From Streptomyces sp. HPF1205 (GTDB lineage Bacteria; Actinomycetota; Actinomycetes; Streptomycetales; Streptomycetaceae), in the NCBI RefSeq assembly GCF_020400825.1, contig NZ_JAINVH010000042.1, forward strand, positions 1 through 64,000: DNA of 64,000 bases, in the 5' to 3' direction. Shown in pieces: positions 1 through 64,000 of the stretch; the first letter of the stretch is position 1; each line of letters starts with the position of its first letter. Position numbers and translations under genes: made by a program. The notes under the pieces are model-generated. The model searched no databases. It saw only the letters and a list, made by a program, of their open reading frames with translations, and was not told the DNA's origin.

Positions 1-192
1 GGTGTCGTTGAAGGTGATGTCACCCTGAATGGCGGGAGCCGCCGTGGAGCCGCTGGCCGTCGGGTTGGACCCGGCGGAGGAACTTCCGGCGCCGCTCTTG
101 CTGCAGCCGGTCATCACCGCGGCGACGGCGAGGCTCAACGCCACAACGGCCAGGCGCTTGGATCGGGAACCGGCGGAGATCGCGTCAAGCAT
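1..192 (-). CDS. Sugar ABC transporter substrate-binding lipoprotein, N-terminal part (cut by window edge)
   Basis: Only the first 64 codons are present. They start at the ATG at 192 and run off the window. The protein begins with a positively charged stretch and a hydrophobic helix, and ends its signal with the lipobox MTGC (Cys30). A Ser/Gly/Thr-rich linker follows, then the start of a mature domain (IQGDITFND). This is the layout of an exported, lipid-anchored solute-binding protein of an ABC importer. Its place downstream of araA, behind two copies of the arabinose operator, suggests it binds L-arabinose or an arabino-oligosaccharide; the substrate is an inference. A weak AGGA lies just upstream of the ATG. 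The permease and ATPase genes would lie beyond the left edge. Confidence 0.8.
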   Translation of the reverse strand, partial: MLDAISAGSRSKRLAVVALSLAVAAVMTGCSKSGAGSSSAGSNPTASGSTAAPAIQGDITFNDT

Positions 193-252
193 GGGAGTCC
201 TGTTCTCGGGTCGTGGGGTGTGTCGAGGCTGTCAGGATGGTGCCTGATGACG

Positions 253-266
253 TGTTAGCGCTCACA
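253..266. promoter_or_regulatory. LacI-type operator of the arabinose locus (copy 1)
   Basis: TGTTAGCGCTCACA is a 14-bp near-perfect palindrome; only positions 4 and 11 do not pair. It is identical to the copy at 5690-5703 and nearly identical to the other three copies. It lies 61 bp upstream of the binding-lipoprotein start. The rest of the 193-402 gap holds copy 2 and nothing else recognisable. Confidence 0.75.
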
Positions 267-345
267 AGCGCCGTGGTGCGCCCTGCTGTGCAACCGGCAT
301 GGCCAGGGCGCCCATCAGCGAGCCTCCGGCCTCGGCTTGGAAGGA

Positions 346-374
346 ATTGTTAGCGCTCACTGAGACCGCGTCAA
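346..374 (-). promoter_or_regulatory. Promoter of the sugar ABC transporter, overlapped by operator copy 2
   Basis: On the minus strand TTGACG (369-374) is followed after 16 bp by TAACAA (347-352), a sigma70-like promoter reading toward the binding lipoprotein. The operator copy TGTTAGCGCTCACT at 348-361 covers the -10 and part of the spacer, as expected for direct repression. The same arrangement recurs in front of the LacI gene (5689-5717). Confidence 0.65.
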
Positions 375-402
375 GACAACGAACGGCATCGATTCGGCTG
401 CT

Positions 403-1902
403 TCACAGCCCTCCGGCGAGCCGGAAGTAGGCCTGGTTCCAGCGCATTTCCTGGGCGAACCGGCGCGGCTCGGTGCCGGCGTCGATGGTCAGCAGCTCGG
501 TGCCGGTCATCTCCGCGAAGTCGGTCAGCTCCTCGGTGCCCACCGCGCCGGACAGCACGGTGTGGTGCGGACCGCCGGCCGTCAGCCACGCCTCGGTGGA
601 GGTGCGCAGGTTGGGCTGCGGCTTCCACACCGCCCGCGCCACGGGCAGCCTGGGCAGCGGCTCCGGCGGCGGGACGACCTCGATCTCGTTGGCGACCAGC
701 CGGAACCTGTCCCCCACGTCCGCCAGGCCCACCACCACGGCCGGCCCGGGCCGCGCGTCGAACACCAGCCGCACCGGGTCCTCGCGGCCGCCGATGCCCA
801 GCGGGTGGATCTCGCACGACGCCCGGTCCGCGGCGATGCTCGGGCACACCTCCAGCATGTGCGCACCCAGGATGAGCTCGCTGCCCGGCACCAGGTGGTA
901 GGTGTAGTCCTCCATGAAGGAGGCTCCGCCCGGCAGCCCCACCGACATGGCCTTGACGGTGTGCAGCAGCGCCGAGGTCTTCCAGTCGCCCTCGCCGCCG
1001 AAGCCGTAGCCGTCGGCCATCAGCCGCTGCACCGCGAGGCCCGGCAGCTGGCGAAGGCCGCCGAGGTCCTCGAAGTTGGTGGTGAACGCCTGGAACCCGC
1101 CCTCGGTGAGGAAGGTGCGCAGCCCCAGTTCGATCCGGGCCGCGTAGCGCAGCGACTCGTGCCGGTCCCCGTCCGCGGCCAGCTCCGGCGCCAGCCGGTA
1201 GGTGTTCGCGTACTCCTTGACCAGGTCGGTGACGGCCCCCTGCTCCACCGCGTCGACCGCCGCGACCAGGTCGTTGACGCCGTAGGTGTTGACGGACACG
1301 CCGAACCGCAGCTGCGCCTCGACCTTGTCACCCTCGGTGACCGCGACGTCCCGCATGTTGTCGCCGAACCTCGCCAGTTTCAGGCCGCGCAGGGCGGCGC
1401 GGCCGAGCGCGGCACGCATCCACGCCTGCACCCTGGCGGCCACCAGCGGGTCGGAGACGTGGCCGGCAACGGTCTTGCGGGCCACCCCGAGCCGGGCCTG
1501 CACGTAACCGAACTCCCGGTCGCCGTGGGCGGCCTGGTTCAGGTTCATGAAGTCCATGTCGATGGTGGACCAGGGCAGTTCGACATTGGCCTGGGTGTGC
1601 AGGTGCAGCAGCGGCTTGCCCAGGGCGTCCAGTCCGGCTATCCACATCTTGGCCGGGGAGAAGGTGTGCATCCAGGCGATCAGCCCGAGGCACGCCGGGT
1701 CGGAGTTGGCCTCCAGCACGGTCCGCACGATGGCTGCGGCGTCGGTGAGCACCGGCTTCCACACCACCTGGACGCCCGGCACGCCGGGGAGCTGTTCGGC
1801 GATCAGCCGGGACTGCTCGGCGACCTGCTGCAGCGTCTCCTCGCCGTAGAGGCCCTGGCTGCCGGTGAGAAACCAGACTTCACGGTGGTCGTGCGGGGTC
1901 AT
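403..1902 (-). CDS. araA: L-arabinose isomerase
   Basis: This enzyme interconverts L-arabinose and L-ribulose in the cytoplasm, the first step of arabinose catabolism. It is 499 residues long, the normal length for the family. It starts with the typical [17 protein letters not shown] segment. Metal-binding and catalytic positions are visible in [14 protein letters not shown] (about residue 305), MEDYTYHL (about 331) and [10 protein letters not shown] (about 350), with a C-terminal GGPHHTVLS histidine. The start codon overlaps the araD stop as ATGA, so the two are translationally coupled. With araB and araD just upstream, the complete arabinose to xylulose 5-phosphate route is present. Confidence 0.97.
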
Positions 1903-2612
1903 GCGTCAACTCCTCGTGGGGCGGCGGCCGGGCCGTGCTGCCCGTAGACGTTCTGGTAGCGGTCGTAGAGCCGGTCGATGTCCTCGGGCGGCAGCGGGAG
2001 CGGCTCGCCGAGCTGCCGGGACAGGTGGACGGTGCGGGCCACGTCCTCGCACATCACCGCGGCCTTCACCGCGGCGCGGGCGTCCTTGCCGATGGTGAAG
2101 ACGCCGTGGCTGCGCATCAGGACGGCCGGTGAGCGGTGTCCGGTGAGGGTCTCGACGATGCCCTTGCCGATGGAGTCGTCACCGATCAGGGCGAACGGGC
2201 CGACGGGTATCTCGGCGCCGAACTCGTCGGCCATGGCGGTCAGTACGCAGGGGACCGCCTCCCCTCGGGCGGCCCAGGCCGTGGCGTAGCCGGAGTGGGT
2301 GTGCACCACTCCGCCGACGTCCGGCATGTGCCGGTAGACGTAGGCGTGCGCGGCGGTGTCGGACGACGGGGACAGGTCGCCCTCCACCACGTCGCCCGCG
2401 AGGTCGCAGACGATCATCGACTCGGGGGTGAGCCGCTCGTAGGCGACTCCGCTCGGCTTGATGACGAACAGGTCGTGGCCCGGGACGCGGGCCGAGACGT
2501 TGCCGGCCGTCCAGACCACGAGCCGGTACCGGACGAGTTCCTGGTGCAGGTCGCTGACCTGCTGCCGCAACCGTTGCACTGCGTCGGCGGCGGACGCTGG
2601 GAGGGATGTCAT
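1899..2612 (-). CDS. araD: L-ribulose-5-phosphate 4-epimerase (class II aldolase/adducin family)
   Basis: The product (237 residues) converts L-ribulose 5-phosphate to D-xylulose 5-phosphate, feeding the pentose phosphate pathway. The class II aldolase fold is clear: GNVSARVPG and VIKPSGVAY near the N-terminus, phosphate-binding SSDTAAH, zinc ligands in VVHTHSGYA, and a third histidine in [11 protein letters not shown] chose the ATG at 2612 because the in-frame upstream ATG at 2663 would place the twin operators (2649-2681) inside the gene. AAGAGG lies just ahead of the chosen ATG. The 3' end overlaps araA by 4 bp, so araD and araA form one operon. Confidence 0.95.
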
Positions 2613-2648
2613 CGCAAGAGGCCTCTTGAGGGGATGAGCGGGCGGGCG

Positions 2649-2681
2649 GGTGAGCGTTAACAAATCCGGTGAGCGCTAACA
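2649..2681. promoter_or_regulatory. Twin LacI-type operators between araB and araD
   Basis: Two copies of the arabinose operator, GGTGAGCGTTAACA (2649-2662) and GGTGAGCGCTAACA (2668-2681), lie 19 bp apart, close to two helical turns. They sit 37 bp upstream of araD and 23 bp beyond the araB stop, so araDA is probably a repressed unit separate from araB. No clear -35/-10 pair could be assigned here. Confidence 0.7.
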
Positions 2682-2704
2682 ACCGGCTGCGGGAACCGGC
2701 GGTC

Positions 2705-4378
2705 TCAACGGTCGGCCGGCCGGGCGAGCGCCCTGCCGCGCAGTTCACGCAGGCGGTGCATGACGGACGAGCCGCCGCGGCCGAAGTGGTCGTGCAGGGC
2801 ACGGTACTCGGCGTACAGCAGGTCGTAGTCGGCGGCCCGGTCCGCGTCCGGGGTGTAGGCGGCCCGGATCAGCCCGCCCATGGCCGCGGAGGCGGCGCGG
2901 ACGTCCGGGTGGGCGCCCGCGGCGACGGCGGCGTGGATCGCCGAGCCGAGCGCCGGGCCCTGCGCGGAGTCGATGACGTTGATCGGCCGGTTCAGCACGT
3001 CGCTGTAGATCTGCATCAGGAAACGGTTCTTCAGCAGCCCCCCGGCCACGGTGAACTCCCGCACCGGCACGCCCGCCGTCTCGAACGCGTCCACAATGGT
3101 CCGGGTGCCGAAGGCGGTGGCCTCGACCAGCGCCCGGTAGACGTCCTCGGGCCGGGTGTCCAGGGTGAGCCCGACGATCAGCCCGGACAGGTGGTGGTCG
3201 ACCAGCACGGAGCGGTTGCCGCTGTGCCAGTCCAGCGCGATCAGCCCGTGTCCGCCCACCGGCTGTCCTGCGGCCTTCTCCGTGAGCAGGTCGTGCGGCG
3301 AGATCCCGCGGGACCGCGCCTCCTCCCCGTACGCGGGCGGCAGCACGGTACGGGCCGCCCAGGCGAAGATGTCGCCGACGCCGCTCTGCCCGGCCTCGTA
3401 GCCCCACAGGCCCGGCACGACGCCGTCGCGCACCACCCCGCACATGCCGGGGACCTCGGCCAGGACGTCGGAGTTCATGATGTGGCAGGTGGAGGTGCCC
3501 ATGATGGCCAGCATGTGGCCGGGCTCCAGGGCCTGGGCGGCGGCGTTGGTGACGTGGGCGTCAACGTTTCCGACGGCGACCGCGATCCCCTCCGGCAGGC
3601 CGGTCAGCTCCGCGGCCCGCGCGCTCAGCGTCCCGGCCCTCGTGCCGAGCTGGGACAGCGGGTGGTCGATCTTGGCGGTGAATCCGGCGAAGTCGGGGTG
3701 CAGGGAGGCCAGGTAGTCGGCGCCCGGGTACGTGCCGTCCTGGTACATGCCCTTGTAGCCGGCCGTGCACATGTTGCGGGTCTCGGCGCCCGTCAGCTCC
3801 CAGATGATCCAGTCGGCGGCCTCGATCCACCGCTCGGCGGCCTCGTAGACCTTCGGGTCCTCCTTGAGCACCTGCAGCGCCTTGGCGTACTGCCACTCGC
3901 TGGATATGCGGCCGCCGTAACGCGCCAGCCACGGCTCGCCCGCCTCCTCGGCCCGGCGCACGATCAGGTCGGCCTCCGGCTGGGCGGCGTGGTGGCGCCA
4001 CAGCTTGGGGTACGCGTGCGGACGCGCCGCCATGCCCGGCAGCTCGCACAGGGGCACGCCCGCGGCCGTCGTGGGCAGCACCGTGCACGCGGTGAAGTCG
4101 GTGCCGACACCGACCACCTGCTCGGGCCGCACGCCCGCGGCCCGCAGCGCCTCCGGCACGGCGCGCCGCAGCACTTCCCGCCAGTCCTCGGGGACCTGCA
4201 GCGCCCAGTCCGGGGGCAGCCGGTCTCCGTTGGGAAGCTGCTCGTCGACGACGCCGTGCGCGTACTCGTGGACGGCACTGCCGAGCTCCCGTCCGTCCTC
4301 GACGGCGACCACGAGGGCGCGCCCGGACAGGGTGCCGAAGTCGATCCCCACGGTGACGGCGGGGAGTTCAGGTGTCAT
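2705..4378 (-). CDS. araB: L-ribulokinase (FGGY kinase family)
   Basis: The product phosphorylates L-ribulose to L-ribulose 5-phosphate with ATP. It is 557 residues, normal for the family. The N-terminal sugar-kinase motif VGIDFGTLSGRALVV, GTDFTACTVLPT, a central MGTSTCHIM segment and the C-terminal FGGY region (VAGGLLKNRFLMQIY) are all present. The ATG at 4378 is preferred because GGAG lies 9 bp upstream and the kinase motif follows within ten residues; a longer frame exists but is not conserved-looking. No arabinose operator is seen in the 219-bp gap before it, so araB may be read through from the regulator gene. Confidence 0.95.
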   Translation of the reverse strand: MTPELPAVTVGIDFGTLSGRALVVAVEDGRELGSAVHEYAHGVVDEQLPNGDRLPPDWALQVPEDWREVLRRAVPEALRAAGVRPEQVVGVGTDFTACTVLPTTAAGVPLCELPGMAARPHAYPKLWRHHAAQPEADLIVRRAEEAGEPWLARYGGRISSEWQYAKALQVLKEDPKVYEAAERWIEAADWIIWELTGAETRNMCTAGYKGMYQDGTYPGADYLASLHPDFAGFTAKIDHPLSQLGTRAGTLSARAAELTGLPEGIAVAVGNVDAHVTNAAAQALEPGHMLAIMGTSTCHIMNSDVLAEVPGMCGVVRDGVVPGLWGYEAGQSGVGDIFAWAARTVLPPAYGEEARSRGISPHDLLTEKAAGQPVGGHGLIALDWHSGNRSVLVDHHLSGLIVGLTLDTRPEDVYRALVEATAFGTRTIVDAFETAGVPVREFTVAGGLLKNRFLMQIYSDVLNRPINVIDSAQGPALGSAIHAAVAAGAHPDVRAASAAMGGLIRAAYTPDADRAADYDLLYAEYRALHDHFGRGGSSVMHRLRELRGRALARPADR

Positions 4379-4597
4379 GGTGTCGCGCTCCATCAAGAAT
4401 GCCGGGCGCCGGCGTGCCGTCCGGCACGGGCCGGGCGGCACACTCGAGGCGGAATGCGTGTGCGGTGCTGTTGCGGGGGGACGGCGGTGCGATTGCGGGG
4501 GTGACGAGCGGGAATTGCGGGACTGCTGGTGGGTCGGGCGCCGGACGGTTCCCCTGCGCCGGGTCACGGCGTCGCGGGGCTGCGGTCGGGCGCCGCG

Positions 4598-5656
4598 TCA
4601 GTTCGGCGTGGTACTGCTGCGGACGATCAGGCGGGGCTCGATCAGTACGCGTTCGGCGGTCGGCTGACCCGACTCCAAGGTGTTGATGAGGAGTTGGACT
4701 CCGGCCCGGCCCACGGCGGCGAAGTCCTGCCGCACGGTGGTCAGCGGCGGCGCGAAGTACTCGGCCTCGGGGATGTCGTCGAAGCCGGCGATGGCGACCT
4801 GCCCGGGCACGGACAGACCCGCCTCGCGGAAGGCCCGCAGCAGGCCGAGCGCCATCTGGTCGTTGGCCACGAAGACCGCGGTGACCTCGGGCGCGCGGCG
4901 GCGCGCCGAGCCGGCCGCGACCCGGCCGGCGAGTTCCTGGCCGGCCCGGTAGCCCGACAGCGGGGTCCAGTCGCCGATCAGGGGCGGTGGCACCTCGGCC
5001 CCGGCCTCCTCCAGCGCTGCCCGCCAGCCGGCCATGCGCGCCTCGGCCTCCAGCCAGTCCTGCGGGCCCGACACGTGCCAGATGGTGCGGTGCCCGGCGC
5101 CCAGCAGATGGCCGGTGGCCAGCCGCGCGCCCAGCTCCTGGTCCACCGCGACCCCGGGGATGTCCAGGTCGTGGCCGCCCTCGACGGTGACGACGGGGAA
5201 AGGCGGGCGCAGGTCGGCGAGCGCGGCGACAGCCTCGCGCTGCGGCACGATGACCACGATGCCCTCGACACCCCAGTCGCTGAGGTGGTCGATGGCCTCG
5301 GCGAGCGCGGTTCTGGTCTGGCGGCGCAGGGTGACCGCCGAGACCATGTAGCCCTCCTCGCGGGCCGCCTCCTCCAGGCCGAACAGGGTGCTCGCCGGAC
5401 CGAAGAGGGTCGGGTTGCACGCGACCACGCCGAGGGTGCGGGTCCGCCGGGTCACCAGGGCGCGGGCCGAGGAGTTGCGGCGGTAGCCGAGTTCCTCGAT
5501 GGCCCGCAGCACGTCGGCCCGCGTGGCGTCCCGCACGTTGGGATGACCGCTCAGCACCCGCGACACGGTCTGGTGCGACACACCCACCACCCGGGCCACG
5601 TCCGCCATGGTCGGCGGACGGCGGGCAGCCGGTGTGTCCTTCGCGCCGCGCGTCAC
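4598..5656 (-). CDS. LacI-family repressor of the arabinose locus
   Basis: A 352-residue regulator with the LacI-type helix-turn-helix at the N-terminus (MADVARVVGVSHQTVSRVLSG) and a periplasmic-binding-protein-like sensor domain (FDDIPEAEYFAPPLTTVRQDF near the end). The GTG at 5656 is taken as start because GAGGGGAGA lies about 6 bp upstream. An earlier in-frame ATG at 5689 falls inside the predicted -10 box. It probably binds the five TGTTAGCGCTCACA-like sites, including one over its own promoter, and is released by arabinose or a derivative. Effector identity is inferred from the genes, not from sequence. Confidence 0.9.
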   Translation of the reverse strand: MTRGAKDTPAARRPPTMADVARVVGVSHQTVSRVLSGHPNVRDATRADVLRAIEELGYRRNSSARALVTRRTRTLGVVACNPTLFGPASTLFGLEEAAREEGYMVSAVTLRRQTRTALAEAIDHLSDWGVEGIVVIVPQREAVAALADLRPPFPVVTVEGGHDLDIPGVAVDQELGARLATGHLLGAGHRTIWHVSGPQDWLEAEARMAGWRAALEEAGAEVPPPLIGDWTPLSGYRAGQELAGRVAAGSARRRAPEVTAVFVANDQMALGLLRAFREAGLSVPGQVAIAGFDDIPEAEYFAPPLTTVRQDFAAVGRAGVQLLINTLESGQPTAERVLIEPRLIVRSSTTPN

Positions 5657-5688
5657 AACAGCTCTCCCCTCGTTCAAGGTGAGGCCCA

Positions 5689-5717
5689 TTGTTAGCGCTC
5701 ACAGTGACCGCCGTCAA
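5689..5717 (-). promoter_or_regulatory. Promoter of the LacI regulator gene with operator copy 5
   Basis: On the minus strand TTGACG (5712-5717) and TAACAA (5689-5694) are separated by 17 bp. The operator TGTTAGCGCTCACA at 5690-5703 covers the -10, implying autoregulation. Transcription would start near 5682, upstream of the GTG at 5656, which supports that start choice. The remaining gap to 6213 holds GC-rich repeats and a hairpin, described separately, and no credible gene. Confidence 0.7.
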
Positions 5718-5941
5718 CACATAGGGGACCACAGCCGCAGCTCCGGGCGCGGAGCCTGTGTCCACCCCGCACACTACTACCGCGCGGGCGGCTCCGGGCC
5801 GTGATGTCCAAGCCCGTCGCCGGCGCGGCGGGGGACGACCGGCAGCGGGCCCCCTGGGCCGCCCGCTGCCGGTGGGGTGCCGGTCCGGGGCCGGCGCGGG
5901 AACGGAAACGGGAACGGATTCGCGGCCGCGCCGGAGCAGGC

Positions 5942-5986
5942 GCGGGCGAGCCGGGCGCGGGCGAGCCGGGCGGGGGCGAGCTGGGC
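5942..5986. repeat. Tandem 15-bp repeat
   Basis: GCGGGCGAGCCGGGC occurs twice head to tail (5942-5956, 5957-5971) followed by a degenerate third copy. It lies in the gap between the LacI regulator and the rodlin terminator. No function is evident; replication slippage in GC-rich DNA is the simplest explanation. Confidence 0.7.
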
Positions 5987-6058
5987 GCGACCCGCGCCGG
6001 CGTGGGCGGGTTCGTCGCGCGCCGGGCACAAGGCGCCGAGCAGCAGTCCCAACGGCCA

Positions 6059-6101
6059 CGGTCCTCGCAACTCCCGCGGATCGCGGGTGTTGCGAGGACC
6101 G
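6059..6101 (-). terminator. Strong hairpin downstream of the rodlin gene
   Basis: The inverted repeat has a 13-bp outer stem (GGTCCTCGCAAC and its complement plus one C-G pair), one T-T mismatch, a further 6-bp stem and a 3-nt loop. It lies 113 bp beyond the rodlin stop. There is no T-run, as is usual for Streptomyces terminators. Confidence 0.7.
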
Positions 6102-6139
6102 CTGGAACCCAAGATCCCGGACGGGGCCCGCCGTCGCCA

Positions 6140-6175
6140 TGACCGGCGTGACCGCCGTGACCGCCGTGACCGAGT
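6140..6175. repeat. Short tandem 9-bp repeat
   Basis: TGACCGGCG, TGACCGCCG, TGACCGCCG and TGACCGAGT follow one another between the hairpin and the rodlin stop codon. No function is apparent. Confidence 0.6.
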
Positions 6176-6213
6176 CGCCGGCGCGCGGCCCGGCGGCCGT
6201 GCGCCGGCGGCCG

Positions 6214-6621
6214 TCAGTGGTTGCCGGCGCCGTTCCCCGACAGGACCGGGATGTCGTCCAGGAGGTGGGAGAGCGGCTCGTCCCGCTTGGACTGGGTGGA
6301 GTTGTCGGCACACTGCTGGTTCTGCGGCGAGGACAGCACGTTGACGTCCTGGACCGTGATCGGCACCAGGATGCCGACCAGGGAACCGAGATTTGCCTTG
6401 GCCGGCAGGCCGACGCACAGCTTGTTGAGCGAGCCCTGGACCAGGCCCACCTGCGGGCTCAGGTGCCCGCTGGTGACCGTGTTGCCGTAGGCCTGCCTCG
6501 CGCCGTTGCCGTTGACCGTGGTGTTTCCCTGGTCGTCGCCGATCGCGGAGGCGCTTCCGGCGCCGGCGGCGACCATAGAGGCGGCCAGTCCGCAAGCGGC
6601 CAGAACCTTACGGGTACGCAT
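6214..6621 (-). CDS. Rodlin-family surface protein
   Basis: The 135-residue protein has a signal peptide ending SASA before IGDDQGN. Its mature part carries the rodlin pattern: IGDD, NGNGA, SPQVGLVQGSLNKLCVGL, an LVPITVQDVNVLSS core, NQQCADNSTQ and PLSHLL. Rodlins RdlA and RdlB of Streptomyces form the paired rodlets on aerial hyphae and spores together with chaplins. The two cysteines and the conserved Asn/Gln-rich segments are present. GGGAGA lies a few bases before the ATG. Rodlin genes usually come as an adjacent pair; only one is seen here and no chaplin gene is nearby. Expression would be expected during aerial growth, but no specific promoter was recognised. Confidence 0.9.
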   Translation of the reverse strand: MRTRKVLAACGLAASMVAAGAGSASAIGDDQGNTTVNGNGARQAYGNTVTSGHLSPQVGLVQGSLNKLCVGLPAKANLGSLVGILVPITVQDVNVLSSPQNQQCADNSTQSKRDEPLSHLLDDIPVLSGNGAGNH

Positions 6622-6737
6622 ATGTCTCCCATCACTGATGAAACTGCGAAAGAGCGGGAGCAAGGTACCGCGCGCGGGGCCCGGCGGGCGCGCGCGTTCA
6701 CCCGATCGACGGCGGGCCGCGTCACACGGAGGTGACG

Positions 6738-6749
6738 CACCGTACGGTG
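6738..6749. promoter_or_regulatory. Palindrome in the rodlin/PP2C divergent region
   Basis: CACCGTACGGTG is a perfect 12-bp palindrome roughly midway between the rodlin and phosphatase starts. A shorter inverted repeat (GTCAC and GTGAC, 6721-6736) sits beside it. The position suggests an operator, but the protein that would bind is unknown. Confidence 0.35.
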
Positions 6750-6859
6750 TGCTCCACCGGGCCCATGCCCGGCGCATAGTCTGGGACCGTCGGTCCGGGG
6801 GAAGGCCGCGGGCAGGCCGCGGAACGGCCGTGCCGGGGCCGGGGGAAGGAGGGGTCGCC

Positions 6860-8137
6860 GTGCCGCGAAGGGCTGGGGGCGGCCGCCGTCCCCGTACGCT
6901 CGCCGGACAGGCGCCCGTCGCGGGCGGGCCGGGCACCCGGCCGGTGCCGCTGCCGCTGACCGTGCTGCCGTACGCGGTGATGGCGCTCGTCGCGCTGGTG
7001 GACGGGGTCGCGGGGGCGAGCGTGGGGCTGCTGCCGCTGGTGTCGCTGGGTCCGGCCTTCGCGGGTCTGGCCGGGACCTGGGTGCGTACGGCGGTCATCG
7101 GGGCGCTGGCGGTCGCGATCGCCTGCGGGCTGGGCGCGGTGGACGGGCTGTTCGCCGAGCGCCGGGGGTTCGCCGCGATCGGGGCGGTGGTCGGGGTGAC
7201 GGTGGCCGGGGTGATCGCCGCGCTCACCCGGCAGCGCCGCGAGGCGGAGTTGGCGAACGTCCGCTCGATCGCGGAGGCGGCCCAGCGGGTGCTGCTGCGT
7301 CCGGTGCCGCGCAGCGCGGGCCACCTGCGCGCGGCCGTCTCGTACACCTCGGCGGTGGCGGAGGCGCGCATCGGCGGGGACCTGTACGAGGTGGTGCCGT
7401 CGCCGGCCGGGGTGCGCGTCATCATCGGCGACGTGCAGGGCAAGGGCCTGGACGCGGTGGAGACGGCCGCCGTGGTGCTGGGCGCGTTCCGCGAGGCCGC
7501 GCACGACGAGAAGAGCCTGGAGGGGGTCGGCGAGCGGGTGCGCAGGGCGGCGGACCGGGCGCTGGGCGGCGAGAAGTTCGTCACCGCGCTGATGGCCCAG
7601 ATCAGCCCGCTGCACGGCACCACGCTGCTCAGTTTCGGGCACCCGCCGCCGATGATCCTGCGCCCGGACGGGGAGGTCCGCTTCCCCGAACCGCCGGAGT
7701 CCTCGCTGCCGTTGGGGCTGGGCCTGCGGCCCGCCGACGTGCCGGTCGCGTTCCCGGTCCCGTTCGGCCCCGGTGACCAGATGCTGCTCTACACCGACGG
7801 CGTGACCGAGGCCCGCGACCCGGCCGGTGACTTCTACCCGCTGGGCCCGCGGGCGGAACTGCTGCGGGACCCGGACCCGCAGCGGGCCCTGGAGACACTG
7901 CGCACCGACCTGATCCGGCACACCCAGGGGCCGTTGCACGACGACGCGGCGATGCTGCTGCTGCGCTACCGGGAGCCGGGTCCCCCGGACACGGGATCCG
8001 ACACGGGACCGGACGCGGGGCCGGGACCGGACACGGGACCGGGACCGGGCGCCGCGGGTGGGCCGGCGGCCGGTACGGGAGCCGCGCCCGGTCCGGCGGT
8101 GGAGCCGGATCCGGGAATTCCCGGGCCGGCCTCCTGA
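6860..8137 (+). CDS. Membrane-bound PP2C-family (SpoIIE-type) serine/threonine phosphatase
   Basis: The 425-residue protein has an N-terminal membrane region of two or three hydrophobic helices (about residues 30-125), then a PP2C/SpoIIE catalytic domain. Metal-binding motifs are visible: EARIGGDLYEVV, VIIGDVQGKGLDAVETA, LLSFGHPPPM, LYTDGVTEARD and HDDAAMLLLRY. Such proteins usually dephosphorylate anti-anti-sigma factors in partner-switching systems; no partner is adjacent. The GTG at 6860 has AGGAGGGG about 6 bp upstream. The last 57 residues are a low-complexity Gly/Pro/Asp tail (repeats of TGPDAGPGPD type) encoded opposite the tail of the HxlR regulator. Confidence 0.9.
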   Translation: MPRRAGGGRRPRTLAGQAPVAGGPGTRPVPLPLTVLPYAVMALVALVDGVAGASVGLLPLVSLGPAFAGLAGTWVRTAVIGALAVAIACGLGAVDGLFAERRGFAAIGAVVGVTVAGVIAALTRQRREAELANVRSIAEAAQRVLLRPVPRSAGHLRAAVSYTSAVAEARIGGDLYEVVPSPAGVRVIIGDVQGKGLDAVETAAVVLGAFREAAHDEKSLEGVGERVRRAADRALGGEKFVTALMAQISPLHGTTLLSFGHPPPMILRPDGEVRFPEPPESSLPLGLGLRPADVPVAFPVPFGPGDQMLLYTDGVTEARDPAGDFYPLGPRAELLRDPDPQRALETLRTDLIRHTQGPLHDDAAMLLLRYREPGPPDTGSDTGPDAGPGPDTGPGPGAAGGPAAGTGAAPGPAVEPDPGIPGPAS

Positions 8138-8493
8138 CCGGGCAGCGGGATCCAGCGGTGCGCCCAGGTGCGGACCGCCTCCAGCACCGGCTCCAACTCC
8201 CGTCCCATGGGCGTCAGGTGGTACTCGGCGTGGGCCGGGCCGCCGGGCCCGGGCCGCCGTTCGAGCAGGCCCTCGGCCTCAAGGACGCGCAACCGCTGGG
8301 CCAGCATGGTGTCGCTGAGCCCGGGCACGGCCGCCCTGATCCGGGCGAACCGGTGCTGTCCGGTGAACACCGCCCGCAGGATCGCCCCGGTCCAGCGGCC
8401 ACCGATGAGTTCGATGGCGGCGTGGAACCGCTCGCACACCTGACGGGCCCCGGCCGCGGCCGCCTCCGGCGCCCCGGGCCCCGCCTCCGTCAC
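7966..8493 (-). CDS. HxlR-family winged-helix regulator
   Basis: A 175-residue protein. Residues about 18-110 form an HxlR winged helix (CERFHAAIELIGGRWTGAIL, FARIRAAVPGLSDTMLAQRLRVLEAEGLLERR, YHLTPMGRELEPVLEAVRTWA). HxlR proteins commonly respond to reactive electrophiles or redox signals. From about residue 118 a Gly/Pro/Ala-rich tail follows that is not part of the family, lying antisense to the end of the phosphatase gene for 172 bp. Its GTG start overlaps the stop of the reductase gene as GTGA, so the two genes are translationally coupled. The palindrome at 9223-9251 is the likely autoregulatory site. Confidence 0.85.
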   Translation of the reverse strand: MTEAGPGAPEAAAAGARQVCERFHAAIELIGGRWTGAILRAVFTGQHRFARIRAAVPGLSDTMLAQRLRVLEAEGLLERRPGPGGPAHAEYHLTPMGRELEPVLEAVRTWAHRWIPLPGQEAGPGIPGSGSTAGPGAAPVPAAGPPAAPGPGPVSGPGPASGPVSDPVSGGPGSR

Positions 8494-9110
8494 GCTCCCC
8501 CGCCGCTTCGGGCGGGGGCCGCGCCCACGCCCGGTTCCGCCGGCGCCGGCCGCATCGGCCGCAACGCCGCCTCCGTCCGTACCAGTTCGTCCAGCATGGT
8601 CTTCGCCGAGGAGGACAGCGTCTCGTCGGGCACGAAGACGGAGTCGTCGTCGAGGTGACGGCTGACGAAGGGGATGGTGACCGACTCGACGAGCGGGGTC
8701 ATCTTCAGCGCGGTGAGCACCTGCTTGATCATCTGCGCGGCGCGGGTGCCCCCGGCGATCCCGCCGTAGTTCACCAGGCCGACCGGCTTGTACAGCCACT
8801 CGCGGTGCAGGTAGTCGAGCGCGTTCTTCAGCGGGGCGGTGAAGCCGTGGTTGTACTCGGGCATCACGAACACGAAGGCGTCCACCGCCGCGATCCTGGC
8901 GCTCCAGTCGCGGGTGTGCCGGTGGGTGTAGCGGCCGAGCCGCGGGTGCTCGGGCTCGTCCATGAAGGGCAGGCCGACCTCGGCCAGGTCGATCAGGTCG
9001 ATCTCGTCGAAGCCGGAGTGGGTACGGGCTTCGGCCTCGACCCACCGGGCAACGGGCAGGCCGACCCGGCCGGGCCTGGTGCTGGCCACGATGATCCCCA
9101 GTTTCGGCAT
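8490..9110 (-). CDS. NADPH-dependent FMN reductase family protein
   Basis: The 206-residue protein has a flavodoxin-like fold: the N-terminal phosphate loop IVASTRPGRVGLPVARW, the FMN-binding PEYNHGFTAPLKNALDYL, and VNYGGIAGGTRAAQ. Family members reduce FMN, quinones or azo compounds using NAD(P)H. GGAGAG lies about 7 bp before the ATG at 9110. The C-terminal 25 residues (RPAPAEPGVGAAPARSGGG) are a low-complexity extension. It is the first gene of an operon with the HxlR regulator, the usual pairing of a detoxifying reductase with its sensor. The actual substrate is not deducible. Confidence 0.88.
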   Translation of the reverse strand: MPKLGIIVASTRPGRVGLPVARWVEAEARTHSGFDEIDLIDLAEVGLPFMDEPEHPRLGRYTHRHTRDWSARIAAVDAFVFVMPEYNHGFTAPLKNALDYLHREWLYKPVGLVNYGGIAGGTRAAQMIKQVLTALKMTPLVESVTIPFVSRHLDDDSVFVPDETLSSSAKTMLDELVRTEAALRPMRPAPAEPGVGAAPARSGGGA

Positions 9111-9222
9111 CGCGTGCTCTCCGATTCGTGAGCGGGCCGGCGGCGTCCGAGACGGCCGGCCGGAGGGAGGGAAGGAAGGAACGGCGGGTACGGCGCCGAC
9201 CGCGGGCGCCGCGGCCACCGCA

Positions 9223-9251
9223 CCGGTCACTAAGGATAACTTAGTGACCGG
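9223..9251. promoter_or_regulatory. Probable HxlR operator
   Basis: CCGGTCACTAAG (9223-9234) and its exact complement CTTAGTGACCGG (9240-9251) are separated by 5 bp. HxlR-type regulators bind such ACTAA/TTAGT-containing dyads. It lies 113 bp upstream of the reductase start in a divergent region. A CATAAT element near 9380 may belong to the promoter of the rightward membrane-protein gene. Confidence 0.65.
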
Positions 9252-9438
9252 GGTGGTCGACCCGGCCCCCGCCACCGGCCGGCCGGCCGCCGGAAGGTGC
9301 GGCCTCGTGCCACCCACGAACCGCCGGACCGCCGCACCGCCGCACTACCCGAAAACCCGACAGAAGCTGATGTTCCATCGCATAATGCCCTGAAGAGGGT
9401 TCGGCATCCGCCGCCCGCCGCCGCACCGGCGTACCGAC

Positions 9439-10401
9439 GTGCTGGAGGTGCTGGGAGGTGCTCGTGCCGACGCCCCGCGTGACCCGTCGCGGGCGCGCGG
9501 GCGGGGCGGGCCGGCGGTGAGCCCGGACGCGGGCGGGCGCCGGGCGTGGCGCGCGAGGTGGGCGGCGCGCGCACGGGCGTGGCACGCGCGGGTGGCCCGA
9601 CTGCGGGCGGCGGCCGAACGCCGCTTCCCGGTGATCACGGAACTGACCGCCCGCCTGCTCTCGGCGAACCTGCTGGAGGCGGGCACCAGGCTGGCCGCGC
9701 AGGTCTTCCTGACGGCCGTGCCGCTGCTGTTCGTCGTCGCGGCCTTCGCGCCCCACGACGTGCGTTCCGCACTGCTCGCCTCCGCTCGGGGCGTGTTCGG
9801 CCTGAACGGTGCGGCCGAGCGGCAGTTGCGCGAGGTCCACGGGACCGGCAGCGAGGAACTGCGGCAGACCACGGGTGCGATCGGCGTGGTGATCGCCCTG
9901 CTATCGGCGACCTCGACCAGCAGGGCGATGGCCCGGATCTGCGAGCGGGCCTGGCGGCTGCCGAGGCCGGCGGCTCGCACGGCGGTCTGGCGGTGGTTCG
10001 CCTGGCTGGTCACGTGGCTGGGAGCGCTGGTGCTGCAGGGGCCGCTGCGCGACGGCTTCGGCGCGGGCCCGGCGGTCGGCGTCCCGCTGACCCTCGTCAG
10101 CGACATCCTGCTGTGGTGGTGGACGCAATGGCTGCTGCTCGCCTCGCGCGTGGCCTGGCGGCCGCTGCTGCCCGGCGCCGTGCTCACCGCCGCCGCGATG
10201 ACCGCCCTGTCGGCGACGGCCCGGCTCTACATGCCGACCGCGCTCAATCGCAGCCTGGCCACGTACGGCTCGCTGGGCTCGGTGTTCACCATGCAGTCCT
10301 GGCTGATCGCCACCTGCGTGGTGGTGGCTTTCACGCTCACCACGGGCGCCGTGCTGGCCCCGGTTCTGCCCCTGCGTCACCGCCCTCCCTCGTTCGAGTG
10401 A
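9439..10401 (+). CDS. YihY/BrkB-like multi-pass membrane protein
   Basis: The protein has about 320 residues with an Arg/Ala-rich cytoplasmic N-terminus (about 60 residues) followed by several hydrophobic segments: LAAQVFLTAVPLLFVVAAFA, GAIGVVIALLSATS, WFAWLVTWLGALVL, LTLVSDILLWWWTQWLLLAS, LLPGAVLTAAAMTALS and SWLIATCVVVAFTLTTGAVL. The order and the FLTAVPLLF segment fit the YihY/UPF0761 family, whose function is unsettled (once called RNase BN, not supported). The start is uncertain: the GTG at 9439 has no clear ribosome-binding site, and later GTG codons in the Arg-rich part are possible. Confidence 0.7.
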   Translation: MLEVLGGARADAPRDPSRARGRGGPAVSPDAGGRRAWRARWAARARAWHARVARLRAAAERRFPVITELTARLLSANLLEAGTRLAAQVFLTAVPLLFVVAAFAPHDVRSALLASARGVFGLNGAAERQLREVHGTGSEELRQTTGAIGVVIALLSATSTSRAMARICERAWRLPRPAARTAVWRWFAWLVTWLGALVLQGPLRDGFGAGPAVGVPLTLVSDILLWWWTQWLLLASRVAWRPLLPGAVLTAAAMTALSATARLYMPTALNRSLATYGSLGSVFTMQSWLIATCVVVAFTLTTGAVLAPVLPLRHRPPSFE

Positions 10402-10452
10402 ACCCCGGCCTCGATATCGCACACCTGTTCGAGCATGTGCCAGAATCGCGGC

Positions 10453-10722
10453 ATGACCCACGTGTTCCCCGACGACCTCGTTCAGGCTCAGCGCGACTGG
10501 TACGCCACCTACCGCCGGCTCGCCGCCGCCGGTTCCGCCCCCACCGACCGGACCACCGACCAGGCAACCGACCAGGCGACCGCCCAGACCACCGTGCTGC
10601 GCCGCCGCCTCGTCCGCCTGTCGGTCCGCATCGCGGCGCACCCCTTCTGGACCACGCTCCCGGGCACCGCTCCCGCGGCCCGCATGGAGCTGAAGGCGAT
10701 GACCTGGACGGACCCCGCCTGA
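10453..10722 (+). CDS. Small conserved Streptomyces protein of unknown function
   Basis: An 89-residue protein beginning MTHVFPDDLVQAQRDWYATYRRLA, a start I recognise from many Streptomyces hypothetical proteins. Between two helices lies a Thr/Asp/Gln-rich spacer (DQATDQATAQTT), then basic RRRLVRLSVRIAAHPFW. CAGAAT ends 6 bp before the ATG and there is no Shine-Dalgarno sequence, so the mRNA is probably leaderless. No catalytic motif or membrane segment is seen. The function is unknown. Confidence 0.75.
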   Translation: MTHVFPDDLVQAQRDWYATYRRLAAAGSAPTDRTTDQATDQATAQTTVLRRRLVRLSVRIAAHPFWTTLPGTAPAARMELKAMTWTDPA

Positions 10723-10846
10723 GGCCGCTCCCCGGCCGCCGCCTCCGGCCTCCCGGAATGCCGTCGCCGACCGGCGTAGCCGTTTCCCCGCGAGGTTCGC
10801 AGGACCGGCAACCTGCACCCCTGACACGTTGGTTAGGCTGTCCCGC

Positions 10847-10978
10847 ATGGCGGCCGATCCGGACAAGACGCTGATCACGGCGTTCGGTGTGCCCGGGAAC
10901 CGGCCGACGGCACCGGTGGGGGCCCCGCCGCCCGCGGCCACGGCCGCGGCGCACCTGATCGGGCTCCTCGCCGCGTGA
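10847..10978 (+). CDS. Possible 43-residue leaderless protein upstream of the DUF2993 gene
   Basis: The frame MAADPDKTLITAFGVPGNRP continues into a Pro/Ala-rich stretch and ends HLIGLLAA. TAGGCT ends 7 bp before the ATG, the spacing expected for a leaderless transcript. The stop TGA overlaps the GTG start of the next gene as GTGA. These two features argue for real translation, either as a protein or as a leader that couples translation of the DUF2993 gene. No homologue is recognised. Confidence 0.4.
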   Translation: MAADPDKTLITAFGVPGNRPTAPVGAPPPAATAAAHLIGLLAA

Positions 10979-11910
10979 AGCCCGGCTCCCTGAGGTCCCT
11001 CGCGCGGCGGGCCGGACGGCTGCGGGCCGCCCGGCCCCGGTTCACCCGCTTCCCGTTCGAGCGGCCGGCCCCCTCCCGGACGACGCCCGACGGGACGACG
11101 CCTCCCCGGCTCGCGTTCGGCCGGCTCCCGTTCGGCCGGTTCCCGTTCGCCCGCCCGCGCCGCTCGCCGCGCAATCCGTGGGTGGTCACCGCCGTGGCCC
11201 TCGCGGGCGTACTGGCGTTGACGGCCGTCGCCGACGTGGTCGTCGAGCGCACCGTCCGGCACCGGATCGCTCAGGCCGCCGCCTGCAAGCTGCGGCCGAC
11301 CGGTGCGGTCTCGGCGCGTTTCGGCGGTGCCTTCGCCGGGCTTCGGCTGCTGACCGGTGACGTGGGCACCGTCCGGATCAGAGCGCGCGACGTCCGCCGC
11401 GACGGCATCGCCCTCACGGTCGTGGCCGAGCTGCACGACGTGACCACGAAGGGCGCCACCACCGGGGGCTGGGCCAGCGCGACGGTCGGGTACGGCCAGC
11501 TCGGCAAGCGGCTGGGCAGCGCGGCGGCCGGTCTGGTCCCGGGTCCCGACGGCGCCGGCGGGCTGGTGCTGACCGGCAGGCTCGCGGGTATTCCGCTGCC
11601 GATCACGGTGCACACCCGACTCACCACCACGGCGAGCACTCTGACCGTGTCCCCGTGGTACCTCTCCCTGTTCGGCGAGGACTTCGCCCTGGACGCGGCG
11701 TCGCCGAACCGGATGACCTCGTCACTGGCGCGGCGGCTGGCACCGCGTACCGTGCGGCTGCCCGGCCTTCCGGCCGGGGTCCGGCTGACCGGTGCCAGGG
11801 CCACCGGCGAGGGCATCGTACTGACGCTCGTCCTGCCGCCCGGCGACGGTTCCGCGCACTCGCTGACCGCCCATGCCTGCGACCGCCGGAACGACCGCCG
11901 GAAACCGTGA
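10975..11910 (+). CDS. DUF2993 (LmeA-like) secreted or membrane-anchored protein
   Basis: A 311-residue protein. A very Arg/Pro-rich N-terminus of about 60 residues precedes one hydrophobic anchor (VVTAVALAGVLALTAVADVVV). The extracytoplasmic DUF2993 domain follows (ERTVRHRIAQAAACKL, FGGAFAGLRLLTGDVGTVRIRA, LVLTGRLAGIPLPITVH). Relatives include the mycobacterial LmeA, a lipid-binding protein linked to lipomannan elongation; whether this protein has such a role is unknown. The GTG start overlaps the preceding mini-ORF stop by 4 bp and has no convincing ribosome-binding site of its own. Confidence 0.8.
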   Translation: MKPGSLRSLARRAGRLRAARPRFTRFPFERPAPSRTTPDGTTPPRLAFGRLPFGRFPFARPRRSPRNPWVVTAVALAGVLALTAVADVVVERTVRHRIAQAAACKLRPTGAVSARFGGAFAGLRLLTGDVGTVRIRARDVRRDGIALTVVAELHDVTTKGATTGGWASATVGYGQLGKRLGSAAAGLVPGPDGAGGLVLTGRLAGIPLPITVHTRLTTTASTLTVSPWYLSLFGEDFALDAASPNRMTSSLARRLAPRTVRLPGLPAGVRLTGARATGEGIVLTLVLPPGDGSAHSLTAHACDRRNDRRKP

Positions 11911-12013
11911 AGACCTCGGACTTCGGCTCGACCGGGCCATCAACCCTCCCTAGGATGAGCGCACTTCCGCAGTCGCGGAGTCACTCAGAGTCGATGAGTC
12001 ACGAGGGGCCCGG

Positions 12014-12829
12014 ATGCCGAACGGGAACACACCGCTGACCGAGAAGATCGATGTGACGGTGCCCAGCGTGGCCCGCATGTACGACTACCTCCTGGACGGA
12101 AAGGACAACTACCCGGCGGACCGGGAGGCCACGGAGCAGCTGCTGCTGGCCGTGCCCAGCATGAAGGTGCTGGCGCTGAACAACCGCCAGTTCCTGCGCA
12201 GGGTGGTGCGGGTGCTGGCCGAGGAGTACGGCATCAGGCAGTTCGTGGACCACGGGTCGGGCCTGCCCACGCAGGACAACGTGCACGAGGTGGCGCAGCG
12301 GGTGCACCCGGACGCCCGCGTGGTCTACGTCGACAACGACCCCATAGTCCTGGCCCACGGCCGGGCGCTGCTGGAGGAGAACGAGAACACCGCTGTCCTG
12401 CAGGCCGACTTCCGGGACACCGAGAGCATATGGAACAGCCCCGAGGTCGAGCGGCTGATAGACCTCGACCAGCCGGTGGCGGCGCTGTTCGTCTCGGTGC
12501 TGCACTGCATCCGCGACAAGGACGACCCCGCCGGGGTGGTCCGCAGGGTCGCCGAGCGGCTGCCGTCCGGCAGTTGCCTGGTGGTGTGCCAGCTGGTCAG
12601 CGAGGACCCCGAGACGCGGCGGTACGTCACCGACTTCATGGACCGCTCCACCGGCGGGAATTGGGGCGAGGTGCGGCGGGAGGCGGACGTGCACGGGTTC
12701 CTGGAGGGCACCGAGATCCTGCCCCCGGGCCTGGTGGAGGTCTCCACCTGGCGCCCCGACAGCGACATGGCCCCGAAGCAGCCGAGCTTCGAGTGGATCG
12801 AGTTCGGCGGGGTGGGGCGACTGCCCTGA
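12014..12829 (+). CDS. SAM-dependent methyltransferase, DUF574 (Methyltransf_19) family
   Basis: The 271-residue protein shows the DUF574 hallmark start PSVARMYDYLLDGKDNYPADREA, then FVDHGSGLPTQDNVHEVA (SAM-binding loop), VVYVDNDPIVLAHGRALL (acidic residue for the SAM ribose), and QPVAALFVSVLHCI. The family is expanded in Streptomyces; substrates are largely unknown. GAGGGG lies about 6 bp before the ATG, and TAGGAT at 11951 may be a -10 element. It converges with the XRE/DUF5753 regulator gene; such methyltransferases often occur near these regulator sets, though no joint role is established. Confidence 0.9.
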   Translation: MPNGNTPLTEKIDVTVPSVARMYDYLLDGKDNYPADREATEQLLLAVPSMKVLALNNRQFLRRVVRVLAEEYGIRQFVDHGSGLPTQDNVHEVAQRVHPDARVVYVDNDPIVLAHGRALLEENENTAVLQADFRDTESIWNSPEVERLIDLDQPVAALFVSVLHCIRDKDDPAGVVRRVAERLPSGSCLVVCQLVSEDPETRRYVTDFMDRSTGGNWGEVRREADVHGFLEGTEILPPGLVEVSTWRPDSDMAPKQPSFEWIEFGGVGRLP

Positions 12830-12898
12830 GAACGCGGCGGCCCGCGGGCCCGGGCGCCGGTGGCCCCCCGGGCCCGCGGCCCGCACCGCCGCCGACCG

Positions 12899-13801
12899 CT
12901 ACTCGTAGCGGCGCAGAGCCTCTTCGATCACGACGCGGCTCGCCGCCGGCGTGGCGGCCAGTGTGCTCAGCTCGTCCAGCGCGGCGCGGTACTTGTCCAG
13001 GTCCTCCAGCCGGTCCAGGTAGACCGCGCTGGTCATGTGCTCCAGGTAGACCACGTCCGGCAGGAAGCCCTGGGCGAACCGCAGATACGTGACGGCCGCG
13101 CCCGGGCCGGCCTTCGCGCTGGCTTCGTACGAGGCGATCTGCAGCCGCACCCCGGGCCGGCGCAGCACCTCCAGCAGGTACAGCAGTTGCTCGCGCATCA
13201 CCTCGGTCCCGCCGACCGGGCGATGCAGCACGCCTTCCTCGACGACGGCCCACAGCACGGGCGCACCGGGCTGGAACATCCTGTGCTGCCGTTCCAGCCG
13301 CAGCTGGACCCGGCGCTCGATCTCGTCGGCGGGGGCGAGCCGGTAGCCGCTGCGGACCACGGCCCGGGCGTAGTCGGGGGTCTGGAGCAGCCCGGGGACG
13401 TACTGCGTCTCGTAGGTGCGGATGAGGTGGGCGTCGCGCTCCAGGCCGATGAGCTGCTGGAACCAGTCGGGGACCACCTCGCCGTAGGGCTGCCACCAGT
13501 CGGGTTGGGAGGAGCGCTTGACGAGTGCGGCGATCTCGGCGCGCTCCTTCTCGTCGACGCCGTACAGGGCCAGCAGGTCGTCCACGTCATGGGGCTTGAG
13601 CGAGACGTGGGCGGTCTCCATGCGGCTGATCTTGGAGATGTGCGCACGTATGTGACGGCCCGCGGTGGCCGGGGTGATGCCGCGGCTCTCGCGCAGGGCC
13701 CGCAGGTAGTTGCCCAGGACGCGGGCAAGGGCTTTGGCGCCCATGTCCGGGCGGCGGTCGGCCAGGTGTAGAGGCGAGACGAGCTGCGGGCTGGCGGGCA
13801 T
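12899..13801 (-). CDS. XRE-family regulator with DUF5753 domain (WhiJ-like)
   Basis: The 300-residue protein has an N-terminal helix-turn-helix (about residues 25-80: LGNYLRALRESRGITPATAG, SKISRMETAHVSLKPHDV) and a DUF5753 domain (QYVPGLLQTPDYARAVVRSG, RQHRMFQPGAPVLWAVVEEG, VVYLEHMTSAVYLDRLEDL). WhiJ and dozens of paralogues in Streptomyces share this build and act in development and antibiotic control with a DUF397 partner. GGGAG lies 6 bp before the ATG at 13801. The 169-bp gap to the DUF397 gene upstream on the same strand holds no recognisable gene. Target genes are unknown. Confidence 0.92.
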   Translation of the reverse strand: MPASPQLVSPLHLADRRPDMGAKALARVLGNYLRALRESRGITPATAGRHIRAHISKISRMETAHVSLKPHDVDDLLALYGVDEKERAEIAALVKRSSQPDWWQPYGEVVPDWFQQLIGLERDAHLIRTYETQYVPGLLQTPDYARAVVRSGYRLAPADEIERRVQLRLERQHRMFQPGAPVLWAVVEEGVLHRPVGGTEVMREQLLYLLEVLRRPGVRLQIASYEASAKAGPGAAVTYLRFAQGFLPDVVYLEHMTSAVYLDRLEDLDKYRAALDELSTLAATPAASRVVIEEALRRYE

Positions 13802-13970
13802 GCGGGCTCCCAGGAATACCGGACGCGTCAGTATTGCACTGTGGAGCCCGCGGCAACCGCCCAACGGGAGTGTTATCGGCCGAATTCTCGGCGTGACGCC
13901 GGCCTGACGCCGTTCCGTCCCGCCGTGTTCAACGCGCCCGGCGCGAAAGGGTCACGCCGGTCGGGCCGGT

Positions 13971-14207
13971 TCAGCCGGTGAACGCGTCGAAGTCGCCGTC
14001 CTTGGCGCCGGCCACGAAGGCGGTCATCTCGGCCCGGGTGTAGACCAGCGCCGGCCCCTCGGGGTCACGGGAATTGCGCACGGCGACGCCGCCGTCGGGG
14101 AGTTGGGCCACTTCCACGCAATTGCCGCTCGCGTTGCTGCGGCCGCTCTTGACCCATCGCACGCCGCTGATCGTCCCGGCCGGCATCCCGTTCTCGAACC
14201 GCTGCAC
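13971..14207 (-). CDS. DUF397 small protein, partner of the XRE/DUF5753 regulator
   Basis: The 78-residue protein carries the DUF397 signature: VRWVKSGRSNASGNCVEVAQ, VAVRNSRDPEGPALVYTRAE and AFVAGAKDGDFD. DUF397 proteins are acidic partners encoded beside WhiJ-like regulators and may control their DNA binding. The ATG at 14207 is kept because the conserved part begins a few residues later. It is transcribed ahead of the XRE gene, the reverse of the more common order. Confidence 0.93.
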   Translation of the reverse strand: MQRFENGMPAGTISGVRWVKSGRSNASGNCVEVAQLPDGGVAVRNSRDPEGPALVYTRAEMTAFVAGAKDGDFDAFTG

Positions 14208-14311
14208 TCGGCATCACTCCTTCGTGGACTTGCGTGAGTTGATCGTCCCGCGTGTGTGATTCCGCATCACCGACCACCATAGAGGCACACACCCCCGCCT
14301 GTGCACTTGCG

Positions 14312-14332
14312 GATGCAATTTCCGATGCAATT
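14312..14332. repeat. Direct repeat upstream of the DUF397 gene
   Basis: GATGCAATT occurs at 14312-14320 and 14324-14332, 12 bp apart, in a locally AT-richer stretch between the DUF397 gene and the ATPase fragment. It is a candidate binding site for the WhiJ-like regulator; this is inferred from position only. Confidence 0.4.
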
Positions 14333-14385
14333 GCAGCGGCCCGCGCCGAACGGCGATAGGCTCGGTCCCGCACCGAGTTCGCCCG

Positions 14386-14568
14386 GTGCGCAGTGGATTC
14401 CTGTCCCTGGAGCTGCCGGAGCCGGTCGAGCCCGAGCCGTACGCCGGGTCCGGCCGCGCCCTGCGGATCGTGGCCGAACTCAGCGACTCCTGGGGGCACT
14501 CGGGCCCCGCGCCCGCGGGCAGGACCGTCCGGGCGCGGTCGGCGTACAGCGGCGGCCTTTCGCGGTGA
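14386..14568 (+). pseudogene. Fragment of an anti-sigma-type ATP-binding protein (AbaA-like)
   Basis: The 60-codon frame encodes LPEPVEPEPYAGSGRALRIVAELSDSWG followed by PAGRTVRARSAYS, split here only for quoting. This matches the last part of HATPase_c anti-sigma-like proteins (GRGLLIVxALADRWG, then GKTVW). The N-terminal two thirds, with the Asn-containing ATP site, are missing, and nothing upstream in any frame looks like them. In WhiJ-type clusters such an ATPase commonly accompanies the XRE and DUF397 genes, so a decayed third partner is likely. TAGGCT at 14357 could still drive it, so a functional mini-protein cannot be excluded. Confidence 0.5.
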
Positions 14569-14604
14569 GGGCGCGCGGACCGCGCCCGCCGCGGTCGGCC
14601 CGCC

Positions 14605-16782
14605 TCAGACCCGCCGCACCTGGAGCAGCAGCGCCTGCTCGGGGTTGAGATTGGGCAGCGGCACCCCGGCGACCGCGAGCACCGCTCCCGGCAGCGGCAC
14701 CCAGTCCTCGAGGGCTGCGGTGACCCAGGCGGGCCCGGAGACCTGCTGGAAGGAGGGCAGGCCGAGTTCGGTGCGCACCCGGACCTCGTAGTCGGCGTCC
14801 GGTGCCAGCCCGGGCAGCGGCACACGTCCGGACTGGGCCTCGGGCGTGGTGGCCACCCGTGCCCAGCAGTAGACGGCGGCCGACCCGTCGTGGGCGACGA
14901 CGCCGTGCAGCGACGTCGCGTCCCCGCCGAGGTCGGCGCGTACGGTGCGGCCGCCGTGCAGCAGCGGGCGCAGTTCGCGGTAGAGGGCGGTCCAGGCGGT
15001 GAGCCGGGCCAGTTCCCCGGCGTCGCAGCGGGTGATGTCCTGCTCGATGCCGACGTGGCCGAAAAGCGCCGTCACCAGCCGGAAGGTGTCGGAGGTGACG
15101 CGGGCGGTGGTGTGGCTGGCGGCGGCGCCGACATGCGCGCCGACCAGCTCGGGCGGCAGGAGCTGGGCGGTCCAGCGCTGGATGGCCTGGCGCTCCACCG
15201 GGTCGTTGCAGTCCGAGGCCCACACCCGGTCGGTCCTGGCGAGGATGCCCAAGTCGACACGGCCGCCGCCGCTGGCGCAGCTCTCGATCTCCAGCCCGGG
15301 ATGCCGTTCCTTGAGGGTGTCGAGCAGCCGGTAGAGGGCGGGGATCTGGGCGTGGGAGGCGGGGCGGTCCGCCGGGCCGTGCACGGCCTCGTGCAGTTCC
15401 CGGTTGTGGTCCCACTTGAGGTAGGCGATCCGGTACGTGTCCACCAGCGCGTCGAGGGCCGCCAGCAGGTAGTCCTGGACCTCGGGGTTGGCCAGGTCGA
15501 GCACGTACTGGTGGCGGGAGGACGGGCCGAGCCCGCGGGCCGGGCCGAGCACCCAGTCGGGGTGCTCGCGGGCCAGGTCGGAGTCGAGGTTGACCATCTC
15601 CGGTTCCACCCACAGCCCGAAGTCCATGCCCAGCGCGCGCACGTGGTCCACCAGCGGCGTCAGCCCCTCTGGCCATACCACCGGGTCGACGGTCCAGTCG
15701 CCGAGCCCGGCGTTGTCCGAGCGGCGGCCGTGGAACCACCCGTCGTCCAGCACGAACCGCTCCACGCCGACCTCGGCCGCCGTGGTGGCCAGCCGCAGCA
15801 ACCGGTCCAGGTCGTGGTCGAAGTAGACCGCCTCCCAGCTGTTGAGGACGACCGGGCGGGGCGCGCGCGGATGCCCGGGCCGGGCCCGCAGCATGGTGTG
15901 GAACCGGTCGGCCAGCCCGTCGAGCCCCTGGTCGGACCAGGCGAAGTGGCACACCGGGGTGGTGTACGTGCGCCCGGGCTCCAGCCTGATCTCGCCGGGC
16001 CGCAGCAGTTCGCCTCCGCCGAGCACCGCGGCGTGCGCGCCGGCGCCCTCGGGCAGCTGCTCGACGAGGTACCGCTGGTCGCCGCTCCAGGCGATGTGCG
16101 TCGCCCACACCTCGCCGGAGCGGAACCCGAACCCGGGCACGCCCACGGTCACCAGGTACGGCGAGTCCGCGCCGGGCTTGCCGCGCCGGACCTCGCGGGC
16201 GTACGTGCCGAAGCCCAGCGGGCGGCGTTGCGCGGAGCGCTCCCGGCTCCACTTGCCGGTGAAGTCGAGGATCTCGGCGGCCCTGCGGGGCAGCGGCAGC
16301 AGCGTGGTGACGTGCGCGAGGTCGTACGGTCCCGGCTCGGCGTCCGGCCGCCGGGACAGGGCGGTGCGCACGCCGAGCACTCCTGAGGGTTCCATGGTGT
16401 ACGTGACGGTGGCGTCGAGGCCGGTGACGGGGTCGCCGAGGGAGACGGCCAGTTCGCCGCCCTCGGCGTCCTGCCGGACCGAGGCGCCGGTCAGGGTGAG
16501 CCGGGGAGCGGCGCCCGTACCGGCGAGGTGACCCTGGTGCGCGGGCGTGCCGGACCAGCCGTCGGCCTCCGTGGGCCAGATGGTGAACCGGCGCGGGACG
16601 TCGAGGGCGTTGTTGAGCACCGCCGGCTCACCGGTCATGCCGAGCGCCGCGAGCCCCGCCTCGGTCAGCTCCCCGAGGTCGGCTCCCCAGTGGAGGATCC
16701 GGGGCACGGGTCCGCCGAGGTCCACGACCAGTGAGGTGCCGGCCGCACGCAGCGCCACGAACCGCGCGGTGCTGTCTGACAT
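14605..16782 (-). CDS. Alpha-galactosidase, glycoside hydrolase family 36
   Basis: The 725-residue protein lacks a signal peptide and so is cytoplasmic. It hydrolyses terminal alpha-1,6-galactose from raffinose-type sugars. GH36 features: substrate-binding FVLDDGWFHGRRSDNAGLGDW region split around DDGW, the nucleophile in YLKWDHNRE, the CASGGGRVDLGIL loop, and the acid/base in WASDCNDPVERQ. The ATG at 16782 is preferred over an in-frame codon far upstream because family members start near FVALRAAGTSLVVDL; GAAGGGAA lies about 10 bp before it. It follows the GH27 gene on the same strand, but an 18-bp hairpin stands between them. Confidence 0.93.
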   Translation of the reverse strand: MSDSTARFVALRAAGTSLVVDLGGPVPRILHWGADLGELTEAGLAALGMTGEPAVLNNALDVPRRFTIWPTEADGWSGTPAHQGHLAGTGAAPRLTLTGASVRQDAEGGELAVSLGDPVTGLDATVTYTMEPSGVLGVRTALSRRPDAEPGPYDLAHVTTLLPLPRRAAEILDFTGKWSRERSAQRRPLGFGTYAREVRRGKPGADSPYLVTVGVPGFGFRSGEVWATHIAWSGDQRYLVEQLPEGAGAHAAVLGGGELLRPGEIRLEPGRTYTTPVCHFAWSDQGLDGLADRFHTMLRARPGHPRAPRPVVLNSWEAVYFDHDLDRLLRLATTAAEVGVERFVLDDGWFHGRRSDNAGLGDWTVDPVVWPEGLTPLVDHVRALGMDFGLWVEPEMVNLDSDLAREHPDWVLGPARGLGPSSRHQYVLDLANPEVQDYLLAALDALVDTYRIAYLKWDHNRELHEAVHGPADRPASHAQIPALYRLLDTLKERHPGLEIESCASGGGRVDLGILARTDRVWASDCNDPVERQAIQRWTAQLLPPELVGAHVGAAASHTTARVTSDTFRLVTALFGHVGIEQDITRCDAGELARLTAWTALYRELRPLLHGGRTVRADLGGDATSLHGVVAHDGSAAVYCWARVATTPEAQSGRVPLPGLAPDADYEVRVRTELGLPSFQQVSGPAWVTAALEDWVPLPGAVLAVAGVPLPNLNPEQALLLQVRRV

Positions 16783-16802
16783 GGAGATGTTCCCTTCTTC
16801 GT

Positions 16803-16843
16803 ACGGCGCCGGGCGGGCCCGCCCCGGGCCCGCCCGGCGCCGT
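16803..16843 (-). terminator. Very stable hairpin between the GH27 and GH36 genes
   Basis: ACGGCGCCGGGCGGGCCC (16803-16820) pairs perfectly over 18 bp with 16826-16843, loop GCCCC. It lies 174 bp beyond the GH27 stop and only 20 bp before the GH36 start codon. It may terminate GH27 mRNA or act on GH36 expression. Confidence 0.7.
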
Positions 16844-17016
16844 GTCACCGGTTTCCGTCGGTCTTTTGCCTCTTCACGAGCGGCGGCCTGCCGTTGCCCC
16901 GCGGGGCGCCCGCCGAGGGGTCCCGGGGAGCGGGTGCGGAGGGGAAGGCGGCGGGTGCCGACGGGAAGAACGTACCCGTCCGCGATACGGACGGCGGGCC
17001 GCACCCCGCGGGGCGC

Positions 17017-19101
17017 TCACAAGGTGACGCGGTCGATGTCGGAGACGTAGTCCGAGGGGTTGCCGAAGGTGATGGTGTTGGCGCCGGCCTTGAGCTGTAC
17101 CGGCACGGTGACCGACTGGGGCTGGCCCCAGTCGTTGTCGTTGCTGCCGGGCAGCGGGAGCTGGAAGGAGCCCGACGCCGTGGTCACCACGACCGTCCGG
17201 CCGGAGGAGCCGTCGGTGTAGTCGAGCTTCATCAGGTAGGTGCCGTCCCGCGGCACGGTCACGCCGTTGATCGCGACGGAGCCGCCGCCGCCGAGGTTGC
17301 CGACCTTCTTCCCGCCGGAGCACTGCGAGCAGTCCGCGACGCTCGCGTTGCCGCCGAGGGTGTTGCCGGGCGCCTCCGCCTCGTACGGGACCGGGCCGCC
17401 CGCGGCCGGGGTGGTGACCGCGACGGCCTTGCTCGGCGCGGAGACGCGGCCCCTGGCGTCGTGGGCGGCGACGGTGAACGAGTAGCCGGTGCCGGGGGCG
17501 AGCCCGGTGACGGTGGCCGAGGTGCCGGTGACCGAGGCCGCCTTGGCGCCGTTCGCGTACACGTCGTAACCGCTTGTCGTGGAGCCGGAGTTCACCGGTT
17601 GCCAGGCCAGCGACACGCTGTCCGCGGTGGCGGCGGTGCCGTGCACGCCGAGCGGGACGCCCGGGCCGGAGGAGTGGGCGGCAGGGGTGAGGTGCAGCAG
17701 GCGGGAGCCGTGCGGCGGCAGTTCGGCGGTGAAGGAGCCGGCGGCGGAGCCGAGGTTCTTGTGGCTCCACAGGTCGCGCACCGCGGCCTTGCCGCTGATG
17801 CCCAGGTCGCCGAAGTCGGCGGTCACGTCGGAGTAGCCGGCGCCCAGGTTGAACAGGGCCACGGTGTAGCCGCCGTCGGCGCCGCGGGCGTACCAGACCT
17901 GCTGCGGGCTGTCCTGGTCGACCGGCCGGGCCGGGTTGCCTGCCTGGTCGACCGCGATGACCTCGTCGTTGGTGAGCAGCGACAGTCCGTACTTGTCGAG
18001 CCTGGTCAGATCGTCACCGCTGAACAGCGGCGCCGACTCGATGGCCCACAAGGTGGCGTAGCTCTGCCGTTCGGCGTCGCTGAGGCCGTCCATCGGGCCG
18101 ACGCCCACGTCGAGGGAGTCGAGGTTGTTCCAGTGCCCGGGGCCGGCGTCGCCGATCCACTGCACCACGTCGTTCCAGCGCTGCTTGACCGAGTTGTTCC
18201 AGGTCACCAGGGTGTCGCAGTAGCACTCGACGTCGGTGTCCACCCGCCAGCCGTTGGAGTTCGCCTTCCACACGTCGGCCTTGGTGTGGCTGAGCGCCCA
18301 GGACAGGACGAGCTGGATCGGGCGGCCGGTGTCGCGCAGCGCCGTGTGCCACGCCTGGATGTCCTGGGTGTTGTCGTGGGCCGCGTCGCCCTGGAAGGAG
18401 CCGGGGCCGACTCCGTCGATCTTGAGGAAGTCCACTCCCCAGGAGGCGAGTTCGTCGGCGACGGACTGGATGTACTTGGTGGTGCACGGACTGGCGAAGT
18501 CCAACTGGTACGAGACGTTGTCCCAGCCGCTGGTCTTGCGCAGGTCGGGGTAGACGATGTCCTTGGTGGTGCAGCCGGGGGCGCCGTGGATGGGCGCCTC
18601 GCCGTTGTCGTAGTAGTCCTGGTACAGGCCGACGGCCAGGTACAGCCCGAACTTCAGCCCCTTGGCGTGCAGTTGGTCGCCGAGGTACTTCATGCCCTGC
18701 GGGAACTTCTTCGGGTCGGCGGCCGGCCGGGCGTAGCCGTCGGAGACGTTCCTGCCGTTGTCCACGTTCCAGCCGGCGTCCACGTTCACGTAGTCGTAGC
18801 CGTGGGACTTCAGTTTCGAGGCGACGACGTCGGCCTGCCGCAGGATGTTCGCCTGGGTGAGCCAGTTCTCCCCGCCGTAGCCGGGGAAGTTGGTGGACTC
18901 CAGGCTCCAGCTGCTCCAGCCCAGGTACGGCTTGGCGGCGAGGGCGGAGGAGGAGGCCGCGGCAGTGGACGCGGACGCGGTGGTGGGAGCGTCGGCGGAT
19001 CCCGCCGCCGAGGCGGCCGCGGCGGGTACAGCGAAGGCCACGGCGAGCGCGGTGGCGCAGGTGAGGGTTCTCAGACGTGCGGATCGGGCTGAACGGGCCA
19101 T
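17017..19101 (-). CDS. Secreted alpha-galactosidase, GH27 with FnIII and CBM35 modules
   Basis: The 694-residue protein starts with a signal peptide (RTLTCATALAVAFAVPAAAA). The GH27 barrel follows (PYLGWSSWSLES, GYDYVNVDAGWN), with the nucleophile in DFLKIDGVG and the acid/base in the RxxxD motif of WRVDTDVE. A C-terminal beta domain, an FnIII module (about residues 470-565, SLAWQPVNSGSTTSGYDVY) and a CBM35-like module (about 572-694, YEAEAPGNTLGGNASV) complete it. It should release galactose from galactomannan or galacto-oligosaccharides outside the cell. GGAG lies 7 bp before the ATG. The GH36 enzyme and the divergent ROK regulator are likely partners. Confidence 0.95.
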   Translation of the reverse strand: MARSARSARLRTLTCATALAVAFAVPAAAASAAGSADAPTTASASTAAASSSALAAKPYLGWSSWSLESTNFPGYGGENWLTQANILRQADVVASKLKSHGYDYVNVDAGWNVDNGRNVSDGYARPAADPKKFPQGMKYLGDQLHAKGLKFGLYLAVGLYQDYYDNGEAPIHGAPGCTTKDIVYPDLRKTSGWDNVSYQLDFASPCTTKYIQSVADELASWGVDFLKIDGVGPGSFQGDAAHDNTQDIQAWHTALRDTGRPIQLVLSWALSHTKADVWKANSNGWRVDTDVECYCDTLVTWNNSVKQRWNDVVQWIGDAGPGHWNNLDSLDVGVGPMDGLSDAERQSYATLWAIESAPLFSGDDLTRLDKYGLSLLTNDEVIAVDQAGNPARPVDQDSPQQVWYARGADGGYTVALFNLGAGYSDVTADFGDLGISGKAAVRDLWSHKNLGSAAGSFTAELPPHGSRLLHLTPAAHSSGPGVPLGVHGTAATADSVSLAWQPVNSGSTTSGYDVYANGAKAASVTGTSATVTGLAPGTGYSFTVAAHDARGRVSAPSKAVAVTTPAAGGPVPYEAEAPGNTLGGNASVADCSQCSGGKKVGNLGGGGSVAINGVTVPRDGTYLMKLDYTDGSSGRTVVVTTASGSFQLPLPGSNDNDWGQPQSVTVPVQLKAGANTITFGNPSDYVSDIDRVTL

Positions 19102-19302
19102 GGACGTACTCCATCTCGGCGCGACAGCAGGCGCGCGGGTGCGCCTGGGTTCGAGGGTTGCGTGGATGTGGGGGCGCGACCCCGGCGGCGGCCGTCCTGT
19201 AGCGCCGCCGAGGCGTGACGGGCGGCGGCCGTCGGGAACGGGTACGGCGGCCGCGCTCCCCGCCCGCGGCCGGTCCCGTCCGGCCCGGCGAGGAGTGCGG
19301 CG

Positions 19303-19332
19303 AATGTAGCCAGGGTTTCCTTCCATCGTCAA
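19303..19332 (-). promoter_or_regulatory. Predicted promoter of the GH27 gene
   Basis: On the minus strand TTGACG (19327-19332) and TACATT (19303-19308) are 18 bp apart. This implies a leader of roughly 195 nt before the GH27 start. The spacer contains TTTCCTTCC on the plus strand, which resembles half of the site in front of the ROK gene. Confidence 0.6.
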
Positions 19333-19463
19333 CATATTCGGCGGGAGACGTGGCACGACCGGACCGCGACCGGAAGGGCGCCGAGCTGGCCTCAGGGCGA
19401 GCCGGCGGGTGCCACCGGCCTGGCCGTCGGCTTACGGATCCCGGGAACGGAGCCCTGTTCATG

Positions 19464-19476
19464 TTTCCTGTGGAAA
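19464..19476. promoter_or_regulatory. Candidate ROK operator
   Basis: TTTCC-TGT-GGAAA is a 13-bp palindrome 14 bp upstream of the ROK start, immediately before a TAGTGT -10-like element. Autoregulation by the ROK protein, with effects on the divergent galactosidase genes, is the likely role. Confidence 0.5.
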
Positions 19477-19490
19477 GGTAGTGTCGCAGT

Positions 19491-20681
19491 ATGAGCCTCG
19501 CCGACCAGTCGCCCGCCGCCGTTCTGGTCTTCCAGACCCTGCTGGGGCACGGGCCGCTGACCCGGGCCGAGGTGGGCCGGCGGACCGGGCTGTCGGCGGG
19601 CGCGGTCACGAAGGTGGCCACTCCCCTGCTCGCCGACGGCTGGATCCACGAGCTCGGCCGGCCGGCCGTGGAGCGGGCCGGCGGGCGTCCGGCGACCCTG
19701 GTCGCGGTGCGCCCCGAGCGCGCGCGGTTCGCCGGGGTGAAGGTGACCGGGGACGAACTCATCGGGGTCCTGGCCGACTTGACCGCCAGGCCGCTCGCCT
19801 CCCGGCGGGCCCGCCTCGACTCGCGGGACGTCGACACGGTGGTGCGGGCGATCGCGCGGCTGGTCGGCCGGCTGGTGGCGGACGCGGGTCCGGTGGGCGA
19901 GGGCACGCAGGCGCTGCACAGCGTCGGCGTGACCATCTCCGGCGACGTGGACGGGCGGACCGGCACCGTGCAGTACTCGCCGTTCCTCGACTGGCGCCGG
20001 GTGCCGCTGGCCCGCCTGGTCGAGTCCGCGACCGGCACGCCGGCGGTGATCGAGAACGACGTGCGCGCGCTGACCGTCGCCGAGCAGTGGTTCGGGGCGG
20101 GTGCGGGGCTCTCGTCGTTCGTCCTGGTCACGGTGGGGGCCGGTATCGGCGCCGGGATCTGCGTCGGCGGCCGGGTGGTGTCCGGCGCGCACGGGGTGTC
20201 CGGCGAGATCGGGCACCTGCCGGTGGGCGGCACGGACCGCACCTGCACCTGCGGCAACATTGGCTGCGTGGAGGCCGTCGCCTCCACGCACGCGATCACC
20301 GAGCAGGCCCGGCAGGCCACCGGCGACCCCGGGCTGACGACGGCCGCCGCGGTACGTCTCGCCCACGCGGGCGACCCGGCGGTCCGGGCGGTGTTCTCCC
20401 GCGCCGGCCATGCCCTGGGTCTCGCCCTCGCCTCGGTGGCCAACCTCGTCGGCCCCGAGCGCATCATCATCTCCGGGGAGGGCGTGGCCACGTACGACCT
20501 GTACGAGGAGCGGATGCGGCGGACCTTCGCCGATCACGCCTTCGGCGCCGCCGCCGAGTGCGACCTGGTGGTCAGGCCGCTGCCGTTCGAGGAGTGGGCG
20601 CGAGGCGGCGCGGCCGTCGCCGCGCAACGGGTGTTCGCCCCGCCGAGGCAGTCGCCGGCTCCCGTCCACCCGCTCCCGTAG
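19491..20681 (+). CDS. ROK-family transcriptional regulator
   Basis: The 396-residue protein combines an N-terminal winged helix (LLGHGPLTRAEVGRRTGLSA, VTKVATPLLADGWIHELG) with a ROK sugar-binding domain. The latter has the END and VGAGIGAGIC motifs and the zinc/ROK signature HLPVGGTDRTCTCGNIGCVE. Such NagC/XylR-type proteins repress sugar genes and respond to a sugar or sugar phosphate. It is transcribed divergently from the GH27/GH36 genes, so it probably controls alpha-galactoside use. The ATG is close behind a -10-like TAGTGT with no Shine-Dalgarno, so the mRNA may be leaderless. Confidence 0.92.
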   Translation: MSLADQSPAAVLVFQTLLGHGPLTRAEVGRRTGLSAGAVTKVATPLLADGWIHELGRPAVERAGGRPATLVAVRPERARFAGVKVTGDELIGVLADLTARPLASRRARLDSRDVDTVVRAIARLVGRLVADAGPVGEGTQALHSVGVTISGDVDGRTGTVQYSPFLDWRRVPLARLVESATGTPAVIENDVRALTVAEQWFGAGAGLSSFVLVTVGAGIGAGICVGGRVVSGAHGVSGEIGHLPVGGTDRTCTCGNIGCVEAVASTHAITEQARQATGDPGLTTAAAVRLAHAGDPAVRAVFSRAGHALGLALASVANLVGPERIIISGEGVATYDLYEERMRRTFADHAFGAAAECDLVVRPLPFEEWARGGAAVAAQRVFAPPRQSPAPVHPLP

Positions 20682-20769
20682 CGCCCCCGGGCCCGCGCCC
20701 GCCGACGGCGCGCGGGAGCGCGGAACACGCGCGGGGCGCGCGGCGCGGGCGGGCGCGGCGCGGGCGCCC

Positions 20770-21657
20770 TCAGACCGGCAGTGGGGCGGCCGCCGCCGGG
20801 TCGAGCAGGCCGGCCAGGAGGTCACCGTGTTCGGCCACCCTGCCGGGCACGTCGTCGATGGTGAAGGTGAGGCCCGCCGGGTCGCGGGCGGCCGCCACCT
20901 CCCGCCAGGACACGGGCGTGGACACGGTCGGCGTCTGCCGGGCGCGCACGGTGTACGGGGTCGCGGTGGTCTTCTTCGCGGAGTTCTGCGACCAGTCGAG
21001 GAAGACCCGGCCCGCGCGGTCGGCCTTGGCCATACGGGAGACCACCTCGTCCGGGTGCCGCCGCTCCAGCTCCAGCGCCACCCGTTTGGCGTAGTCGGAG
21101 GCCGAGCGCGGGCTCGCGCCGCGCAGCGCCGCGTACAGGTGCAGGCCCTTGGAGCCGCTGGTCTTGGCCCAGGTCCGCAGGCCGTCCTCGGCGAGCCGCT
21201 CGCGCAGCATCAGCGCCACCCGGCAGCAGTCGATCACGCTGCGGTCCGGGCCGGGGTCGAGGTCGATCACCAGCCGGTCGGCGGTCTGCGGCGCCGCGGC
21301 CCGCCACTGCGGGGTGTGGATCTCCACGCAGGCCAGGTTGCCCGCCCACATCAAGGTCGCCAGGTCCTCGACCAGGACCTGCTCCATGGACTCCCCGCCG
21401 CTGCGCGCGATTTCGGCGGTCCTCACCCAGTCGGGCGTGCCGACGGGCGGCCGCTTCTGGAAGAACCGCTGCCCGTCGACGCCGTCGGGTGTCCGGACGA
21501 AACTGACCGGGCGGCCGCTGGTGTGCGGCAGCAGGACCTCGGCGACGGTGGCGTAGTAGTGCAGCATCTCGGCCTTGGTCGTACCTGTGCGCGGCCAGAG
21601 CACGCGGTCGAGGTGGCTGAGCTTCAGCCGGCGGCCCTCGACCTCGGTGATCGGCAT
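20770..21657 (-). CDS. LigD-type polymerase domain protein (NHEJ primase-polymerase)
   Basis: A 295-residue stand-alone LigD polymerase domain. Catalytic aspartates lie in RLVIDLDPGPD, the nucleotide-binding segment in TSGSKGLHLYAAL, and the 5'-phosphate and DNA-binding region in FFQKRPPVGTPDWVRT. No ligase or nuclease domain is fused, as is usual for Streptomyces, where the ligase is encoded separately. It fills or extends DNA ends during Ku-dependent non-homologous end joining. The start at 21657 is 38 bp from the divergent ku start. TAATGAT lies immediately before the ATG and no clear Shine-Dalgarno is seen. Confidence 0.93.
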   Translation of the reverse strand: MPITEVEGRRLKLSHLDRVLWPRTGTTKAEMLHYYATVAEVLLPHTSGRPVSFVRTPDGVDGQRFFQKRPPVGTPDWVRTAEIARSGGESMEQVLVEDLATLMWAGNLACVEIHTPQWRAAAPQTADRLVIDLDPGPDRSVIDCCRVALMLRERLAEDGLRTWAKTSGSKGLHLYAALRGASPRSASDYAKRVALELERRHPDEVVSRMAKADRAGRVFLDWSQNSAKKTTATPYTVRARQTPTVSTPVSWREVAAARDPAGLTFTIDDVPGRVAEHGDLLAGLLDPAAAAPLPV

Positions 21658-21695
21658 ATCATTAAGGTCCCATATTGCGACAAAAGGGACACGTT

Positions 21696-22772
21696 ATGCG
21701 CAGTGTCTGGTCGGGGAACCTCGCGTTCGGCCTGGTCTCCATCCCGGTGAAGCTGGGGTCCGCGGTCTCCAGCCACAAGATCGCCTTCCGGCAGATCCAC
21801 CTCGCCGACCACGGCCGCGTGCGCTACCAGAAGACCTGCGAACTGGACGAGGAGGTCCTGTCCGCCTCCGACATCGGACGGGCCTACGAGACCCCGGACG
21901 ACCAGCTCGTGGAGATCACCGACGACGACCTCCGGGCGCTGCCGCTGCCCACCGCGAAGACCATCGAGGTCAACGGTTTCGTGGACATCGCCGCGGTGGA
22001 CTCCATGCAGCTCGACACCCCCTATTTCGTGGCGCCCTCCTCCCCCGCGGCCGACAAGCCGTACGTGCTGATGCGCGAGGCGCTGGCACGCTCGGGCAAG
22101 GCGGCGGTCGGGAAGTTCGCGATGCGCAATTCCGAGCACCTGGCGCTGATCACCCCCAGGGACGAGGTGCTGGTGCTCCAGACGCTGCGCTGGCCCGACG
22201 AACTCAACCCCGCCTCCGACGCCGTCCCCAAGGGCTCCGTCAACGTCAGCGAGAACGAACTGCGCCTGGCCGACACGCTGATCGACGCCCTGGGCGAGGC
22301 GGACCTGTCGGCGTACCAGGACGAGTACGGGCAGGCCGTCGAGGCGCTGGTCACCGCCAAGCTGGAGGGAGCGGAGCTGCCCGCGGCGGGCGAGGAGGGC
22401 CGCGGCGGCAAGGTCGTGGACCTGATGGCGGCGCTGCGCGCCTCGGTGGAGGCGGCCAAGGGCCGCGGGGGCGAGGCACGGGAGGAGGCCGGGCAGGCCG
22501 CCGAGGGCGACGAGGCGGCGGAGGGGGCGACGGTCACCCACCTCAAGCAGGCATCGCGGAAGACCGCCGCCGAGCAGGGCGCGGGCCAGGCGCCCCGCAA
22601 GAAGGCCGCGGCCAAGAAGCAGCCGGCGGCCTCGAAGCGGGCGGCCGGCAAGGAGGCCGCCTCAGGCACCGCCTCGGGCACCGCGAAGAAGACGGCGCAG
22701 CAGTCGGCGCGGAAGGCCCCCGCCAAGAAGGCGGCCCAGAAGAAGACCGCGTCGAAGCGCCGCGCCGGCTGA
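21696..22772 (+). CDS. ku: Ku DNA end-binding protein
   Basis: The 358-residue protein opens with the bacterial Ku signature SVWSGNLAFGLVSIPVKL. The Ku core reaches about residue 255 and includes VRYQKTCELDEEV, FVDIAAVDSMQLDTPYFV and the C-terminal YGQAVEALVTAKLEG. A long Lys/Ala-rich tail follows (about 285-358, RKKAAAKKQPAASKR-type repeats), as in other actinobacterial Ku proteins with DNA-binding extensions. It binds double-strand ends and recruits ligase and polymerase. The ATG at 21696 has AAGGG 8 bp upstream; an earlier TTG is not needed. The LigD polymerase gene is divergently adjacent. Confidence 0.95.
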   Translation: MRSVWSGNLAFGLVSIPVKLGSAVSSHKIAFRQIHLADHGRVRYQKTCELDEEVLSASDIGRAYETPDDQLVEITDDDLRALPLPTAKTIEVNGFVDIAAVDSMQLDTPYFVAPSSPAADKPYVLMREALARSGKAAVGKFAMRNSEHLALITPRDEVLVLQTLRWPDELNPASDAVPKGSVNVSENELRLADTLIDALGEADLSAYQDEYGQAVEALVTAKLEGAELPAAGEEGRGGKVVDLMAALRASVEAAKGRGGEAREEAGQAAEGDEAAEGATVTHLKQASRKTAAEQGAGQAPRKKAAAKKQPAASKRAAGKEAASGTASGTAKKTAQQSARKAPAKKAAQKKTASKRRAG

Positions 22773-22837
22773 GCGGCGACCCGCCGCCCCCGGCCGTTCC
22801 CGCGCCGACCCCTACGTACCGCTCCGCACCCCGGCCC

Positions 22838-22863
22838 GGCCCGGCGAGGGGACTCGCCGGGCC
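22838..22863 (+). terminator. Hairpin after ku
   Basis: GGCCCGGCGAG and CTCGCCGGGCC form an 11-bp stem with a 4-nt loop, 66 bp beyond the ku stop. The remainder of the 22773-23039 gap shows no gene. Confidence 0.65.
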
Positions 22864-23039
22864 ACCGGCGAGCGGGTCCACTGGCGAACCGGGCGGCCGG
22901 GTGAAGCGGGCGGTCGGGGTCCGGGGCCCGGCCGCCCGCGGGACTTTACGCGGGAGGTTCCCCGTTGTCCTCGGTGATCGCGTTTCGCCCGGCGGGCGCG
23001 AGTCAGTGACGGGAAGCGAAACGGAGCGACACGACGACC

Positions 23040-23861
23040 ATGGCGACCAGCCTTCAGCCACCGCATGAGCCCCTCCCCCGCCGGCATCCGGTAGCCCGGC
23101 AGCCGGAGCGCCCGCCGGCCGCCACCGGTCCGGCGGAGGCACCGGCCGGACCGCACGTTCTGGACAATCCGGCGTGGGCCTCGCTGACCGGCCCGCACCG
23201 GCACCTGGCCGAGACCGTGGGCCTCGCCGCACGCTACGAGGCGGACGTCTCGCCCTTCGTCGCGATCGCCGACCCGCACGACCCGCGGTCCTGGGCGGAT
23301 CTCGCGACGCTGGTCGGCCCGGGCAACGCCTTCGCCCTGGCCGGGGTGCGCGACCTGCCCGAGGGCTGGGCGACCGGGCAGGGCGGCCAGGGCGTGCAGA
23401 TGGTCGCGACCTCGCTGCGGGACGCCCCGGATCCCGAGGCACTGCCGCTCGGCCCGGACGATGTGCCGGAGATGCTGGACCTGGTGGCCCGCGCCAAGCC
23501 GGGTCCCTTCCTGCCGCGTACGGTCGAGATGGGCAGGTACTTCGGCATCCGGCGCGGCGGCAGGCTGGTCGCGATGGCCGGGGAGCGGCTGCGTCCGCCG
23601 GGGTTCACGGAGATCAGCGCGGTGTGCACGGACGACGGCCACCGCGGCCAGGGCCTCGCCGGCCGTCTGGTCCGGCATGTGGCGGCGGGCATCCGCGGCC
23701 GGGGCGACACACCGTTCCTGCACGCCGCCGCGGCCAACACGGGCGCGATCCGGCTGTACGAGTCGATGGGTTTCACGCTGCGCCGCACCACCGTCTTCCA
23801 CTTCCTGCGCGTCCCGGACGGTGCCGGTGCCGCCGCGAGTGCCGTGGGAGAGTCGCTGTGA
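23040..23861 (+). CDS. GNAT-family N-acetyltransferase (FR47-like)
   Basis: The 273-residue protein has a C-terminal GNAT domain (about residues 140-255). The acetyl-CoA loop is visible in HRGQGLAGRLVRHVAAGI, preceded by ISAVCTDDG and followed by FLHAAAANTGAIRLYESMGF and TTVFHFLR. The N-terminal half (LDNPAWASLTGPHRHLAETV onward) fits FR47-like proteins with a degenerate first GNAT repeat. Substrate unknown. The ATG at 23040 lies 14 bp after GGAG, a long spacing, so the start is somewhat uncertain. It precedes the quinone oxidoreductase gene by 46 bp and may share its mRNA. Confidence 0.85.
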   Translation: MATSLQPPHEPLPRRHPVARQPERPPAATGPAEAPAGPHVLDNPAWASLTGPHRHLAETVGLAARYEADVSPFVAIADPHDPRSWADLATLVGPGNAFALAGVRDLPEGWATGQGGQGVQMVATSLRDAPDPEALPLGPDDVPEMLDLVARAKPGPFLPRTVEMGRYFGIRRGGRLVAMAGERLRPPGFTEISAVCTDDGHRGQGLAGRLVRHVAAGIRGRGDTPFLHAAAANTGAIRLYESMGFTLRRTTVFHFLRVPDGAGAAASAVGESL

Positions 23862-23907
23862 GGGCCCGCGGGCCCGCCCGCCGCCGACCTGCCGGAAGGA
23901 AATGACG

Positions 23908-24825
23908 ATGCCCAAGGCGTATGTGTTCACCGCGTTCGGAGGACCGGACGGCGAGACCTTCACGGAGATACCCAGGCCCGTGCCGGGTCCGGGGCAGCTC
24001 CTGGTCGCCGTACGGGCCGCGGGCGTCAACCCGGCGGACTGGAAGCGCCGCGAGGGCCGCTTCGGCGCCGCGGAGGCCCGGCCCCCGTTGCCGGCCGTGT
24101 TCGGCCGCGAGGCCGCGGGCGTGGTGGAGGAGGTCGGCGAGGGCGTCACCGGTTTCGCGGTGGGCGACGAGGTGTTCGGTCACCCGGCCGATGGCTCGTA
24201 CGCCGAGTACGCCCTGCTGCCGGCGGCCGGCGCCGCGCACAAGCCGGCCGCGCTGCCGTGGACGGATGCCGCCGCGCTGCCGGTCGCGGCGGGCACGGCG
24301 TACGACGGGCTGCGCCAGCTCGCCCTGCCCGTGGGCGCCACGTTGCTGGTCAACGGGGCGGGCGGCGGGGTCGGCTGCGCCGCCGTGCAACTGGCCCGCC
24401 ACGCGGGCCTGACCGTGGTCGGCACGGCGAGCGCCGCGAAGAAGGACTTCGTGGAGTCGCTCGGAGCCGTCCACGTGCCGTCGGGCCCGGGCGTCGCCGA
24501 CCGGGTGCGGGCGGCCGCGCCCGGCGGGCTCGCCGGACTGTTCGACCTGGTGGGCGGCGAGCCGCTGCGGGAACTCGCCCCGCTGCTGACGGACCGGGCC
24601 GGGCTGATCAGCGTCGCCGACAGGCAGGCGGCGCAGGAGCTCGGCGGTGCGGCCGTGACGCGCGACCGCGGCCGCGGCCCCCTGGAAGCGCTGGCCGCCC
24701 TGGCGGCAGCGGGCGTCCTCGATCCCTTCGTCACCGAGGTGTTCCCCTTCGCCGAGGCCGGCCGCGCGCTGCGGACCGTCGAGGAGGGCCACACGAGGGG
24801 CAAGGTCGTCCTGCGGATCGGCTGA
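23908..24825 (+). CDS. Zinc-independent medium-chain oxidoreductase (quinone oxidoreductase-like)
   Basis: A 305-residue MDR-superfamily enzyme. The GroES-like part has VRAAGVNPADWKRREG and FGREAAGVVEEVGEGVTGF. The Rossmann part has LLVNGAGGGVGCAAVQLARH with the AxxGxxG-type NADPH loop. No structural or catalytic zinc ligands are seen. It likely reduces quinones or enones with NADPH. Two ATG codons lie close together (23902 and 23908); the second is chosen because GGAAGGAA is correctly spaced before it. The substrate cannot be inferred from neighbours. Confidence 0.88.
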   Translation: MPKAYVFTAFGGPDGETFTEIPRPVPGPGQLLVAVRAAGVNPADWKRREGRFGAAEARPPLPAVFGREAAGVVEEVGEGVTGFAVGDEVFGHPADGSYAEYALLPAAGAAHKPAALPWTDAAALPVAAGTAYDGLRQLALPVGATLLVNGAGGGVGCAAVQLARHAGLTVVGTASAAKKDFVESLGAVHVPSGPGVADRVRAAAPGGLAGLFDLVGGEPLRELAPLLTDRAGLISVADRQAAQELGGAAVTRDRGRGPLEALAALAAAGVLDPFVTEVFPFAEAGRALRTVEEGHTRGKVVLRIG

Positions 24826-24890
24826 TCCGCTCCCGCTCCGGCGGCCCCGGCCGGGTCGAGCGCCCGGGGCCGCGGAAGCGGGCCGCCGGC

Positions 24891-24940
24891 GCTGGCCGGC
24901 GACGCTGGCCGGCGACGCTGGCCGGCGACGCGGGCCGGCG
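24891..24940. repeat. Tandem 13-bp repeat
   Basis: GCTGGCCGGCGAC is repeated three times plus a degenerate fourth unit, in the 24826-25251 gap between convergent genes. Further short duplications follow near 24998-25036 (GGTCAGCACCGCCGAC type) and 25150-25190. No coding sequence is seen in this gap. Confidence 0.7.
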
Positions 24941-24997
24941 GCCCGTCCGCGCCATGACGCGGCGGCTGCTCAGCCGCGTCCGCGGACGGGCCGCCGG
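24935..24997. terminator. Long bidirectional hairpin between convergent genes
   Basis: A 17-bp outer stem (24935-24951 with 24981-24997) continues, after a 4-nt bulge on one side, into an 8-bp inner stem (24956-24963 with 24973-24980) and a 9-nt loop. It is placed to stop both the quinone oxidoreductase mRNA and the opposing flavoprotein mRNA. Confidence 0.7.
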
Positions 24998-25251
24998 TCA
25001 GCACCGCCAGCACCGCCGACGGTCAGCACCGCCGACGGTCGCGTGGCCGCCGGGCCGCGCTCCCCGCCCCCGCTTCCCTCTTCCGCGGCCACCCCGCCGC
25101 TCGCCCACCCCGCCGCTTCCATCCGGCCGCGGCCACCCCGCCGTTCGCGCGGCCCGCCGCTTGCCGGCCCGCCGCTTGCCGGCCCACGGCGCCGCTCCCG
25201 AGGCGTCAGGGCCACCCGGGCCCGGGGGGGCGGGTCCGCACGAGCCGGGAC

Positions 25252-26682
25252 TCAGCCGCGGTACGTCTCCAGCAGGCGCAGCCAGATCTCGCTGATCGTC
25301 GGGTACGACGGCACCGCGTGCCACAAGCGCTCGACGGGCACCTCGCCCGCCACGGCGACGGTCGCCGAGTGCAGCAGCTCGCCGACGCCGGGGCCGACGA
25401 AGGTGACGCCGAGCAGGTGGCCGCGGTCGAGGTCGACGACCATGCGGGCCCGGCCGCGGTAGCCGTCGCCGTACAAGCTCGCGCCTGCCACGTTCGCGAG
25501 GTCGTAGTCGACGACCTTGGTCCGGCGGCCCGCGCGCTCGGCCTCCTCGGCGGTCATGCCGACCGCTCCGACCTCGGGGTCGGTGAAGACGACCTGCGGC
25601 ACCGCGGCCGTGTCCGCGGTCGTGACGTGCGCGCCCCAGGGGCGTTCGTCGAGAGGCTCGCCCTTGGCGCGGGCCCCGATGACCGCACCGGCGATCCGCC
25701 CCTGGTACTTCCCCTGGTGGGTGAGCAGGGCCCGGTGGTTGACGTCGCCGACGGCGTAGAGCCAGCCGTCCGGGACGGCGGTCACCCGGCAGGTGTCGTC
25801 CACGTCGAGCCAGTCGCCGGGGGTCAGCCCGACCGTGTCCAGGCCGATGTCGTCGGTGTGCGGCTTGCGCCCGGTGGCGAACAGGATCTCGTCGGCGGCC
25901 AGCTCGCCGCCGTCGTCCAACCCGATCCTGACCTCGCCGCCCTCCCGGGCCACCGACGTCACCGAGACCCCGAACCGCACGTCGGCGCCGGCCTCCCGCA
26001 GCCCGTCGGCGACGAGCTCGCCGGCGAACGGCTCCATCCGCGGCAGCAGCCTTCGGCCGCGTACGAGGACGGTGACCCGCGAGCCGAGCGCCTGCCAGGC
26101 GTTCGCCATCTCGACGGCGACCACCCCGCCGCCGACCACGGCCAGCCGGCCCGGCGCCTTCTTCGCGCTGGTGGCGTCCCGGCTGATCCACGGCTCGACC
26201 TCGGCCAGGCCGGGCAGCGGCGGCAGCGCCGCGGTGGTGCCGGTGCAGACGGCGACCGCGTGGCGGGCGGTGAGCCGCACCGTCGTGCCGTCCGGCGTCC
26301 GCACGGCCACCTGCCGGGGCCCGTCGAGCCGCCCGTGGCCGCGGATCAGGTCGACGCCGACGGAGTCCAGCCAAGCCACCTGGCCGTCGTCCTTCCAGTG
26401 CGAGGTGAACTCGTCCCGGCGGCCCAGCACAGCGGCGGCGTCGAGCGGTCCGTCCACGGCCCGGCTCAGGCCCGGCAGCCGGCGGGCGTCGGCGCGGGCG
26501 ATCACCGGCCGCAGCAGTGCCTTGCTCGGCATGCACGCCCAGTAGGAGCACTCGCCGCCGACCAGTTCGCTCTCCACCACGACCGTGCTCAGCCCGGCCG
26601 CCTTCGTGCGGTCCGCCACATTCTCGCCGACCGGGCCCGCGCCGATCACGATCACGTCGTAGGTGCGGGATGCGTCGTTCAT
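25252..26682 (-). CDS. FAD/NAD(P)-dependent disulfide oxidoreductase family protein
   Basis: The 476-residue class I pyridine nucleotide-disulfide oxidoreductase has an N-terminal FAD site (YDVIVIGAGPVGENVADR), a redox motif GGECSYWACMPSKALL with the two cysteines correctly spaced, an NAD(P) site (RLAVVGGGVVAVEMANAW), and a second FAD motif (LYAVGDVN). In the C-terminal dimerisation domain the usual HPT-x-SE motif reads YPTISE, so the catalytic histidine of lipoamide dehydrogenases is replaced. It is therefore unlikely to be a standard lipoamide dehydrogenase; its substrate is unknown. AGGAG lies about 6 bp before the ATG. Confidence 0.88.
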   Translation of the reverse strand: MNDASRTYDVIVIGAGPVGENVADRTKAAGLSTVVVESELVGGECSYWACMPSKALLRPVIARADARRLPGLSRAVDGPLDAAAVLGRRDEFTSHWKDDGQVAWLDSVGVDLIRGHGRLDGPRQVAVRTPDGTTVRLTARHAVAVCTGTTAALPPLPGLAEVEPWISRDATSAKKAPGRLAVVGGGVVAVEMANAWQALGSRVTVLVRGRRLLPRMEPFAGELVADGLREAGADVRFGVSVTSVAREGGEVRIGLDDGGELAADEILFATGRKPHTDDIGLDTVGLTPGDWLDVDDTCRVTAVPDGWLYAVGDVNHRALLTHQGKYQGRIAGAVIGARAKGEPLDERPWGAHVTTADTAAVPQVVFTDPEVGAVGMTAEEAERAGRRTKVVDYDLANVAGASLYGDGYRGRARMVVDLDRGHLLGVTFVGPGVGELLHSATVAVAGEVPVERLWHAVPSYPTISEIWLRLLETYRG

Positions 26683-26721
26683 AGCGGCTCCTGTGCTGGT
26701 CGGGGGCGCCCTGGGACACCC

Positions 26722-26733
26722 ATGTGATCACAT
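26722..26733. promoter_or_regulatory. Perfect palindrome upstream of the flavoprotein gene
   Basis: ATGTGATCACAT is a 12-bp perfect palindrome 40 bp upstream of the flavoprotein start, in the divergent region shared with the phosphatase gene. GntR- or CRP-like proteins bind similar TGTGA/TCACA arms. A second small dyad (GGCGTC and GACGCC, 26767-26786) lies beside it. Confidence 0.45.
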
Positions 26734-26923
26734 CGGGGCGGCGCGTACGCCGCAACCCGGGCGCCGGGCGTCATCGTACTGACGCCGGGGCGGGGAAGAC
26801 TTTCCGGCCTCTTACGGTTCATGCGACGTGCGCGAATCGGCCACCCATGGGGCGGGCCGCCGCGAACTCGCGGGACGTAAGATCATATTGCGGCGTCGGA
26901 CGCCGCCAGTGGAGGTGGGCGCG

Positions 26924-27520
26924 ATGGGCGAACTGGTTCTGATCCGGCACGGAGAGACCGAGTGGACCCTGTCCGGGCAGCACACCAGCTACACCGACCT
27001 GCCGCTCACCGCGAACGGCGAGGAGCAGGCCCGCACGCTCGCGCCGCTGCTGGCCACGCGGCACATCTCCTGCGTGTTCGCCAGCCCGATGGAACGGGCC
27101 CGGCAGACCGCGAAGCTGGCCGGCCTCGACCACGCGCGGGTGGACCCCGACCTGCACGAGTGGGACTACGGCGGCTACGAGGGCGTGACCACCAGGGAGA
27201 TCCACCGCACCCGCCCCGACTGGAACCTGTGGACCGACGGCGTGGTGCCCGGTCCCGAGGGACACCCCGGCGAGAGTCCCGAGGAGGTCGGGGAGCGGGC
27301 CGACCGGGTGCTCGCCCGGGTCGACGCGGCGTTCTGCAACGGCGAGGGCGGCGACGTGGTGCTGGTCGCGCACGCCCACTTCCTGCGCGTCCTGACCGCC
27401 CGCCGGCTGGGCCTGCCGCCCGCGGACGGCGCCTTGTTCCAACTGGCCACCGGTACCGTCAGCCGGCTGGGCATGGAGCACGGGCGGCACGTGCTGACCG
27501 CCTGGAACCGGCTGCCCTGA
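26924..27520 (+). CDS. Histidine phosphatase (phosphoglycerate mutase-like) family protein
   Basis: The 198-residue protein has the RHG catalytic motif in LVLIRHGETEW, the second arginine in ASPMERARQTA, the acid donor near LHEWDYGGYEG, and the second histidine in VVLVAHAHFLRVL. It is a phosphatase of the dPGM superfamily acting on small phosphorylated metabolites. GGAGG lies 8 bp before the ATG at 26924. It stands 119 bp ahead of the DoxX gene and may be cotranscribed with it, with no functional link known. Confidence 0.9.
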   Translation: MGELVLIRHGETEWTLSGQHTSYTDLPLTANGEEQARTLAPLLATRHISCVFASPMERARQTAKLAGLDHARVDPDLHEWDYGGYEGVTTREIHRTRPDWNLWTDGVVPGPEGHPGESPEEVGERADRVLARVDAAFCNGEGGDVVLVAHAHFLRVLTARRLGLPPADGALFQLATGTVSRLGMEHGRHVLTAWNRLP

Positions 27521-27639
27521 CCGGCGCCGCGGCCTCGGCCCGCGGTGGCGGCGGTAGCCCGTACGGACCGCGCCACGAGGCATGGCCCGGCCGATTCCGC
27601 GAAGACTGGTAGTCACGGTCTCCAGGAAAGGACGCGGTC

Positions 27640-28194
27640 ATGGGCAACTCCCTCCGCACGGATATCGGGCTGCTGGCCCTGCGTCTCGGCGCGGGATCGG
27701 TGCTGTGCGCCCACGGCGCCCAAAAGCTCTTCGGCTGGTTCGGCGGCGGTGGGCTGGAGGCGACGGCCCAGGGGATGGAGCAGATGGGCTTCCACCCGGG
27801 CCGCCGGTCGGCGCTCGCCTCCGGGCTGGCCGAGGCCGGCGGCGGCACGCTGCTGGCGCTGGGCCTGGCCACGCCGGCGGCCGCGGCCGCGGCGGCGGGC
27901 GGCATGGCGGGCGCGAGCGCGGTGCACTTCCCGGCCGGTTTCTTCGCCCAGTCCGGTGGCCTCGAACACCCCGCCCTGCTCGGCTGGACGGCGGCGGGCC
28001 TGGGCGTGGCCGGGCCGGGCCGTATCTCCCTGGACCACGTCACCGGGCACGCGCTCAACGAGCCGTGGGTGATCGCGACCGCGTTCACCACCGCCGCGGT
28101 CGCCGCCTACCTGGTCATCGGCGCCCGGGCGAAGCACCTGGCGCGGAGCGAGCCGGAACCCGGGCAGGACGCGTCGGTCGGCGACGCGACCTGA
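27640..28194 (+). CDS. DoxX-family membrane protein
   Basis: The 184-residue protein has four predicted membrane helices. The DoxX pattern is visible in LLALRLGAGSVLCAHGAQKLFGWFGG, then LASGLAEAGGGTLLALGL, a third Ala-rich helix with VHFPAGFF, and a last helix AFTTAAVAAYLVIG. DoxX proteins are small integral membrane proteins linked in some bacteria to quinone or thiosulfate oxidation and redox stress. AGGAAAGGA lies upstream of the ATG. A short acidic C-terminus (EPEPGQDASVGDAT) ends it. Confidence 0.88.
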   Translation: MGNSLRTDIGLLALRLGAGSVLCAHGAQKLFGWFGGGGLEATAQGMEQMGFHPGRRSALASGLAEAGGGTLLALGLATPAAAAAAAGGMAGASAVHFPAGFFAQSGGLEHPALLGWTAAGLGVAGPGRISLDHVTGHALNEPWVIATAFTTAAVAAYLVIGARAKHLARSEPEPGQDASVGDAT

Positions 28195-28395
28195 GCCGGG
28201 ACCGGGCGCCGGCGCGCCGCGCCGCCGGGCCACCACCTCCCGGCGGGCCGCTGCCCGCGCTCGCCCCGCTCCCCTGCCGCCGTCAGCGAGGCCGGGACCG
28301 ACGCGGACACCGACGCCGACGCCCGACGCGGAGCCGACGTTCCACACCGGGGCCGAGACCGACGCAGCCGGCGACAGCGGCACCGGCACCGACGG

Positions 28396-28431
28396 CACAA
28401 CGGCCACAACGGCCACAACGGCCACAACGCC
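28396..28431. repeat. Four tandem 9-bp repeats in the DoxX-lnt gap
   Basis: CACAACGGC is repeated four times, the last copy ending in GCC. Nearby the plus strand is rich in GAC-type triplets (28290-28330). The 28195-28645 gap shows no credible gene, clear promoter or strong terminator. Confidence 0.65.
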
Positions 28432-28645
28432 GGATACCGCCCGGCGCCCGTCACGTGCCGACCGCGCCCGCGCGACGGTGCCCGCGCCGCCGCGAGCGCC
28501 GGGGGCCCGCGAACGCCGCTCGCCCGTCCCCCCTCCCGTACCGCGTCCGGCGCGCGCGGGGAGGGCGGGGTACGGAGGGCCGGAACAAGCCTGGACAATG
28601 GTCGCCCCCGGGATCGCACGGGGACTCGGGATCGAGGGAGCGCGG

Positions 28646-30202
28646 ATGACGGCGACGGCCGAGAAGGCGCGGGACACGGCGGGCGTGCGGTCCGTGTGGG
28701 TGCGCGGTGCCGGGGCGGCCGCGGCCGGGGCGCTGCCCGCGCTGGCGTTCCCCGCGCCCTCGCTGTGGTGGTTCGCCTATGTCGCCCTGGTGCCGTGGCT
28801 GCTGCTGACCCGCGCCGCCGGCGGCCCCGCGCAGGCCGCGCGGGACGGCTGGCTGGGCGGCGCGGGCTTCATGCTCGCCGTGCACCACTGGCTCGTGCCG
28901 AGCCTGAACGTCTTCATCGTGGTCCTGGCCCTGCTGCTGGGTGCCCTGTGGGCGCCCTGGGGCTGGCTGGTGTGGCGGCTGCTGGGCAGGGGCGCCGCCG
29001 CGGTCGGCGGCGGGCGGGTCACGGGGCGCCAGGCCGCGGCGGCCACCGTGCTGCTGCCGTCGGGCTGGCTGATGGTGGAACTGGTCAGGTCCTGGCAGGC
29101 GCTGGGCGGCCCGTGGGGGCTGATGGGCGCGAGCCAGTGGCAGGTCGGGCCCGCCCTGCGGCTGGCGTCGGTCGGCGGGGTGTGGCTGGTCAGCTTCGTC
29201 GTGGTGTGCGTGAACACCGCGGTGGCGGGCCTGATCGCGGTCCCCTCGGCGCGGCGGCCCGCGGTCGCCGCGCTGGCCGTGTCGGGCGTGGCCACCACGG
29301 CGGTGTGGCTGTGGGCGCCGCGCCCGCAGGACTCGGGCGCGGTGCGCGTCGCCGTGGTGCAGCCGGGGATCACCGCGACCGGAGACGCCCGTTTCGCCCG
29401 CGAGGTGGAGCTGACCCACCGGCTGGCCGGCACCCACCCCGACCTGGTGGTCTGGGGCGAGAGCAGCGTCGGGGCGGACCTGAGCGTCCGTACCGACATG
29501 GCCAACGTGATCGCCTCGCTGTCCTTCGAGGTCGGCGCGGACATCCTGGTCAATGTCGACGCCGAGCGGGCCGACGGCTCCGGCATCTCCAAGACCTCCG
29601 AACTGTTCGGCCCGCGCGGTGTGATCGGGCCGACGTACGACAAGATGCGGTTGGTGCCGTTCGGCGAGTACATCCCGATGCGCTCGCTGCTGGGCTGGGC
29701 GACCTCGGTGGGCAAGGCCGCCGACCAGAACCGCCGGCCCGGCAACCGGCAGGTGGTGATGGACACCGGCCGGCTGCGGTTCGGTCCCGTGGTCTGCTTC
29801 GAGTCCGCCTTCCCGGACATGAGCCGCCATCTGACCGGCGACGGGGCGCAGTTGCTGGTCGCGCAGTCGTCCACCTCGTCCTTCCAGCACAGTTGGGCGC
29901 CCGCGCAGCACGCCTCGCTCGCCGCGCTGCGGGCCGCGGAGGACTGGCGGCCGATGGTGCACGCCACGCTGACCGGGATCAGCGCGGTGTACGACGCGAA
30001 CGGCCACGCGGTGGGCGGGCGCATTGGCACCGGCAGCAGCACCGCGGCGGTGTACCGGGTGCCGCTGGCGACCGGGGTCAGCCCCTATGTCCGCTTCGGC
30101 GACTGGACGCCGCACCTGGCGCTGGGACTCGTACTGGCGGCCGCCGGTTACGAGGCGGCCCGTGCCGTACGGGTCAGGAGGCCCGCGCCAGTACTTCCGT
30201 GA
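28646..30202 (+). CDS. lnt: Apolipoprotein N-acyltransferase
   Basis: The 518-residue protein has about six membrane helices in its first 215 residues and a nitrilase-type catalytic domain outside the membrane. The Glu-Lys-Cys triad is visible: WGESSVG (about Glu271), YDKMRLVPFGEY (about Lys333) and VVCFESAFPD (about Cys383). A final helix precedes the C-terminus (HLALGLVLAAAGYEA). It adds the third acyl chain to lipoproteins after processing by Lgt and Lsp. GAGGGAG lies 6 bp before the ATG. Streptomyces genomes commonly carry two lnt genes. The last 29 bp overlap the end of the convergent oxidoreductase gene. Confidence 0.93.
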   Translation: MTATAEKARDTAGVRSVWVRGAGAAAAGALPALAFPAPSLWWFAYVALVPWLLLTRAAGGPAQAARDGWLGGAGFMLAVHHWLVPSLNVFIVVLALLLGALWAPWGWLVWRLLGRGAAAVGGGRVTGRQAAAATVLLPSGWLMVELVRSWQALGGPWGLMGASQWQVGPALRLASVGGVWLVSFVVVCVNTAVAGLIAVPSARRPAVAALAVSGVATTAVWLWAPRPQDSGAVRVAVVQPGITATGDARFAREVELTHRLAGTHPDLVVWGESSVGADLSVRTDMANVIASLSFEVGADILVNVDAERADGSGISKTSELFGPRGVIGPTYDKMRLVPFGEYIPMRSLLGWATSVGKAADQNRRPGNRQVVMDTGRLRFGPVVCFESAFPDMSRHLTGDGAQLLVAQSSTSSFQHSWAPAQHASLAALRAAEDWRPMVHATLTGISAVYDANGHAVGGRIGTGSSTAAVYRVPLATGVSPYVRFGDWTPHLALGLVLAAAGYEAARAVRVRRPAPVLP

Positions 30203-31094
30203 CGATCCGCTCGCACATCTCGTGCGTCGCCAGGGCGTCGCGGGCGTCGAGCGGCCTGCGGTCGCGGACCGCGGCGAGGAAGGCGAGGGTGATCTGCTCG
30301 ATGCCGCGCTGACGGGCGACGGGTACCCAGTCGCCGCGGCGGCGCACGGTGGGCTGCCCCTTGTGGTCGATGATCTCGGCGAGGTTGAGGACCTGGCGGC
30401 GCGAGTCGCCGCCGCTGACGTCGAGGCTCTCCTCGGTGGAGCCGCTCATACGGTTCATCGAGCCGATCGCGGTGAAGCCGTCGCCGGTCAGCCGCAGCAC
30501 GACGTGGTGCAGCAGTCCGTCGCGCACGCGGGCGGAGACCTGGACGTCCTCGACACGCCCGGGGACCAGGAACCGCAGGGTGTCCACGACGTGGATGAAG
30601 TCGTCGAAGACCACCTCGCGGGGGTCGTCGGCCAGGCCGATCCGGTTCTTCTGCATCAGGATCAGGTCGCGCGGGTGGTCCAGGCACTGGAGGTAACCGG
30701 GCGCGTGGCGGCGGTTGAAGCCGACCATGAGCGGCACCCCGCGCTCCTCGGCGAGCTCGGTCAGCTCCCGGGCGCCCGCGGCGTCGCGGGCCAGCGGCTT
30801 GTCGACGTAGGCGGGCACGCCCGCCTCCAGCAGCCGCCGGGTTATGGCCACGTGGTGCTCGGTGGACGCGTGGACGAAGGCCGCGTCGAGCTCCTGGTCG
30901 AGCAGGGCGTCCAGGGTGGTGTGCCGGTGCCCGACGCGGTAGGCGTCACCGACCGCGTCGAGGGTGGCCGGGGTGCGGGTGTGCAGGTGGAGTTCCAGGC
31001 CGGGCCGGGCGGCGAGCACCGGCAGGTACGCCTTCCGCGCGATGTCGCCGAGCCCGATGACGCCGATCCTCATCGGGTCGCTGCCGGATCCCAT
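30174..31094 (-). CDS. Gfo/Idh/MocA-family oxidoreductase
   Basis: The 306-residue protein begins with an NAD(P)-binding Rossmann motif MRIGVIGLGDIARKAYLPVL. It continues with AAFVHASTEHHVAITRRLLEAGVPAYVDKPLA, quoted in parts by its EHH and DKP motifs (Lys near residue 95 is the typical catalytic residue). The second half has HVVDTLRFL and a beta-sheet domain. It probably oxidises or reduces a sugar or inositol-like compound; the substrate is unknown. GGGAG lies 5 bp before the ATG at 31094. Its tail overlaps lnt by 29 bp, and a strong hairpin separates it from ung. Confidence 0.88.
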   Translation of the reverse strand: MGSGSDPMRIGVIGLGDIARKAYLPVLAARPGLELHLHTRTPATLDAVGDAYRVGHRHTTLDALLDQELDAAFVHASTEHHVAITRRLLEAGVPAYVDKPLARDAAGARELTELAEERGVPLMVGFNRRHAPGYLQCLDHPRDLILMQKNRIGLADDPREVVFDDFIHVVDTLRFLVPGRVEDVQVSARVRDGLLHHVVLRLTGDGFTAIGSMNRMSGSTEESLDVSGGDSRRQVLNLAEIIDHKGQPTVRRRGDWVPVARQRGIEQITLAFLAAVRDRRPLDARDALATHEMCERIVTEVLARAS

Positions 31095-31119
31095 GGATAC
31101 TCCCGTCCGTCGCCCGCGT

Positions 31120-31162
31120 GCCTGTCCGTATGCCGCGGTGTCTTCGCAGCATACGGACAGGC
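31120..31162 (-). terminator. Hairpin directly after ung
   Basis: GCCTGTCCGTATGC (31120-31133) pairs perfectly with 31149-31162 over 14 bp, with a 15-nt loop. It begins 8 bp beyond the ung stop and ends upstream of the oxidoreductase start. Confidence 0.75.
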
Positions 31163-31169
31163 GGTCGCG

Positions 31170-31856
31170 CTATGCGGTCGGCTCCAGGTTCGGGATGCGC
31201 CAGTCGACCGGCTCGTGGCCCTGCGCCTTGAGCGCCTCGTCGATCCTGGTGAAGGGCCGGCTGCCGAGGAAGAGCTTCGCCGACAGCGGTGAGGGGTGGG
31301 CGCCTTCGACGACGGTGTGCCGGGTGGTGTCGATCAGGGGCAGCTTCTTGCGGGCGTAGTTCCCCCACAGGACGAAGACGGCCGGTTCGGGCCGGTCGGA
31401 GACGGCGGTTATGACGGCGTCCGTGAACTTCTCCCAGCCCTTGCCCTTGTGCGAGTTGGCCTCGCCCTCGCGGACGGTCAGCACCGCGTTGAGCAGCAGC
31501 ACCCCCTGCTCGGCCCAGGGCATCAGGTAGCCGTTGTCCGGGACGGGGTGGCCGAGGTCGTCGCGCAGCTCCTTGAAGATGTTCCGCAGACTCGGCGGGG
31601 TCCTCACCCCCGGGCGCACGGAGAAGCACAGACCGTGGCCCTGGCCCTCGCCGTGGTACGGGTCCTGGCCGAGGACCAGCACCTTGACCTTCTCGAAGGG
31701 CGTGGCCTCCAGGGCCGCGAACACCTCGTCCTCGGGCGGGAAGATCCGGTGCTCCCGGCGCTCGGCCGCCACGAACTCGGTGAGCTGCTTGAAGTACGGC
31801 TTGTCCAACTCCCCGCCGAGCGCGGTGTGCCAGGAGTCGGGCAGCATGGTGGGCAC
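31170..31856 (-). CDS. ung: Uracil-DNA glycosylase, family 1
   Basis: The 228-residue enzyme removes uracil from DNA in base-excision repair. Family 1 motifs are intact: catalytic Asp in VLGQDPYHGEGQGHGLCFS, and the second motif GAHPSPLSA with catalytic His. FVLWGNYARKK is also present. I chose the GTG at 31856 since GGAGG lies 8 bp upstream and family members begin near MLPDSW; an ATG at 31919 would add 21 residues that do not look conserved. An independent transcript is likely, ended by the hairpin at 31120-31162. Confidence 0.95.
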   Translation of the reverse strand: MPTMLPDSWHTALGGELDKPYFKQLTEFVAAERREHRIFPPEDEVFAALEATPFEKVKVLVLGQDPYHGEGQGHGLCFSVRPGVRTPPSLRNIFKELRDDLGHPVPDNGYLMPWAEQGVLLLNAVLTVREGEANSHKGKGWEKFTDAVITAVSDRPEPAVFVLWGNYARKKLPLIDTTRHTVVEGAHPSPLSAKLFLGSRPFTRIDEALKAQGHEPVDWRIPNLEPTA

Positions 31857-32040
31857 GTCAGGAACCTCCGGTAAGCGATCCGTTACTGCTGTGAAGAACT
31901 TAGCCCCCGGCACCGACAATCCCCTCAGGAGGCGTCCGGCCGGGCCCTCGCCTCCACGCCGAGGTCCGGGTCGGCGGCCGCCAGGAGCTCGTCCCGCCGG
32001 CCGGTGTGCGACAACGCGTGTGCCACTGCGTGACGCGGAA

Positions 32041-32085
32041 AGTCCCCGGTGCCGGCGGCCCGGGAGGGCGCCGGCGCCGGGGACT
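32041..32085 (-). terminator. Hairpin downstream of the SDR operon
   Basis: AGTCCCCGG, a T-G wobble and GCCGGCG pair with the mirrored sequence over about 17 bp, with an 11-nt loop. It lies 86 bp beyond the SDR stop. The rest of the 31857-32171 gap contains only a doubtful 33-codon frame, noted under findings. Confidence 0.7.
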
Positions 32086-32171
32086 GTGCGCCTTGGATCG
32101 CGAGCGAGGGCGAGCGCCCGGGAGGGCGGGGCGGGGGCCGGGGCGCACCCGCGGTGCGCCCCGGCCTGAAT

Positions 32172-32957
32172 TCAGTGCGACCCGGCGCGCAGGAAGAGTC
32201 CGCCGTCGATGACGAGGTTCTGGCCGGTGATCCAGCCGGCCTGGTCGGACAGCAGGAAGGCGGCGGCGCCCCCGATGTCCTCGGGCACCCCGAGGCGCCC
32301 GAGGGGGTAGCCGGCCGCCGCCTCCTCCTCGCGTCCTTCGTACAGCGCGGCCGCGAACTTGGTCTTGACCACGGCCGGCGAGATGGAGTTGACGCGCACG
32401 CCCGGCGCCATCTCGGCGGCCAGTTGCACGGTGAGGTTGGTCATGGCGGCCTTGCTCATGCCGTAGGCGCCGATGAACGGGGAGGGCGCGAGCCCAGCTA
32501 TGGACGCGATGTTGACGATCGCGCCCCCGTTCTCCTTCTGCCACGCCTTCCAGGTCCGCTGGGCGAAGCCGAGCGCGGAGACGACGTTGGTCTCGTAGAC
32601 CTTGCGGACCACGGCGAGGTCGACGTCGGCGAGCAGTCCGTAGACGGGGTTGGTGCCGGCGTTGTTGACCAGGTAGTCGATCCGGCCGAACTCCTCCATG
32701 GCGCGGGCTACGGCGACCGCCTGGTGTTCCTCGTCGTGGGCCTTGCCGGCGACGCCGATGGCGCGGGCGCCGCCTTCGGCGCCGGGAGCCGCGGATTCGA
32801 GCCTGTCAACGGCCTGCTTGAGGGCGTCCTCGTTGCGGCCGGTGATGCAGACACGGTCGCCGCGCGCCACGAGGGCCTGCGCGATGCCGTAGCCGATGCC
32901 GCGGCTCGCGCCCGTGACCAGGGCGACGCGGCCGCTGTCGGTGGGTTGGTTCGTCAT
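32172..32957 (-). CDS. Short-chain dehydrogenase/reductase (SDR)
   Basis: The 261-residue protein has the classical SDR layout: TGASRGIG cofactor loop, NNAG motif, catalytic Ser in NIASIAGLAPS, Tyr/Lys in YGMSKAA, and a C-terminal GWITGQNLVIDGG. It probably uses NAD(P) to oxidise or reduce a hydroxyacyl or steroid-like substrate. The ATG at 32957 follows GGAGG by 11 bp. It lies 21 bp downstream of the FabG-like gene and forms an operon with it. Confidence 0.9.
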   Translation of the reverse strand: MTNQPTDSGRVALVTGASRGIGYGIAQALVARGDRVCITGRNEDALKQAVDRLESAAPGAEGGARAIGVAGKAHDEEHQAVAVARAMEEFGRIDYLVNNAGTNPVYGLLADVDLAVVRKVYETNVVSALGFAQRTWKAWQKENGGAIVNIASIAGLAPSPFIGAYGMSKAAMTNLTVQLAAEMAPGVRVNSISPAVVKTKFAAALYEGREEEAAAGYPLGRLGVPEDIGGAAAFLLSDQAGWITGQNLVIDGGLFLRAGSH

Positions 32958-32978
32958 TGCTTCGGGACCTCCGGGCGG

Positions 32979-33740
32979 TCAGTCGAGCGGGCCGCCGGCC
33001 ACGTACAGCACCTGGCCGGAGACGAAGCCGGCGTCGTCGCCGGTGAAGAAGGCGATCGCGTTCGCGACGTCCTCGGGCCTGCCGACCCGCTGGACGGGGA
33101 TCTGGGTCGCCGCGGCGGCCTGGAACTCCTCGAATCCCATGCCGACTCGGGCCGCGGTGGCGGCGGTCATGTCGGTGGCGATGAAGCCGGGGGCGACCGC
33201 GTTGGCGGTCACGCCGAACTTGCCCAGCTCGATGGCGAGGGTCTTGGTGAAGCCCTGCATGCCCGCCTTGGCCGCCGAGTAGTTGACCTGGCCGCGGTTG
33301 CCGAGCGCGGAGGACGAGGAGAGGTTGACCACCCGGCCGAACTTGGCGTCGACCATGTACTTCTGCACCGCGCGGGTCATCAGGAAGGCGCCGCGCAGGT
33401 GCACCGCCATCACGGTGTCCCAGTCGGCGGCGGACATCTTGAACAGCAGGTTGTCGCGGAGCACGCCCGCGTTGTTGACCAGGACGGTGGGCGCGCCCAG
33501 CTCCTCGGCGACCCTGGCGACGGCGGCCTCGACCTGCGCCTCGTCGGACACGTCGGCGCCCACCGCGACGGCCCTGCCGCCGGCCGCGGTGATGGTCTCG
33601 ACGGTGTCCTTGCAGGCGCCTTCGTCGAGGTCGAGTACGGCGACGGCGCGGCCTTCCGCGGCCAGCCGGACGGCGGTGGCGGCGCCGATGCCGCGGGCGG
33701 CGCCCGTGACGATCGCGACGCGCTGCTCGGTGGTGGACAT
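32979..33740 (-). CDS. FabG-like 3-oxoacyl-ACP/acyl-CoA reductase
   Basis: The 253-residue SDR is close to FabG: TGAARGIG, NNAGVLRDNLLFKM, Ser in NLSSSSALGNRGQ, YSAAKAG with the Tyr-Lys pair, and PGFIATDM. The segment VLRDNLLFKM is typical of actinobacterial beta-ketoacyl reductases. GGAGAG precedes the ATG. It is first in a two-gene operon with a second SDR, suggesting a catabolic fatty-acid or steroid-side-chain pathway rather than the housekeeping fab cluster. A TetR-like site lies upstream. Confidence 0.9.
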   Translation of the reverse strand: MSTTEQRVAIVTGAARGIGAATAVRLAAEGRAVAVLDLDEGACKDTVETITAAGGRAVAVGADVSDEAQVEAAVARVAEELGAPTVLVNNAGVLRDNLLFKMSAADWDTVMAVHLRGAFLMTRAVQKYMVDAKFGRVVNLSSSSALGNRGQVNYSAAKAGMQGFTKTLAIELGKFGVTANAVAPGFIATDMTAATAARVGMGFEEFQAAAATQIPVQRVGRPEDVANAIAFFTGDDAGFVSGQVLYVAGGPLD

Positions 33741-33788
33741 CTGTGTCTCTCCTCAACCTGTGGTGCGGCCGCGCATGCCGCCAGCGCA

Positions 33789-33802
33789 TGAGCGACCGCT
33801 TA
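33789..33802. promoter_or_regulatory. Candidate TetR-type operator before the SDR operon
   Basis: TGAGCGACCGCTTA has AGCG and CGCT arms. Similar AGCG/CGCT dyads are recognised by TetR regulators of acyl-CoA metabolism in actinobacteria. It lies 49 bp upstream of the FabG-like start. No tetR gene is adjacent. Confidence 0.4.
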
Positions 33803-33942
33803 GTAGGTCCCGTAGCCGAAACCGTAGGAGCGCCGTGACCGTGTGTCAACGTCACCACGGCCCGTGTGGCCCGGCGCACGGATCACGCCGCGTACGCACG
33901 CCGCCATTGCCGCGGACGGGCGGCCGCCCGCCCGCGCCGGGT

Positions 33943-34326
33943 TCAGCGCACCAGCAGGTCCAGCAGCCGGTCGGCCTCCTTGTCGGGGTCGGCGGTCAGC
34001 CCGGTGTGGATGGGGCCGGGCTGCACGATGGTGCTGCGCGGCGCGGTCAGCCAGCGGAACCGGCGGCCGGCGTCGTCCGCCGCGGCCGGCCCGGCGACGT
34101 CGCCGCCCGCGCAGACGCACTCGTAGCCGCGCAGGGCCGCGCGCACCCCGGCCACGTCCACGTCCGGGTCGAGGCAGCGCAGCCGGGCCTCGTCGAGATG
34201 GATGCGCGCGCCCACGTAGCCCCGCGGCCGGCAGTACACCAGCACCCCGGCGTTCACCATCTCGCCGCGCTCGATCCGCGGCACCACGCGCACCAGCGCG
34301 TACTCGAAGACGTCCCGGCCGCTCAT
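33943..34326 (-). CDS. DUF3037 protein
   Basis: The 127-residue protein shows the DUF3037 start FEYALVRVVPRIERGEMVNAGVLVYCR and a later FRWLTAPRSTIVQPGPIHTGL. Its function is unknown. Its ATG overlaps the stop of the HipA-like kinase gene as ATGA, so the two are translationally coupled, and this gene pair is found together in many genomes. A joint role is likely but undefined. Confidence 0.88.
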   Translation of the reverse strand: MSGRDVFEYALVRVVPRIERGEMVNAGVLVYCRPRGYVGARIHLDEARLRCLDPDVDVAGVRAALRGYECVCAGGDVAGPAAADDAGRRFRWLTAPRSTIVQPGPIHTGLTADPDKEADRLLDLLVR

Positions 34327-35144
34327 TTCGCGTTCTTCCCCTCGACCCAGGTGCGCAGCCATGGCGGCGGCGGCTGCCTCTCCTCCCGCTTGGGCGCGGT
34401 CCGGATCCGCTCGTGGATGTCCGCGGCCCTGGCGGCCAGCAGTTCCCGGTACGCGCGGCGCACGTCGTCGGCGGTCGCGAAGCCGGGCTCGCCGGCCAGC
34501 CACTCGTCGGGCACCAGGGCGGTGACCTCGGCCAGCAGCTCGTCGGTGACCAGGGGTGCCAACTCGGCCGCGGCGGCCGCCGGATCGGGCGAGAAGCGGG
34601 CCAGCGCGTGGTCGGAGGCGTCGTAGGGCTTGGCCGAGGACGCGGCGGCCGACTTCCAGTTGTGGTGCCAGATCAGCGAGGCGCCGTGGTCGATCAGCCA
34701 GACGTTCCGGTGCCACACCAGCATGTTGGGGTTGCGCCAGGACCGGTCGACGTTGCCGATCAGGGCGTCGAACCACACCACGCGGCCCGCGGGCCCGGGC
34801 TCCACCGGGAACACCAGCGGGTCGAACCCCAGGGCGCCGGGCAGGAAGTCCATCCCCAGGTTGAGTCCGCCGCTCGCCTTGAGCAGGTCCTGGATCTCCT
34901 GGTCGGGTTCGCCCAGACCGATGACGGGATCGAAGTCGAACCGCACCAGCTCGGGCACCCGAAGGCCCAGCCGCCGGCCGAGCTCGCCCGCGATCACCTC
35001 GGCCACCAGTGCCTTGCGGCCCTGCGCCGCGCCGACGAACTTGACCACATAGGTGCCGAGGTCGTCCGCCTCGACGACTCCGGGCACCGACCCGCCCTCG
35101 CGCAACGGTGTCACGTACCGGATGCCCGTCACTTCTCTCAGCAT
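34323..35144 (-). CDS. HipA-like kinase family protein
   Basis: The 273-residue protein resembles the small HipA-like kinase family: YVVKFVGAAQGRKALVAEVI (ATP-binding lysine and glutamate), LVRFDFDPVIGLGEPDQEI, FDALIGNVDRSWRNPNMLVW (catalytic Asn-x-Asp region) and WLIDHGASLIWHHNW (metal-binding Asp). Unlike the HipBA toxin pair there is no helix-turn-helix HipB gene; the partner is the coupled DUF3037 gene downstream. Substrate and role are unknown. A G-rich stretch immediately precedes the ATG, and the divergent S9 peptidase gene starts only 54 bp away. Confidence 0.82.
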   Translation of the reverse strand: MLREVTGIRYVTPLREGGSVPGVVEADDLGTYVVKFVGAAQGRKALVAEVIAGELGRRLGLRVPELVRFDFDPVIGLGEPDQEIQDLLKASGGLNLGMDFLPGALGFDPLVFPVEPGPAGRVVWFDALIGNVDRSWRNPNMLVWHRNVWLIDHGASLIWHHNWKSAAASSAKPYDASDHALARFSPDPAAAAAELAPLVTDELLAEVTALVPDEWLAGEPGFATADDVRRAYRELLAARAADIHERIRTAPKREERQPPPPWLRTWVEGKNAK

Positions 35145-35198
35145 CCCCCCAGGTTAATGCGGATGAAGACACTCACCGGACGGGTGGAGACTGCCCGC

Positions 35199-37322
35199 AT
35201 GGACATGATCCCGACAGCCCCGCCGACCCCAACCCCCGTCCCGGCCGCCTCGTATCCCGCGCAGGTCGCGCGCACCCACCGCTTCACCCTGGGCGTGCCG
35301 CGCGCGTTCACCCTGTCCGGCGACGGCCGCACCGTTCTCTTCCTGCGCAGCCGCGGCCCCGAGGACCGCACCGGCTGCCTGTGGCTGCGGGACGACGACG
35401 GCGAACGCCTGCTGGCCGACCCCCTCGCTCTGGCCGCCGGCGACGTCGAGGTGCCCCAGGAGGAGCTGGTACGGCGCGAGCGGGCGCGCGAGCGCGGCAC
35501 CGGCATCGTCGCCTATGCCGCGGACGAGGCCCTGCGCACGGCGGTGTTCGCGCTGGACGGCGGCCTGTGGGCGCTCGACGTGGGCGAAGGCGCGGCGCGC
35601 GAGGTGCCGGTCGCGGGCCCGGTGGTCGACCCGCGGATCGACCCCACCGGCCGGCGCGTGGCCTATGTGGCGGACGGCGCGCTGCACGTGGTGGACCTGG
35701 CGGGCGGGAGCGGCCGGTGCCTGGCCGCGCCGGAGGGCGAGGACGTGACGTACGGGCTCGCGGAGCACGTCGCCGCCGAGGAGATGCACCGCCCGCGCGG
35801 TCACTGGTGGGCGCCGGACGGCGAGCGGCTGCTGGTCGCCCGGGTGGACAACGCCCACGTGCAGCGGTGGTGGATCAGCGACCAGGCCCACCCGGACCGG
35901 GCGCCGCGCCAGGTGGCCTACCCGGCGGCGGGCACCCCCAACGCCGACGTCTCGCTCCACGTGCTCGCCCTGGACGGCTCGCGCACCGAGGTCGTCTGGG
36001 ACCGGGTCGCCTTCGAGTACCTGACCGCGGCCGGCTGGGACAGGCACGGCCCGCTGCTCGGTGTCCAGAGCCGTGACCAGCGCACCCTTCGCGTCCTCGG
36101 CGCGGACCCGGCGACCGGGCGCACGACCGTGCTGCACGAGCAGCGCGACGCGGCGTGGGTGGAGCTGATCCCCGGCACCCCGGCCAGGACGGCCTCGGGC
36201 TCGGTGGTGCACACCGCCGACGCGGAAGGCACCCGGCACTTGACCGTCGGCGGCGAGCCGGTCACGCCCGAGGGGCTGCAGATCCGCGAAGTGGTCGGCG
36301 TGTCCGGGGAGTCGGTGCTGTTCGTCGCGAGCGACGAGCCCACCGAGGAGCACCTGTGGTCGTACGATCCGGCGACCGGCCCGGTGCGGCTGACCCGGGA
36401 GCCGGGCGTGCACACGGGGCTGCGGGCGGGCGGCACGCTGCTGCTGGCCTCGCACACGGAGGCCGGACGGCGGTTCCGGCTGCGTTCGGAGCAGGGGCCG
36501 GAGCGGAGCCTGTCCTGCCTGGCGGCCGTGCCACCGGAGCCGCGGCTGACCTGGCTGCGCGCGGGCGAACAGGGCATCCGCACCGCGCTGGTGCTGCCCT
36601 CCTGGTACGAGCCCGGCGGCGCCCGGCTGCCGGTGCTCATGGCGCCCTACGGCGGTCCCGCGATGCAGTTGGTGACGCGGGCGCGCCACTGGTGGTTCGC
36701 CGAGGCCCAGTGGTACGCCGACGAGGGCTTCGCCGTGGTGATCGCCGACGGCCGGGGCACGCCGGGACGTGGTCCCGCCTGGGAGAAGACCGTGTTCGGC
36801 GACACACTCGGCGCCCCGCTGGAGGACCAGGTGACCGCCCTGCGAGCCGCCGCCGGGCACTGCCCCGACCTGGATCTCGACCGGGTGGCCATCCGCGGCT
36901 GGTCGTACGGCGGCACCCTGGCGGCCATCGCGGTGCTGCGCCGCCCGGACGTCTTCCATGCCGCGATCAGCGGGGCCGCGCCCAGTGACCAGCGGCTGTA
37001 CGACACGCACTGGCGGGAGCGCTTCCTCGGCCTGCCGGACGAGAACCCCGAGGGCTACGACCGCTCCTCGCCCATAGGTGAGGCCGCCGCCCTGCGGCGG
37101 CCGCTCCTGCTCGTGCACGGACTGGCCGACGACAACGTGGTGGCCGCGCACACGCTGCGGATGTCGGCCGCGCTGCTGGCCGCGCACCGTCCGCACCAGG
37201 TGCTTCCGCTGTCGAGCACCACGCACGCGCCCTCCGACGAGGTGGTGGTCGAGGGGCTGCTGAGGCACCAGCTCGATTTCCTGCGCCAGGCCTTGAACAT
37301 TCCGCCGCGCGCCGCCGTATGA
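35199..37322 (+). CDS. S9-family prolyl oligopeptidase / DPP-IV-like peptidase
   Basis: The 707-residue protein has an N-terminal beta-propeller with repeated blades (for example WAPDGERLLVARVDNAHVQRW) including the double-Glu AEEMHR segment of DPP-IV types, and a C-terminal alpha/beta hydrolase. Catalytic residues: Ser in RGWSYGGTLA (about 568), Asp in HGLADDNVV (about 645) and His in STTHAPSD (about 675). It has no signal peptide. It removes di- or tripeptides, probably after proline. The ATG at 35199 is chosen because GTGGAG lies about 9 bp upstream; ATG 35163 is possible. Confidence 0.92.
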   Translation: MDMIPTAPPTPTPVPAASYPAQVARTHRFTLGVPRAFTLSGDGRTVLFLRSRGPEDRTGCLWLRDDDGERLLADPLALAAGDVEVPQEELVRRERARERGTGIVAYAADEALRTAVFALDGGLWALDVGEGAAREVPVAGPVVDPRIDPTGRRVAYVADGALHVVDLAGGSGRCLAAPEGEDVTYGLAEHVAAEEMHRPRGHWWAPDGERLLVARVDNAHVQRWWISDQAHPDRAPRQVAYPAAGTPNADVSLHVLALDGSRTEVVWDRVAFEYLTAAGWDRHGPLLGVQSRDQRTLRVLGADPATGRTTVLHEQRDAAWVELIPGTPARTASGSVVHTADAEGTRHLTVGGEPVTPEGLQIREVVGVSGESVLFVASDEPTEEHLWSYDPATGPVRLTREPGVHTGLRAGGTLLLASHTEAGRRFRLRSEQGPERSLSCLAAVPPEPRLTWLRAGEQGIRTALVLPSWYEPGGARLPVLMAPYGGPAMQLVTRARHWWFAEAQWYADEGFAVVIADGRGTPGRGPAWEKTVFGDTLGAPLEDQVTALRAAAGHCPDLDLDRVAIRGWSYGGTLAAIAVLRRPDVFHAAISGAAPSDQRLYDTHWRERFLGLPDENPEGYDRSSPIGEAAALRRPLLLVHGLADDNVVAAHTLRMSAALLAAHRPHQVLPLSSTTHAPSDEVVVEGLLRHQLDFLRQALNIPPRAAV

Positions 37323-37400
37323 AGCGTGACTCGTAAAACCGGTGGGCGGGTGGCGGTGTGTCGCCGCCACCCGCCCACCAGAGCGGACAGGATGCGGTTC

Positions 37401-37991
37401 ATGACCGAAAAATCCGGATTCTCCTTCCCCCACACCCGCCGCAGCGTGGTCGCCGCGGCCGGAGGTGCTGGGCTGGCCGCGGTCCTCACCGCCTGCGGCG
37501 GCTCCGGCGACGACTCCTCCGGCTCGTCCGGCGCGTCCGCCGGCGGCACCAAGGCGCCCGCCGGCAGCCCGAGCGCCGCCGGCGGGAGCGGCGACACGAG
37601 CGGGAACGGCGACGCAAGCGGCTCGACCCCGGACAGCGGCGCCGGCGCCACGCCCGGGTCGGCGTCCGGGTCCGGGTCCGCGTCCGCGTCCGGGTCCGGC
37701 GGCGGGCCGGCTCTGGCGAAGACCTCGGAGATCCCGGTCGGCGGCGGCAAGGTCTTCGCCGATCAGAAGGTCGTGGTCACGCAGCCGACGGCGGGACGGT
37801 TCCAGGGGTTCTCGGCGGTCTGCACGCACCAGGGCTGCACGGTTTCCGACGTCTCGGGCGGCACCATCAACTGTCCCTGCCACGGCAGCAGGTTCCACGT
37901 GGCCGACGGGAGCGTGGCCGCCGGACCCGCGGTCTCGCCGCTGCCCTCGAAGCCGGTCAAGGTCTCGGGGAGCGAGATCACGCTGGCGTGA
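37401..37991 (+). CDS. Rieske [2Fe-2S] lipoprotein
   Basis: The 196-residue protein has a twin-arginine-like signal (HTRRSVVAAAGGAG) ending in the lipobox LTAC, then a Gly/Ser-rich linker of about 70 residues with SGSGSASASGSG-type repeats. The Rieske domain has both cluster motifs, CTHQGC and CPCHGSRF, each giving one Cys and one His. It is thus a Tat-exported, lipid-anchored iron-sulfur protein; Streptomyces has several, with electron-transfer roles not well defined. Either of two nearby ATG codons (37392, 37401) could start it. The 3' end overlaps the convergent LysR gene by 14 bp. Confidence 0.92.
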   Translation: MTEKSGFSFPHTRRSVVAAAGGAGLAAVLTACGGSGDDSSGSSGASAGGTKAPAGSPSAAGGSGDTSGNGDASGSTPDSGAGATPGSASGSGSASASGSGGGPALAKTSEIPVGGGKVFADQKVVVTQPTAGRFQGFSAVCTHQGCTVSDVSGGTINCPCHGSRFHVADGSVAAGPAVSPLPSKPVKVSGSEITLA

Positions 37992-38904
37992 CGGGCGCGG
38001 GCCCGGCGGCCCGGGCCGCGGACCGCCGCAGGGCCTCCACGGCGACGCGGATGGCCGGGCGGCGGTCCGCGTCCTCGCGCCACACGGCGTAGACGTGGCG
38101 GCGCATGGTGTCGCGGACGGGGGTGATGCGCACGCCGGCCGGCATGGGGTCGCGGCCCAGTCGCGGCATGACGGCGACGCCGAGGCCCGCGCCGACGAGC
38201 GCGAGGACGGTGGCGTGCTCCTCGGCGTGGTGCGCGATCCGCGGTTCGATGCCCTTGCCGCGCAGCGTGAACATCAGCCACTCGTGGCAGAAGCCGCCGT
38301 CGGGCCAGGTGATCCAGTCCTCGTCGGCGAGTTCGTCCAGCTCGACCTCGGGCCGGCCCTCCAGGCGGTGGCCCGCGGGCAGCGCGATGTCCACCACGTC
38401 GTCGAAGAGGGCCATTTTGGCCAGGCCGCCGGGCAGGGAGAGCGGTTTGTTGTACCAGTCGAGGACCACGGCCAGGTCGATGTCGCCCCGGGCCAGCCGG
38501 GCCAGCGACTCGCCGGGCTCCAGCTCGTGGACGACCGTGCGCAGGCCGGGATGGCCCTCGCGCAGCTCGTGCAGCGCGGCGGGGAACAGGCCGCGGACCG
38601 CCGTGGGGAAGGCCGCCGCCCGCAGTTCGCCGACGGCGGCCCCGCGGTGTGCCTCCAGGTCGGCGTGGGCGACCTCGACCAGGGACAGTATCCGTTCCGC
38701 GTGCCCGGACAGCAGCCGGCCCGCGTCGGTCAGTCGCACCCCGCGGCCGTTCCTGACCAGCAGCGGCTGCCCGGTCTCCCGCTCCAGCTTGGCCATCTGC
38801 TGCGAGACCGCGGACGTGGTGACGCTCAGCACGTCCGCCGCCGCGCTCACCGAGCCGTAGGTGTCGATGGCGTGCAGGATGCGCAGGCGCTCCAGACTCA
38901 ACAT
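37978..38904 (-). CDS. LysR-family transcriptional regulator
   Basis: The 308-residue protein has the LysR helix-turn-helix at the start (LRILHAIDTYGSVSAAADVL, TTSAVSQQMAKLERETGQPL) and a co-inducer domain with AFPTAVRGLFPAAL and GLGVAVMPRL. It is divergent from the EamA exporter gene 74 bp away and most likely controls that gene and itself. The effector is unknown. Confidence 0.92.
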   Translation of the reverse strand: MLSLERLRILHAIDTYGSVSAAADVLSVTTSAVSQQMAKLERETGQPLLVRNGRGVRLTDAGRLLSGHAERILSLVEVAHADLEAHRGAAVGELRAAAFPTAVRGLFPAALHELREGHPGLRTVVHELEPGESLARLARGDIDLAVVLDWYNKPLSLPGGLAKMALFDDVVDIALPAGHRLEGRPEVELDELADEDWITWPDGGFCHEWLMFTLRGKGIEPRIAHHAEEHATVLALVGAGLGVAVMPRLGRDPMPAGVRITPVRDTMRRHVYAVWREDADRRPAIRVAVEALRRSAARAAGPAPVTPA

Positions 38905-38906
38905 GT

Positions 38907-38943
38907 AAGCGATTCTACGTCGTCCGTGTACTAAATCTCGCTT
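38907..38943. promoter_or_regulatory. Inverted repeat in the LysR/EamA divergent region
   Basis: AAGCGA (38907-38912) and TCGCTT (38938-38943) form a widely spaced dyad in a locally AT-richer spacer. It is a candidate LysR binding region; the 25-bp spacing is wide for a single site and may join two half sites. Confidence 0.4.
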
Positions 38944-38978
38944 GTTCTACGAGGTCGGCGCGGTCCACTGTAGAGGGC

Positions 38979-40070
38979 ATGAGCGCCCCAGCCGAGAGCC
39001 GCGACCGCGCCGCGGTCCCATCCGTCCCCGCCGGGCCGGCCGAACCGGCGGCGGCAGCCGGTCCGGCCACCCCGGTCGAACCGGCCGTCCCGGCCGTGCC
39101 CGTCCCGGCCGTGCCCGTCGCGGCCGTCGCGGCCGAGCCGGTCGCGCCCGCGGCTCCCGCCGCCGCGTCCGTGTCCTCCGCGGTGCTGCGGATCGTGGAC
39201 TGGCGGATCCGCTTCGCCGCTCTCGGCCTGGTGTGGGGCTTCAGCTTCCTGTTCATGAAGGTGGGGAACGAGGCGTTCGCGCCCCTGCAGGTCACCCTCG
39301 GCCGCATGGTGTTCGGCACCGCGGTCCTGGCCACCGCGGTCGCGGTCAAGCGCGAGCGGCTGCCCAGGAGCCGACGCACCTGGCTGCATCTGATGGTCGC
39401 GGCCTTCCTGCTGAACTCGCTGCCGTTCACGCTCTTCGCGACCGCCGAGCAGACGATCCCCTCGATGCTCGCCGGGATATGCAACGCCGCCACACCGCTG
39501 TTCTCGATGCTGGTCTCGGTGATCGCGCTGTCGGAGGACCGGCCGTCGCGGCAGCGGATCGCGGGCGTCGGCATCGGCTTCATCGGTGTGCTGACGGTGC
39601 TGGGCGCCTGGCAGGGCTTCTCGGGAGAGGACCCGAAGGGCACGGCCATGGCGCTGACGGCGGCACTCAGTTACGCCGTCGGCTGGGCGTACGTCCGCCG
39701 CACCCTGTCCGGCAGCGGCAGTTCCAACCTGGCCATGTCGACGGGCCAGTTGTCGCTGGGCACCCTGCAACTGCTGCTGGTCACCCCGTTCTTCACCTCG
39801 ATGCCGACCACGTTCCCGGCGAAGTCCGTCCTGTCGGTGCTCGCCCTGGGCGCCCTGGGCACGGGCGTCGCCTTCCTGATCCAGTACGGCCTGGTCGCGG
39901 AGAAGGGGCCGACGATCGGGGCGATGGTCACCTATCTCATACCGATCGTGGCCACCGCGGCCGGTGTTCTGCTGCTGGGCGAGTCCCTGAGCTGGAACGA
40001 ACCGGTGGGCGCGGTGGTCATCCTGGTCGGCGCGGCACTGACCCAGCGGCGGCCGAGAAGCGCCATGTGA
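38979..40070 (+). CDS. EamA/DMT-family transporter
   Basis: The 363-residue protein starts with a Pro/Ala/Val-rich cytoplasmic stretch of about 65 residues (repeats of PAVPVPAVPVAAV type). Ten membrane helices in two EamA repeats follow, for example LGLVWGFSFLFMKVGNEAF and ALSYAVGWAYVRRTL. The second repeat ends LIPIVATAAGVLLLGESLSW. Such drug/metabolite transporters export amino acids or other small metabolites. TGTAGAG ends just before the ATG and there is no Shine-Dalgarno, suggesting a leaderless mRNA. The divergent LysR gene is the likely regulator. Confidence 0.9.
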   Translation: MSAPAESRDRAAVPSVPAGPAEPAAAAGPATPVEPAVPAVPVPAVPVAAVAAEPVAPAAPAAASVSSAVLRIVDWRIRFAALGLVWGFSFLFMKVGNEAFAPLQVTLGRMVFGTAVLATAVAVKRERLPRSRRTWLHLMVAAFLLNSLPFTLFATAEQTIPSMLAGICNAATPLFSMLVSVIALSEDRPSRQRIAGVGIGFIGVLTVLGAWQGFSGEDPKGTAMALTAALSYAVGWAYVRRTLSGSGSSNLAMSTGQLSLGTLQLLLVTPFFTSMPTTFPAKSVLSVLALGALGTGVAFLIQYGLVAEKGPTIGAMVTYLIPIVATAAGVLLLGESLSWNEPVGAVVILVGAALTQRRPRSAM

Positions 40071-40074
40071 CGGT

Positions 40075-41406
40075 TCAGCCGAACCGCCCGGCGCGGGCCG
40101 GCCGGAGGACGTCCGCGACCGCTTCGGCCAGCCGGGGGATGTCGGCCCGGGTGAGCGGGGAGACCGTGATGCGGATCCCCGGCGCCGAGCGGACCCGGAA
40201 CCGGGCGCCGGGCGCCACCGCCCAGCCGTGCTGCAGCAGCCCCGCCACCGCTCCGGTCTCGTCGCCGACCGGCACCCAGACGTTCATGCCACTGCGGCCG
40301 TGAGCGGGTACGCCGTGCTCGGCGAGGGCGCGGATGAGCGCCTCACGGCGCTCGCCGTAGGCACGGGCGGTGGCGGCCGGGTCCACCGCGCCCTGGGTCC
40401 ACAAGTGGACGAGGGTGCGCTGCAGCAGGTGGCTGACCCAGCCGGCGCCGAGCCGGTGGCGGCCGCGGACCCGGTCGACGGTGACGGGGTCGCCGGTGTA
40501 GAGGGCGAGCCTGAGGTCGGGGCCGTACGCCTTGGCGACCGAGCGGACGAGCGCCCATTTCTCGGTGGCCGCCGACAGGCAGTGCAGGGGCTGCTCCACC
40601 AGGCCGTGGACGTGGTCGTCGTCGATGACCAGGACTTGGGGGTGCGCGGCGAGCAGGTCCCGCAGTTCCCGGGCGCGGACGGCGGACAGCGCCGCGCCGG
40701 TGGGGTTCTGTCCGCGATCGGTGACGACCAGGGCGCGGGCGCCCCCGGCCAGCGCGCGGGCGACCTCCGAGGGGCGCGGGCCCTCGTCGTCCACGGCGAC
40801 CGGCACCGCGCGCAGCCCCATGGCGGGGACCAGGTCGAGCACGCTGCCCCAGCCCGGGTCCTCCACGGCGACCGCGTCACCCGGTCGCAGATGGGCGGCC
40901 AGCACCCGTTCGATGGCGTCGAGGGAACCGGAGGTGATGCCGACCGGACCGGCCGGCACACCGTCGGCGTCCAGTGCGGCGCGGGCCAGCCGGCTCAACT
41001 CCGGGTCCACCGGCGGCTGTCCGTACAGGCCTGGCGAGCGCTCGTGATGGGCGGCGGCGTCGGCGAGGGCGGCGGTCAGCGAGGGCAGCAGCGCGGTGTC
41101 GGGGTTGCCGGCGGACAGGTCGCGCACGCCGGGCGGCACCTCGATGCGGATCTCGTCGCGGGGCGTGGTGGCCGGCCGCGAGCGCACCCGGCTGCCCCGG
41201 CGGCCCGCGGTCTCGATCACCCCGCGGTCGCGCAGCAGCCGGTAGGCGGCGGCCACGGTGTTGGGGTTGACGTCCAGGTCGCGGGCCAGCTCCCGCAGGG
41301 GCGGCAGGGCGTCGCCCGGCCGCAGGGCGCCCGCGCCCACCGCCGCTTCGACGCCGGCCGCAATTGCCGATGCGCCCCGACCAACGATCCGATACTCTCC
41401 TAGCAC
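40075..41406 (-). CDS. MocR/PdxR-type GntR regulator with aminotransferase domain
   Basis: The 443-residue protein has an N-terminal GntR winged helix (ALRPGDALPPLRELARDLDV, NPNTVAAAYRLLRDRGVIE) fused to a fold-type I aminotransferase domain. The PLP lysine is in SVAKAYGPDLRLAL and the cofactor aspartate in VTDRGQNPTGAAL and VIDDDHVHGL regions. MocR proteins such as PdxR sense pyridoxal phosphate. The divergent gene encodes a pyridoxamine-phosphate-oxidase-like protein, so vitamin B6 control is a plausible role. The GTG at 41406 lies 7 bp after a CATAAT -10, indicating a leaderless transcript. Confidence 0.92.
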   Translation of the reverse strand: MLGEYRIVGRGASAIAAGVEAAVGAGALRPGDALPPLRELARDLDVNPNTVAAAYRLLRDRGVIETAGRRGSRVRSRPATTPRDEIRIEVPPGVRDLSAGNPDTALLPSLTAALADAAAHHERSPGLYGQPPVDPELSRLARAALDADGVPAGPVGITSGSLDAIERVLAAHLRPGDAVAVEDPGWGSVLDLVPAMGLRAVPVAVDDEGPRPSEVARALAGGARALVVTDRGQNPTGAALSAVRARELRDLLAAHPQVLVIDDDHVHGLVEQPLHCLSAATEKWALVRSVAKAYGPDLRLALYTGDPVTVDRVRGRHRLGAGWVSHLLQRTLVHLWTQGAVDPAATARAYGERREALIRALAEHGVPAHGRSGMNVWVPVGDETGAVAGLLQHGWAVAPGARFRVRSAPGIRITVSPLTRADIPRLAEAVADVLRPARAGRFG

Positions 41407-41413
41407 AAAACCG

Positions 41414-41442
41414 ATTATGCACTAGTTCAAAGGACGTGTCAC
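41414..41442 (-). promoter_or_regulatory. Promoter of the MocR gene inside the 36-bp divergent region
   Basis: On the minus strand GTGACA (41437-41442) and CATAAT (41414-41419) are 17 bp apart. The -35 lies directly against the start codon of the opposite PNPOx-like gene, whose own AAAGGA ribosome-binding site is embedded here. MocR binding would affect both genes. Confidence 0.65.
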
Positions 41443-42126
41443 ATGGCTGCCGTGTCGCCCGCCGCCGATCCGCCCGCCTACCCGTCCACGGACCGCACCG
41501 TCCCGACCCGCGCCCGCGAACGCGCCTCGTACGACCGCGAACTCGTGCACGCCGTCCTCGACGAGGGGTACGTCTGCCACCTGGGATTCGTGCGCGACGG
41601 GGCGCCGGTCGTCCTGCCGACGCTCTACGCGCGGTCCGGGGAGCGGCTGTACGTGCACGGCTCGACGGGGTCCAGGCCGCTGCGCGGCGCCGGCGCCGGC
41701 GAGGGGCTGCCGGTCTGCCTGACCGTGACCCATGTCGACGGGCTGGTGCTGGCCAAGTCCGCCTTCCACCACTCCGTGAACTACCGCTCGGTCGTCGTCC
41801 ACGGCATCGCGTACCAGGTCACCGACCCCGAGGAGCGGGCGCGGGCCCTCGACGCGATCGTGGAGCAGGCGGTGCCCGGCCGGTCCGCCGACTCGCGCCG
41901 GGCGAACGCCAAGGAACTGGCGAAGACCGCGGTCGTCCGGCTCGACCTGCGGGAGGTGTCCGCCAAGGCGCGCACCGGCGGTCCCAACGACGAGCCGGAG
42001 GACCTCGCCCTCCCCCACTGGTCCGGGGTCGTCCCGGTCACGAGGGCCTACGGCGACCCGGTTCCGGCCGACGACCTCGACCCTTCCGTACCGCTGCCGG
42101 ACTATCTGCCCCGGCCGCGCCCGTAG
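41443..42126 (+). CDS. Pyridoxamine 5'-phosphate oxidase-like FMN-binding protein
   Basis: The 227-residue split-barrel flavoprotein-like protein has [69 protein letters not shown] (quoted across its beta strands) and a C-terminal [10 protein letters not shown]. This matches the pyridoxamine 5'-phosphate oxidase family of small FMN or heme-binding proteins (MSMEG-type), not classical PdxH. AAAGGA precedes the ATG by 9 bp. The divergent MocR regulator gene makes a link with vitamin B6 or FMN chemistry likely. Confidence 0.85.
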
Positions 42127-42157
42127 GTGCGCGGGTCGGCCGCCCGCGCCCCCGGCC

Positions 42158-42361
42158 CACCTCCGTCCAGGCCGGGGCGGCGACGGAAGCGAGCAGCACC
42201 ACCGCGCCGGCCACCGCGCCCGCCGTCAGCCGCTCGCCGAGCAGCGTCACGGCGAGGACGCCGGCGGACACGGGCTCCGTCACGGCGACGACCGCGACCG
42301 TCGTCGCCCTGAGCACGGCCGCTCCGGCGAAGTACAGCCCGTACGCGAGCGCCTGGGTCCC
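42158..42361 (-). pseudogene. Remnant of a second EamA transporter (last three helices)
   Basis: Between the PNPOx-like gene and the EamA gene, the minus strand encodes [17 protein letters not shown], then [20 protein letters not shown] and [16 protein letters not shown]. This is the unmistakable C-terminal end of an EamA repeat (GLY, EPV, LLGE landmarks). It is in a different frame from the neighbouring complete EamA gene, which already has its own full second repeat. No start or N-terminal part is present. It looks like the left-over end of a deleted paralogue. Confidence 0.6.
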
Positions 42362-42417
42362 GCGTCCGTGGCCGCTCGCCCGCGTGGGCGCTCGTTCCGC
42401 CCGGACCGCGGCGGTTT

Positions 42418-43500
42418 CTACGGGGCCGCTCCCGCTGCCCCGCTGTCCGCCGGGCGGGGGCCCGGCGGCCCGGGCTCCGGGCCGCCGCCAGGCGTCGCGA
42501 TGCCCCCGGCACCGGGCAGTGCCTCCGCCGCGGAGCGCGCGACCGTCCTGGGCGCCGACGACGAGGACGCGGACGCGGACGCGGTCTGCGCCACGAACGC
42601 GCCGGCCAGCACGAGCAGTCCGCCCAGGATCTGGGCGAGGCCCAGGTGTTCGCCGAGCAGGACCCACGCGAGCACGGTGCCGACCACCGCCTCGACGCAG
42701 GCGACGACGCCCGCGACCTGCGGGGTGAGCCGCCGGACGGCGACCACACCGGTGAGGTAGGCGACGACGGTGCAGACCAGGACGAGCCAGCCGACCAGGA
42801 GCGGCGCCGGCACGTCGCGGCCGCCGAGCGCCGCCTGGTGGGTCACGGTGTGCCAGGGGATCCGCCAGGGCCTGGCGAGGGCGGTGAGCACGACGGCGCC
42901 GACCAGCAGACCGTGGGCGATGACCGCGACGGGATCGGGCGCCTCGTCCTCCTGGGCGCCGTGGTCGGCGAGGACGAAGTAGGCGACCTGGCAGCAGGCG
43001 GCGCCGAAGGCGAAGAGCAGCCCGAGCGGATCGAAGGCCGACCCCGACCAGATCTGGACGACGCTCGCCATGCCGGTGACGGCCAGCACCACGCCGGCGG
43101 CCGCGGCGGGGCTGACCGGCCGGCGCTGCACGAACCTGACCCAGCCCAGCAGCAGTGCGGGCCCGAGGTATTCCACCAGGATGGCCACGCCGACGGGGAC
43201 GCGGGCGATGGCCGCGAAGTACAGCCCCTGGCACCCGGCGACGCCGAGCAGTCCGAAGCCGAGGACGAGGCCGGGCCGGAGCCTGGGAAGTGTGCGGTGC
43301 CGCAGGGCCACCGGCAGCAGGACGAGCGCCGCGCCCGTGACCCGCATCCACACCACGGACAGCGGGTCGGGACCGGCCTCGATCAGCGGCTTGGCCACGA
43401 CTCCTGAGCCGCCGAAGGCGACCGCCGACGCCAGGGCGAGCCCGAGGCCCGCCCGTTCCCGGCCACCGGCCGGCCGCTCCTGTGCCCGGCTCGTTCGCAT
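42418..43500 (-). CDS. EamA/DMT-family transporter
   Basis: The 360-residue protein has ten membrane helices in two EamA repeats: [39 protein letters not shown] and [17 protein letters not shown] in the first; [20 protein letters not shown] and [20 protein letters not shown] in the second. A Ser/Ala/Gly/Pro-rich tail of about 50 residues follows. It would export a small metabolite. The start ATG at 43500 has no clear ribosome-binding site. The gene ends 56 bp upstream of a fragment of another EamA protein. Confidence 0.88.
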
Positions 43501-43531
43501 CAGGTCATGATGCCAAGCCGCGACAGTACCG

Positions 43532-44095
43532 TCACCCCCGATAGCGGCTGACATCCCCGGGGCCGCCCGGGGCCGGCTCGATGCCCGCGGCCCGCAGTAC
43601 CTCCACCGCCCGGCACTTCGGGTCGGCGGCGAGCGCGTGCAGGAGGTCGATGCCGTCGGCCCGGGCACGGCCGTGCCGCCTGGCGCCGGCCATGGCGGCG
43701 CGCACGGCTGCGGCCGCCGCGGGGCTCCAGCCGGGCGCGGCGCCCGTCACGGCGGGCAGCGAACCCGAGTCCTCCACGGACCCCGACCACCGCAGCCCGT
43801 AGCCGATGCTGCGCTGGACGAGGTAGCCGAGCACCCGGGCGATCCGGCCGGTGCCGGCGTCGCACGCCTCGCGGGCCGCCGGATCGCGCTCCAGCAGCGA
43901 GTGCAGCAGATGGGCGGTGTCGACCTGCCGGTCGCCGTCGCGGGTGGCGCGCCGCCGCGCGTCCGCCGCCACGGCGCGCACCTCTACCGTGAGCCGCGGG
44001 TCGTCCGCCAGGTGGTTCGGATCGGGCAGGGGGGCCGGGTCGGACAGGTCGTCCGGGTGGGGCGGCGGTCGGCTGCTGCTGTACACGGCCTCCAC
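43532..44095 (-). CDS. Stand-alone Clp N-terminal-domain protein
   Basis: The 187-residue protein carries two Clp-N repeats: VDTAHLLHSLLERDPAAREACDAG around residues 57-80, and ADGIDLLHALAADPKCRAVEVLRAAGIEP around 145-175 (quoted by key parts LLHALAADPK). There is no AAA+ module or ClpC/ClpB tail. Such proteins are common in actinobacteria and are thought to bind substrates or adaptors of Clp proteases; direct evidence is scarce. The GTG at 44095 is used; alternatives cannot be excluded. It may be cotranscribed with the EamA exporter 31 bp downstream. Confidence 0.82.
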   Translation of the reverse strand: MEAVYSSSRPPPHPDDLSDPAPLPDPNHLADDPRLTVEVRAVAADARRRATRDGDRQVDTAHLLHSLLERDPAAREACDAGTGRIARVLGYLVQRSIGYGLRWSGSVEDSGSLPAVTGAAPGWSPAAAAAVRAAMAGARRHGRARADGIDLLHALAADPKCRAVEVLRAAGIEPAPGGPGDVSRYRG

Positions 44096-44195
44096 CCCAT
44101 CAGACGGCGGCCGGTCCGCGCATCGGCTGAGCGGGGCATGTTCGCCTCCCCCCGGGGAAGGGCGGGACCGCGCCCGTCTCCTCCCCGGGGATGAG

Positions 44196-44900
44196 TCATG
44201 GCCACAGCAACGTCCGGGTCCAGGCCCGGCCCTCGCGGACGTACCGCACCCGGGTGTGGAAGGGGTCGGCGCGTCCCTGGAAGAACTCCGCCTCCCGCGC
44301 GCGCAGCCGGTAGACGGTGTGCGTGTCCGGTACCCGGTCGGGCTCGGCGGCCACCAGCGCGCGGGCGGCCCGGAAGGCGCGGTCGTACTCCTGTGTTCCG
44401 GTCAGGGGCTCGCTGACGGTGCCGGTGAAGGCCGCCGCCCTGGCCGCCTCGCTGCGGCCGAGGAAGTCCCGGCGGACGGCGTCCTCGCCCAGCGCCGTCA
44501 CCGGTCCTGCCATCCGGATCTGCCTGCCGTGCGCGGGCCAGTACCAGGTCAGCGCGGCGCGTGCGTTGGCCGCCAGGTCGCGGCCCTTGCGGGCGCGGGC
44601 GTCGGAGGCGAAGACGAAGGCGCAGTCGGCGCTGTCGATGCCGCGCAGGATGAGCACCCGGGCGCTGGGCTCGCCGTCCGCGTCCGCCGTACTGAGCGTC
44701 ATGGTCTGCGGCTCGGGCACACCCGCTTCCAGGGCGTCGGTGAGCCATGCCGCGAACAGCGGGCCCGGGCTGTCCGGTGCCGCCGCCGGGTCGAACTCCG
44801 GCAGCGGCCCGGCCAGCACGGGCGCGGCCCGCAGCCGCGCCAGCAGTTCCTCGTCGCCGGGAACCGCGTCGCCGGACCGCGTACCTCCGTGTGCGTGCAT
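44196..44900 (-). CDS. PdxH-like pyridoxamine/pyridoxine 5'-phosphate oxidase family protein
   Basis: The 234-residue protein follows the PdxH plan: N-terminal helix LFAAWLTDALEAGVPEPQTM, FMN-binding MTLSTADADGEPSARVLILRGID (quoted by the ARVLIL strand), FASDARARKGRDLAANARAAL, LTWYWPAHGRQIRMAGPV, and a C-terminal VYRLRAREAEFFQGR. The terminal ERL-type motif of true PdxH is not evident (it ends WTRTLLWP), so it may act on another substrate. GGAGAG directly precedes the ATG. It lies in the same neighbourhood as the MocR/PNPOx pair. Confidence 0.85.
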   Translation of the reverse strand: MHAHGGTRSGDAVPGDEELLARLRAAPVLAGPLPEFDPAAAPDSPGPLFAAWLTDALEAGVPEPQTMTLSTADADGEPSARVLILRGIDSADCAFVFASDARARKGRDLAANARAALTWYWPAHGRQIRMAGPVTALGEDAVRRDFLGRSEAARAAAFTGTVSEPLTGTQEYDRAFRAARALVAAEPDRVPDTHTVYRLRAREAEFFQGRADPFHTRVRYVREGRAWTRTLLWP

Positions 44901-45029
44901 TTCTCTCCGCCTCCCGAACCGCGCCTTCGCGCCCTCACGCCCTCGGCACCTCGGCACCTCGCTGCTTCACGCCGGCCGCACCGCCGCACCGCCCCAGCCG
45001 TACCACCCCCGGCCGCCCCCGCGCGAACG

Positions 45030-45070
45030 CGCCGGGCCGCGGACGGCTGTCCACCGTCCGCGGCCCGGCG
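45030..45070 (-). terminator. Hairpin after the GH3 gene
   Basis: CGCCGGGCCGCGGACGG (45030-45046) pairs perfectly over 17 bp with 45054-45070, with a 7-nt loop. It begins 41 bp beyond the GH3 stop codon. Confidence 0.75.
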
Positions 45071-45110
45071 TGCGGTCCTGGGCTGCCAGGAGCCGCGAAG
45101 GTCCGAAGGT

Positions 45111-47435
45111 TCAGCGCACGGTCACCGTCGTGGTCCGGTCGCCCGCCTTGAACACGTAGTCGCCGGTCTCCACCTGCTGCCTGCCGGCCCCGTCGAGGTC
45201 GCCGGGGGTGACGGCGAGGACGCTCGGCGGCACCTTGAGCGTGACGGTACGGGACTGCCCGGCCGCCAGGTGCACCCTGGTGAAGGCGACGAGCTTGGTG
45301 GGCGGCGCCAGCACGTCGGAGCTGGGCCGGGACACGTAGACGGGCACGACCATGTCGCCGTCCCTGGAACCGGTGTCGGACACGGTCACCTTGAGGTCGA
45401 TGGTGCTGTGCGTGCCCGCCGTGGCCGAACCCGCGGCAACGGAGTCGACGGCGTAGTCGGTGTACGACAGGCCCGCGCCGAAGGGGTAGTCGGCGGCGTA
45501 GGAGGACTCCGGGCCGCTGTTGGTGCCCGGCAGCTGCTGGTAGTACATGGGCTCGTCGCCGATGTCCTTGGGCCAGGAGACGCTCAGCCTGCCGCTGGGG
45601 TTGACCTTGCCGAACAGGACGTCGGCGACGGCGTGTCCGCCCTCGGCGCCGGGCAGCCAGGACATCAGCAGGCCCTGGGTTCCGTCGGCGTCGCCGAGCA
45701 CCAGGGGCCGCCCGGCGATCACCACGGTGACCACGGGCTTCCCGGTGGCCTTCAGCGATTTCACCAGCGCCTGCTGGTCGGCGGACAGTTCGGGCCGCGG
45801 GGAGTCCGCGGCGCCCTCGGCCGCGGCCTTCTCGCCGACCACCACGACCGTGAGGTCGGCGTCCTTCGCCTGTGCGACGGCGTCGTCGGCGGTTTTGGCC
45901 TGCACGACCTGGGTCCCCGCGGGCGCCGCCTCCTTGATGCCCTGCAGCACGGTGGTACCGGGGATCTTCACCCCGTCGGGCACCCCCTGCCAGCCGATCG
46001 TCCAGCCGCCGGCCTGGTCGTTGAGGTCGTCCGCGTAGGAGCCGGCGACGACGATCTTCTTGGCGGACGACGGGACCGGCAGCACGCCCCCGTCGTTGCG
46101 CAGCAGCACCTGGGACTCGTCGGCGGCCCTGCGCGCCACCGAGGTGTCGGCGCCGAGCACCGCGGCGTCGGCCTTGGAGGCGTCCACGTAGGGGTGTTCG
46201 AACAGGCCGAGTTCGAACTTCAGCCGCAGGATGCGCTCCACGGACTGGTCGATGCGCTTGACGGAGACCAGGCCGCGGTCGACGGCGGCCTTGAGCCCGT
46301 CGCTCCACCCCTGCGCGTCGTACGGCTCCATGGCCATGTCCAGACCGGCGTTGACGGCCTTGGCGATGGCCTCGGGGTAGTCGGCGGCGATGTGGTACGA
46401 GGTCTGCAGCGCGCGCACGTCCTGCCAGTCGCTGACCACCACGCCCTGGAAGCCCCACTGCCGGCGCAGCACGTCGGTCAGCAGGTAGTGGGAGGCGGTC
46501 GCCGGGATCCCGTTGACCGCGCCGGAGTTGACCATGACGGTGTCGGCCCCGGCCCGCACGGCCGCCTTGTACGAGGGCAGCAGGGTGTCCTGGAGGTAGC
46601 GCATGGAGACGTCCGCCGGGACCCGGTCGTGGCCGTTGGACGGCTCGGAGTACCCGGCGAAGTGCTTGACGGTGGCCGCGACGTTCTTGGCGCCGCCGGC
46701 GTGCTGGATGCCCTTGACGGCCGATGCGGCGAGGGTGCCGGCGAGCAGCGGGTCCTCGCCGTACGTCTCGTAGTAGCGGCCCCAGCGCTGGTCGCGGGAG
46801 GGGTCGGCGACGGGGGCGAAGTTCCAGTCGATGCCGGTGGCGGCGACCGCGCGGGCGGCGGAGGCGCCCACGTCGCCGGCCACCGCCGGGTCCCAGGTGG
46901 CGCCCAGGCCGATCTCCTGCGGGAAGATCGTGGCGCCGAGCACGTTGTTGTGGCCGTGGACGGCGTCCACACCGTAGAGCACGGGTATGTGCAGCCGGGA
47001 GTGCTCCACGGCGTACTTCTGCACGGTGTTGACCATGGTCGCCCAGTTCGCGGGCGTGTTGACCGCCGGGCCCGCCCCGCCGCCGGACAGGATCGACCCG
47101 GCCGCGTTGTCCTCCAGCACCGTCTTCATGCACGAGGGCGTGAAGTCGCCGCCGCTCCACTGGCAGTCGCCCTGCATCCGCACCACGGAGATCTGGTCCA
47201 TCTGACCGATCTTCTCCGCGAGGGTCATCCGCTTCAGCAGGTCGTGGACGCGCAGGTCCAGCGGGGCGTTGGGGTTGGTGTACGTGGGGTTGTCCCCCGC
47301 CTGGGCGGGGACCGCGGCCACGGCCGCCACGCAGGCGGCCGCAACGGCGAAGGCGAGCAGGCCCTTGAGCGGCAGGTCGCGCCGGCCGGGGCGGCTCGCG
47401 GGGCGTCTGATGAATCGTCGTACGTTCGCAGGCAT
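45111..47435 (-). CDS. Secreted beta-glucosidase-type glycoside hydrolase, GH3
   Basis: The 774-residue protein starts with an Arg-rich signal peptide (RRDLPLKGLLAFAVAAACV, cleavage after AQA). The GH3 barrel has LKRMTLAEKIGQMDQI, VLYGVDAVHGHNNVLGATIF (split around DAVHGH), KHFAGYSEPSNGHDR, and the nucleophile in GVVVSDWQDV. The alpha/beta sandwich (AADESQVLLRNDGGVLPV) and a C-terminal FnIII-like domain (YPFGAGLSYTDY onward) are complete. It releases glucose from beta-glucosides or cello-oligosaccharides outside the cell. GGGAG lies 7 bp before the ATG. The divergent LacI gene likely regulates it. Confidence 0.95.
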   Translation of the reverse strand: MPANVRRFIRRPASRPGRRDLPLKGLLAFAVAAACVAAVAAVPAQAGDNPTYTNPNAPLDLRVHDLLKRMTLAEKIGQMDQISVVRMQGDCQWSGGDFTPSCMKTVLEDNAAGSILSGGGAGPAVNTPANWATMVNTVQKYAVEHSRLHIPVLYGVDAVHGHNNVLGATIFPQEIGLGATWDPAVAGDVGASAARAVAATGIDWNFAPVADPSRDQRWGRYYETYGEDPLLAGTLAASAVKGIQHAGGAKNVAATVKHFAGYSEPSNGHDRVPADVSMRYLQDTLLPSYKAAVRAGADTVMVNSGAVNGIPATASHYLLTDVLRRQWGFQGVVVSDWQDVRALQTSYHIAADYPEAIAKAVNAGLDMAMEPYDAQGWSDGLKAAVDRGLVSVKRIDQSVERILRLKFELGLFEHPYVDASKADAAVLGADTSVARRAADESQVLLRNDGGVLPVPSSAKKIVVAGSYADDLNDQAGGWTIGWQGVPDGVKIPGTTVLQGIKEAAPAGTQVVQAKTADDAVAQAKDADLTVVVVGEKAAAEGAADSPRPELSADQQALVKSLKATGKPVVTVVIAGRPLVLGDADGTQGLLMSWLPGAEGGHAVADVLFGKVNPSGRLSVSWPKDIGDEPMYYQQLPGTNSGPESSYAADYPFGAGLSYTDYAVDSVAAGSATAGTHSTIDLKVTVSDTGSRDGDMVVPVYVSRPSSDVLAPPTKLVAFTRVHLAAGQSRTVTLKVPPSVLAVTPGDLDGAGRQQVETGDYVFKAGDRTTTVTVR

Positions 47436-47482
47436 CGGGGGACTCCCGTCCCGGTCGGGGTCCCGCGCGGGGACCGGCTGCC

Positions 47483-47494
47483 GTAAGCGTTTCC
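47483..47494. promoter_or_regulatory. Candidate LacI operator upstream of the GH3 gene
   Basis: GTAAGCGTTTCC follows the LacI-type pattern AA-N-CG-N-TT around a central CG. It lies 48 bp upstream of the GH3 start, downstream of a TTGACG element at 47529-47534. The divergent LacI regulator is the obvious candidate ligand. Confidence 0.5.
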
Positions 47495-47617
47495 GATCGG
47501 CGGGAAGTCTCTCCTTGCCGTCACTGATCGTCAAGACTGTACGCACGCGGCGTTGGTGCGGCACGCTTTGTGCCACGTCCGCCCGTTCCGTATCCGCTCG
47601 CGAAGAACAGGTCGCCA

Positions 47618-48640
47618 GTGAACATCCGTGAACTCGCCCGCCGCAGCGGCGTCTCGACCGCCACCGTGTCACGTGCGCTCAACGGCCGGGCCGAGGTCAG
47701 CGAGGCCACCCGGGCCCGCATCAGGCGACTGGCCAGCGAGTTGGGATACGCCCCGAACGAGCCGGCCCGCACCCTGGTCAGGCGGCGGTCCGACACGATC
47801 GGCCTGATCTGGGACAGCCGTCAGGAGTCGCGCGGCCTGCACAACCCCTTCCTGCTCGGCATGCTCAGCGCGGTGCGCACCGCGCTGTCGGAGGCCGACT
47901 ACCACTTGATGGTGCTGACCACGCCGGGCGAGGAGGATCCCGACAGCGCCTACCTGCGGGCGGTGCGGCGGCACAACCTGGAGGGCGTGATAGTGCTGAC
48001 CATGCCGTCCGACGACCGCTGCCTGCGCTCGCTTGCGGACTCCGAGGTGCCGTGCGCGGGCATCGACACGGCCTTCACCGGGCCCCGTACGGTCCGGGTC
48101 AGCTCGGACAACGCGGCGGGCGCGCAGGCCGCGGTGGAGCACCTGCACGCGCTGGGCCACCGCAGGATCGCCACGATCACCGGGCCGCCGCACCTGCCGC
48201 CGGCCTTCGAGCGGCTGGCCGGTTTCCGCCGGGCCTGCGAGAGGCTCGGCCTGAGGCTGCCCGAGGAGTACGTGGCGCGGGGCGACTTCTTCATGGACAG
48301 CGGCGAGCGCGCGGCCCGGGAACTGCTGGCGCTGCGGCGACCGCCGACCGCGATCTTCGCGGCCGGCGACCAGATGGCGATCGGCGCGCTGCACGCGGCG
48401 GCCGACGCGGGCCTGGCGGTGCCGCGCGACCTGGCGGTGGTGGGCTTCGACGACATAGACGCGGCGGCGCTGGTGCGGCCGGCGCTGACCACGGTGGCGC
48501 AGGACCAGCGCGCGCTGGGCGAGGCGGCGGTAGCGGCGCTGCGCGAGATGCTCGACGCGGGCCCGGCCGGGCCGAAGCGGCCGGCCGAGCCCCGCATCGT
48601 CCCCACCCGTCTGATCGTCCGCGGGTCGACCGGGGTGTGA
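47618..48640 (+). CDS. LacI-family transcriptional regulator of the GH3 gene
   Basis: The 340-residue protein starts directly with the LacI helix-turn-helix NIRELARRSGVSTATVSRAL and hinge region, followed by a sugar-binding domain (DTIGLIWDSRQESRGLHNPF, GHRRIATITGP, VVGFDDIDAAALVRPALTTV). The GTG at 47618 is chosen because the DNA-binding domain begins at the next residue and AGG lies 8 bp upstream. It is divergent from the GH3 glucosidase gene, so cellobiose- or glucoside-type induction is expected; the effector is an inference. It is not a close copy of the arabinose regulator. Confidence 0.92.
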   Translation: MNIRELARRSGVSTATVSRALNGRAEVSEATRARIRRLASELGYAPNEPARTLVRRRSDTIGLIWDSRQESRGLHNPFLLGMLSAVRTALSEADYHLMVLTTPGEEDPDSAYLRAVRRHNLEGVIVLTMPSDDRCLRSLADSEVPCAGIDTAFTGPRTVRVSSDNAAGAQAAVEHLHALGHRRIATITGPPHLPPAFERLAGFRRACERLGLRLPEEYVARGDFFMDSGERAARELLALRRPPTAIFAAGDQMAIGALHAAADAGLAVPRDLAVVGFDDIDAAALVRPALTTVAQDQRALGEAAVAALREMLDAGPAGPKRPAEPRIVPTRLIVRGSTGV

Positions 48641-48709
48641 CCGGTCCGCCCGCGGCTCGCGCGGGCACCGGTGGCCGCGGCACCGCGCGCTCGACCGCGG
48701 GCGGACCGG
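48641..48709. terminator. Bidirectional inverted repeat between LacI and PadR genes
   Basis: CCGGTCCGCCCGCGG (48641-48655), starting right after the LacI stop, pairs over 15 bp with 48695-48709. The 39-nt loop contains smaller stems. It ends 11 bp before the PadR stop codon. Confidence 0.65.
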
Positions 48710-48719
48710 CCGGGTCCGG

Positions 48720-49346
48720 TCAGTTCGCGCCCTTGCCGCCGCCCGGCGTGTCCTCGTCCGCGAGGATCAGGTAGAGCTTCTTGCGGGCTTCGTTGACCAC
48801 CGCCAGCGCCTTGTCGCGCTGTTCGGGGGTGCCGGTCGCCCAGACCTGGCGGAACGCCTCGGCCAGACCGCCGCCCGCCTTCCTGATCTCGTTGAGGGCG
48901 TCCCAGTCGACGCCCCGGCCGGCGTCCTGCCAGGGGGCCTCGGGGCCCGCCTCGGCCTCGGCGCGTCCGGCCTCGGTGAGGGTGAAGAGCTTTTTGCCGC
49001 CCTCGCTGGCGCTGCTGATCAGCCCCTCGTCCTCCAGCAGCTGGAGCGTGGGGTAGACCGAGCCGGGGCTCGGGCGCCACGCGCCGCCGCTGCGGTCGGC
49101 GATTTCCTGGATCATCTCGTAACCGTGCATCGGGCGGTCCTTGAGCAGCGCCAGGATCGACGCGCGCACGTCGCCGCGCCGGGCCCGGCCGCCGGGTCCG
49201 CCCCGGCCGCGGCCGCCGGGCCCCCAGGGCCCGCCCGCCCACGGCGGTCCGAACGCCCCGAAGGCTGCTCGCAGCCGTTCGTAGTCGCCCCACCCGTGGT
49301 GGCCGGGGCCGCAGTGTCCCTGATGTCCGAAACCTGGGGAACGCAT
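48720..49346 (-). CDS. PadR-family transcriptional regulator
   Basis: The 208-residue protein has a His/Gly/Pro-rich N-terminus (HQGHCGPGHHGWGDYERL, PWGPGGRGRGGPGG) before the PadR winged helix (DVRASILALLKDRPMHGYEM, PSPGSVYPTLQLLEDEGLIS). A C-terminal helical dimerisation part follows (AFRQVWATGTPEQRDKALAV). AAGGAG lies 7 bp before the ATG. The His-rich N-terminus might bind metal; this is speculative. PadR regulators often control drug or phenolic-acid defence genes; no transporter is adjacent. Confidence 0.9.
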   Translation of the reverse strand: MRSPGFGHQGHCGPGHHGWGDYERLRAAFGAFGPPWAGGPWGPGGRGRGGPGGRARRGDVRASILALLKDRPMHGYEMIQEIADRSGGAWRPSPGSVYPTLQLLEDEGLISSASEGGKKLFTLTEAGRAEAEAGPEAPWQDAGRGVDWDALNEIRKAGGGLAEAFRQVWATGTPEQRDKALAVVNEARKKLYLILADEDTPGGGKGAN

Positions 49347-49387
49347 GATGTCGCTCCTTCCATCGTTGACCTTTCGCGACACTTCGA

Positions 49388-49397
49388 CGATATATCG
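49388..49397. promoter_or_regulatory. Candidate PadR operator
   Basis: CGATATATCG is a perfect palindrome in an AT-rich spot 42 bp upstream of the PadR start, flanked almost symmetrically by CGCGAC (49375-49380) and GTCGCG (49404-49409). PadR sites often have an ATAT-centred dyad. The rest of the 49347-49613 gap carries the LuxR promoter. Confidence 0.5.
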
Positions 49398-49613
49398 GAG
49401 GCAGTCGCGTGACAAGGGCGTACCGACACCGCCCGCGGTCGCACCCGCCGCTTCGCCGACCACCGGCGGCGGACGGCTCCGGCGGGGCCGGCGCGACCGC
49501 GGGCGGCGGGGCGTTCCGGCAGATGGCCGCATGTCGCGGCATGCAGTGGTATATGCCGTTCGGTGCCATTGGGTCCCTTGACCGCCCGCCGCGCGCCGGA
49601 CCACGCTGGAGGC

Positions 49614-50369
49614 ATGACCACGGCCGCGCAGGCGGCGCTGCGGCGAGTGCTCGCCGTCTTCGACCTGCTGATCGACGCCGTCGACGAGGACTCGCTCGTA
49701 CCGGCGCTGCTTCCGCTGCTGCTGCGGGCGCTGCCGGGCGACAGCATCGCGTGGACCGCCCGCCCGGGACCGGCCGGTCCCCTGACGCTGCCGGCCGGAC
49801 TCGTGGACCGCGACCGTCTCGCGGCCTTCGCGCGGGGCGCCGGGCAGGACCCGCTGGTCCGGCACACCAGCGCCGGGCCCGGCACCCCGGTCCGCCGCTC
49901 CGACCTGCAAAGCCGCCGCGAGTTCAAGGCGCTTGCCGTGTACGGGGAGGTGTACCGGCCGCTGGGCGCCGAGCACCAGTTGGCGATGTCCTTCCCCGCC
50001 GGCCGGCCGACGGGGAAGGACCGGCGGGTCTGCGTGTGCGTCAACCGCGCCTCGGGCGACTTCCCCGACGCCGACGTGGAGACCGCCGCGATGCTCCGGG
50101 GCCGGCTGGGCCACGCCCTGGGCCGGCTGGCCCGCCCGGCACGGGCCCTGCCCCCGTCCGCTCCGGCCGTCCTCGGAGCGCTCACCCGGCGCGAGGCCGC
50201 CGTCCTGGGCCTGCTCGCGGACGGCCTGTCCAACGACCAGATCGCCCACCGCCTGGCCATCAGCCCTCGTACGGTCGACAAGCATCTGGAGCACGCCTAC
50301 CCCAAGCTCCACGTCAAAGGCAGGGTGGAGGCGGCCAACGCCTGGCTGGCGGCCTCCGGCGCCGGGTGA
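49614..50369 (+). CDS. LuxR-type helix-turn-helix regulator
   Basis: The 251-residue protein has a C-terminal LuxR/NarL helix-turn-helix (LTRREAAVLGLLADGLSN, QIAHRLAISPRTVDKHLEHA, LHVKGRVEAANAW). Its N-terminal region of about 165 residues looks like a divergent GAF-type sensor (ALLPLLLRALPGDSIAWTAR, AVYGEVYRPLGAEHQLAMSF). There is no receiver or NACHT-like domain. TTGACC, an 18-bp spacer and CACGCT end 6 bp before the ATG, so the mRNA is probably leaderless. Target genes are unknown. Confidence 0.87.
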   Translation: MTTAAQAALRRVLAVFDLLIDAVDEDSLVPALLPLLLRALPGDSIAWTARPGPAGPLTLPAGLVDRDRLAAFARGAGQDPLVRHTSAGPGTPVRRSDLQSRREFKALAVYGEVYRPLGAEHQLAMSFPAGRPTGKDRRVCVCVNRASGDFPDADVETAAMLRGRLGHALGRLARPARALPPSAPAVLGALTRREAAVLGLLADGLSNDQIAHRLAISPRTVDKHLEHAYPKLHVKGRVEAANAWLAASGAG

Positions 50370-50529
50370 GCGGTCACCGCGGCCCCCGGACACTGTTCCC
50401 GCCGAGGGCCCTTCCCGCCGAGGGCCTTTTCCGCCGAGTGCCTTGTCCGCACCCTCCCGCCGCGCCGCCGCCCGCCGTACGAACCGCGCCGCCGCCCGCC
50501 CTACGCCGCCCGCCGTACGCAGAACCGTG

Positions 50530-50569
50530 CCGCCGCCCGGGCCGGGGGCCCTCCGGAGCCGGGCGGCGG
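50530..50569. terminator. Hairpin between LuxR and methyltransferase genes
   Basis: CCGCCGCCCGG and CCGGGCGGCGG form a perfect 11-bp stem with an 18-nt loop between two convergent genes. Upstream, 50392-50450 holds three imperfect CGCCGAGGGCC-type repeats. Confidence 0.65.
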
Positions 50570-50614
50570 TGACGGTCCCCCAGGGTCAGCCGAATCCTGC
50601 GCCCGCCGCCTCCG

Positions 50615-51682
50615 TCAGCGGGCGAGCGCGTACACCCGGTTGACGGGGCTCTCGGCGGCCAGCGTCCAGTGGTGGAAACCGGCGCGGTCGGCGATCTTCC
50701 GCATCGCGTCCTCGCCCGCGTGGTTGCCCAGCGCCTCGGGCCCCGGCTCGGCGAGGGCGGCGGGCAGGCAGACCGCGACGGACGCGGCGGTCAGGCCGCG
50801 GCCGACCGGGTTGGCGTTCGCCTCGACGTCCGCCGAGACGTTCGGCTCGACCAGCATGCAGGTGCCGCCCTCGGCCAGCGCGTGCTCGGTCCTGGCCAGC
50901 GCGCCGCCCGGATCGCTCATGTCGTGCAGGCAGTCGAAGAACGTGACGAGGTCGAAGCCCTCGCCGGGGAAGTCCTGAGCGGTCGCCACGTCGAACTCCA
51001 CCCGGTCGCTGACCCCTTGCTCCGCGGCGATGCCGCGGGCTGCCTCGATCGAGGGCCGGTGGAAGTCGAAGCCGTGGAACACCGACCGGGGGAAGGCCTC
51101 GGCCATCAGCAGCGTCGAGTAGCCGTAGCCGCAGCCGATGTCGGCCACCTTCGCGCCCCGCTCCAGCTTCTCGGTCATCCCCTCGATCGACGCCAGCCAT
51201 TCCGGGACGAGCGAGGCCGCGTAACCGGGGCGGAAGAACTTCGCGGTGCCCTCGAACAGCGCCGGGCCGTGCTCGCCCCAGCCGACCCCGGTGCCGGTGC
51301 GGAAGGCGTCCATCAGCGCGTTCTCGCTGCCGTACAGCGCCTGCAGCATGGTGAACATGCCCGCGGCGTACGTCGGCGCGTTCGGGTCGGACAGGACGGC
51401 GGCGTGCTCGTCGCCCAACTCGTAGCGGTCGCCGTCCGGATGGTGCGTGACGTACCCGTTCGCCACCTGGGCGGCCAGCCACTCGCGGACGTACCGCTCG
51501 TCCAGCCCGGTCCTGGCCGCCAGGTCCGCCGAGGACAGCGGTCCCGCGCCGGCCATCGCCGCGTAGATCCCGAGCCGGTCGCCGAGCGAGGTGCACAATC
51601 CGGCGATCGCGGCGGCCCCGTCGGTGATGACCTGCTCCAGGAACTGCATGACCTTGTCCTGGTCGACCTCGGCTGCGGTCAT
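50615..51682 (-). CDS. Class I SAM-dependent methyltransferase with N-terminal winged helix (Rv2258c-like)
   Basis: The 355-residue protein has an N-terminal winged-helix-like domain (LCTSLGDRLGIYAAMAGAGP, ADLAARTGLDERYVREWLAA) and a Rossmann methyltransferase domain with motif I VADIGCGYGYSTLLMA, VFHGFDFHRPSIEAARG and the post-I segment LVTFFDCLHDMSDP. This is the arrangement of mycobacterial Rv2258c-type enzymes. AGGAGG lies 8 bp before the ATG. The substrate is unknown. It is divergent from a phzF gene, with no sign of a larger biosynthetic cluster. Confidence 0.9.
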   Translation of the reverse strand: MTAAEVDQDKVMQFLEQVITDGAAAIAGLCTSLGDRLGIYAAMAGAGPLSSADLAARTGLDERYVREWLAAQVANGYVTHHPDGDRYELGDEHAAVLSDPNAPTYAAGMFTMLQALYGSENALMDAFRTGTGVGWGEHGPALFEGTAKFFRPGYAASLVPEWLASIEGMTEKLERGAKVADIGCGYGYSTLLMAEAFPRSVFHGFDFHRPSIEAARGIAAEQGVSDRVEFDVATAQDFPGEGFDLVTFFDCLHDMSDPGGALARTEHALAEGGTCMLVEPNVSADVEANANPVGRGLTAASVAVCLPAALAEPGPEALGNHAGEDAMRKIADRAGFHHWTLAAESPVNRVYALAR

Positions 51683-51952
51683 GGTGCTCGCCTCCTCGTC
51701 TCCACTCCCACGGGACCAAGCGGGGGGCCGAGCGGGCAATACGGTATTCCCCGTACGTCCGTCCGTGCCCGGCGGGCGGCACGCCCGACCGCGGAGCCGG
51801 CCGCGCACGCCCGGCCGCGGGACCGGCCGGAGCGGGCGCACGCGGACTCGCGGTGGGGAAACGTCCCCATCGCGCGGTCGCCACCCCGGCGCGGGCGGCG
51901 ACGGCCCGCCCGCGCCCTCCTCCAGGGCCCGGTCATCACCTACGCTCACCGC

Positions 51953-52774
51953 ATGCGGATCCGTATCGTCGACGCCTTCACCGACCGGCCCTTCGCGGGC
52001 AACCCCGCCGGTGTGCTTCTGCTCGATTCCGGCGCGTTCCCGGCCGACTCCTGGATGCAGCGGGTGGCCGCCGAGATGAACCTGTCCGAGACCGCGTTCG
52101 CCCACCGGCTCACCGGTGCCGAGGACGCCGACTGGGCGCTGCGCTGGTTCACCCCGGCCACCGAGGTGCGGCTGTGCGGGCACGCCACGCTGGCGACCGC
52201 GCACGTGCTGCGCACCACGGGGGCGGCGCGGGGCACGATCAGGTTCCGCACGAAGGAAGCCGGGGTGCTGTCGGCGACGGCGTCCGGCGACGGCACGATC
52301 ACCCTGGACTTCCCCCGCGCGCCGCTGAGCCCGGCGCCGGTGCCCGAGGGCCTGGCCGCCGCGCTCGGCGCCGAGCCGGTCACCGTCCTGGACACCGGGC
52401 CCGACCTCGGCGACCTGCTGGTGGAGGTCGCCGACGAAGGCACGGTACGCGGCCTCGCGCCGGACTTCGCCGCCCTGGCCCGGGTCTCGCACCGCGGGGT
52501 GATCGCCACCGCGGCGGCCGACCCCGGCGGAGCGTACGACTTCGTCTCGCGCGGCTTCTTCCCCGGCGTCGGCGTCGACGAGGACCCGGTGACCGGCAGC
52601 GCCCACACCGCGCTGGCGCCGTTCTGGTCGGACCGGCTGGGCCGCGAGGCACTCACCGGCCTGCAGGTCTCCGCCCGTACGGGGTCGGTCGCCACCCGGC
52701 TCAGCGGTGACCGGGTGCTGCTGACGGGGTCGGCGGTGACCGTCGTGGACGGCGAGCTGCACGCGGTTCCGTAA
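51953..52774 (+). CDS. PhzF-family isomerase/epimerase
   Basis: The 273-residue protein opens with the PhzF signature RIVDAFTDRPFAGNPAGVLLL, with MNLSETAFAHRL (catalytic Glu), RWFTPATEVRLCGHATLATA and the late GVGVDEDPVTGSAHTAL. PhzF-like proteins isomerise small carboxylates; most are not involved in phenazine synthesis. TACGCT ends 6 bp before the ATG and no Shine-Dalgarno exists, so the mRNA is likely leaderless. Confidence 0.93.
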   Translation: MRIRIVDAFTDRPFAGNPAGVLLLDSGAFPADSWMQRVAAEMNLSETAFAHRLTGAEDADWALRWFTPATEVRLCGHATLATAHVLRTTGAARGTIRFRTKEAGVLSATASGDGTITLDFPRAPLSPAPVPEGLAAALGAEPVTVLDTGPDLGDLLVEVADEGTVRGLAPDFAALARVSHRGVIATAAADPGGAYDFVSRGFFPGVGVDEDPVTGSAHTALAPFWSDRLGREALTGLQVSARTGSVATRLSGDRVLLTGSAVTVVDGELHAVP

Positions 52775-52823
52775 GGCACCGCGCGAGCCGGGTGCCATGG
52801 GGGCCGCGCGGCCGGGCCGGGGG

Positions 52824-53609
52824 TCAGCCCGTGGGCAGCCACCCGACCTTCCCGGCCAGCAGCGCGTATCCCACGAACGCCACCGTGTCGATGAGCGCGT
52901 GCGCGGCCACCATCGGGCCGACCCGCCCCCAGCGCCGGTAGAGCAGCACGAAGACCACCCCCATCGCCATGTTGCCGAAGAAGCCGCCGAGTCCCTGGTA
53001 GAGGTGGTACGAGCCGCGCACCACGGCGCTCGCGGCCAGGGCGGCGTTGGCCGACCAGCCGAGCTGGTCCAGCCGGCGCAGCAGGTAGCCGAGGACGATC
53101 ACCTCTTCCAGCACCGCGTTCTGCACGGCCGAGGCGATCAGTACCGGGATCTTCCACCACACGTCCGGCAGCGACTCGGGTACGACGGTGAGGTTGAAGC
53201 CCGCCGCCCGTACGCCGAGGTAGAAGGCGAGCCCCGTGCCGCCGATGACGGCCGCGACCGCCGCGCCCCGGGCCAGGTCGCGGCGGGGAGCGGTGAGGTC
53301 GAAGCCGAGGGCGCCCATCCCCACCCTCTCGCGCGCCAGCAGGTGCGCCACGAGCGCGACCGGCGCCAGCGCCGTGGCGATGTAGAAGAGCTGCCAGGCC
53401 AGGTCCAGCCAGGGCCGGTGGGGCGCGTAGGAGCCGACGAGCGTGGCCGCCTGGTTCTTCAGCGCGCCGGGCCGCGTCACCGAGCCGATGAAGCTGATGA
53501 CCGCCGAGACCCCGCTGGCACCCAGCGACAGCGCGAGGACGACGAGGGTCTCGCTGCGCAGGGTGCGCGTCTCCAGCGGCGCCTCCACCTCGTACGGCTC
53601 TGTCTGCAC
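52824..53609 (-). CDS. CPBP-family (CAAX-like) intramembrane metalloprotease
   Basis: The 261-residue protein has about seven membrane helices. The Abi/CPBP motifs are present: NAVLEEVIVLGYLLRRL (Glu-Glu plus Arg), VVRGSYHLYQGLGGF (His) and MVAAHALIDTVAF (His). Prokaryotic members are linked to bacteriocin self-immunity or unknown proteolysis. The GTG at 53609 is chosen because GGAGG lies 5 bp upstream. It follows the GCS2-family gene on the same strand by 131 bp. Confidence 0.9.
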   Translation of the reverse strand: MQTEPYEVEAPLETRTLRSETLVVLALSLGASGVSAVISFIGSVTRPGALKNQAATLVGSYAPHRPWLDLAWQLFYIATALAPVALVAHLLARERVGMGALGFDLTAPRRDLARGAAVAAVIGGTGLAFYLGVRAAGFNLTVVPESLPDVWWKIPVLIASAVQNAVLEEVIVLGYLLRRLDQLGWSANAALAASAVVRGSYHLYQGLGGFFGNMAMGVVFVLLYRRWGRVGPMVAAHALIDTVAFVGYALLAGKVGWLPTG

Positions 53610-53740
53610 GCGGTCCTCCGGTTGCGTCGTCCCGCGTCGGCGCCGGGCGCGCACGAGGGGTCCTCCGTAAAAGATACGAAGATCGTGCGCGGCGCCCCGG
53701 TGCCACCCCCGGGCGCGGCCGGGTCGGGCGACGCCGGGGG

Positions 53741-55231
53741 TCAGTTCAACGGCCAGGTGTGGACCGGGGCGCCGTCGCGCATGTGCTCGCGGTAACGCCG
53801 CGTCATGGCGGCCAGCGCGGACCTGCGGTCGCTGCCGCGCCCGAGGGTGTCGTGGAAGACGGCGGCCTGCCATTCCGCGCCGTTGCGCCGGCGGCGGCAG
53901 CGCTCCTCGACGATGCCCAGGTACAGGTCGCGGTCGGCCGGCTCGACGCCCCAGGCGTCCAGGCCCGCGGCCGCGAGCGGCAGCAGTTCCTCGCGCACCA
54001 GGTCGGCGGCCGGCACCTCCGCGAGGGCCGCGCCGCGGCCGCGCGGCCAGTGCAGCACGGCGTTGATGCCGTCCCGGCAGGCGGTGTCGAAGTTGGCGGC
54101 GGCCGCGCCGAAGGGGAGGCGGTGCCAGACCGGGCGGGGCGCCTGGGCGAGGGCGCGCACCAGCCCGTAGTAGAAGGCGGCATTGGCGAGGACGTCGGCG
54201 ACGGTGGGCCCGGCCGGCATCACCCGGTTCTCCACCCGCAGGTGCGGGACGCCGTCCACCACCTCGTACACCGGCCGGTTCCAGCGGTAGATCGTGCCGT
54301 TGTGCAGGGTCAGTTCGCGCAGCCGCGGTATCCCCCCGTCGTCCAGCACCTTCAGCGGGTCCTCGTCGTCGCAGATCGGCAGCAGCGAGGGGTAGTAGCG
54401 GACGTTCTCGGCGAACAGGTCGGCCGCGGAGTCGATCCAGCGCTCGCCGAACCAGGCCAGCGGCCGGACGCCCTGGGCCCGCAACTCCTGCGGGCGGGTG
54501 TCGGTGGCCTGCTGGAACAGCAGCGGGCGGGTCTCGCGCCACAATTCCCGGCCGAACAGGAACGGCGAATTGGCGCCGACGGCGATCTGCGGTCCGGCCA
54601 GCACCTGCGCGGCGTTCCACACGGCCGCGAAACGCCCGGGGGTGACCTGCAGGTGCATTTGCATCGAGGTGCAGGCCGCCTCGGGGGCGATGGACTGCGA
54701 GGTGTAGACGAGGTGCTCGACGCCCTCGATGTCCAGGGCGATGTCCTCGCCGCGCATGGCGAGGATCCGCTCGTTGAGCAGGGTGTACCGGTCGGCGCGC
54801 GAGAGGTTCGCCGACACCAGGTCCTGCGCCTCCAGGGTGGGCAGAATTCCGACCATGATGATGTGCGCGCCCACTTCGGCGGCCCTGCGGTCGGCATACC
54901 CCAGGCCGGTCCGCAGTTCCTCGGCGAGCCGGTCCAGTACGCGGCCGGACAGCCGGTGCGGGGCTATATTCACTTCAATGTTGAACTGAGCGAGCTCGGT
55001 CTGGAAATCACGGCTCGCGATGCGCTCCAGCACCTCTTCGTTCATCATCCGGGGCAGACCATTTGAATCCGCGAGATTCAGCTCGATCTCCAGACCCATG
55101 AGATTGCGCGGGCGGTCGAATCGCCGCTCGTCCAGCAGTCGCTCCAGCCCCAGCAGGCACTGCTGCAGCTTCTGCCGGTACATACGGCGGTCGGACGGGC
55201 CGAACCCGCTGGCGACGACCTTCTCCCCCAT
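53741..55231 (-). CDS. Glutamate-cysteine ligase family (GCS2-like) protein
   Basis: The 496-residue protein has the GCS2 core: NLMGLEIELNLADSNGLPRM, FNIEVNIAPHRLSG, MVGILPTLEAQDL, CTSMQMHLQVTPGRFAAVWN and ENRVMPAGPTVADVLANAAF. These contain the expected acidic metal ligands (GxEIE, FNIE) and the arginine of the ENR motif. Members form gamma-glutamyl or related amide bonds with ATP; this subgroup is not EgtA or classical GshA, so the product is unknown. AGGAGG lies upstream of the ATG at 55231; an in-frame upstream ATG would add 42 residues. Confidence 0.85.
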   Translation of the reverse strand: MGEKVVASGFGPSDRRMYRQKLQQCLLGLERLLDERRFDRPRNLMGLEIELNLADSNGLPRMMNEEVLERIASRDFQTELAQFNIEVNIAPHRLSGRVLDRLAEELRTGLGYADRRAAEVGAHIIMVGILPTLEAQDLVSANLSRADRYTLLNERILAMRGEDIALDIEGVEHLVYTSQSIAPEAACTSMQMHLQVTPGRFAAVWNAAQVLAGPQIAVGANSPFLFGRELWRETRPLLFQQATDTRPQELRAQGVRPLAWFGERWIDSAADLFAENVRYYPSLLPICDDEDPLKVLDDGGIPRLRELTLHNGTIYRWNRPVYEVVDGVPHLRVENRVMPAGPTVADVLANAAFYYGLVRALAQAPRPVWHRLPFGAAAANFDTACRDGINAVLHWPRGRGAALAEVPAADLVREELLPLAAAGLDAWGVEPADRDLYLGIVEERCRRRRNGAEWQAAVFHDTLGRGSDRRSALAAMTRRYREHMRDGAPVHTWPLN

Positions 55232-55327
55232 CCCATCCCTCCTCGCACACGTCCTCATCCAAGGATGCCCACCCGAAATGATCCATAACGCCGCGGCGGA
55301 CCGGGGCGGCACGCTAGGCTTGCAGTA

Positions 55328-55519
55328 GTGGCTGACACGTGCATGTTCCGGCGGCACATTCCCGTGGCGAGGCGGTCGCGTAAACGTCGCGTGAATAACA
55401 CCGATGGGTTCAAGCCGACCGTGGCGGGCAGTCTATTGCAGCACCCACCCGTTACCCTGCACGAATGCGGTGGACGCCCCGCGGAGAAGGGCGAATTCTC
55501 GCCTTGCGCGCAATACTGA
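55328..55519 (+). CDS. Possible 63-residue leaderless small protein
   Basis: TAGGCT (55315-55320) ends 7 bp before the GTG, the spacing of a leaderless transcript. The frame encodes a basic N-terminus (MADTCMFRRHIPVARRSRKR) and a Cys-containing C-terminus. Codon use is less GC-biased than in neighbours and no homologue is recognised. A second leaderless-type frame of 31 codons (55465-55560, behind TACCCT at 55453) overlaps it in another frame. The 55232-55694 gap is AT-richer than its surroundings; at most one of these frames is likely real. Confidence 0.25.
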   Translation: MADTCMFRRHIPVARRSRKRRVNNTDGFKPTVAGSLLQHPPVTLHECGGRPAEKGEFSPCAQY

Positions 55520-55694
55520 CGGCCCCTGGACGAAACACGGAACGAACACGCATCCTATAAACTCCGCGCACAAGGCAAAGGGTCCGCCCTCGCCGGACGT
55601 GCCCGAGCATGACTCCTCCCCCATGACGACGGCACTGTCCGCACCCTCCCGCATCACGTTCGTCCCGTTGTGTCTCCAAGTGAGAGGCGACATC

Positions 55695-56282
55695 ATGCCG
55701 CTGCTTGTCCCACCAGCACCCGCTCCAGCCCTGTTGAGCGTCCTGGCGGCGCTCAGTTCGCCCACCGCGGTCAGGGAGGCCAGGACGCCCGCTCTGCGCA
55801 GCGCGGACGGGCCGCTGGACGCCGAACAGCCGCTGCCTGTCCACGTGTTCGAGCCGGCGGCGGTTCCCGGCGGACTGCCCCAGGCGCGCCTGACCGGCTG
55901 GCGGTTCCATATCAGGGCGGGTGCCCGGGTGGCGGCGGCCGGTGAGACCGTGCTGACGCCGGACGGGTGGGTGTTCTCCCGCTTCTCCGAGGGGCCCTAC
56001 CTGGTCTCCACGGAGCGGGCGCTGCGGCAGGCGGAGGCGCTCCCGCAGGCGTACCAGCCGCACCTGCTGTCGGTGCCGGGCCTGTACATGCTGGCGCTGT
56101 GGCTGCACAGCCGGCCCAGGACCGACGCGGCGACCGCCCAGCCCGACCCGGCGGACCTGCTGGTGCCGCTGGCCCCGGCGCCTCCCGGCATCGCCGCGCA
56201 CCGGGTGCACCGGCTGGTGGAGCTGGCGCCGGTGCTGAGCGTACGGCTGGCGCCGCCGCCGCTGCTGGGTTCCCCGGCCTGA
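55695..56282 (+). CDS. Conserved hypothetical protein of Streptomyces type
   Basis: The 195-residue protein starts MPLLVPPAPAPALLSVLAAL and contains ALRSADGPLDAEQPLPVHVF, ARLTGWRFHIRAGARVAAAG and a region with WVFSRFSEGPYLVSTERALR. It is Ala/Pro-rich with no signal peptide or membrane helix. AGAGG lies 7 bp before the ATG. An in-frame ATG at 55624 with less support would add 24 residues. No function can be assigned. Confidence 0.7.
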   Translation: MPLLVPPAPAPALLSVLAALSSPTAVREARTPALRSADGPLDAEQPLPVHVFEPAAVPGGLPQARLTGWRFHIRAGARVAAAGETVLTPDGWVFSRFSEGPYLVSTERALRQAEALPQAYQPHLLSVPGLYMLALWLHSRPRTDAATAQPDPADLLVPLAPAPPGIAAHRVHRLVELAPVLSVRLAPPPLLGSPA

Positions 56283-56293
56283 ACGGCACACCC

Positions 56294-56329
56294 CGAACCC
56301 CCGCCGGCGGCGATCGGCGGGGGTTCGGC
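56294..56329 (+). terminator. Strong hairpin after the hypothetical gene
   Basis: CCGAACCCCCGCCG and its exact complement form a 14-bp stem with an 8-nt loop, 11 bp beyond the stop at 56282. Confidence 0.8.
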
Positions 56330-56566
56330 GCGTCGCGGTGGGTTTCGTGGTCCGCCGCGAGGCGGCGGCAACCGCCCGGGTCGGTGACACGTCTTCCAAC
56401 GGAGAGCACCACCGTGGACCGCCTGCGTGAAATGCCTGCGCGGTCGCAGCCGGGAGAGCAACACTGGGACCGGCCGCACCGGAGAACGGGGGGAAGCCAG
56501 ATGTACGACTCAGGACACGCGACCGACCGCACCACTCACGACCAGCAGCGAAAGACGCCTTCGACC

Positions 56567-56773
56567 ATGTGCACCCACCAGCCGACATGTCCCGCCGCAG
56601 ACTGCTCCGACCGGGAGGCCGCCCGCCCGGTGGCCCGCCACCCGGAACAGGGCTGGAGCCTGCTGTGCAACGGGGTGCTGCTCTTCGACGACACCGGGGA
56701 GCTCCTGCCGGACGGCCGGATCATCGCGCCGCACCGCCCGATGGGCACCGGGCAGGTCACCGCGGCCGCCTGA
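56567..56773 (+). CDS. DUF5999 family small protein
   Basis: The 68-residue protein MCTHQPTCPAADCSDREAAR, then ARHPEQGWSLLCNGVLLFDD and GELLPDGRIIAPHRP, is the highly conserved DUF5999 family of Streptomyces. It carries several cysteines near the start and has no known function. The ATG at 56567 marks the conserved N-terminus but has a weak ribosome-binding site. In-frame starts with better sites exist upstream (ATG 56501 after GGGGGAAG; GTG 56414 after GGAGAG) and would add 22 or 51 non-conserved residues. Confidence 0.85.
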   Translation: MCTHQPTCPAADCSDREAARPVARHPEQGWSLLCNGVLLFDDTGELLPDGRIIAPHRPMGTGQVTAAA

Positions 56774-56831
56774 CCCGCCGGCGCGCCGTGCCCCGCACGA
56801 AGCGCCGCGTCCCGACGACCGAGCCGTTTCG

Positions 56832-56865
56832 AGCCGGTTCCCCCGCGTCACCGAGGGAACCGGCT
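56832..56865. terminator. Bidirectional hairpin between DUF5999 and gcvP
   Basis: AGCCGGTTCCC and GGGAACCGGCT form a perfect 11-bp stem with a 12-nt loop between two convergent genes. Confidence 0.7.
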
Positions 56866-56924
56866 TCAGCGTGTCCGCCGGACCGGCCGGGACGGCGGTC
56901 CGCCCCGGCCGCGCGGCACCGGGC

Positions 56925-59840
<2,916 letters not shown>

Positions 59841-59902
59841 CTGCGGAGGCCTCCTGGTCTGCGACGACCTGCGGGGGTGCCGCGACGCGGGCACCCGGAC
59901 GG

Positions 59903-60121
59903 CCTCCCCCTCTGTCATCGGGACCTGAGAGCTTCGCCGCCCGGTCGGGTGGCTTGCACCGTCGGTGAGGACTCGTACGGGAGCGGCTGCGCTTCCGGGC
60001 GGGCCCTGCTTTCCAGAGTGACCTCGCCCGCGCGGTACGGATGCCTGAGAGATTCCGGGGAGGATTTGCTCCTTCGGCGTCTCCTCGGCGTCCCTTGCGG
60101 GGCACCGGGAGACTCTCCCGC
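59903..60121 (-). promoter_or_regulatory. Tandem glycine riboswitch controlling gcvP
   Basis: The minus-strand leader carries two aptamers. The first starts GCGGGAGAG (60121) and includes CGCCGAAGGAGCAA, GGAATCTCTCAGGCA and CACTCTGGAAAGC. The second includes CACCGACGGTGCAAGCC, GAAGCTCTCAGG and GATGACAGAGGGGGA, ending near 59903. These are the conserved glycine aptamer elements. A GGGTGCC/GGCACCC hairpin (59875-59896) lies between it and the gcvP ribosome-binding site and may be the expression platform. TACCCT at 60143-60148 is a plausible -10. Glycine binding should turn gcvP on. Confidence 0.93.
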
Positions 60122-60211
60122 ACGGGGTCTGCAGCCGCTGCCAGGGTACCAGCGCGCCGCGGGCCGGCACCGTCCCGCCCGTGCGGGGCGCCACCGCCCG
60201 TGATGTGCCTT

Positions 60212-60245
60212 TTGATGGTAGTCAGCACAATTGATGGTAGTCAGC
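60212..60245. repeat. 15-bp direct repeat upstream of the PRC-barrel gene
   Basis: TTGATGGTAGTCAGC occurs exactly at 60212-60226 and 60231-60245, a 19-bp period close to two helical turns, 27 bp before the PRC-barrel GTG. It has the look of a tandem regulator-binding site; the regulator is unknown. Confidence 0.6.
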
Positions 60246-60271
60246 TTCAGTCGTCGTTGGTTGGAGGGACC

Positions 60272-60667
60272 GTGCAGAGCGACATCGATCCGCGCAGCCT
60301 GATCGGCCGCCGCGCCTTCGACCTGGACGGTACGAGGATCGGCACGGTGGACGAGGTCTACCTCGACGACGCGACCGGCGTGCCGGAGTGGGCAGCGGTA
60401 CGCACCGGCCTGTTCACCCGCGACGCCTTCGTCCCGCTGGGGCCGAGCCGGCTGGTGGACGACGCCCTGCGCGTCCCCTTCAAGAAGGCGCTGATCAAGG
60501 ACGCCCCGGATTTCGGCGTCGGACGCCATCTCTCGCCCGAGCAGGAGCTGCAGCTCTACCACCACTACGGCATGGAGGTGCCGCGCGGTGAGTCGCCCCG
60601 GGCCCGTCCGGGGCGGCGGGACCTCGGCGAGGTGGCGGGCGGGGACCGGCCGGCGACCGGCGGCTGA
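60272..60667 (+). CDS. PRC-barrel domain protein
   Basis: The 131-residue protein has an N-terminal PRC barrel (residues about 1-90): IDPRSLIGRRAFDLDGTRIG, TVDEVYLDDATGVPEWAAVR and LVDDALRVPFKKALIKDAPD. A short helix with SPEQELQLYHHYGME and an Arg/Gly-rich tail follow. Actinobacterial proteins of this type are small cytoplasmic proteins thought to bind RNA or other proteins; function unknown, stress-induced in some species. The GTG at 60272 has GGAGG 5 bp upstream. Two 15-bp direct repeats precede it. Confidence 0.88.
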   Translation: MQSDIDPRSLIGRRAFDLDGTRIGTVDEVYLDDATGVPEWAAVRTGLFTRDAFVPLGPSRLVDDALRVPFKKALIKDAPDFGVGRHLSPEQELQLYHHYGMEVPRGESPRARPGRRDLGEVAGGDRPATGG

Positions 60668-60701
60668 ACGGGGGCGGACGCGGACCGGCCCGTCAGCGGC
60701 C

Positions 60702-62171
60702 TCAAGCCGTTCGGCGCTCGCCAGGCCCGGTCCCGGTCCCGGTGGCCGACCGGTCGGGGGCGGTCCTGCCGGTCGGCCCGCTGTGGCCGCTCCGGCCTTC
60801 CGCCCGCCCGTCCGCGGGCCCTTCCGCGGGCCCTTCCGCCAGCGCGGCGGGCGGCACCAGTGGCAGCGGGTCGCTGTGGGCGAGCTCGGGGTCGTCGACC
60901 GGGAAGGTGCGCACGCGGCCCGGCCCGGTGTCCGAGGGCACCTCGAAGCGGACGGTGACGCGGCCGACACCGCTGCCCTGGACCCACCCGGGACCGTACT
61001 GCGCATGGGTGATGTCCTGTCCTGGCAGCCACCGCTTGGACCGCTCCTGGGGCGGCGGCGCCACCGCGGGCAGTTCGACGGGTCCCCCGCCCCCGGCGCC
61101 CAGGTCGCCGGCGCTCTGGGCGAACAGGTCCTCCTGGGTGAAGTCCGCGAGGCCGGCCACACCGACCCCGAGCAGCCGTACGCCGCCGGTGGTGTCGACG
61201 CCCTCCACCAGGCGGCGGGCCGTCTCGCGCACGACGGCGGGGTCGTCGGTGGGGGCGCGCAGCGTCTCGGAGCGGGTGAGCGTCGAGAAGTCGTACCTGC
61301 GGACCTTGACCACCACGGTGCGGCCGGAGCGGCCCGCCCCGCGCAGCCGCTGGACGCAGCGGTCGGCGAGGCGGTCGATCTCGTGGCGGACGTGGGCGCG
61401 GTCGGTGAGGTCGTGGTCGAAGGTGTCCTCGACGGAGATGGACTTCACGTCCCGGTCCGCGACCACCGGCCGGTTGTCGAGCCCGGCGGCCATGGCGTAC
61501 AGCGCGGCGCCGTGCGCCTTGCCGAGCAGCCGGACCAGCTCCTGCTCGCCGGCGTGGACGATCTCGGCGACGGTGCCGATGCCGGCCTTGCGCAGGTGCT
61601 CGGCGGTGGCCGGCCCGACGCCCCACAGGGTGCGGACGGGCAGCGGGTCCAGCAGCGCGCGCTCGGTGCCGGGCTCGACCACCACCAGGCCGTCCGGTTT
61701 GGCCTTCTCCGACGCGATCTTGGCCAGCAGCTTGGACCCGGCCAGGCCCACCGACGCGGTGAGTCCGGTGGCGGCCCGGATCTCGGCGCGCAGCCGCACG
61801 GCGGTCTCGCGCGGGTCCTCCTCGCGCCCTGCGGCCTCCAGGTCGACGAAGGCCTCGTCCAGGCTGAGCGGCTCCATCAGCGGGGAGGCCGCGGCGAGCA
61901 GCCCCATCACCGTCTCGCTGATCTGCCGGTAGATGCCGAAGCGCGGCACCAGGTAGGCCGCGTTGGGGCACAGCCGGCGGGCGTGGGCCGTGGCCATCGC
62001 GGAGTGGACGCCGTGCACGCGCGCCTCGTAGGACGCGGTCGACACCACGCCGCGCGGTCCCAGGCCGCCCACCACGACCGGCTTGCCCCGCAGGCTCGGC
62101 TTGGACGCCTGCTCCACCGCGGCGAAGAACGCGTCCATGTCCAGATGGAGGATCGTCGGCGCACTTCTCAC
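60702..62171 (-). CDS. dinB: DNA polymerase IV (Y-family translesion polymerase)
   Basis: The 489-residue enzyme has Y-family motifs: ILHLDMDAFFAAVEQASKPS (first metal-binding Asp pair), SYEARVHGVHSAMA, PLSLDEAFVDL (catalytic Asp-Glu), SVGLAGSKLLAKIASEKAKP and the helix-hairpin-helix LWGVGPATAEHLRKAGI. The little-finger domain is followed by an extra actinobacterial domain (ITHAQYGPGWVQGSGVGRVT) and a low-complexity tail with AEGPAEGPADGRAEG repeats. The GTG at 62171 is two codons after another possible GTG. There is no Shine-Dalgarno. It bypasses DNA lesions with low fidelity. Confidence 0.94.
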   Translation of the reverse strand: MRSAPTILHLDMDAFFAAVEQASKPSLRGKPVVVGGLGPRGVVSTASYEARVHGVHSAMATAHARRLCPNAAYLVPRFGIYRQISETVMGLLAAASPLMEPLSLDEAFVDLEAAGREEDPRETAVRLRAEIRAATGLTASVGLAGSKLLAKIASEKAKPDGLVVVEPGTERALLDPLPVRTLWGVGPATAEHLRKAGIGTVAEIVHAGEQELVRLLGKAHGAALYAMAAGLDNRPVVADRDVKSISVEDTFDHDLTDRAHVRHEIDRLADRCVQRLRGAGRSGRTVVVKVRRYDFSTLTRSETLRAPTDDPAVVRETARRLVEGVDTTGGVRLLGVGVAGLADFTQEDLFAQSAGDLGAGGGGPVELPAVAPPPQERSKRWLPGQDITHAQYGPGWVQGSGVGRVTVRFEVPSDTGPGRVRTFPVDDPELAHSDPLPLVPPAALAEGPAEGPADGRAEGRSGHSGPTGRTAPDRSATGTGTGPGERRTA

Positions 62172-62204
62172 ACCCACGATCGTCCCGCACACCGCCGACA
62201 CAGG

Positions 62205-62220
62205 CCGTACACGCGTACGG
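62205..62220. promoter_or_regulatory. Inverted repeat upstream of dinB
   Basis: CCGTAC and GTACGG are separated by 4 bp, centred about 42 bp before the dinB start. This is not a LexA-type box. It may be an operator; the binder is unknown. Confidence 0.35.
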
Positions 62221-62279
62221 TACGGCGCCGCCGCGAGCCGCCGGCGGCGAGCCGGCCCGCGCGGAATCGGCGTCCGGGC

Positions 62280-62867
62280 TCAGCCCGCGCGATTGCGGCG
62301 CCTGGCCAGTTCGTCGGCCGGGTTGTGGCCGACGAGGGTCTCACCGGTGTCGACCCGCTCGCCGTGCATCTGCGACAGGCTGTTCTCCACGTCTCGCCAG
62401 ACCACCCCGATCGCGATGCCGAAGACGCCCTGGCCGCCCTGGAGGAGGTCCACGACCTCGTCGGGGGAGGTGCACTCGTACACCGTGGCGCCGTCGCTCA
62501 TCAGCGTCATTCGGGCCAGCTCGGAGGGGCCGACGGAGCGCAGGTGCTGGACGGCGGTGCGGATGTTCTGCAGTGACACGCCGGTGTCCAGCAAGCGCTT
62601 GACGATCTTGAGCACCACCACGTCGCGGAAGCTGTAGAGGCGCTGGGTGCCCGAGCCGTACGCCGGGCGGACGCTGGGCTCGACCAGTCCGGTACGCGCC
62701 CAGTAGTCGAGCTGGCGGTAGGTGATGCCGGTCGCGGCGCACGCGGTGGGACCCCGGTAGCCGATCTGCTCGCCCGGCCCGCCGTCGGCCTCGGCCGCGG
62801 TACGGACCAGCGCCCCCCGGGCCGGAAACGGGCCGTCCGTCGCCAGACCGTCGCCGGTGCTTCTCAC
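62280..62867 (-). CDS. MerR-family regulator, Rv1830-like
   Basis: The 195-residue protein has a central MerR helix-turn-helix (GYRGPTACAATGITYRQLDY, WARTGLVEPSVRPAYGSGTQ, YSFRDVVVLKIVKRLLDTGV) with LQNIRTAVQHL. The C-terminal part, TVYECTSPDEVVDLLQGGQG and FGIAIGVVWRDVE, matches the Rv1830 group. In mycobacteria Rv1830 influences growth and recovery after antibiotic exposure. The GTG at 62867 is chosen because GGAGG lies 5 bp upstream. It lies downstream of the bifunctional-nuclease gene, as in mycobacteria (Rv1828-1829-1830), but has its own promoter. Confidence 0.93.
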   Translation of the reverse strand: MRSTGDGLATDGPFPARGALVRTAAEADGGPGEQIGYRGPTACAATGITYRQLDYWARTGLVEPSVRPAYGSGTQRLYSFRDVVVLKIVKRLLDTGVSLQNIRTAVQHLRSVGPSELARMTLMSDGATVYECTSPDEVVDLLQGGQGVFGIAIGVVWRDVENSLSQMHGERVDTGETLVGHNPADELARRRNRAG

Positions 62868-62929
62868 GCCGCCCTCCGTCCCTTCACATCCCGCGGACAC
62901 GCGCACGTGCCACGGGACTTTCCACATCG

Positions 62930-62958
62930 ACGTTAGGCAGTCACCAGGGGTGCGTCAA
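62930..62958 (-). promoter_or_regulatory. Promoter of the MerR (Rv1830-like) gene
   Basis: On the minus strand TTGACG (62953-62958) and TAACGT (62930-62935) are exactly 17 bp apart, a good housekeeping-type promoter. Directly upstream a perfect 8-bp dyad, CACTCGGC and GCCGAGTG (62968-62985), may be a regulator site. Confidence 0.75.
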
Positions 62959-63035
62959 CGATCGCCACACTCGGCACGCCGAGTGATATTCACCCCACGA
63001 GTGGTTTGATCCCACCGGAGGCGGGAACGACTGTC

Positions 63036-63060
63036 AGGTTGCCCTCTCGTGGGGCAACCT
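63036..63060 (-). terminator. Hairpin after the bifunctional nuclease gene
   Basis: AGGTTGCCC and GGGCAACCT form a perfect 9-bp stem with a 7-nt loop, 50 bp beyond the nuclease stop and upstream of the MerR promoter. It separates the two transcripts. Confidence 0.65.
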
Positions 63061-63109
63061 TGCTACGTCGACCTGTTCGATCGCGGTACGACAGCCGCCG
63101 AACGCGCAC

Positions 63110-63583
63110 TCACTGATTGCTGGTGCCGAAGTCCTCCGGCGAGATCTGGTCGAGGAACTCGCGGAATTTCTCCACCTCGTCCTCCTGCTCGTCCGGGATC
63201 GCGATGCCCGCGTCGTCCAGCACTCCGTCGCTGCCGTAGATCGGCGTTCCGGTGCGCAGGGCGAGCGCTATGGCGTCGGACGGACGGGCGCTGACCTCGA
63301 CCCCGCTGGCGAACACCAGCTCGGCGTAGAACACGCCTTCCCGCAGGTCGGTGATGCGCACTTCGGTGAGGGTCTGCCCCACCGCCTCGAGCACGTCCTT
63401 GAAGAGATCGTGGGTGAGCGGTCGCGCCGGCGTCATCCCCTGCTGCGCGAAGGCGATGGCCGTGGCCTCCCCCGGCCCGATCCAGATGGGCAGGTACCGG
63501 TCGCCTCCCACTTCCCGCAGGAGCACGATCGGCTGGTTGGAGGGCATTTCGACCCGGACACCCACAACGTCGAGCTCGTTCAC
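63110..63583 (-). CDS. Bifunctional nuclease family protein (DUF151), Rv1829-like
   Basis: The 157-residue protein is a compact DUF151 domain: MNELDVVGVRVEMPSNQPIV, GDRYLPIWIGPGEATAIAFA, RPLTHDLFKDVLEAVGQTLT and VSARPSDAIALALRTGTPIY. A UVR-like acidic helix EDEVEKFREFLDQISPEDFG ends it. Plant relatives have RNase and DNase activity; the bacterial role is uncertain. The GTG start lies 6 bp after TAGGGT with no Shine-Dalgarno, so its mRNA is probably leaderless. It sits between two MerR regulator genes in a gene order conserved across actinobacteria. Confidence 0.93.
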   Translation of the reverse strand: MNELDVVGVRVEMPSNQPIVLLREVGGDRYLPIWIGPGEATAIAFAQQGMTPARPLTHDLFKDVLEAVGQTLTEVRITDLREGVFYAELVFASGVEVSARPSDAIALALRTGTPIYGSDGVLDDAGIAIPDEQEDEVEKFREFLDQISPEDFGTSNQ

Positions 63584-63729
63584 ACAGCAACCCTAGGCCG
63601 TGCCCGCCGGGTTTGGGTAGTCGGGCACCCGCCGGGGCCGCCACCGGTGGCGTTCGAACTGTCCGATTTCCGCGCGTCCCGGCCGGTCCCCCCGGGTCCC
63701 GCCGGGGCCGGACGCCGCTCCTGTACCGG

Positions 63730-64000
63730 TCAGCGCGGCCGCAGCCCCAGCGCGGCGTGCACCATCGCGGCGTGCAGCCGCACCGACAGGGCGGCCAGCT
63801 CACGGGCGGTCGTCTCGGCGTGGGTACGGGTCTGCGGGTTGCGGTGCCTGCGCAACGGCGCCACCACCTGCTCGACGAGGCCCGCCTCCCGGTCGGCGGC
63901 GGCCTTCACCGCCCGCAGGTGGCGCGGTTCGAGCCCGAACCGCCCGAGGTCCGCGATCAGCCGGCCGATGGTCACCGCGTCGGCGTCGTACCCCCCGTCG
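63730..64000 (-). CDS. ftsR: MerR-family regulator FtsR (Rv1828-like), C-terminal part (cut by window edge)
   Basis: The last 90 codons are present: GGYDADAVTIGRLIADLGRF, then GLEPRHLRAVKAAADREAGL, VEQVVAPLRRHRNPQTRTHA and a C-terminal helix ending ALGLRPR. This is the conserved C-terminal effector and dimerisation part of FtsR, the MerR regulator that activates ftsZ in Corynebacterium. The DNA-binding half would lie beyond position 64000. Identification rests on this C-terminus and on the neighbouring nuclease and second MerR gene. Confidence 0.88.
   Translation of the reverse strand, partial: DGGYDADAVTIGRLIADLGRFGLEPRHLRAVKAAADREAGLVEQVVAPLRRHRNPQTRTHAETTARELAALSVRLHAAMVHAALGLRPR

Follow-up and report, generated by a model that had tools for sequence, protein, structure and literature searches.

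A compact and conserved control region between divergent MocR and PF12900 genes in Streptomyces sp. HPF1205

Genes of the locus

The window analysed here is a stretch of 64,000 nucleotides from Streptomyces sp. HPF1205 (contig NZ_JAINVH010000042.1). On its reverse strand, at 40075-41406, it carries a gene with a GTG start for a MocR-type regulator of 443 amino acids, in which a GntR HTH domain (PF00392, residues 14-74) is joined to a fold-type-I aminotransferase domain (PF00155, residues 96-430), the architecture of the MocR subfamily. A gene matching PF12900 (Pyridox_ox_2), with an open reading frame of 227 amino acids, lies on the forward strand at 41443-42126. The 36 bp gap claimed in the original prediction between the MocR gene and a PNPOx-like gene (41407-41442) was confirmed from the open reading frames and domain matches, the PNPOx-like gene being the PF12900 gene. 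Further on are genes for an EamA exporter (42418-43503), a Clp_N protein (43532-44095) and a PdxH-like protein (44196-44957). All three predicted neighbours are thus present, and the neighbourhood is a unit in part only. Of the 80 named loci, 75 had sufficient flanking sequence; among these, PF12900 accompanies MocR in 75, an EamA gene to the right in 67 and Clp_N in 61, while a PdxH-like gene within 5 kb was counted in 8, several of them at 4.8-5.0 kb, and further ones are possible just past the 5-kb limit. Each of the 110 orthologous loci compared, of which 105 are distinct, has the MocR and PF12900 genes in divergent orientation, and the same holds for 32 of 32 class-level loci with both genes, 30 of which are absent from the orthologous set.

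The closest NCBIfam model for the regulator is PtsJ (NF012025), with 395.4 bits below the cut-off of 573; the PdxR model (NF052282) gives 144.9 bits, also below its cut-off of 320. Compared on its own with solved structures, the regulator matches aminotransferases, GabR and other GntR-type regulators. The predicted PLP Schiff-base lysine, from the motif and an alignment to MppQ, is K292, and both K292 and R412 are kept in 39 of 39 aligned rows, the row of the window included.

The control region

The MocR promoter has a -10 element CATAAT at 41414-41419 on the reverse strand, with 7 nt between its end and the GTG, and, across a 17-bp spacer, a -35 element GTGACA at 41437-41442, which abuts the PF12900 ATG at 41443. 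It is the sole sigma-70-like promoter detected in 41300-41520 and has 10 of 12 matches against a mean of 0.0 in 50 shuffles. Across the 110 loci the -10 reads CATAAT in 81, CATACT in 17, CATAGT in 7 and otherwise in 5; the -35 of relatives is mostly TTGCGN or TGGCGN. The spacer was compared in 99 distinct loci, 5 unanchored and 6 duplicate loci of the 110 being left out. With the PF12900 start in its usual place, T.G is found at a 17-bp spacer in 74 of 83 loci. With the start codon displaced, it is found there in 10 of 16 loci and at 18 bp in 3 more, against at most 2 of 16 for each of the other eleven spacers tried. By this comparison, the position of the -35 tracks the MocR -10 and not the PF12900 start codon, beyond chance. 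The claimed abutment of the -35 on the PNPOx start codon is therefore upheld and backed by conservation across loci. With 7 nt between the conserved -10 and the GTG, a leaderless MocR mRNA is expected; the leaderless start claimed earlier is probable, with a predicted position near 41406, and all 105 distinct loci have GTG as the first codon.

For the PF12900 gene we infer a -10 element TACTCT (TAnnnT) at 41393-41398 on the forward strand, inside MocR codons 3-5. TAnnnT occurs at this offset in 105 of 105 distinct loci, the next best offset giving 4 of 105, and also in 11 of the 12 distant or paralogous loci with the operator described below; no other TAnnnT at a conserved place was found in the approximately 90 bases of MocR coding sequence scanned. 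A putative weak -35, ATGCGC ([A/C]TGCGC), lies 17 bp from the -10 at 41370-41375 (forward strand, at MocR codon 12, GCA), and conservation of this element was not found outside Streptomycetaceae. An alternative -10 at 41413-41418 was ruled out, position 41413 being fully variable. The Shine-Dalgarno sequence AAAGGA at 41429-41434 (forward strand) ends 8 nt before the ATG, and columns 41431-41434 are mostly (A/T)GGA across loci. Transcription would start near 41405 and give a leader of 38 nt with this Shine-Dalgarno sequence. Because the PF12900 -10 lies inside MocR codons 3-5, the two promoters would face each other, with predicted starts about 1 bp apart. Conservation thus backs the earlier idea of interlocked promoters in one control region for both genes.

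Footprinting by sequence conservation delimits a putative operator in which CTAGYRCAA occurs twice in a 22-bp register, spanning the MocR start codon. Site 1, CTAGCACAA at 41400-41408 (forward strand), contains the MocR GTG (41404-41406) and codon 2 (CTA); site 2, CTAGTTCAA (CTAGTGCAA in most relatives), is placed 22 bp from it at 41422-41430 on the same strand. In most relatives site 2 overlaps the palindrome TGCACTAGTGCA, which yields an inverted half-site at 41418-41425. The repeat at 22 bp together with this half-site would fit the operator structure of MocR-type regulators, described in the available text of PMC5320631 as direct and/or inverted repeats spaced by helix turns. The conserved block extends over 41393-41434 with four free positions (41410-41413), and the noncoding columns of the control region are near-invariant across loci. 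Inside MocR, leucine at codon 2 is encoded by CTA in 103 of 103 cases, compared with 0.2% of leucine codons elsewhere in MocR genes, and ATA stands there in 2 further loci. Codon 3 is GGA in 102 of 102 (7.7% elsewhere), codon 5 TAT in 90 of 105 (6.5% elsewhere) and codon 12 GCA in 93 of 105 (2.8% of alanine codons elsewhere).

The full tandem operator has a single match with 0 mismatches in the genome and 4 others with 3 mismatches each, against 43 matches for the reversed pattern used as control. A genome search with the single site TGCACTAGTGCAA at up to 2 mismatches gave 21 matches against 235 in the control, and 35 genomes of the genus gave 18 further operator-like matches against 71 in the reversed control; no excess was seen in the genus genomes, and extra targets were not evidenced by the single-site search. 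In loci of other actinobacterial families, as well as in a 51% paralogue facing another gene, the operator has an unchanged position with respect to the MocR start. The layout is found in 12 of the 28 distant or paralogous loci examined, and the other 16 are without it; the two sites resemble each other (6-10 of 13 in the operator loci, 1-9 in the others) to a degree that is not distinctive alone. In four loci with MocR 57-60% identical (L157-L159, L164) neither operator nor PF12900 match was found, and in L179 no operator was found near the MocR start. In L161, L167 and L168 the operator is kept and a good MocR -10 was not found. In L135 the operator is present and a PF12900 gene was not detectable, and in L156 the kept operator faces a PF04299 protein that has heme-bound PaiB and piperazate synthase among its solved relatives.

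Proposed regulation and nature of the target

We consider it reasonably probable, with much room for doubt, that the two genes form a self-contained, probably single-target unit in which MocR represses both face-to-face promoters and the PF12900 product is a heme-flavin protein. A MocR dimer, presumably PLP-bound, would occupy the two tandem CTAG-type sites, 22 bp or about two helical turns apart, and so cover the start points of both promoters. The operator lies at about -5 to +3 and +17 to +25 of the predicted PF12900 start, and site 2 falls between the -35 and -10 of MocR; binding should therefore block both promoters, resulting in autorepression and repression of PF12900. A ligand, possibly PLP or an amino compound, would free both. 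Because their footprints overlap, polymerases at the two promoters would be mutually exclusive. The geometry favours co-repression over opposite switching, and repression of both genes would parallel that of pdxK by PtsJ. The opposite switching by MocR binding in the original prediction is thus not favoured, though polymerase occlusion could still give mutual exclusion.

A classical divergon, with autorepression by MocR and activation of the PF12900 gene, so that the genes are switched oppositely, appears rather unlikely to us. Neither operator site is upstream of the PF12900 -35, both being at the predicted start or downstream of it, the scanned MocR coding bases offer no other conserved TAnnnT, and PtsJ, the closest model, is a repressor. 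On the other side, such divergons are frequent among MocR regulators and their targets are often positively regulated, according to the available text of PMC5320631, and a weak -35, as in PF12900, is often found in activated promoters; both points count against co-repression. Moreover, with site 2 in the MocR -35/-10 spacer, a block of the MocR promoter only could release the one opposite. The distant loci with an incomplete layout likewise weigh against the proposed unit, and L156, with its PF04299 target, weighs for it. Co-repression from a leaderless regulator has a further point against it, namely that the MocR mRNA would begin with GUG, unlike leaderless S. coelicolor mRNAs, which favour AUG (76.4% in the available text of PMC4895711).

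On sequence and fold comparison, the most likely identity of the PF12900 product is a split-barrel redox protein with heme and flavin, similar to Anf3, MSMEG_4975 and Nim, and not a pyridoxine-phosphate oxidase. Its best solved relatives by both measures are Anf3 and MSMEG_4975 (heme and FAD). Heme in Anf3 is contacted by the proximal His70 and, at the propionate, by Arg21 and Lys170 (available text of PMC6579470); these align with H72, R23 and K175, kept in 134, 132 and 131 of 135 distinct homologues, respectively. The protein did not match the pdxH models (TIGR00558), its only match at E<=0.001 being NimABCDEF (19.5 versus 260 bits), and no PNP oxidase is among the 50 folds listed.

The PdxH-like product of the locus is a separate case. 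It stays below the cut-offs for pdxH TIGR00558 (126.1 versus 180 bits) and PhzG (137.3 versus 270 bits) and passes the broader 'pyridoxal 5'-phosphate synthase' subfamily NF004231 (134.7 versus 129 bits). Its best solved match is 4hmw, deposited as pyridoxamine 5'-phosphate oxidase (86 bits), followed by PhzG (80.5 bits) and pyridoxine 5'-phosphate oxidase 1nrg (74 bits), so that on score it is placed between PhzG and PdxH. The canonical pdxH of the genome, its sole match above cut-off, lies on another contig.

We regard as unlikely a true vitamin B6 unit of the PdxW/PdxQ type, with PF12900 as a PNP/PMP oxidase balanced by a PLP-sensing MocR. It would agree with the assignment of pdxO genes, putative PNP oxidases, to PdxR, PdxW and PdxQ (Suvorova and Rodionov 2016, PMC5320631, available text), with the invariant PLP lysine, with MocR relatives at 44-48% identity that face pdxS (L176, L177, L178, L180), and with GNAT genes that lie behind operator-like sites of relatives and are similar to the RimI/RimL genes in those regulons. 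Against it stand the absence of PNP oxidases from the 50 folds listed and the place of the Anf3 heme, which is that of PLP in PNP oxidase (PMC6579470, available text). The vitamin-B6 reading of the original prediction is weak for the enzyme because of the heme and FAD relatives, the kept heme contacts, the pdxH elsewhere and the operator-free PdxH-like gene; a link to B6 persists on the side of the regulator, with PtsJ closest and relatives facing pdxS. A B6 cluster as a single regulon is rejected, the PdxH-like gene, exporters and Clp_N gene being without the tandem operator. Divergent gene pairs at close range are common in bacteria, but an ordinary pair with no common regulator, conserved for protein coding only, is extremely improbable given the rare synonymous codons (nearly) fixed at MocR codons 2, 3, 5 and 12, the near-invariant noncoding columns and a layout kept in other families.

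As a tentative generalization, the co-repressed MocR/PF12900 unit may exemplify a switch that is widespread among actinobacteria and lets a PLP-dependent MocR repressor control a split-barrel oxidoreductase of the heme-flavin type. Its composite element would combine the tandem operator, the face-to-face promoters and a leaderless regulator start codon within the operator, and many 'pdxO' targets would be heme-flavin enzymes instead of vitamin B6 enzymes. If so, a set of MocR regulators now assigned to vitamin B6 metabolism would have heme-flavin redox enzymes as targets, which would act on amino, N-hydroxy or nitro compounds sensed via the MocR PLP aldimine, and the hunt for MocR ligands and enzyme substrates would be redirected. 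The element is compact and highly conserved, which makes the sign of regulation, the common start point and the leaderless start testable in common Streptomyces strains.

Comparison with known systems

The E. coli bioA/bioB and argE/argCBH pairs have face-to-face promoters with a single operator between divergent genes; neither BirA nor ArgR is related to MocR, and these operators are not known to contain a leaderless regulator start. On the side of the target, Anf3, MSMEG_4975 and NimA-NimB are the best sequence and fold matches, and the Anf3 heme contacts (His, Arg, Lys) are kept. By contrast, Tyr22 of Anf3 aligns with A24 and its loop Tyr103-Asn106 with F108-H109-H110-S111, and neither a nitrogenase nor a nitroimidazole context is seen at the PF12900 locus, where heme is predicted.

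Among MocR systems, PtsJ-pdxK of Salmonella provides the closest curated model and shares the MocR architecture; PtsJ represses pdxK with PLP as effector (available text of PMC12172467). Here the score is below the PtsJ cut-off, the target is PF12900 instead of pyridoxal kinase, and repression is proposed. The four relatives facing pdxS, with CTAG- or CATAG-core sequences nearby, link the unit to the PdxR-pdxST divergons, which differ in target gene, operator sequence and clade in the tree. In the papers searched on MocR regulators and on face-to-face promoters, the MocR-PF12900 unit was not found; among them PMC5320631 alone mentions both 'MocR' and 'pdxO', and 'Streptomyc' is absent from its main text. 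The PdxW/PdxQ 'pdxO' regulons of that paper share, in its available text, the MocR regulator, a regulon of few genes, a PPOX-family target, a direct-repeat operator and GNAT acetyltransferases as possible extra members; the locus differs from them in its face-to-face promoter layout and heme-flavin-like target. The MocR-PF12900 unit is probably a variation on the known MocR-"pdxO" divergon.

Conservation of the divergent gene pair

For the first comparison 117 loci were used. Seven of these (L002-L008) are further MocR-like loci in the window's genome. The remaining set of 110 comprises the window's own locus, 29 loci of its genus, the top ones in a search of 35 genomes, and, from the genome_contigs collection, the 80 best-ranking of 469 related loci. 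Five pairs represent the same region, which gives 105 distinct loci. The closest named relatives of the window are streptomycete, belonging to Actinacidiphila and Streptomyces.

The MocR regulator (40075-41406, minus strand, 443 aa) carries a GntR helix-turn-helix and an Aminotran_1_2 domain, and its neighbour (41443-42126, plus strand, 227 aa) has a PF12900 domain match. The two genes are divergent in all 110 loci, and no more than 296 bp separates the starts of the two matches. At E<=1e-75 a MocR match was found in 61 of 246 sampled class-level genomes. A second set of 49 loci was taken, 29 new from this sample and 20 from another search; 32 hold both genes, divergent in every case, and 30 of these are new with respect to the first set. 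Among the other 17, MocR relatives face a PF04299 gene (L156) or pdxS (L176, L177, L178 and L180), and a 51% MocR paralogue faces an MFS transporter (L175). L135 has a MocR orthologue with the operator, where no PF12900 gene was detectable, and the remaining part includes loci without the operator layout.

Between 37978 and 40070 a LysR regulator is divergent from an EamA exporter, which is convergent with MocR, their ends being 4 bp apart; this exporter is in place in 66 of 75 loci, the PdxH-like gene in 8. Of the EamA (DMT) transporter at 42152-42376 (minus strand) only a C-terminal part is left. The remnant stretch has matches in 68 sequences, a count that takes in the window as well as L001, which is its own copy, and in the relative L038 the matching stretch lies within a 380-aa open frame.

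Predicted facing promoters and tandem operator

The original prediction described a 36-bp gap with a MocR -35 abutting the start codon of the neighbouring gene, and this description of the sequence is correct. The minus-strand promoter GTGACA-17-CATAAT is the only sigma-70-like promoter found in 41300-41520. Its -35 ends directly before the PF12900 ATG, with no base between them, and its -10 ends 7 nt before the MocR GTG. Among the 110 loci the -10 is CATAAT in 81, CATACT in 17, CATAGT in 7 and other in 5. The -35 was evaluated by anchoring on the -10, with 5 of the 110 loci not anchorable and 6 duplicates removed, and loci were split into those with the usual and those with a displaced PF12900 start codon. 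T.G occurs at the 17-bp spacer in 74/83 and 10/16 loci, respectively, and at any other spacer in at most 9/83 and 3/16. As it is also found with a displaced start, the -35 element is part of the MocR promoter and not of the start codon.

On the opposite strand, TAnnnT at 41393-41398 is present in 105/105 distinct loci as the predicted PF12900 -10 (the runner-up offset has 4). In S. coelicolor the -10 is TANNNT and the -35, NTGACC, is less conserved; the commonest length of 5' leaders is 30-39 nt, and leaderless mRNAs arise from 21% of primary start sites, AUG being preferred (76.4%) (PMC4895711). The PF12900 leader would be 38 nt. The predicted start points, 41405 (plus) for PF12900 and 41406 (minus) for MocR, are separated by about 1 bp, and transcription from either promoter would therefore run across the other.

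Columns 41393-41434, approximately TAnTCTCCTAGCACAAAnnnnAnTATGCACTAGTnCAA, are strongly conserved apart from the four-base stretch 41410-41413 and some individual positions. The block contains a putative operator in which CTAGYRCAA occurs twice, 22 bp apart, at 41400-41408 (site 1) and 41422-41430 (site 2, CTAGTTCAA in the window). The MocR start codon falls within site 1, and an inverted half-site overlaps site 2. Rare MocR codons are constrained at the DNA level and not at the protein level. Codon 2 is CTA in 103/103 Leu cases, whereas from codon 41 onwards this triplet makes up 0.2% of the Leu codons, and codon 3 is GGA in 102/102 Gly cases (7.7% background). TAT at codon 5 (90/105 loci, 6.5% background) and GCA at codon 12 (93/105, 2.8%) behave likewise; naive probabilities computed from such codons ignore the relatedness of the loci.

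The operator is present in 12 of 28 distant or paralogous loci. Its offset from the MocR start is that of the window in 11 of the 12, and the twelfth (L163) has GTG in the same register. All 12 have the GTG start in the same place, 11 have TAnnnT, 9 a CATAAT or CATACT -10 for MocR and 8 a TTG -35. Similarity between the two sites is 6-10/13 in these loci and 1-9/13 in the other 16, so the fixed layout, rather than inter-site similarity, carries the weight. In the 51% MocR paralogue (L002 at G000:C166:262926-264212; L175, L183) the operator layout is preserved together with the GTG start and the elements of the facing promoters.

A search of the window's genome gave one tandem operator match with 0 mismatches and four others with 3. 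In the 35 genus genomes, 53 matches with <=2 mismatches were found, at least one per genome. By number, the 18 additional matches, some of which were counted on both strands, show no excess, since a reversed control pattern gave 71 in the same genomes. Eight further operator-like genus sites were looked at. GNAT acetyltransferase genes follow such copies in 4/35 genomes (G034, G013, G016, G024; loci L200, L201, L202, L205), and GNAT-type genes also occur in published MocR regulons (PMC5320631); this recurrence, together with the same kind of gene in those regulons, is suggestive of a link to the operator. Operators and GNAT genes are alike in G034, G013 and G016, where the lead-up to site 2 overlaps with a -35 of sequence TTGACG. 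In L200 and L205 a possible start codon follows TAnnnT at a distance of about 7 nt, and these GNAT genes may therefore also be leaderless. The best match to the genus GNAT gene in the window's genome has 33% identity, not a close counterpart. At a contig end in L198, a second PF12900-type start is preceded by an operator-like site. The copies in L199, L203 and L204 share similarity with the upstream region of the MocR-PF12900 unit; L199 and L203 have short, apparently broken PF12900-like frames downstream, and in L204 only the similarity upstream was found.

Mode of regulation

Operator site 2 falls between the -35 and the -10 of MocR, and site 1 covers both predicted start points. Relative to the PF12900 promoter, both sites are at or past the start. 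Because of these positions, we favour repression by MocR of both itself and PF12900, where binding at the two sites would silence both genes. The main rival is activation of the divergent PF12900 gene by MocR, a pattern often reported for this family (PMC5320631). The PLP lysine of MocR is kept in 39/39 aligned rows. The closest model to the regulator is PtsJ, a repressor of pdxK with PLP as effector (PMC12172467), and a natural guess for the ligand would be PLP or an aldimine-forming amino compound.

MocR-'pdxO' regulons (putative PNP oxidase genes) and MocR divergons have been described (PMC5320631). In the literature searched, PMC6677901 included and as far as the available text goes, no treatment was found of the facing promoters, the start codon inside the operator, the cross-family layout or a heme-flavin reading of the target. 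PMC5320631 may already list the regulator.

The PF12900 protein and its relatives

By sequence, the best solved relatives are the flavocytochrome Anf3 (6RK0, 188 bits, alignment profile) and the FAD and heme binding protein MSMEG_4975 (4YBN, 166), followed by NimA-type and other flavin-binding proteins. An AlphaFold2 model (mean pLDDT 88.1) likewise matches 6RK0 (TM 0.79/0.83) and 4YBN best, and PNP oxidase is absent among the best 50 of 403 fold matches. The alternative target family PF04299, seen at L156, has the solved heme-bound members PaiB, piperazate synthase and NohD.

The only match over the pdxH cut-off in the genome (267.9 bits) is on another contig. The PdxH-like gene at 44196-44957 (minus strand) scores 126.8 bits against the cut-off of 180 and falls between PhzG and PdxH, its product being over the broad NF004231 subfamily cut-off and under both the pdxH and PhzG cut-offs. 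No operator was found at this gene, whose product may still be a B6 enzyme.

Heme is bound by MSMEG_4975 through His62, and also by C. difficile NimB (PMC10338468). H110 and W193 are kept in 135/135 distinct PF12900 homologues and H109 in 134/135. In the sequence alignment with Anf3, H109-H110 fall on Asn104-Phe105, part of the loop that surrounds the heme water, and would be a distal-pocket feature. In Anf3 the heme occupies the PLP position of PNP oxidase and is contacted by His70, Arg21 and Lys170 (PMC6579470). These correspond to H72, R23 and K175 of the PF12900 protein, where residue numbers were mapped through the sequence alignment with a chain numbering offset of 2, which we infer because all three contacts then land on His, Arg and Lys. 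Among the 135 homologues H72 is kept in 134 (one alignment gap), R23 in 132 (three gaps) and K175 in 131 (three Arg, one Ser).
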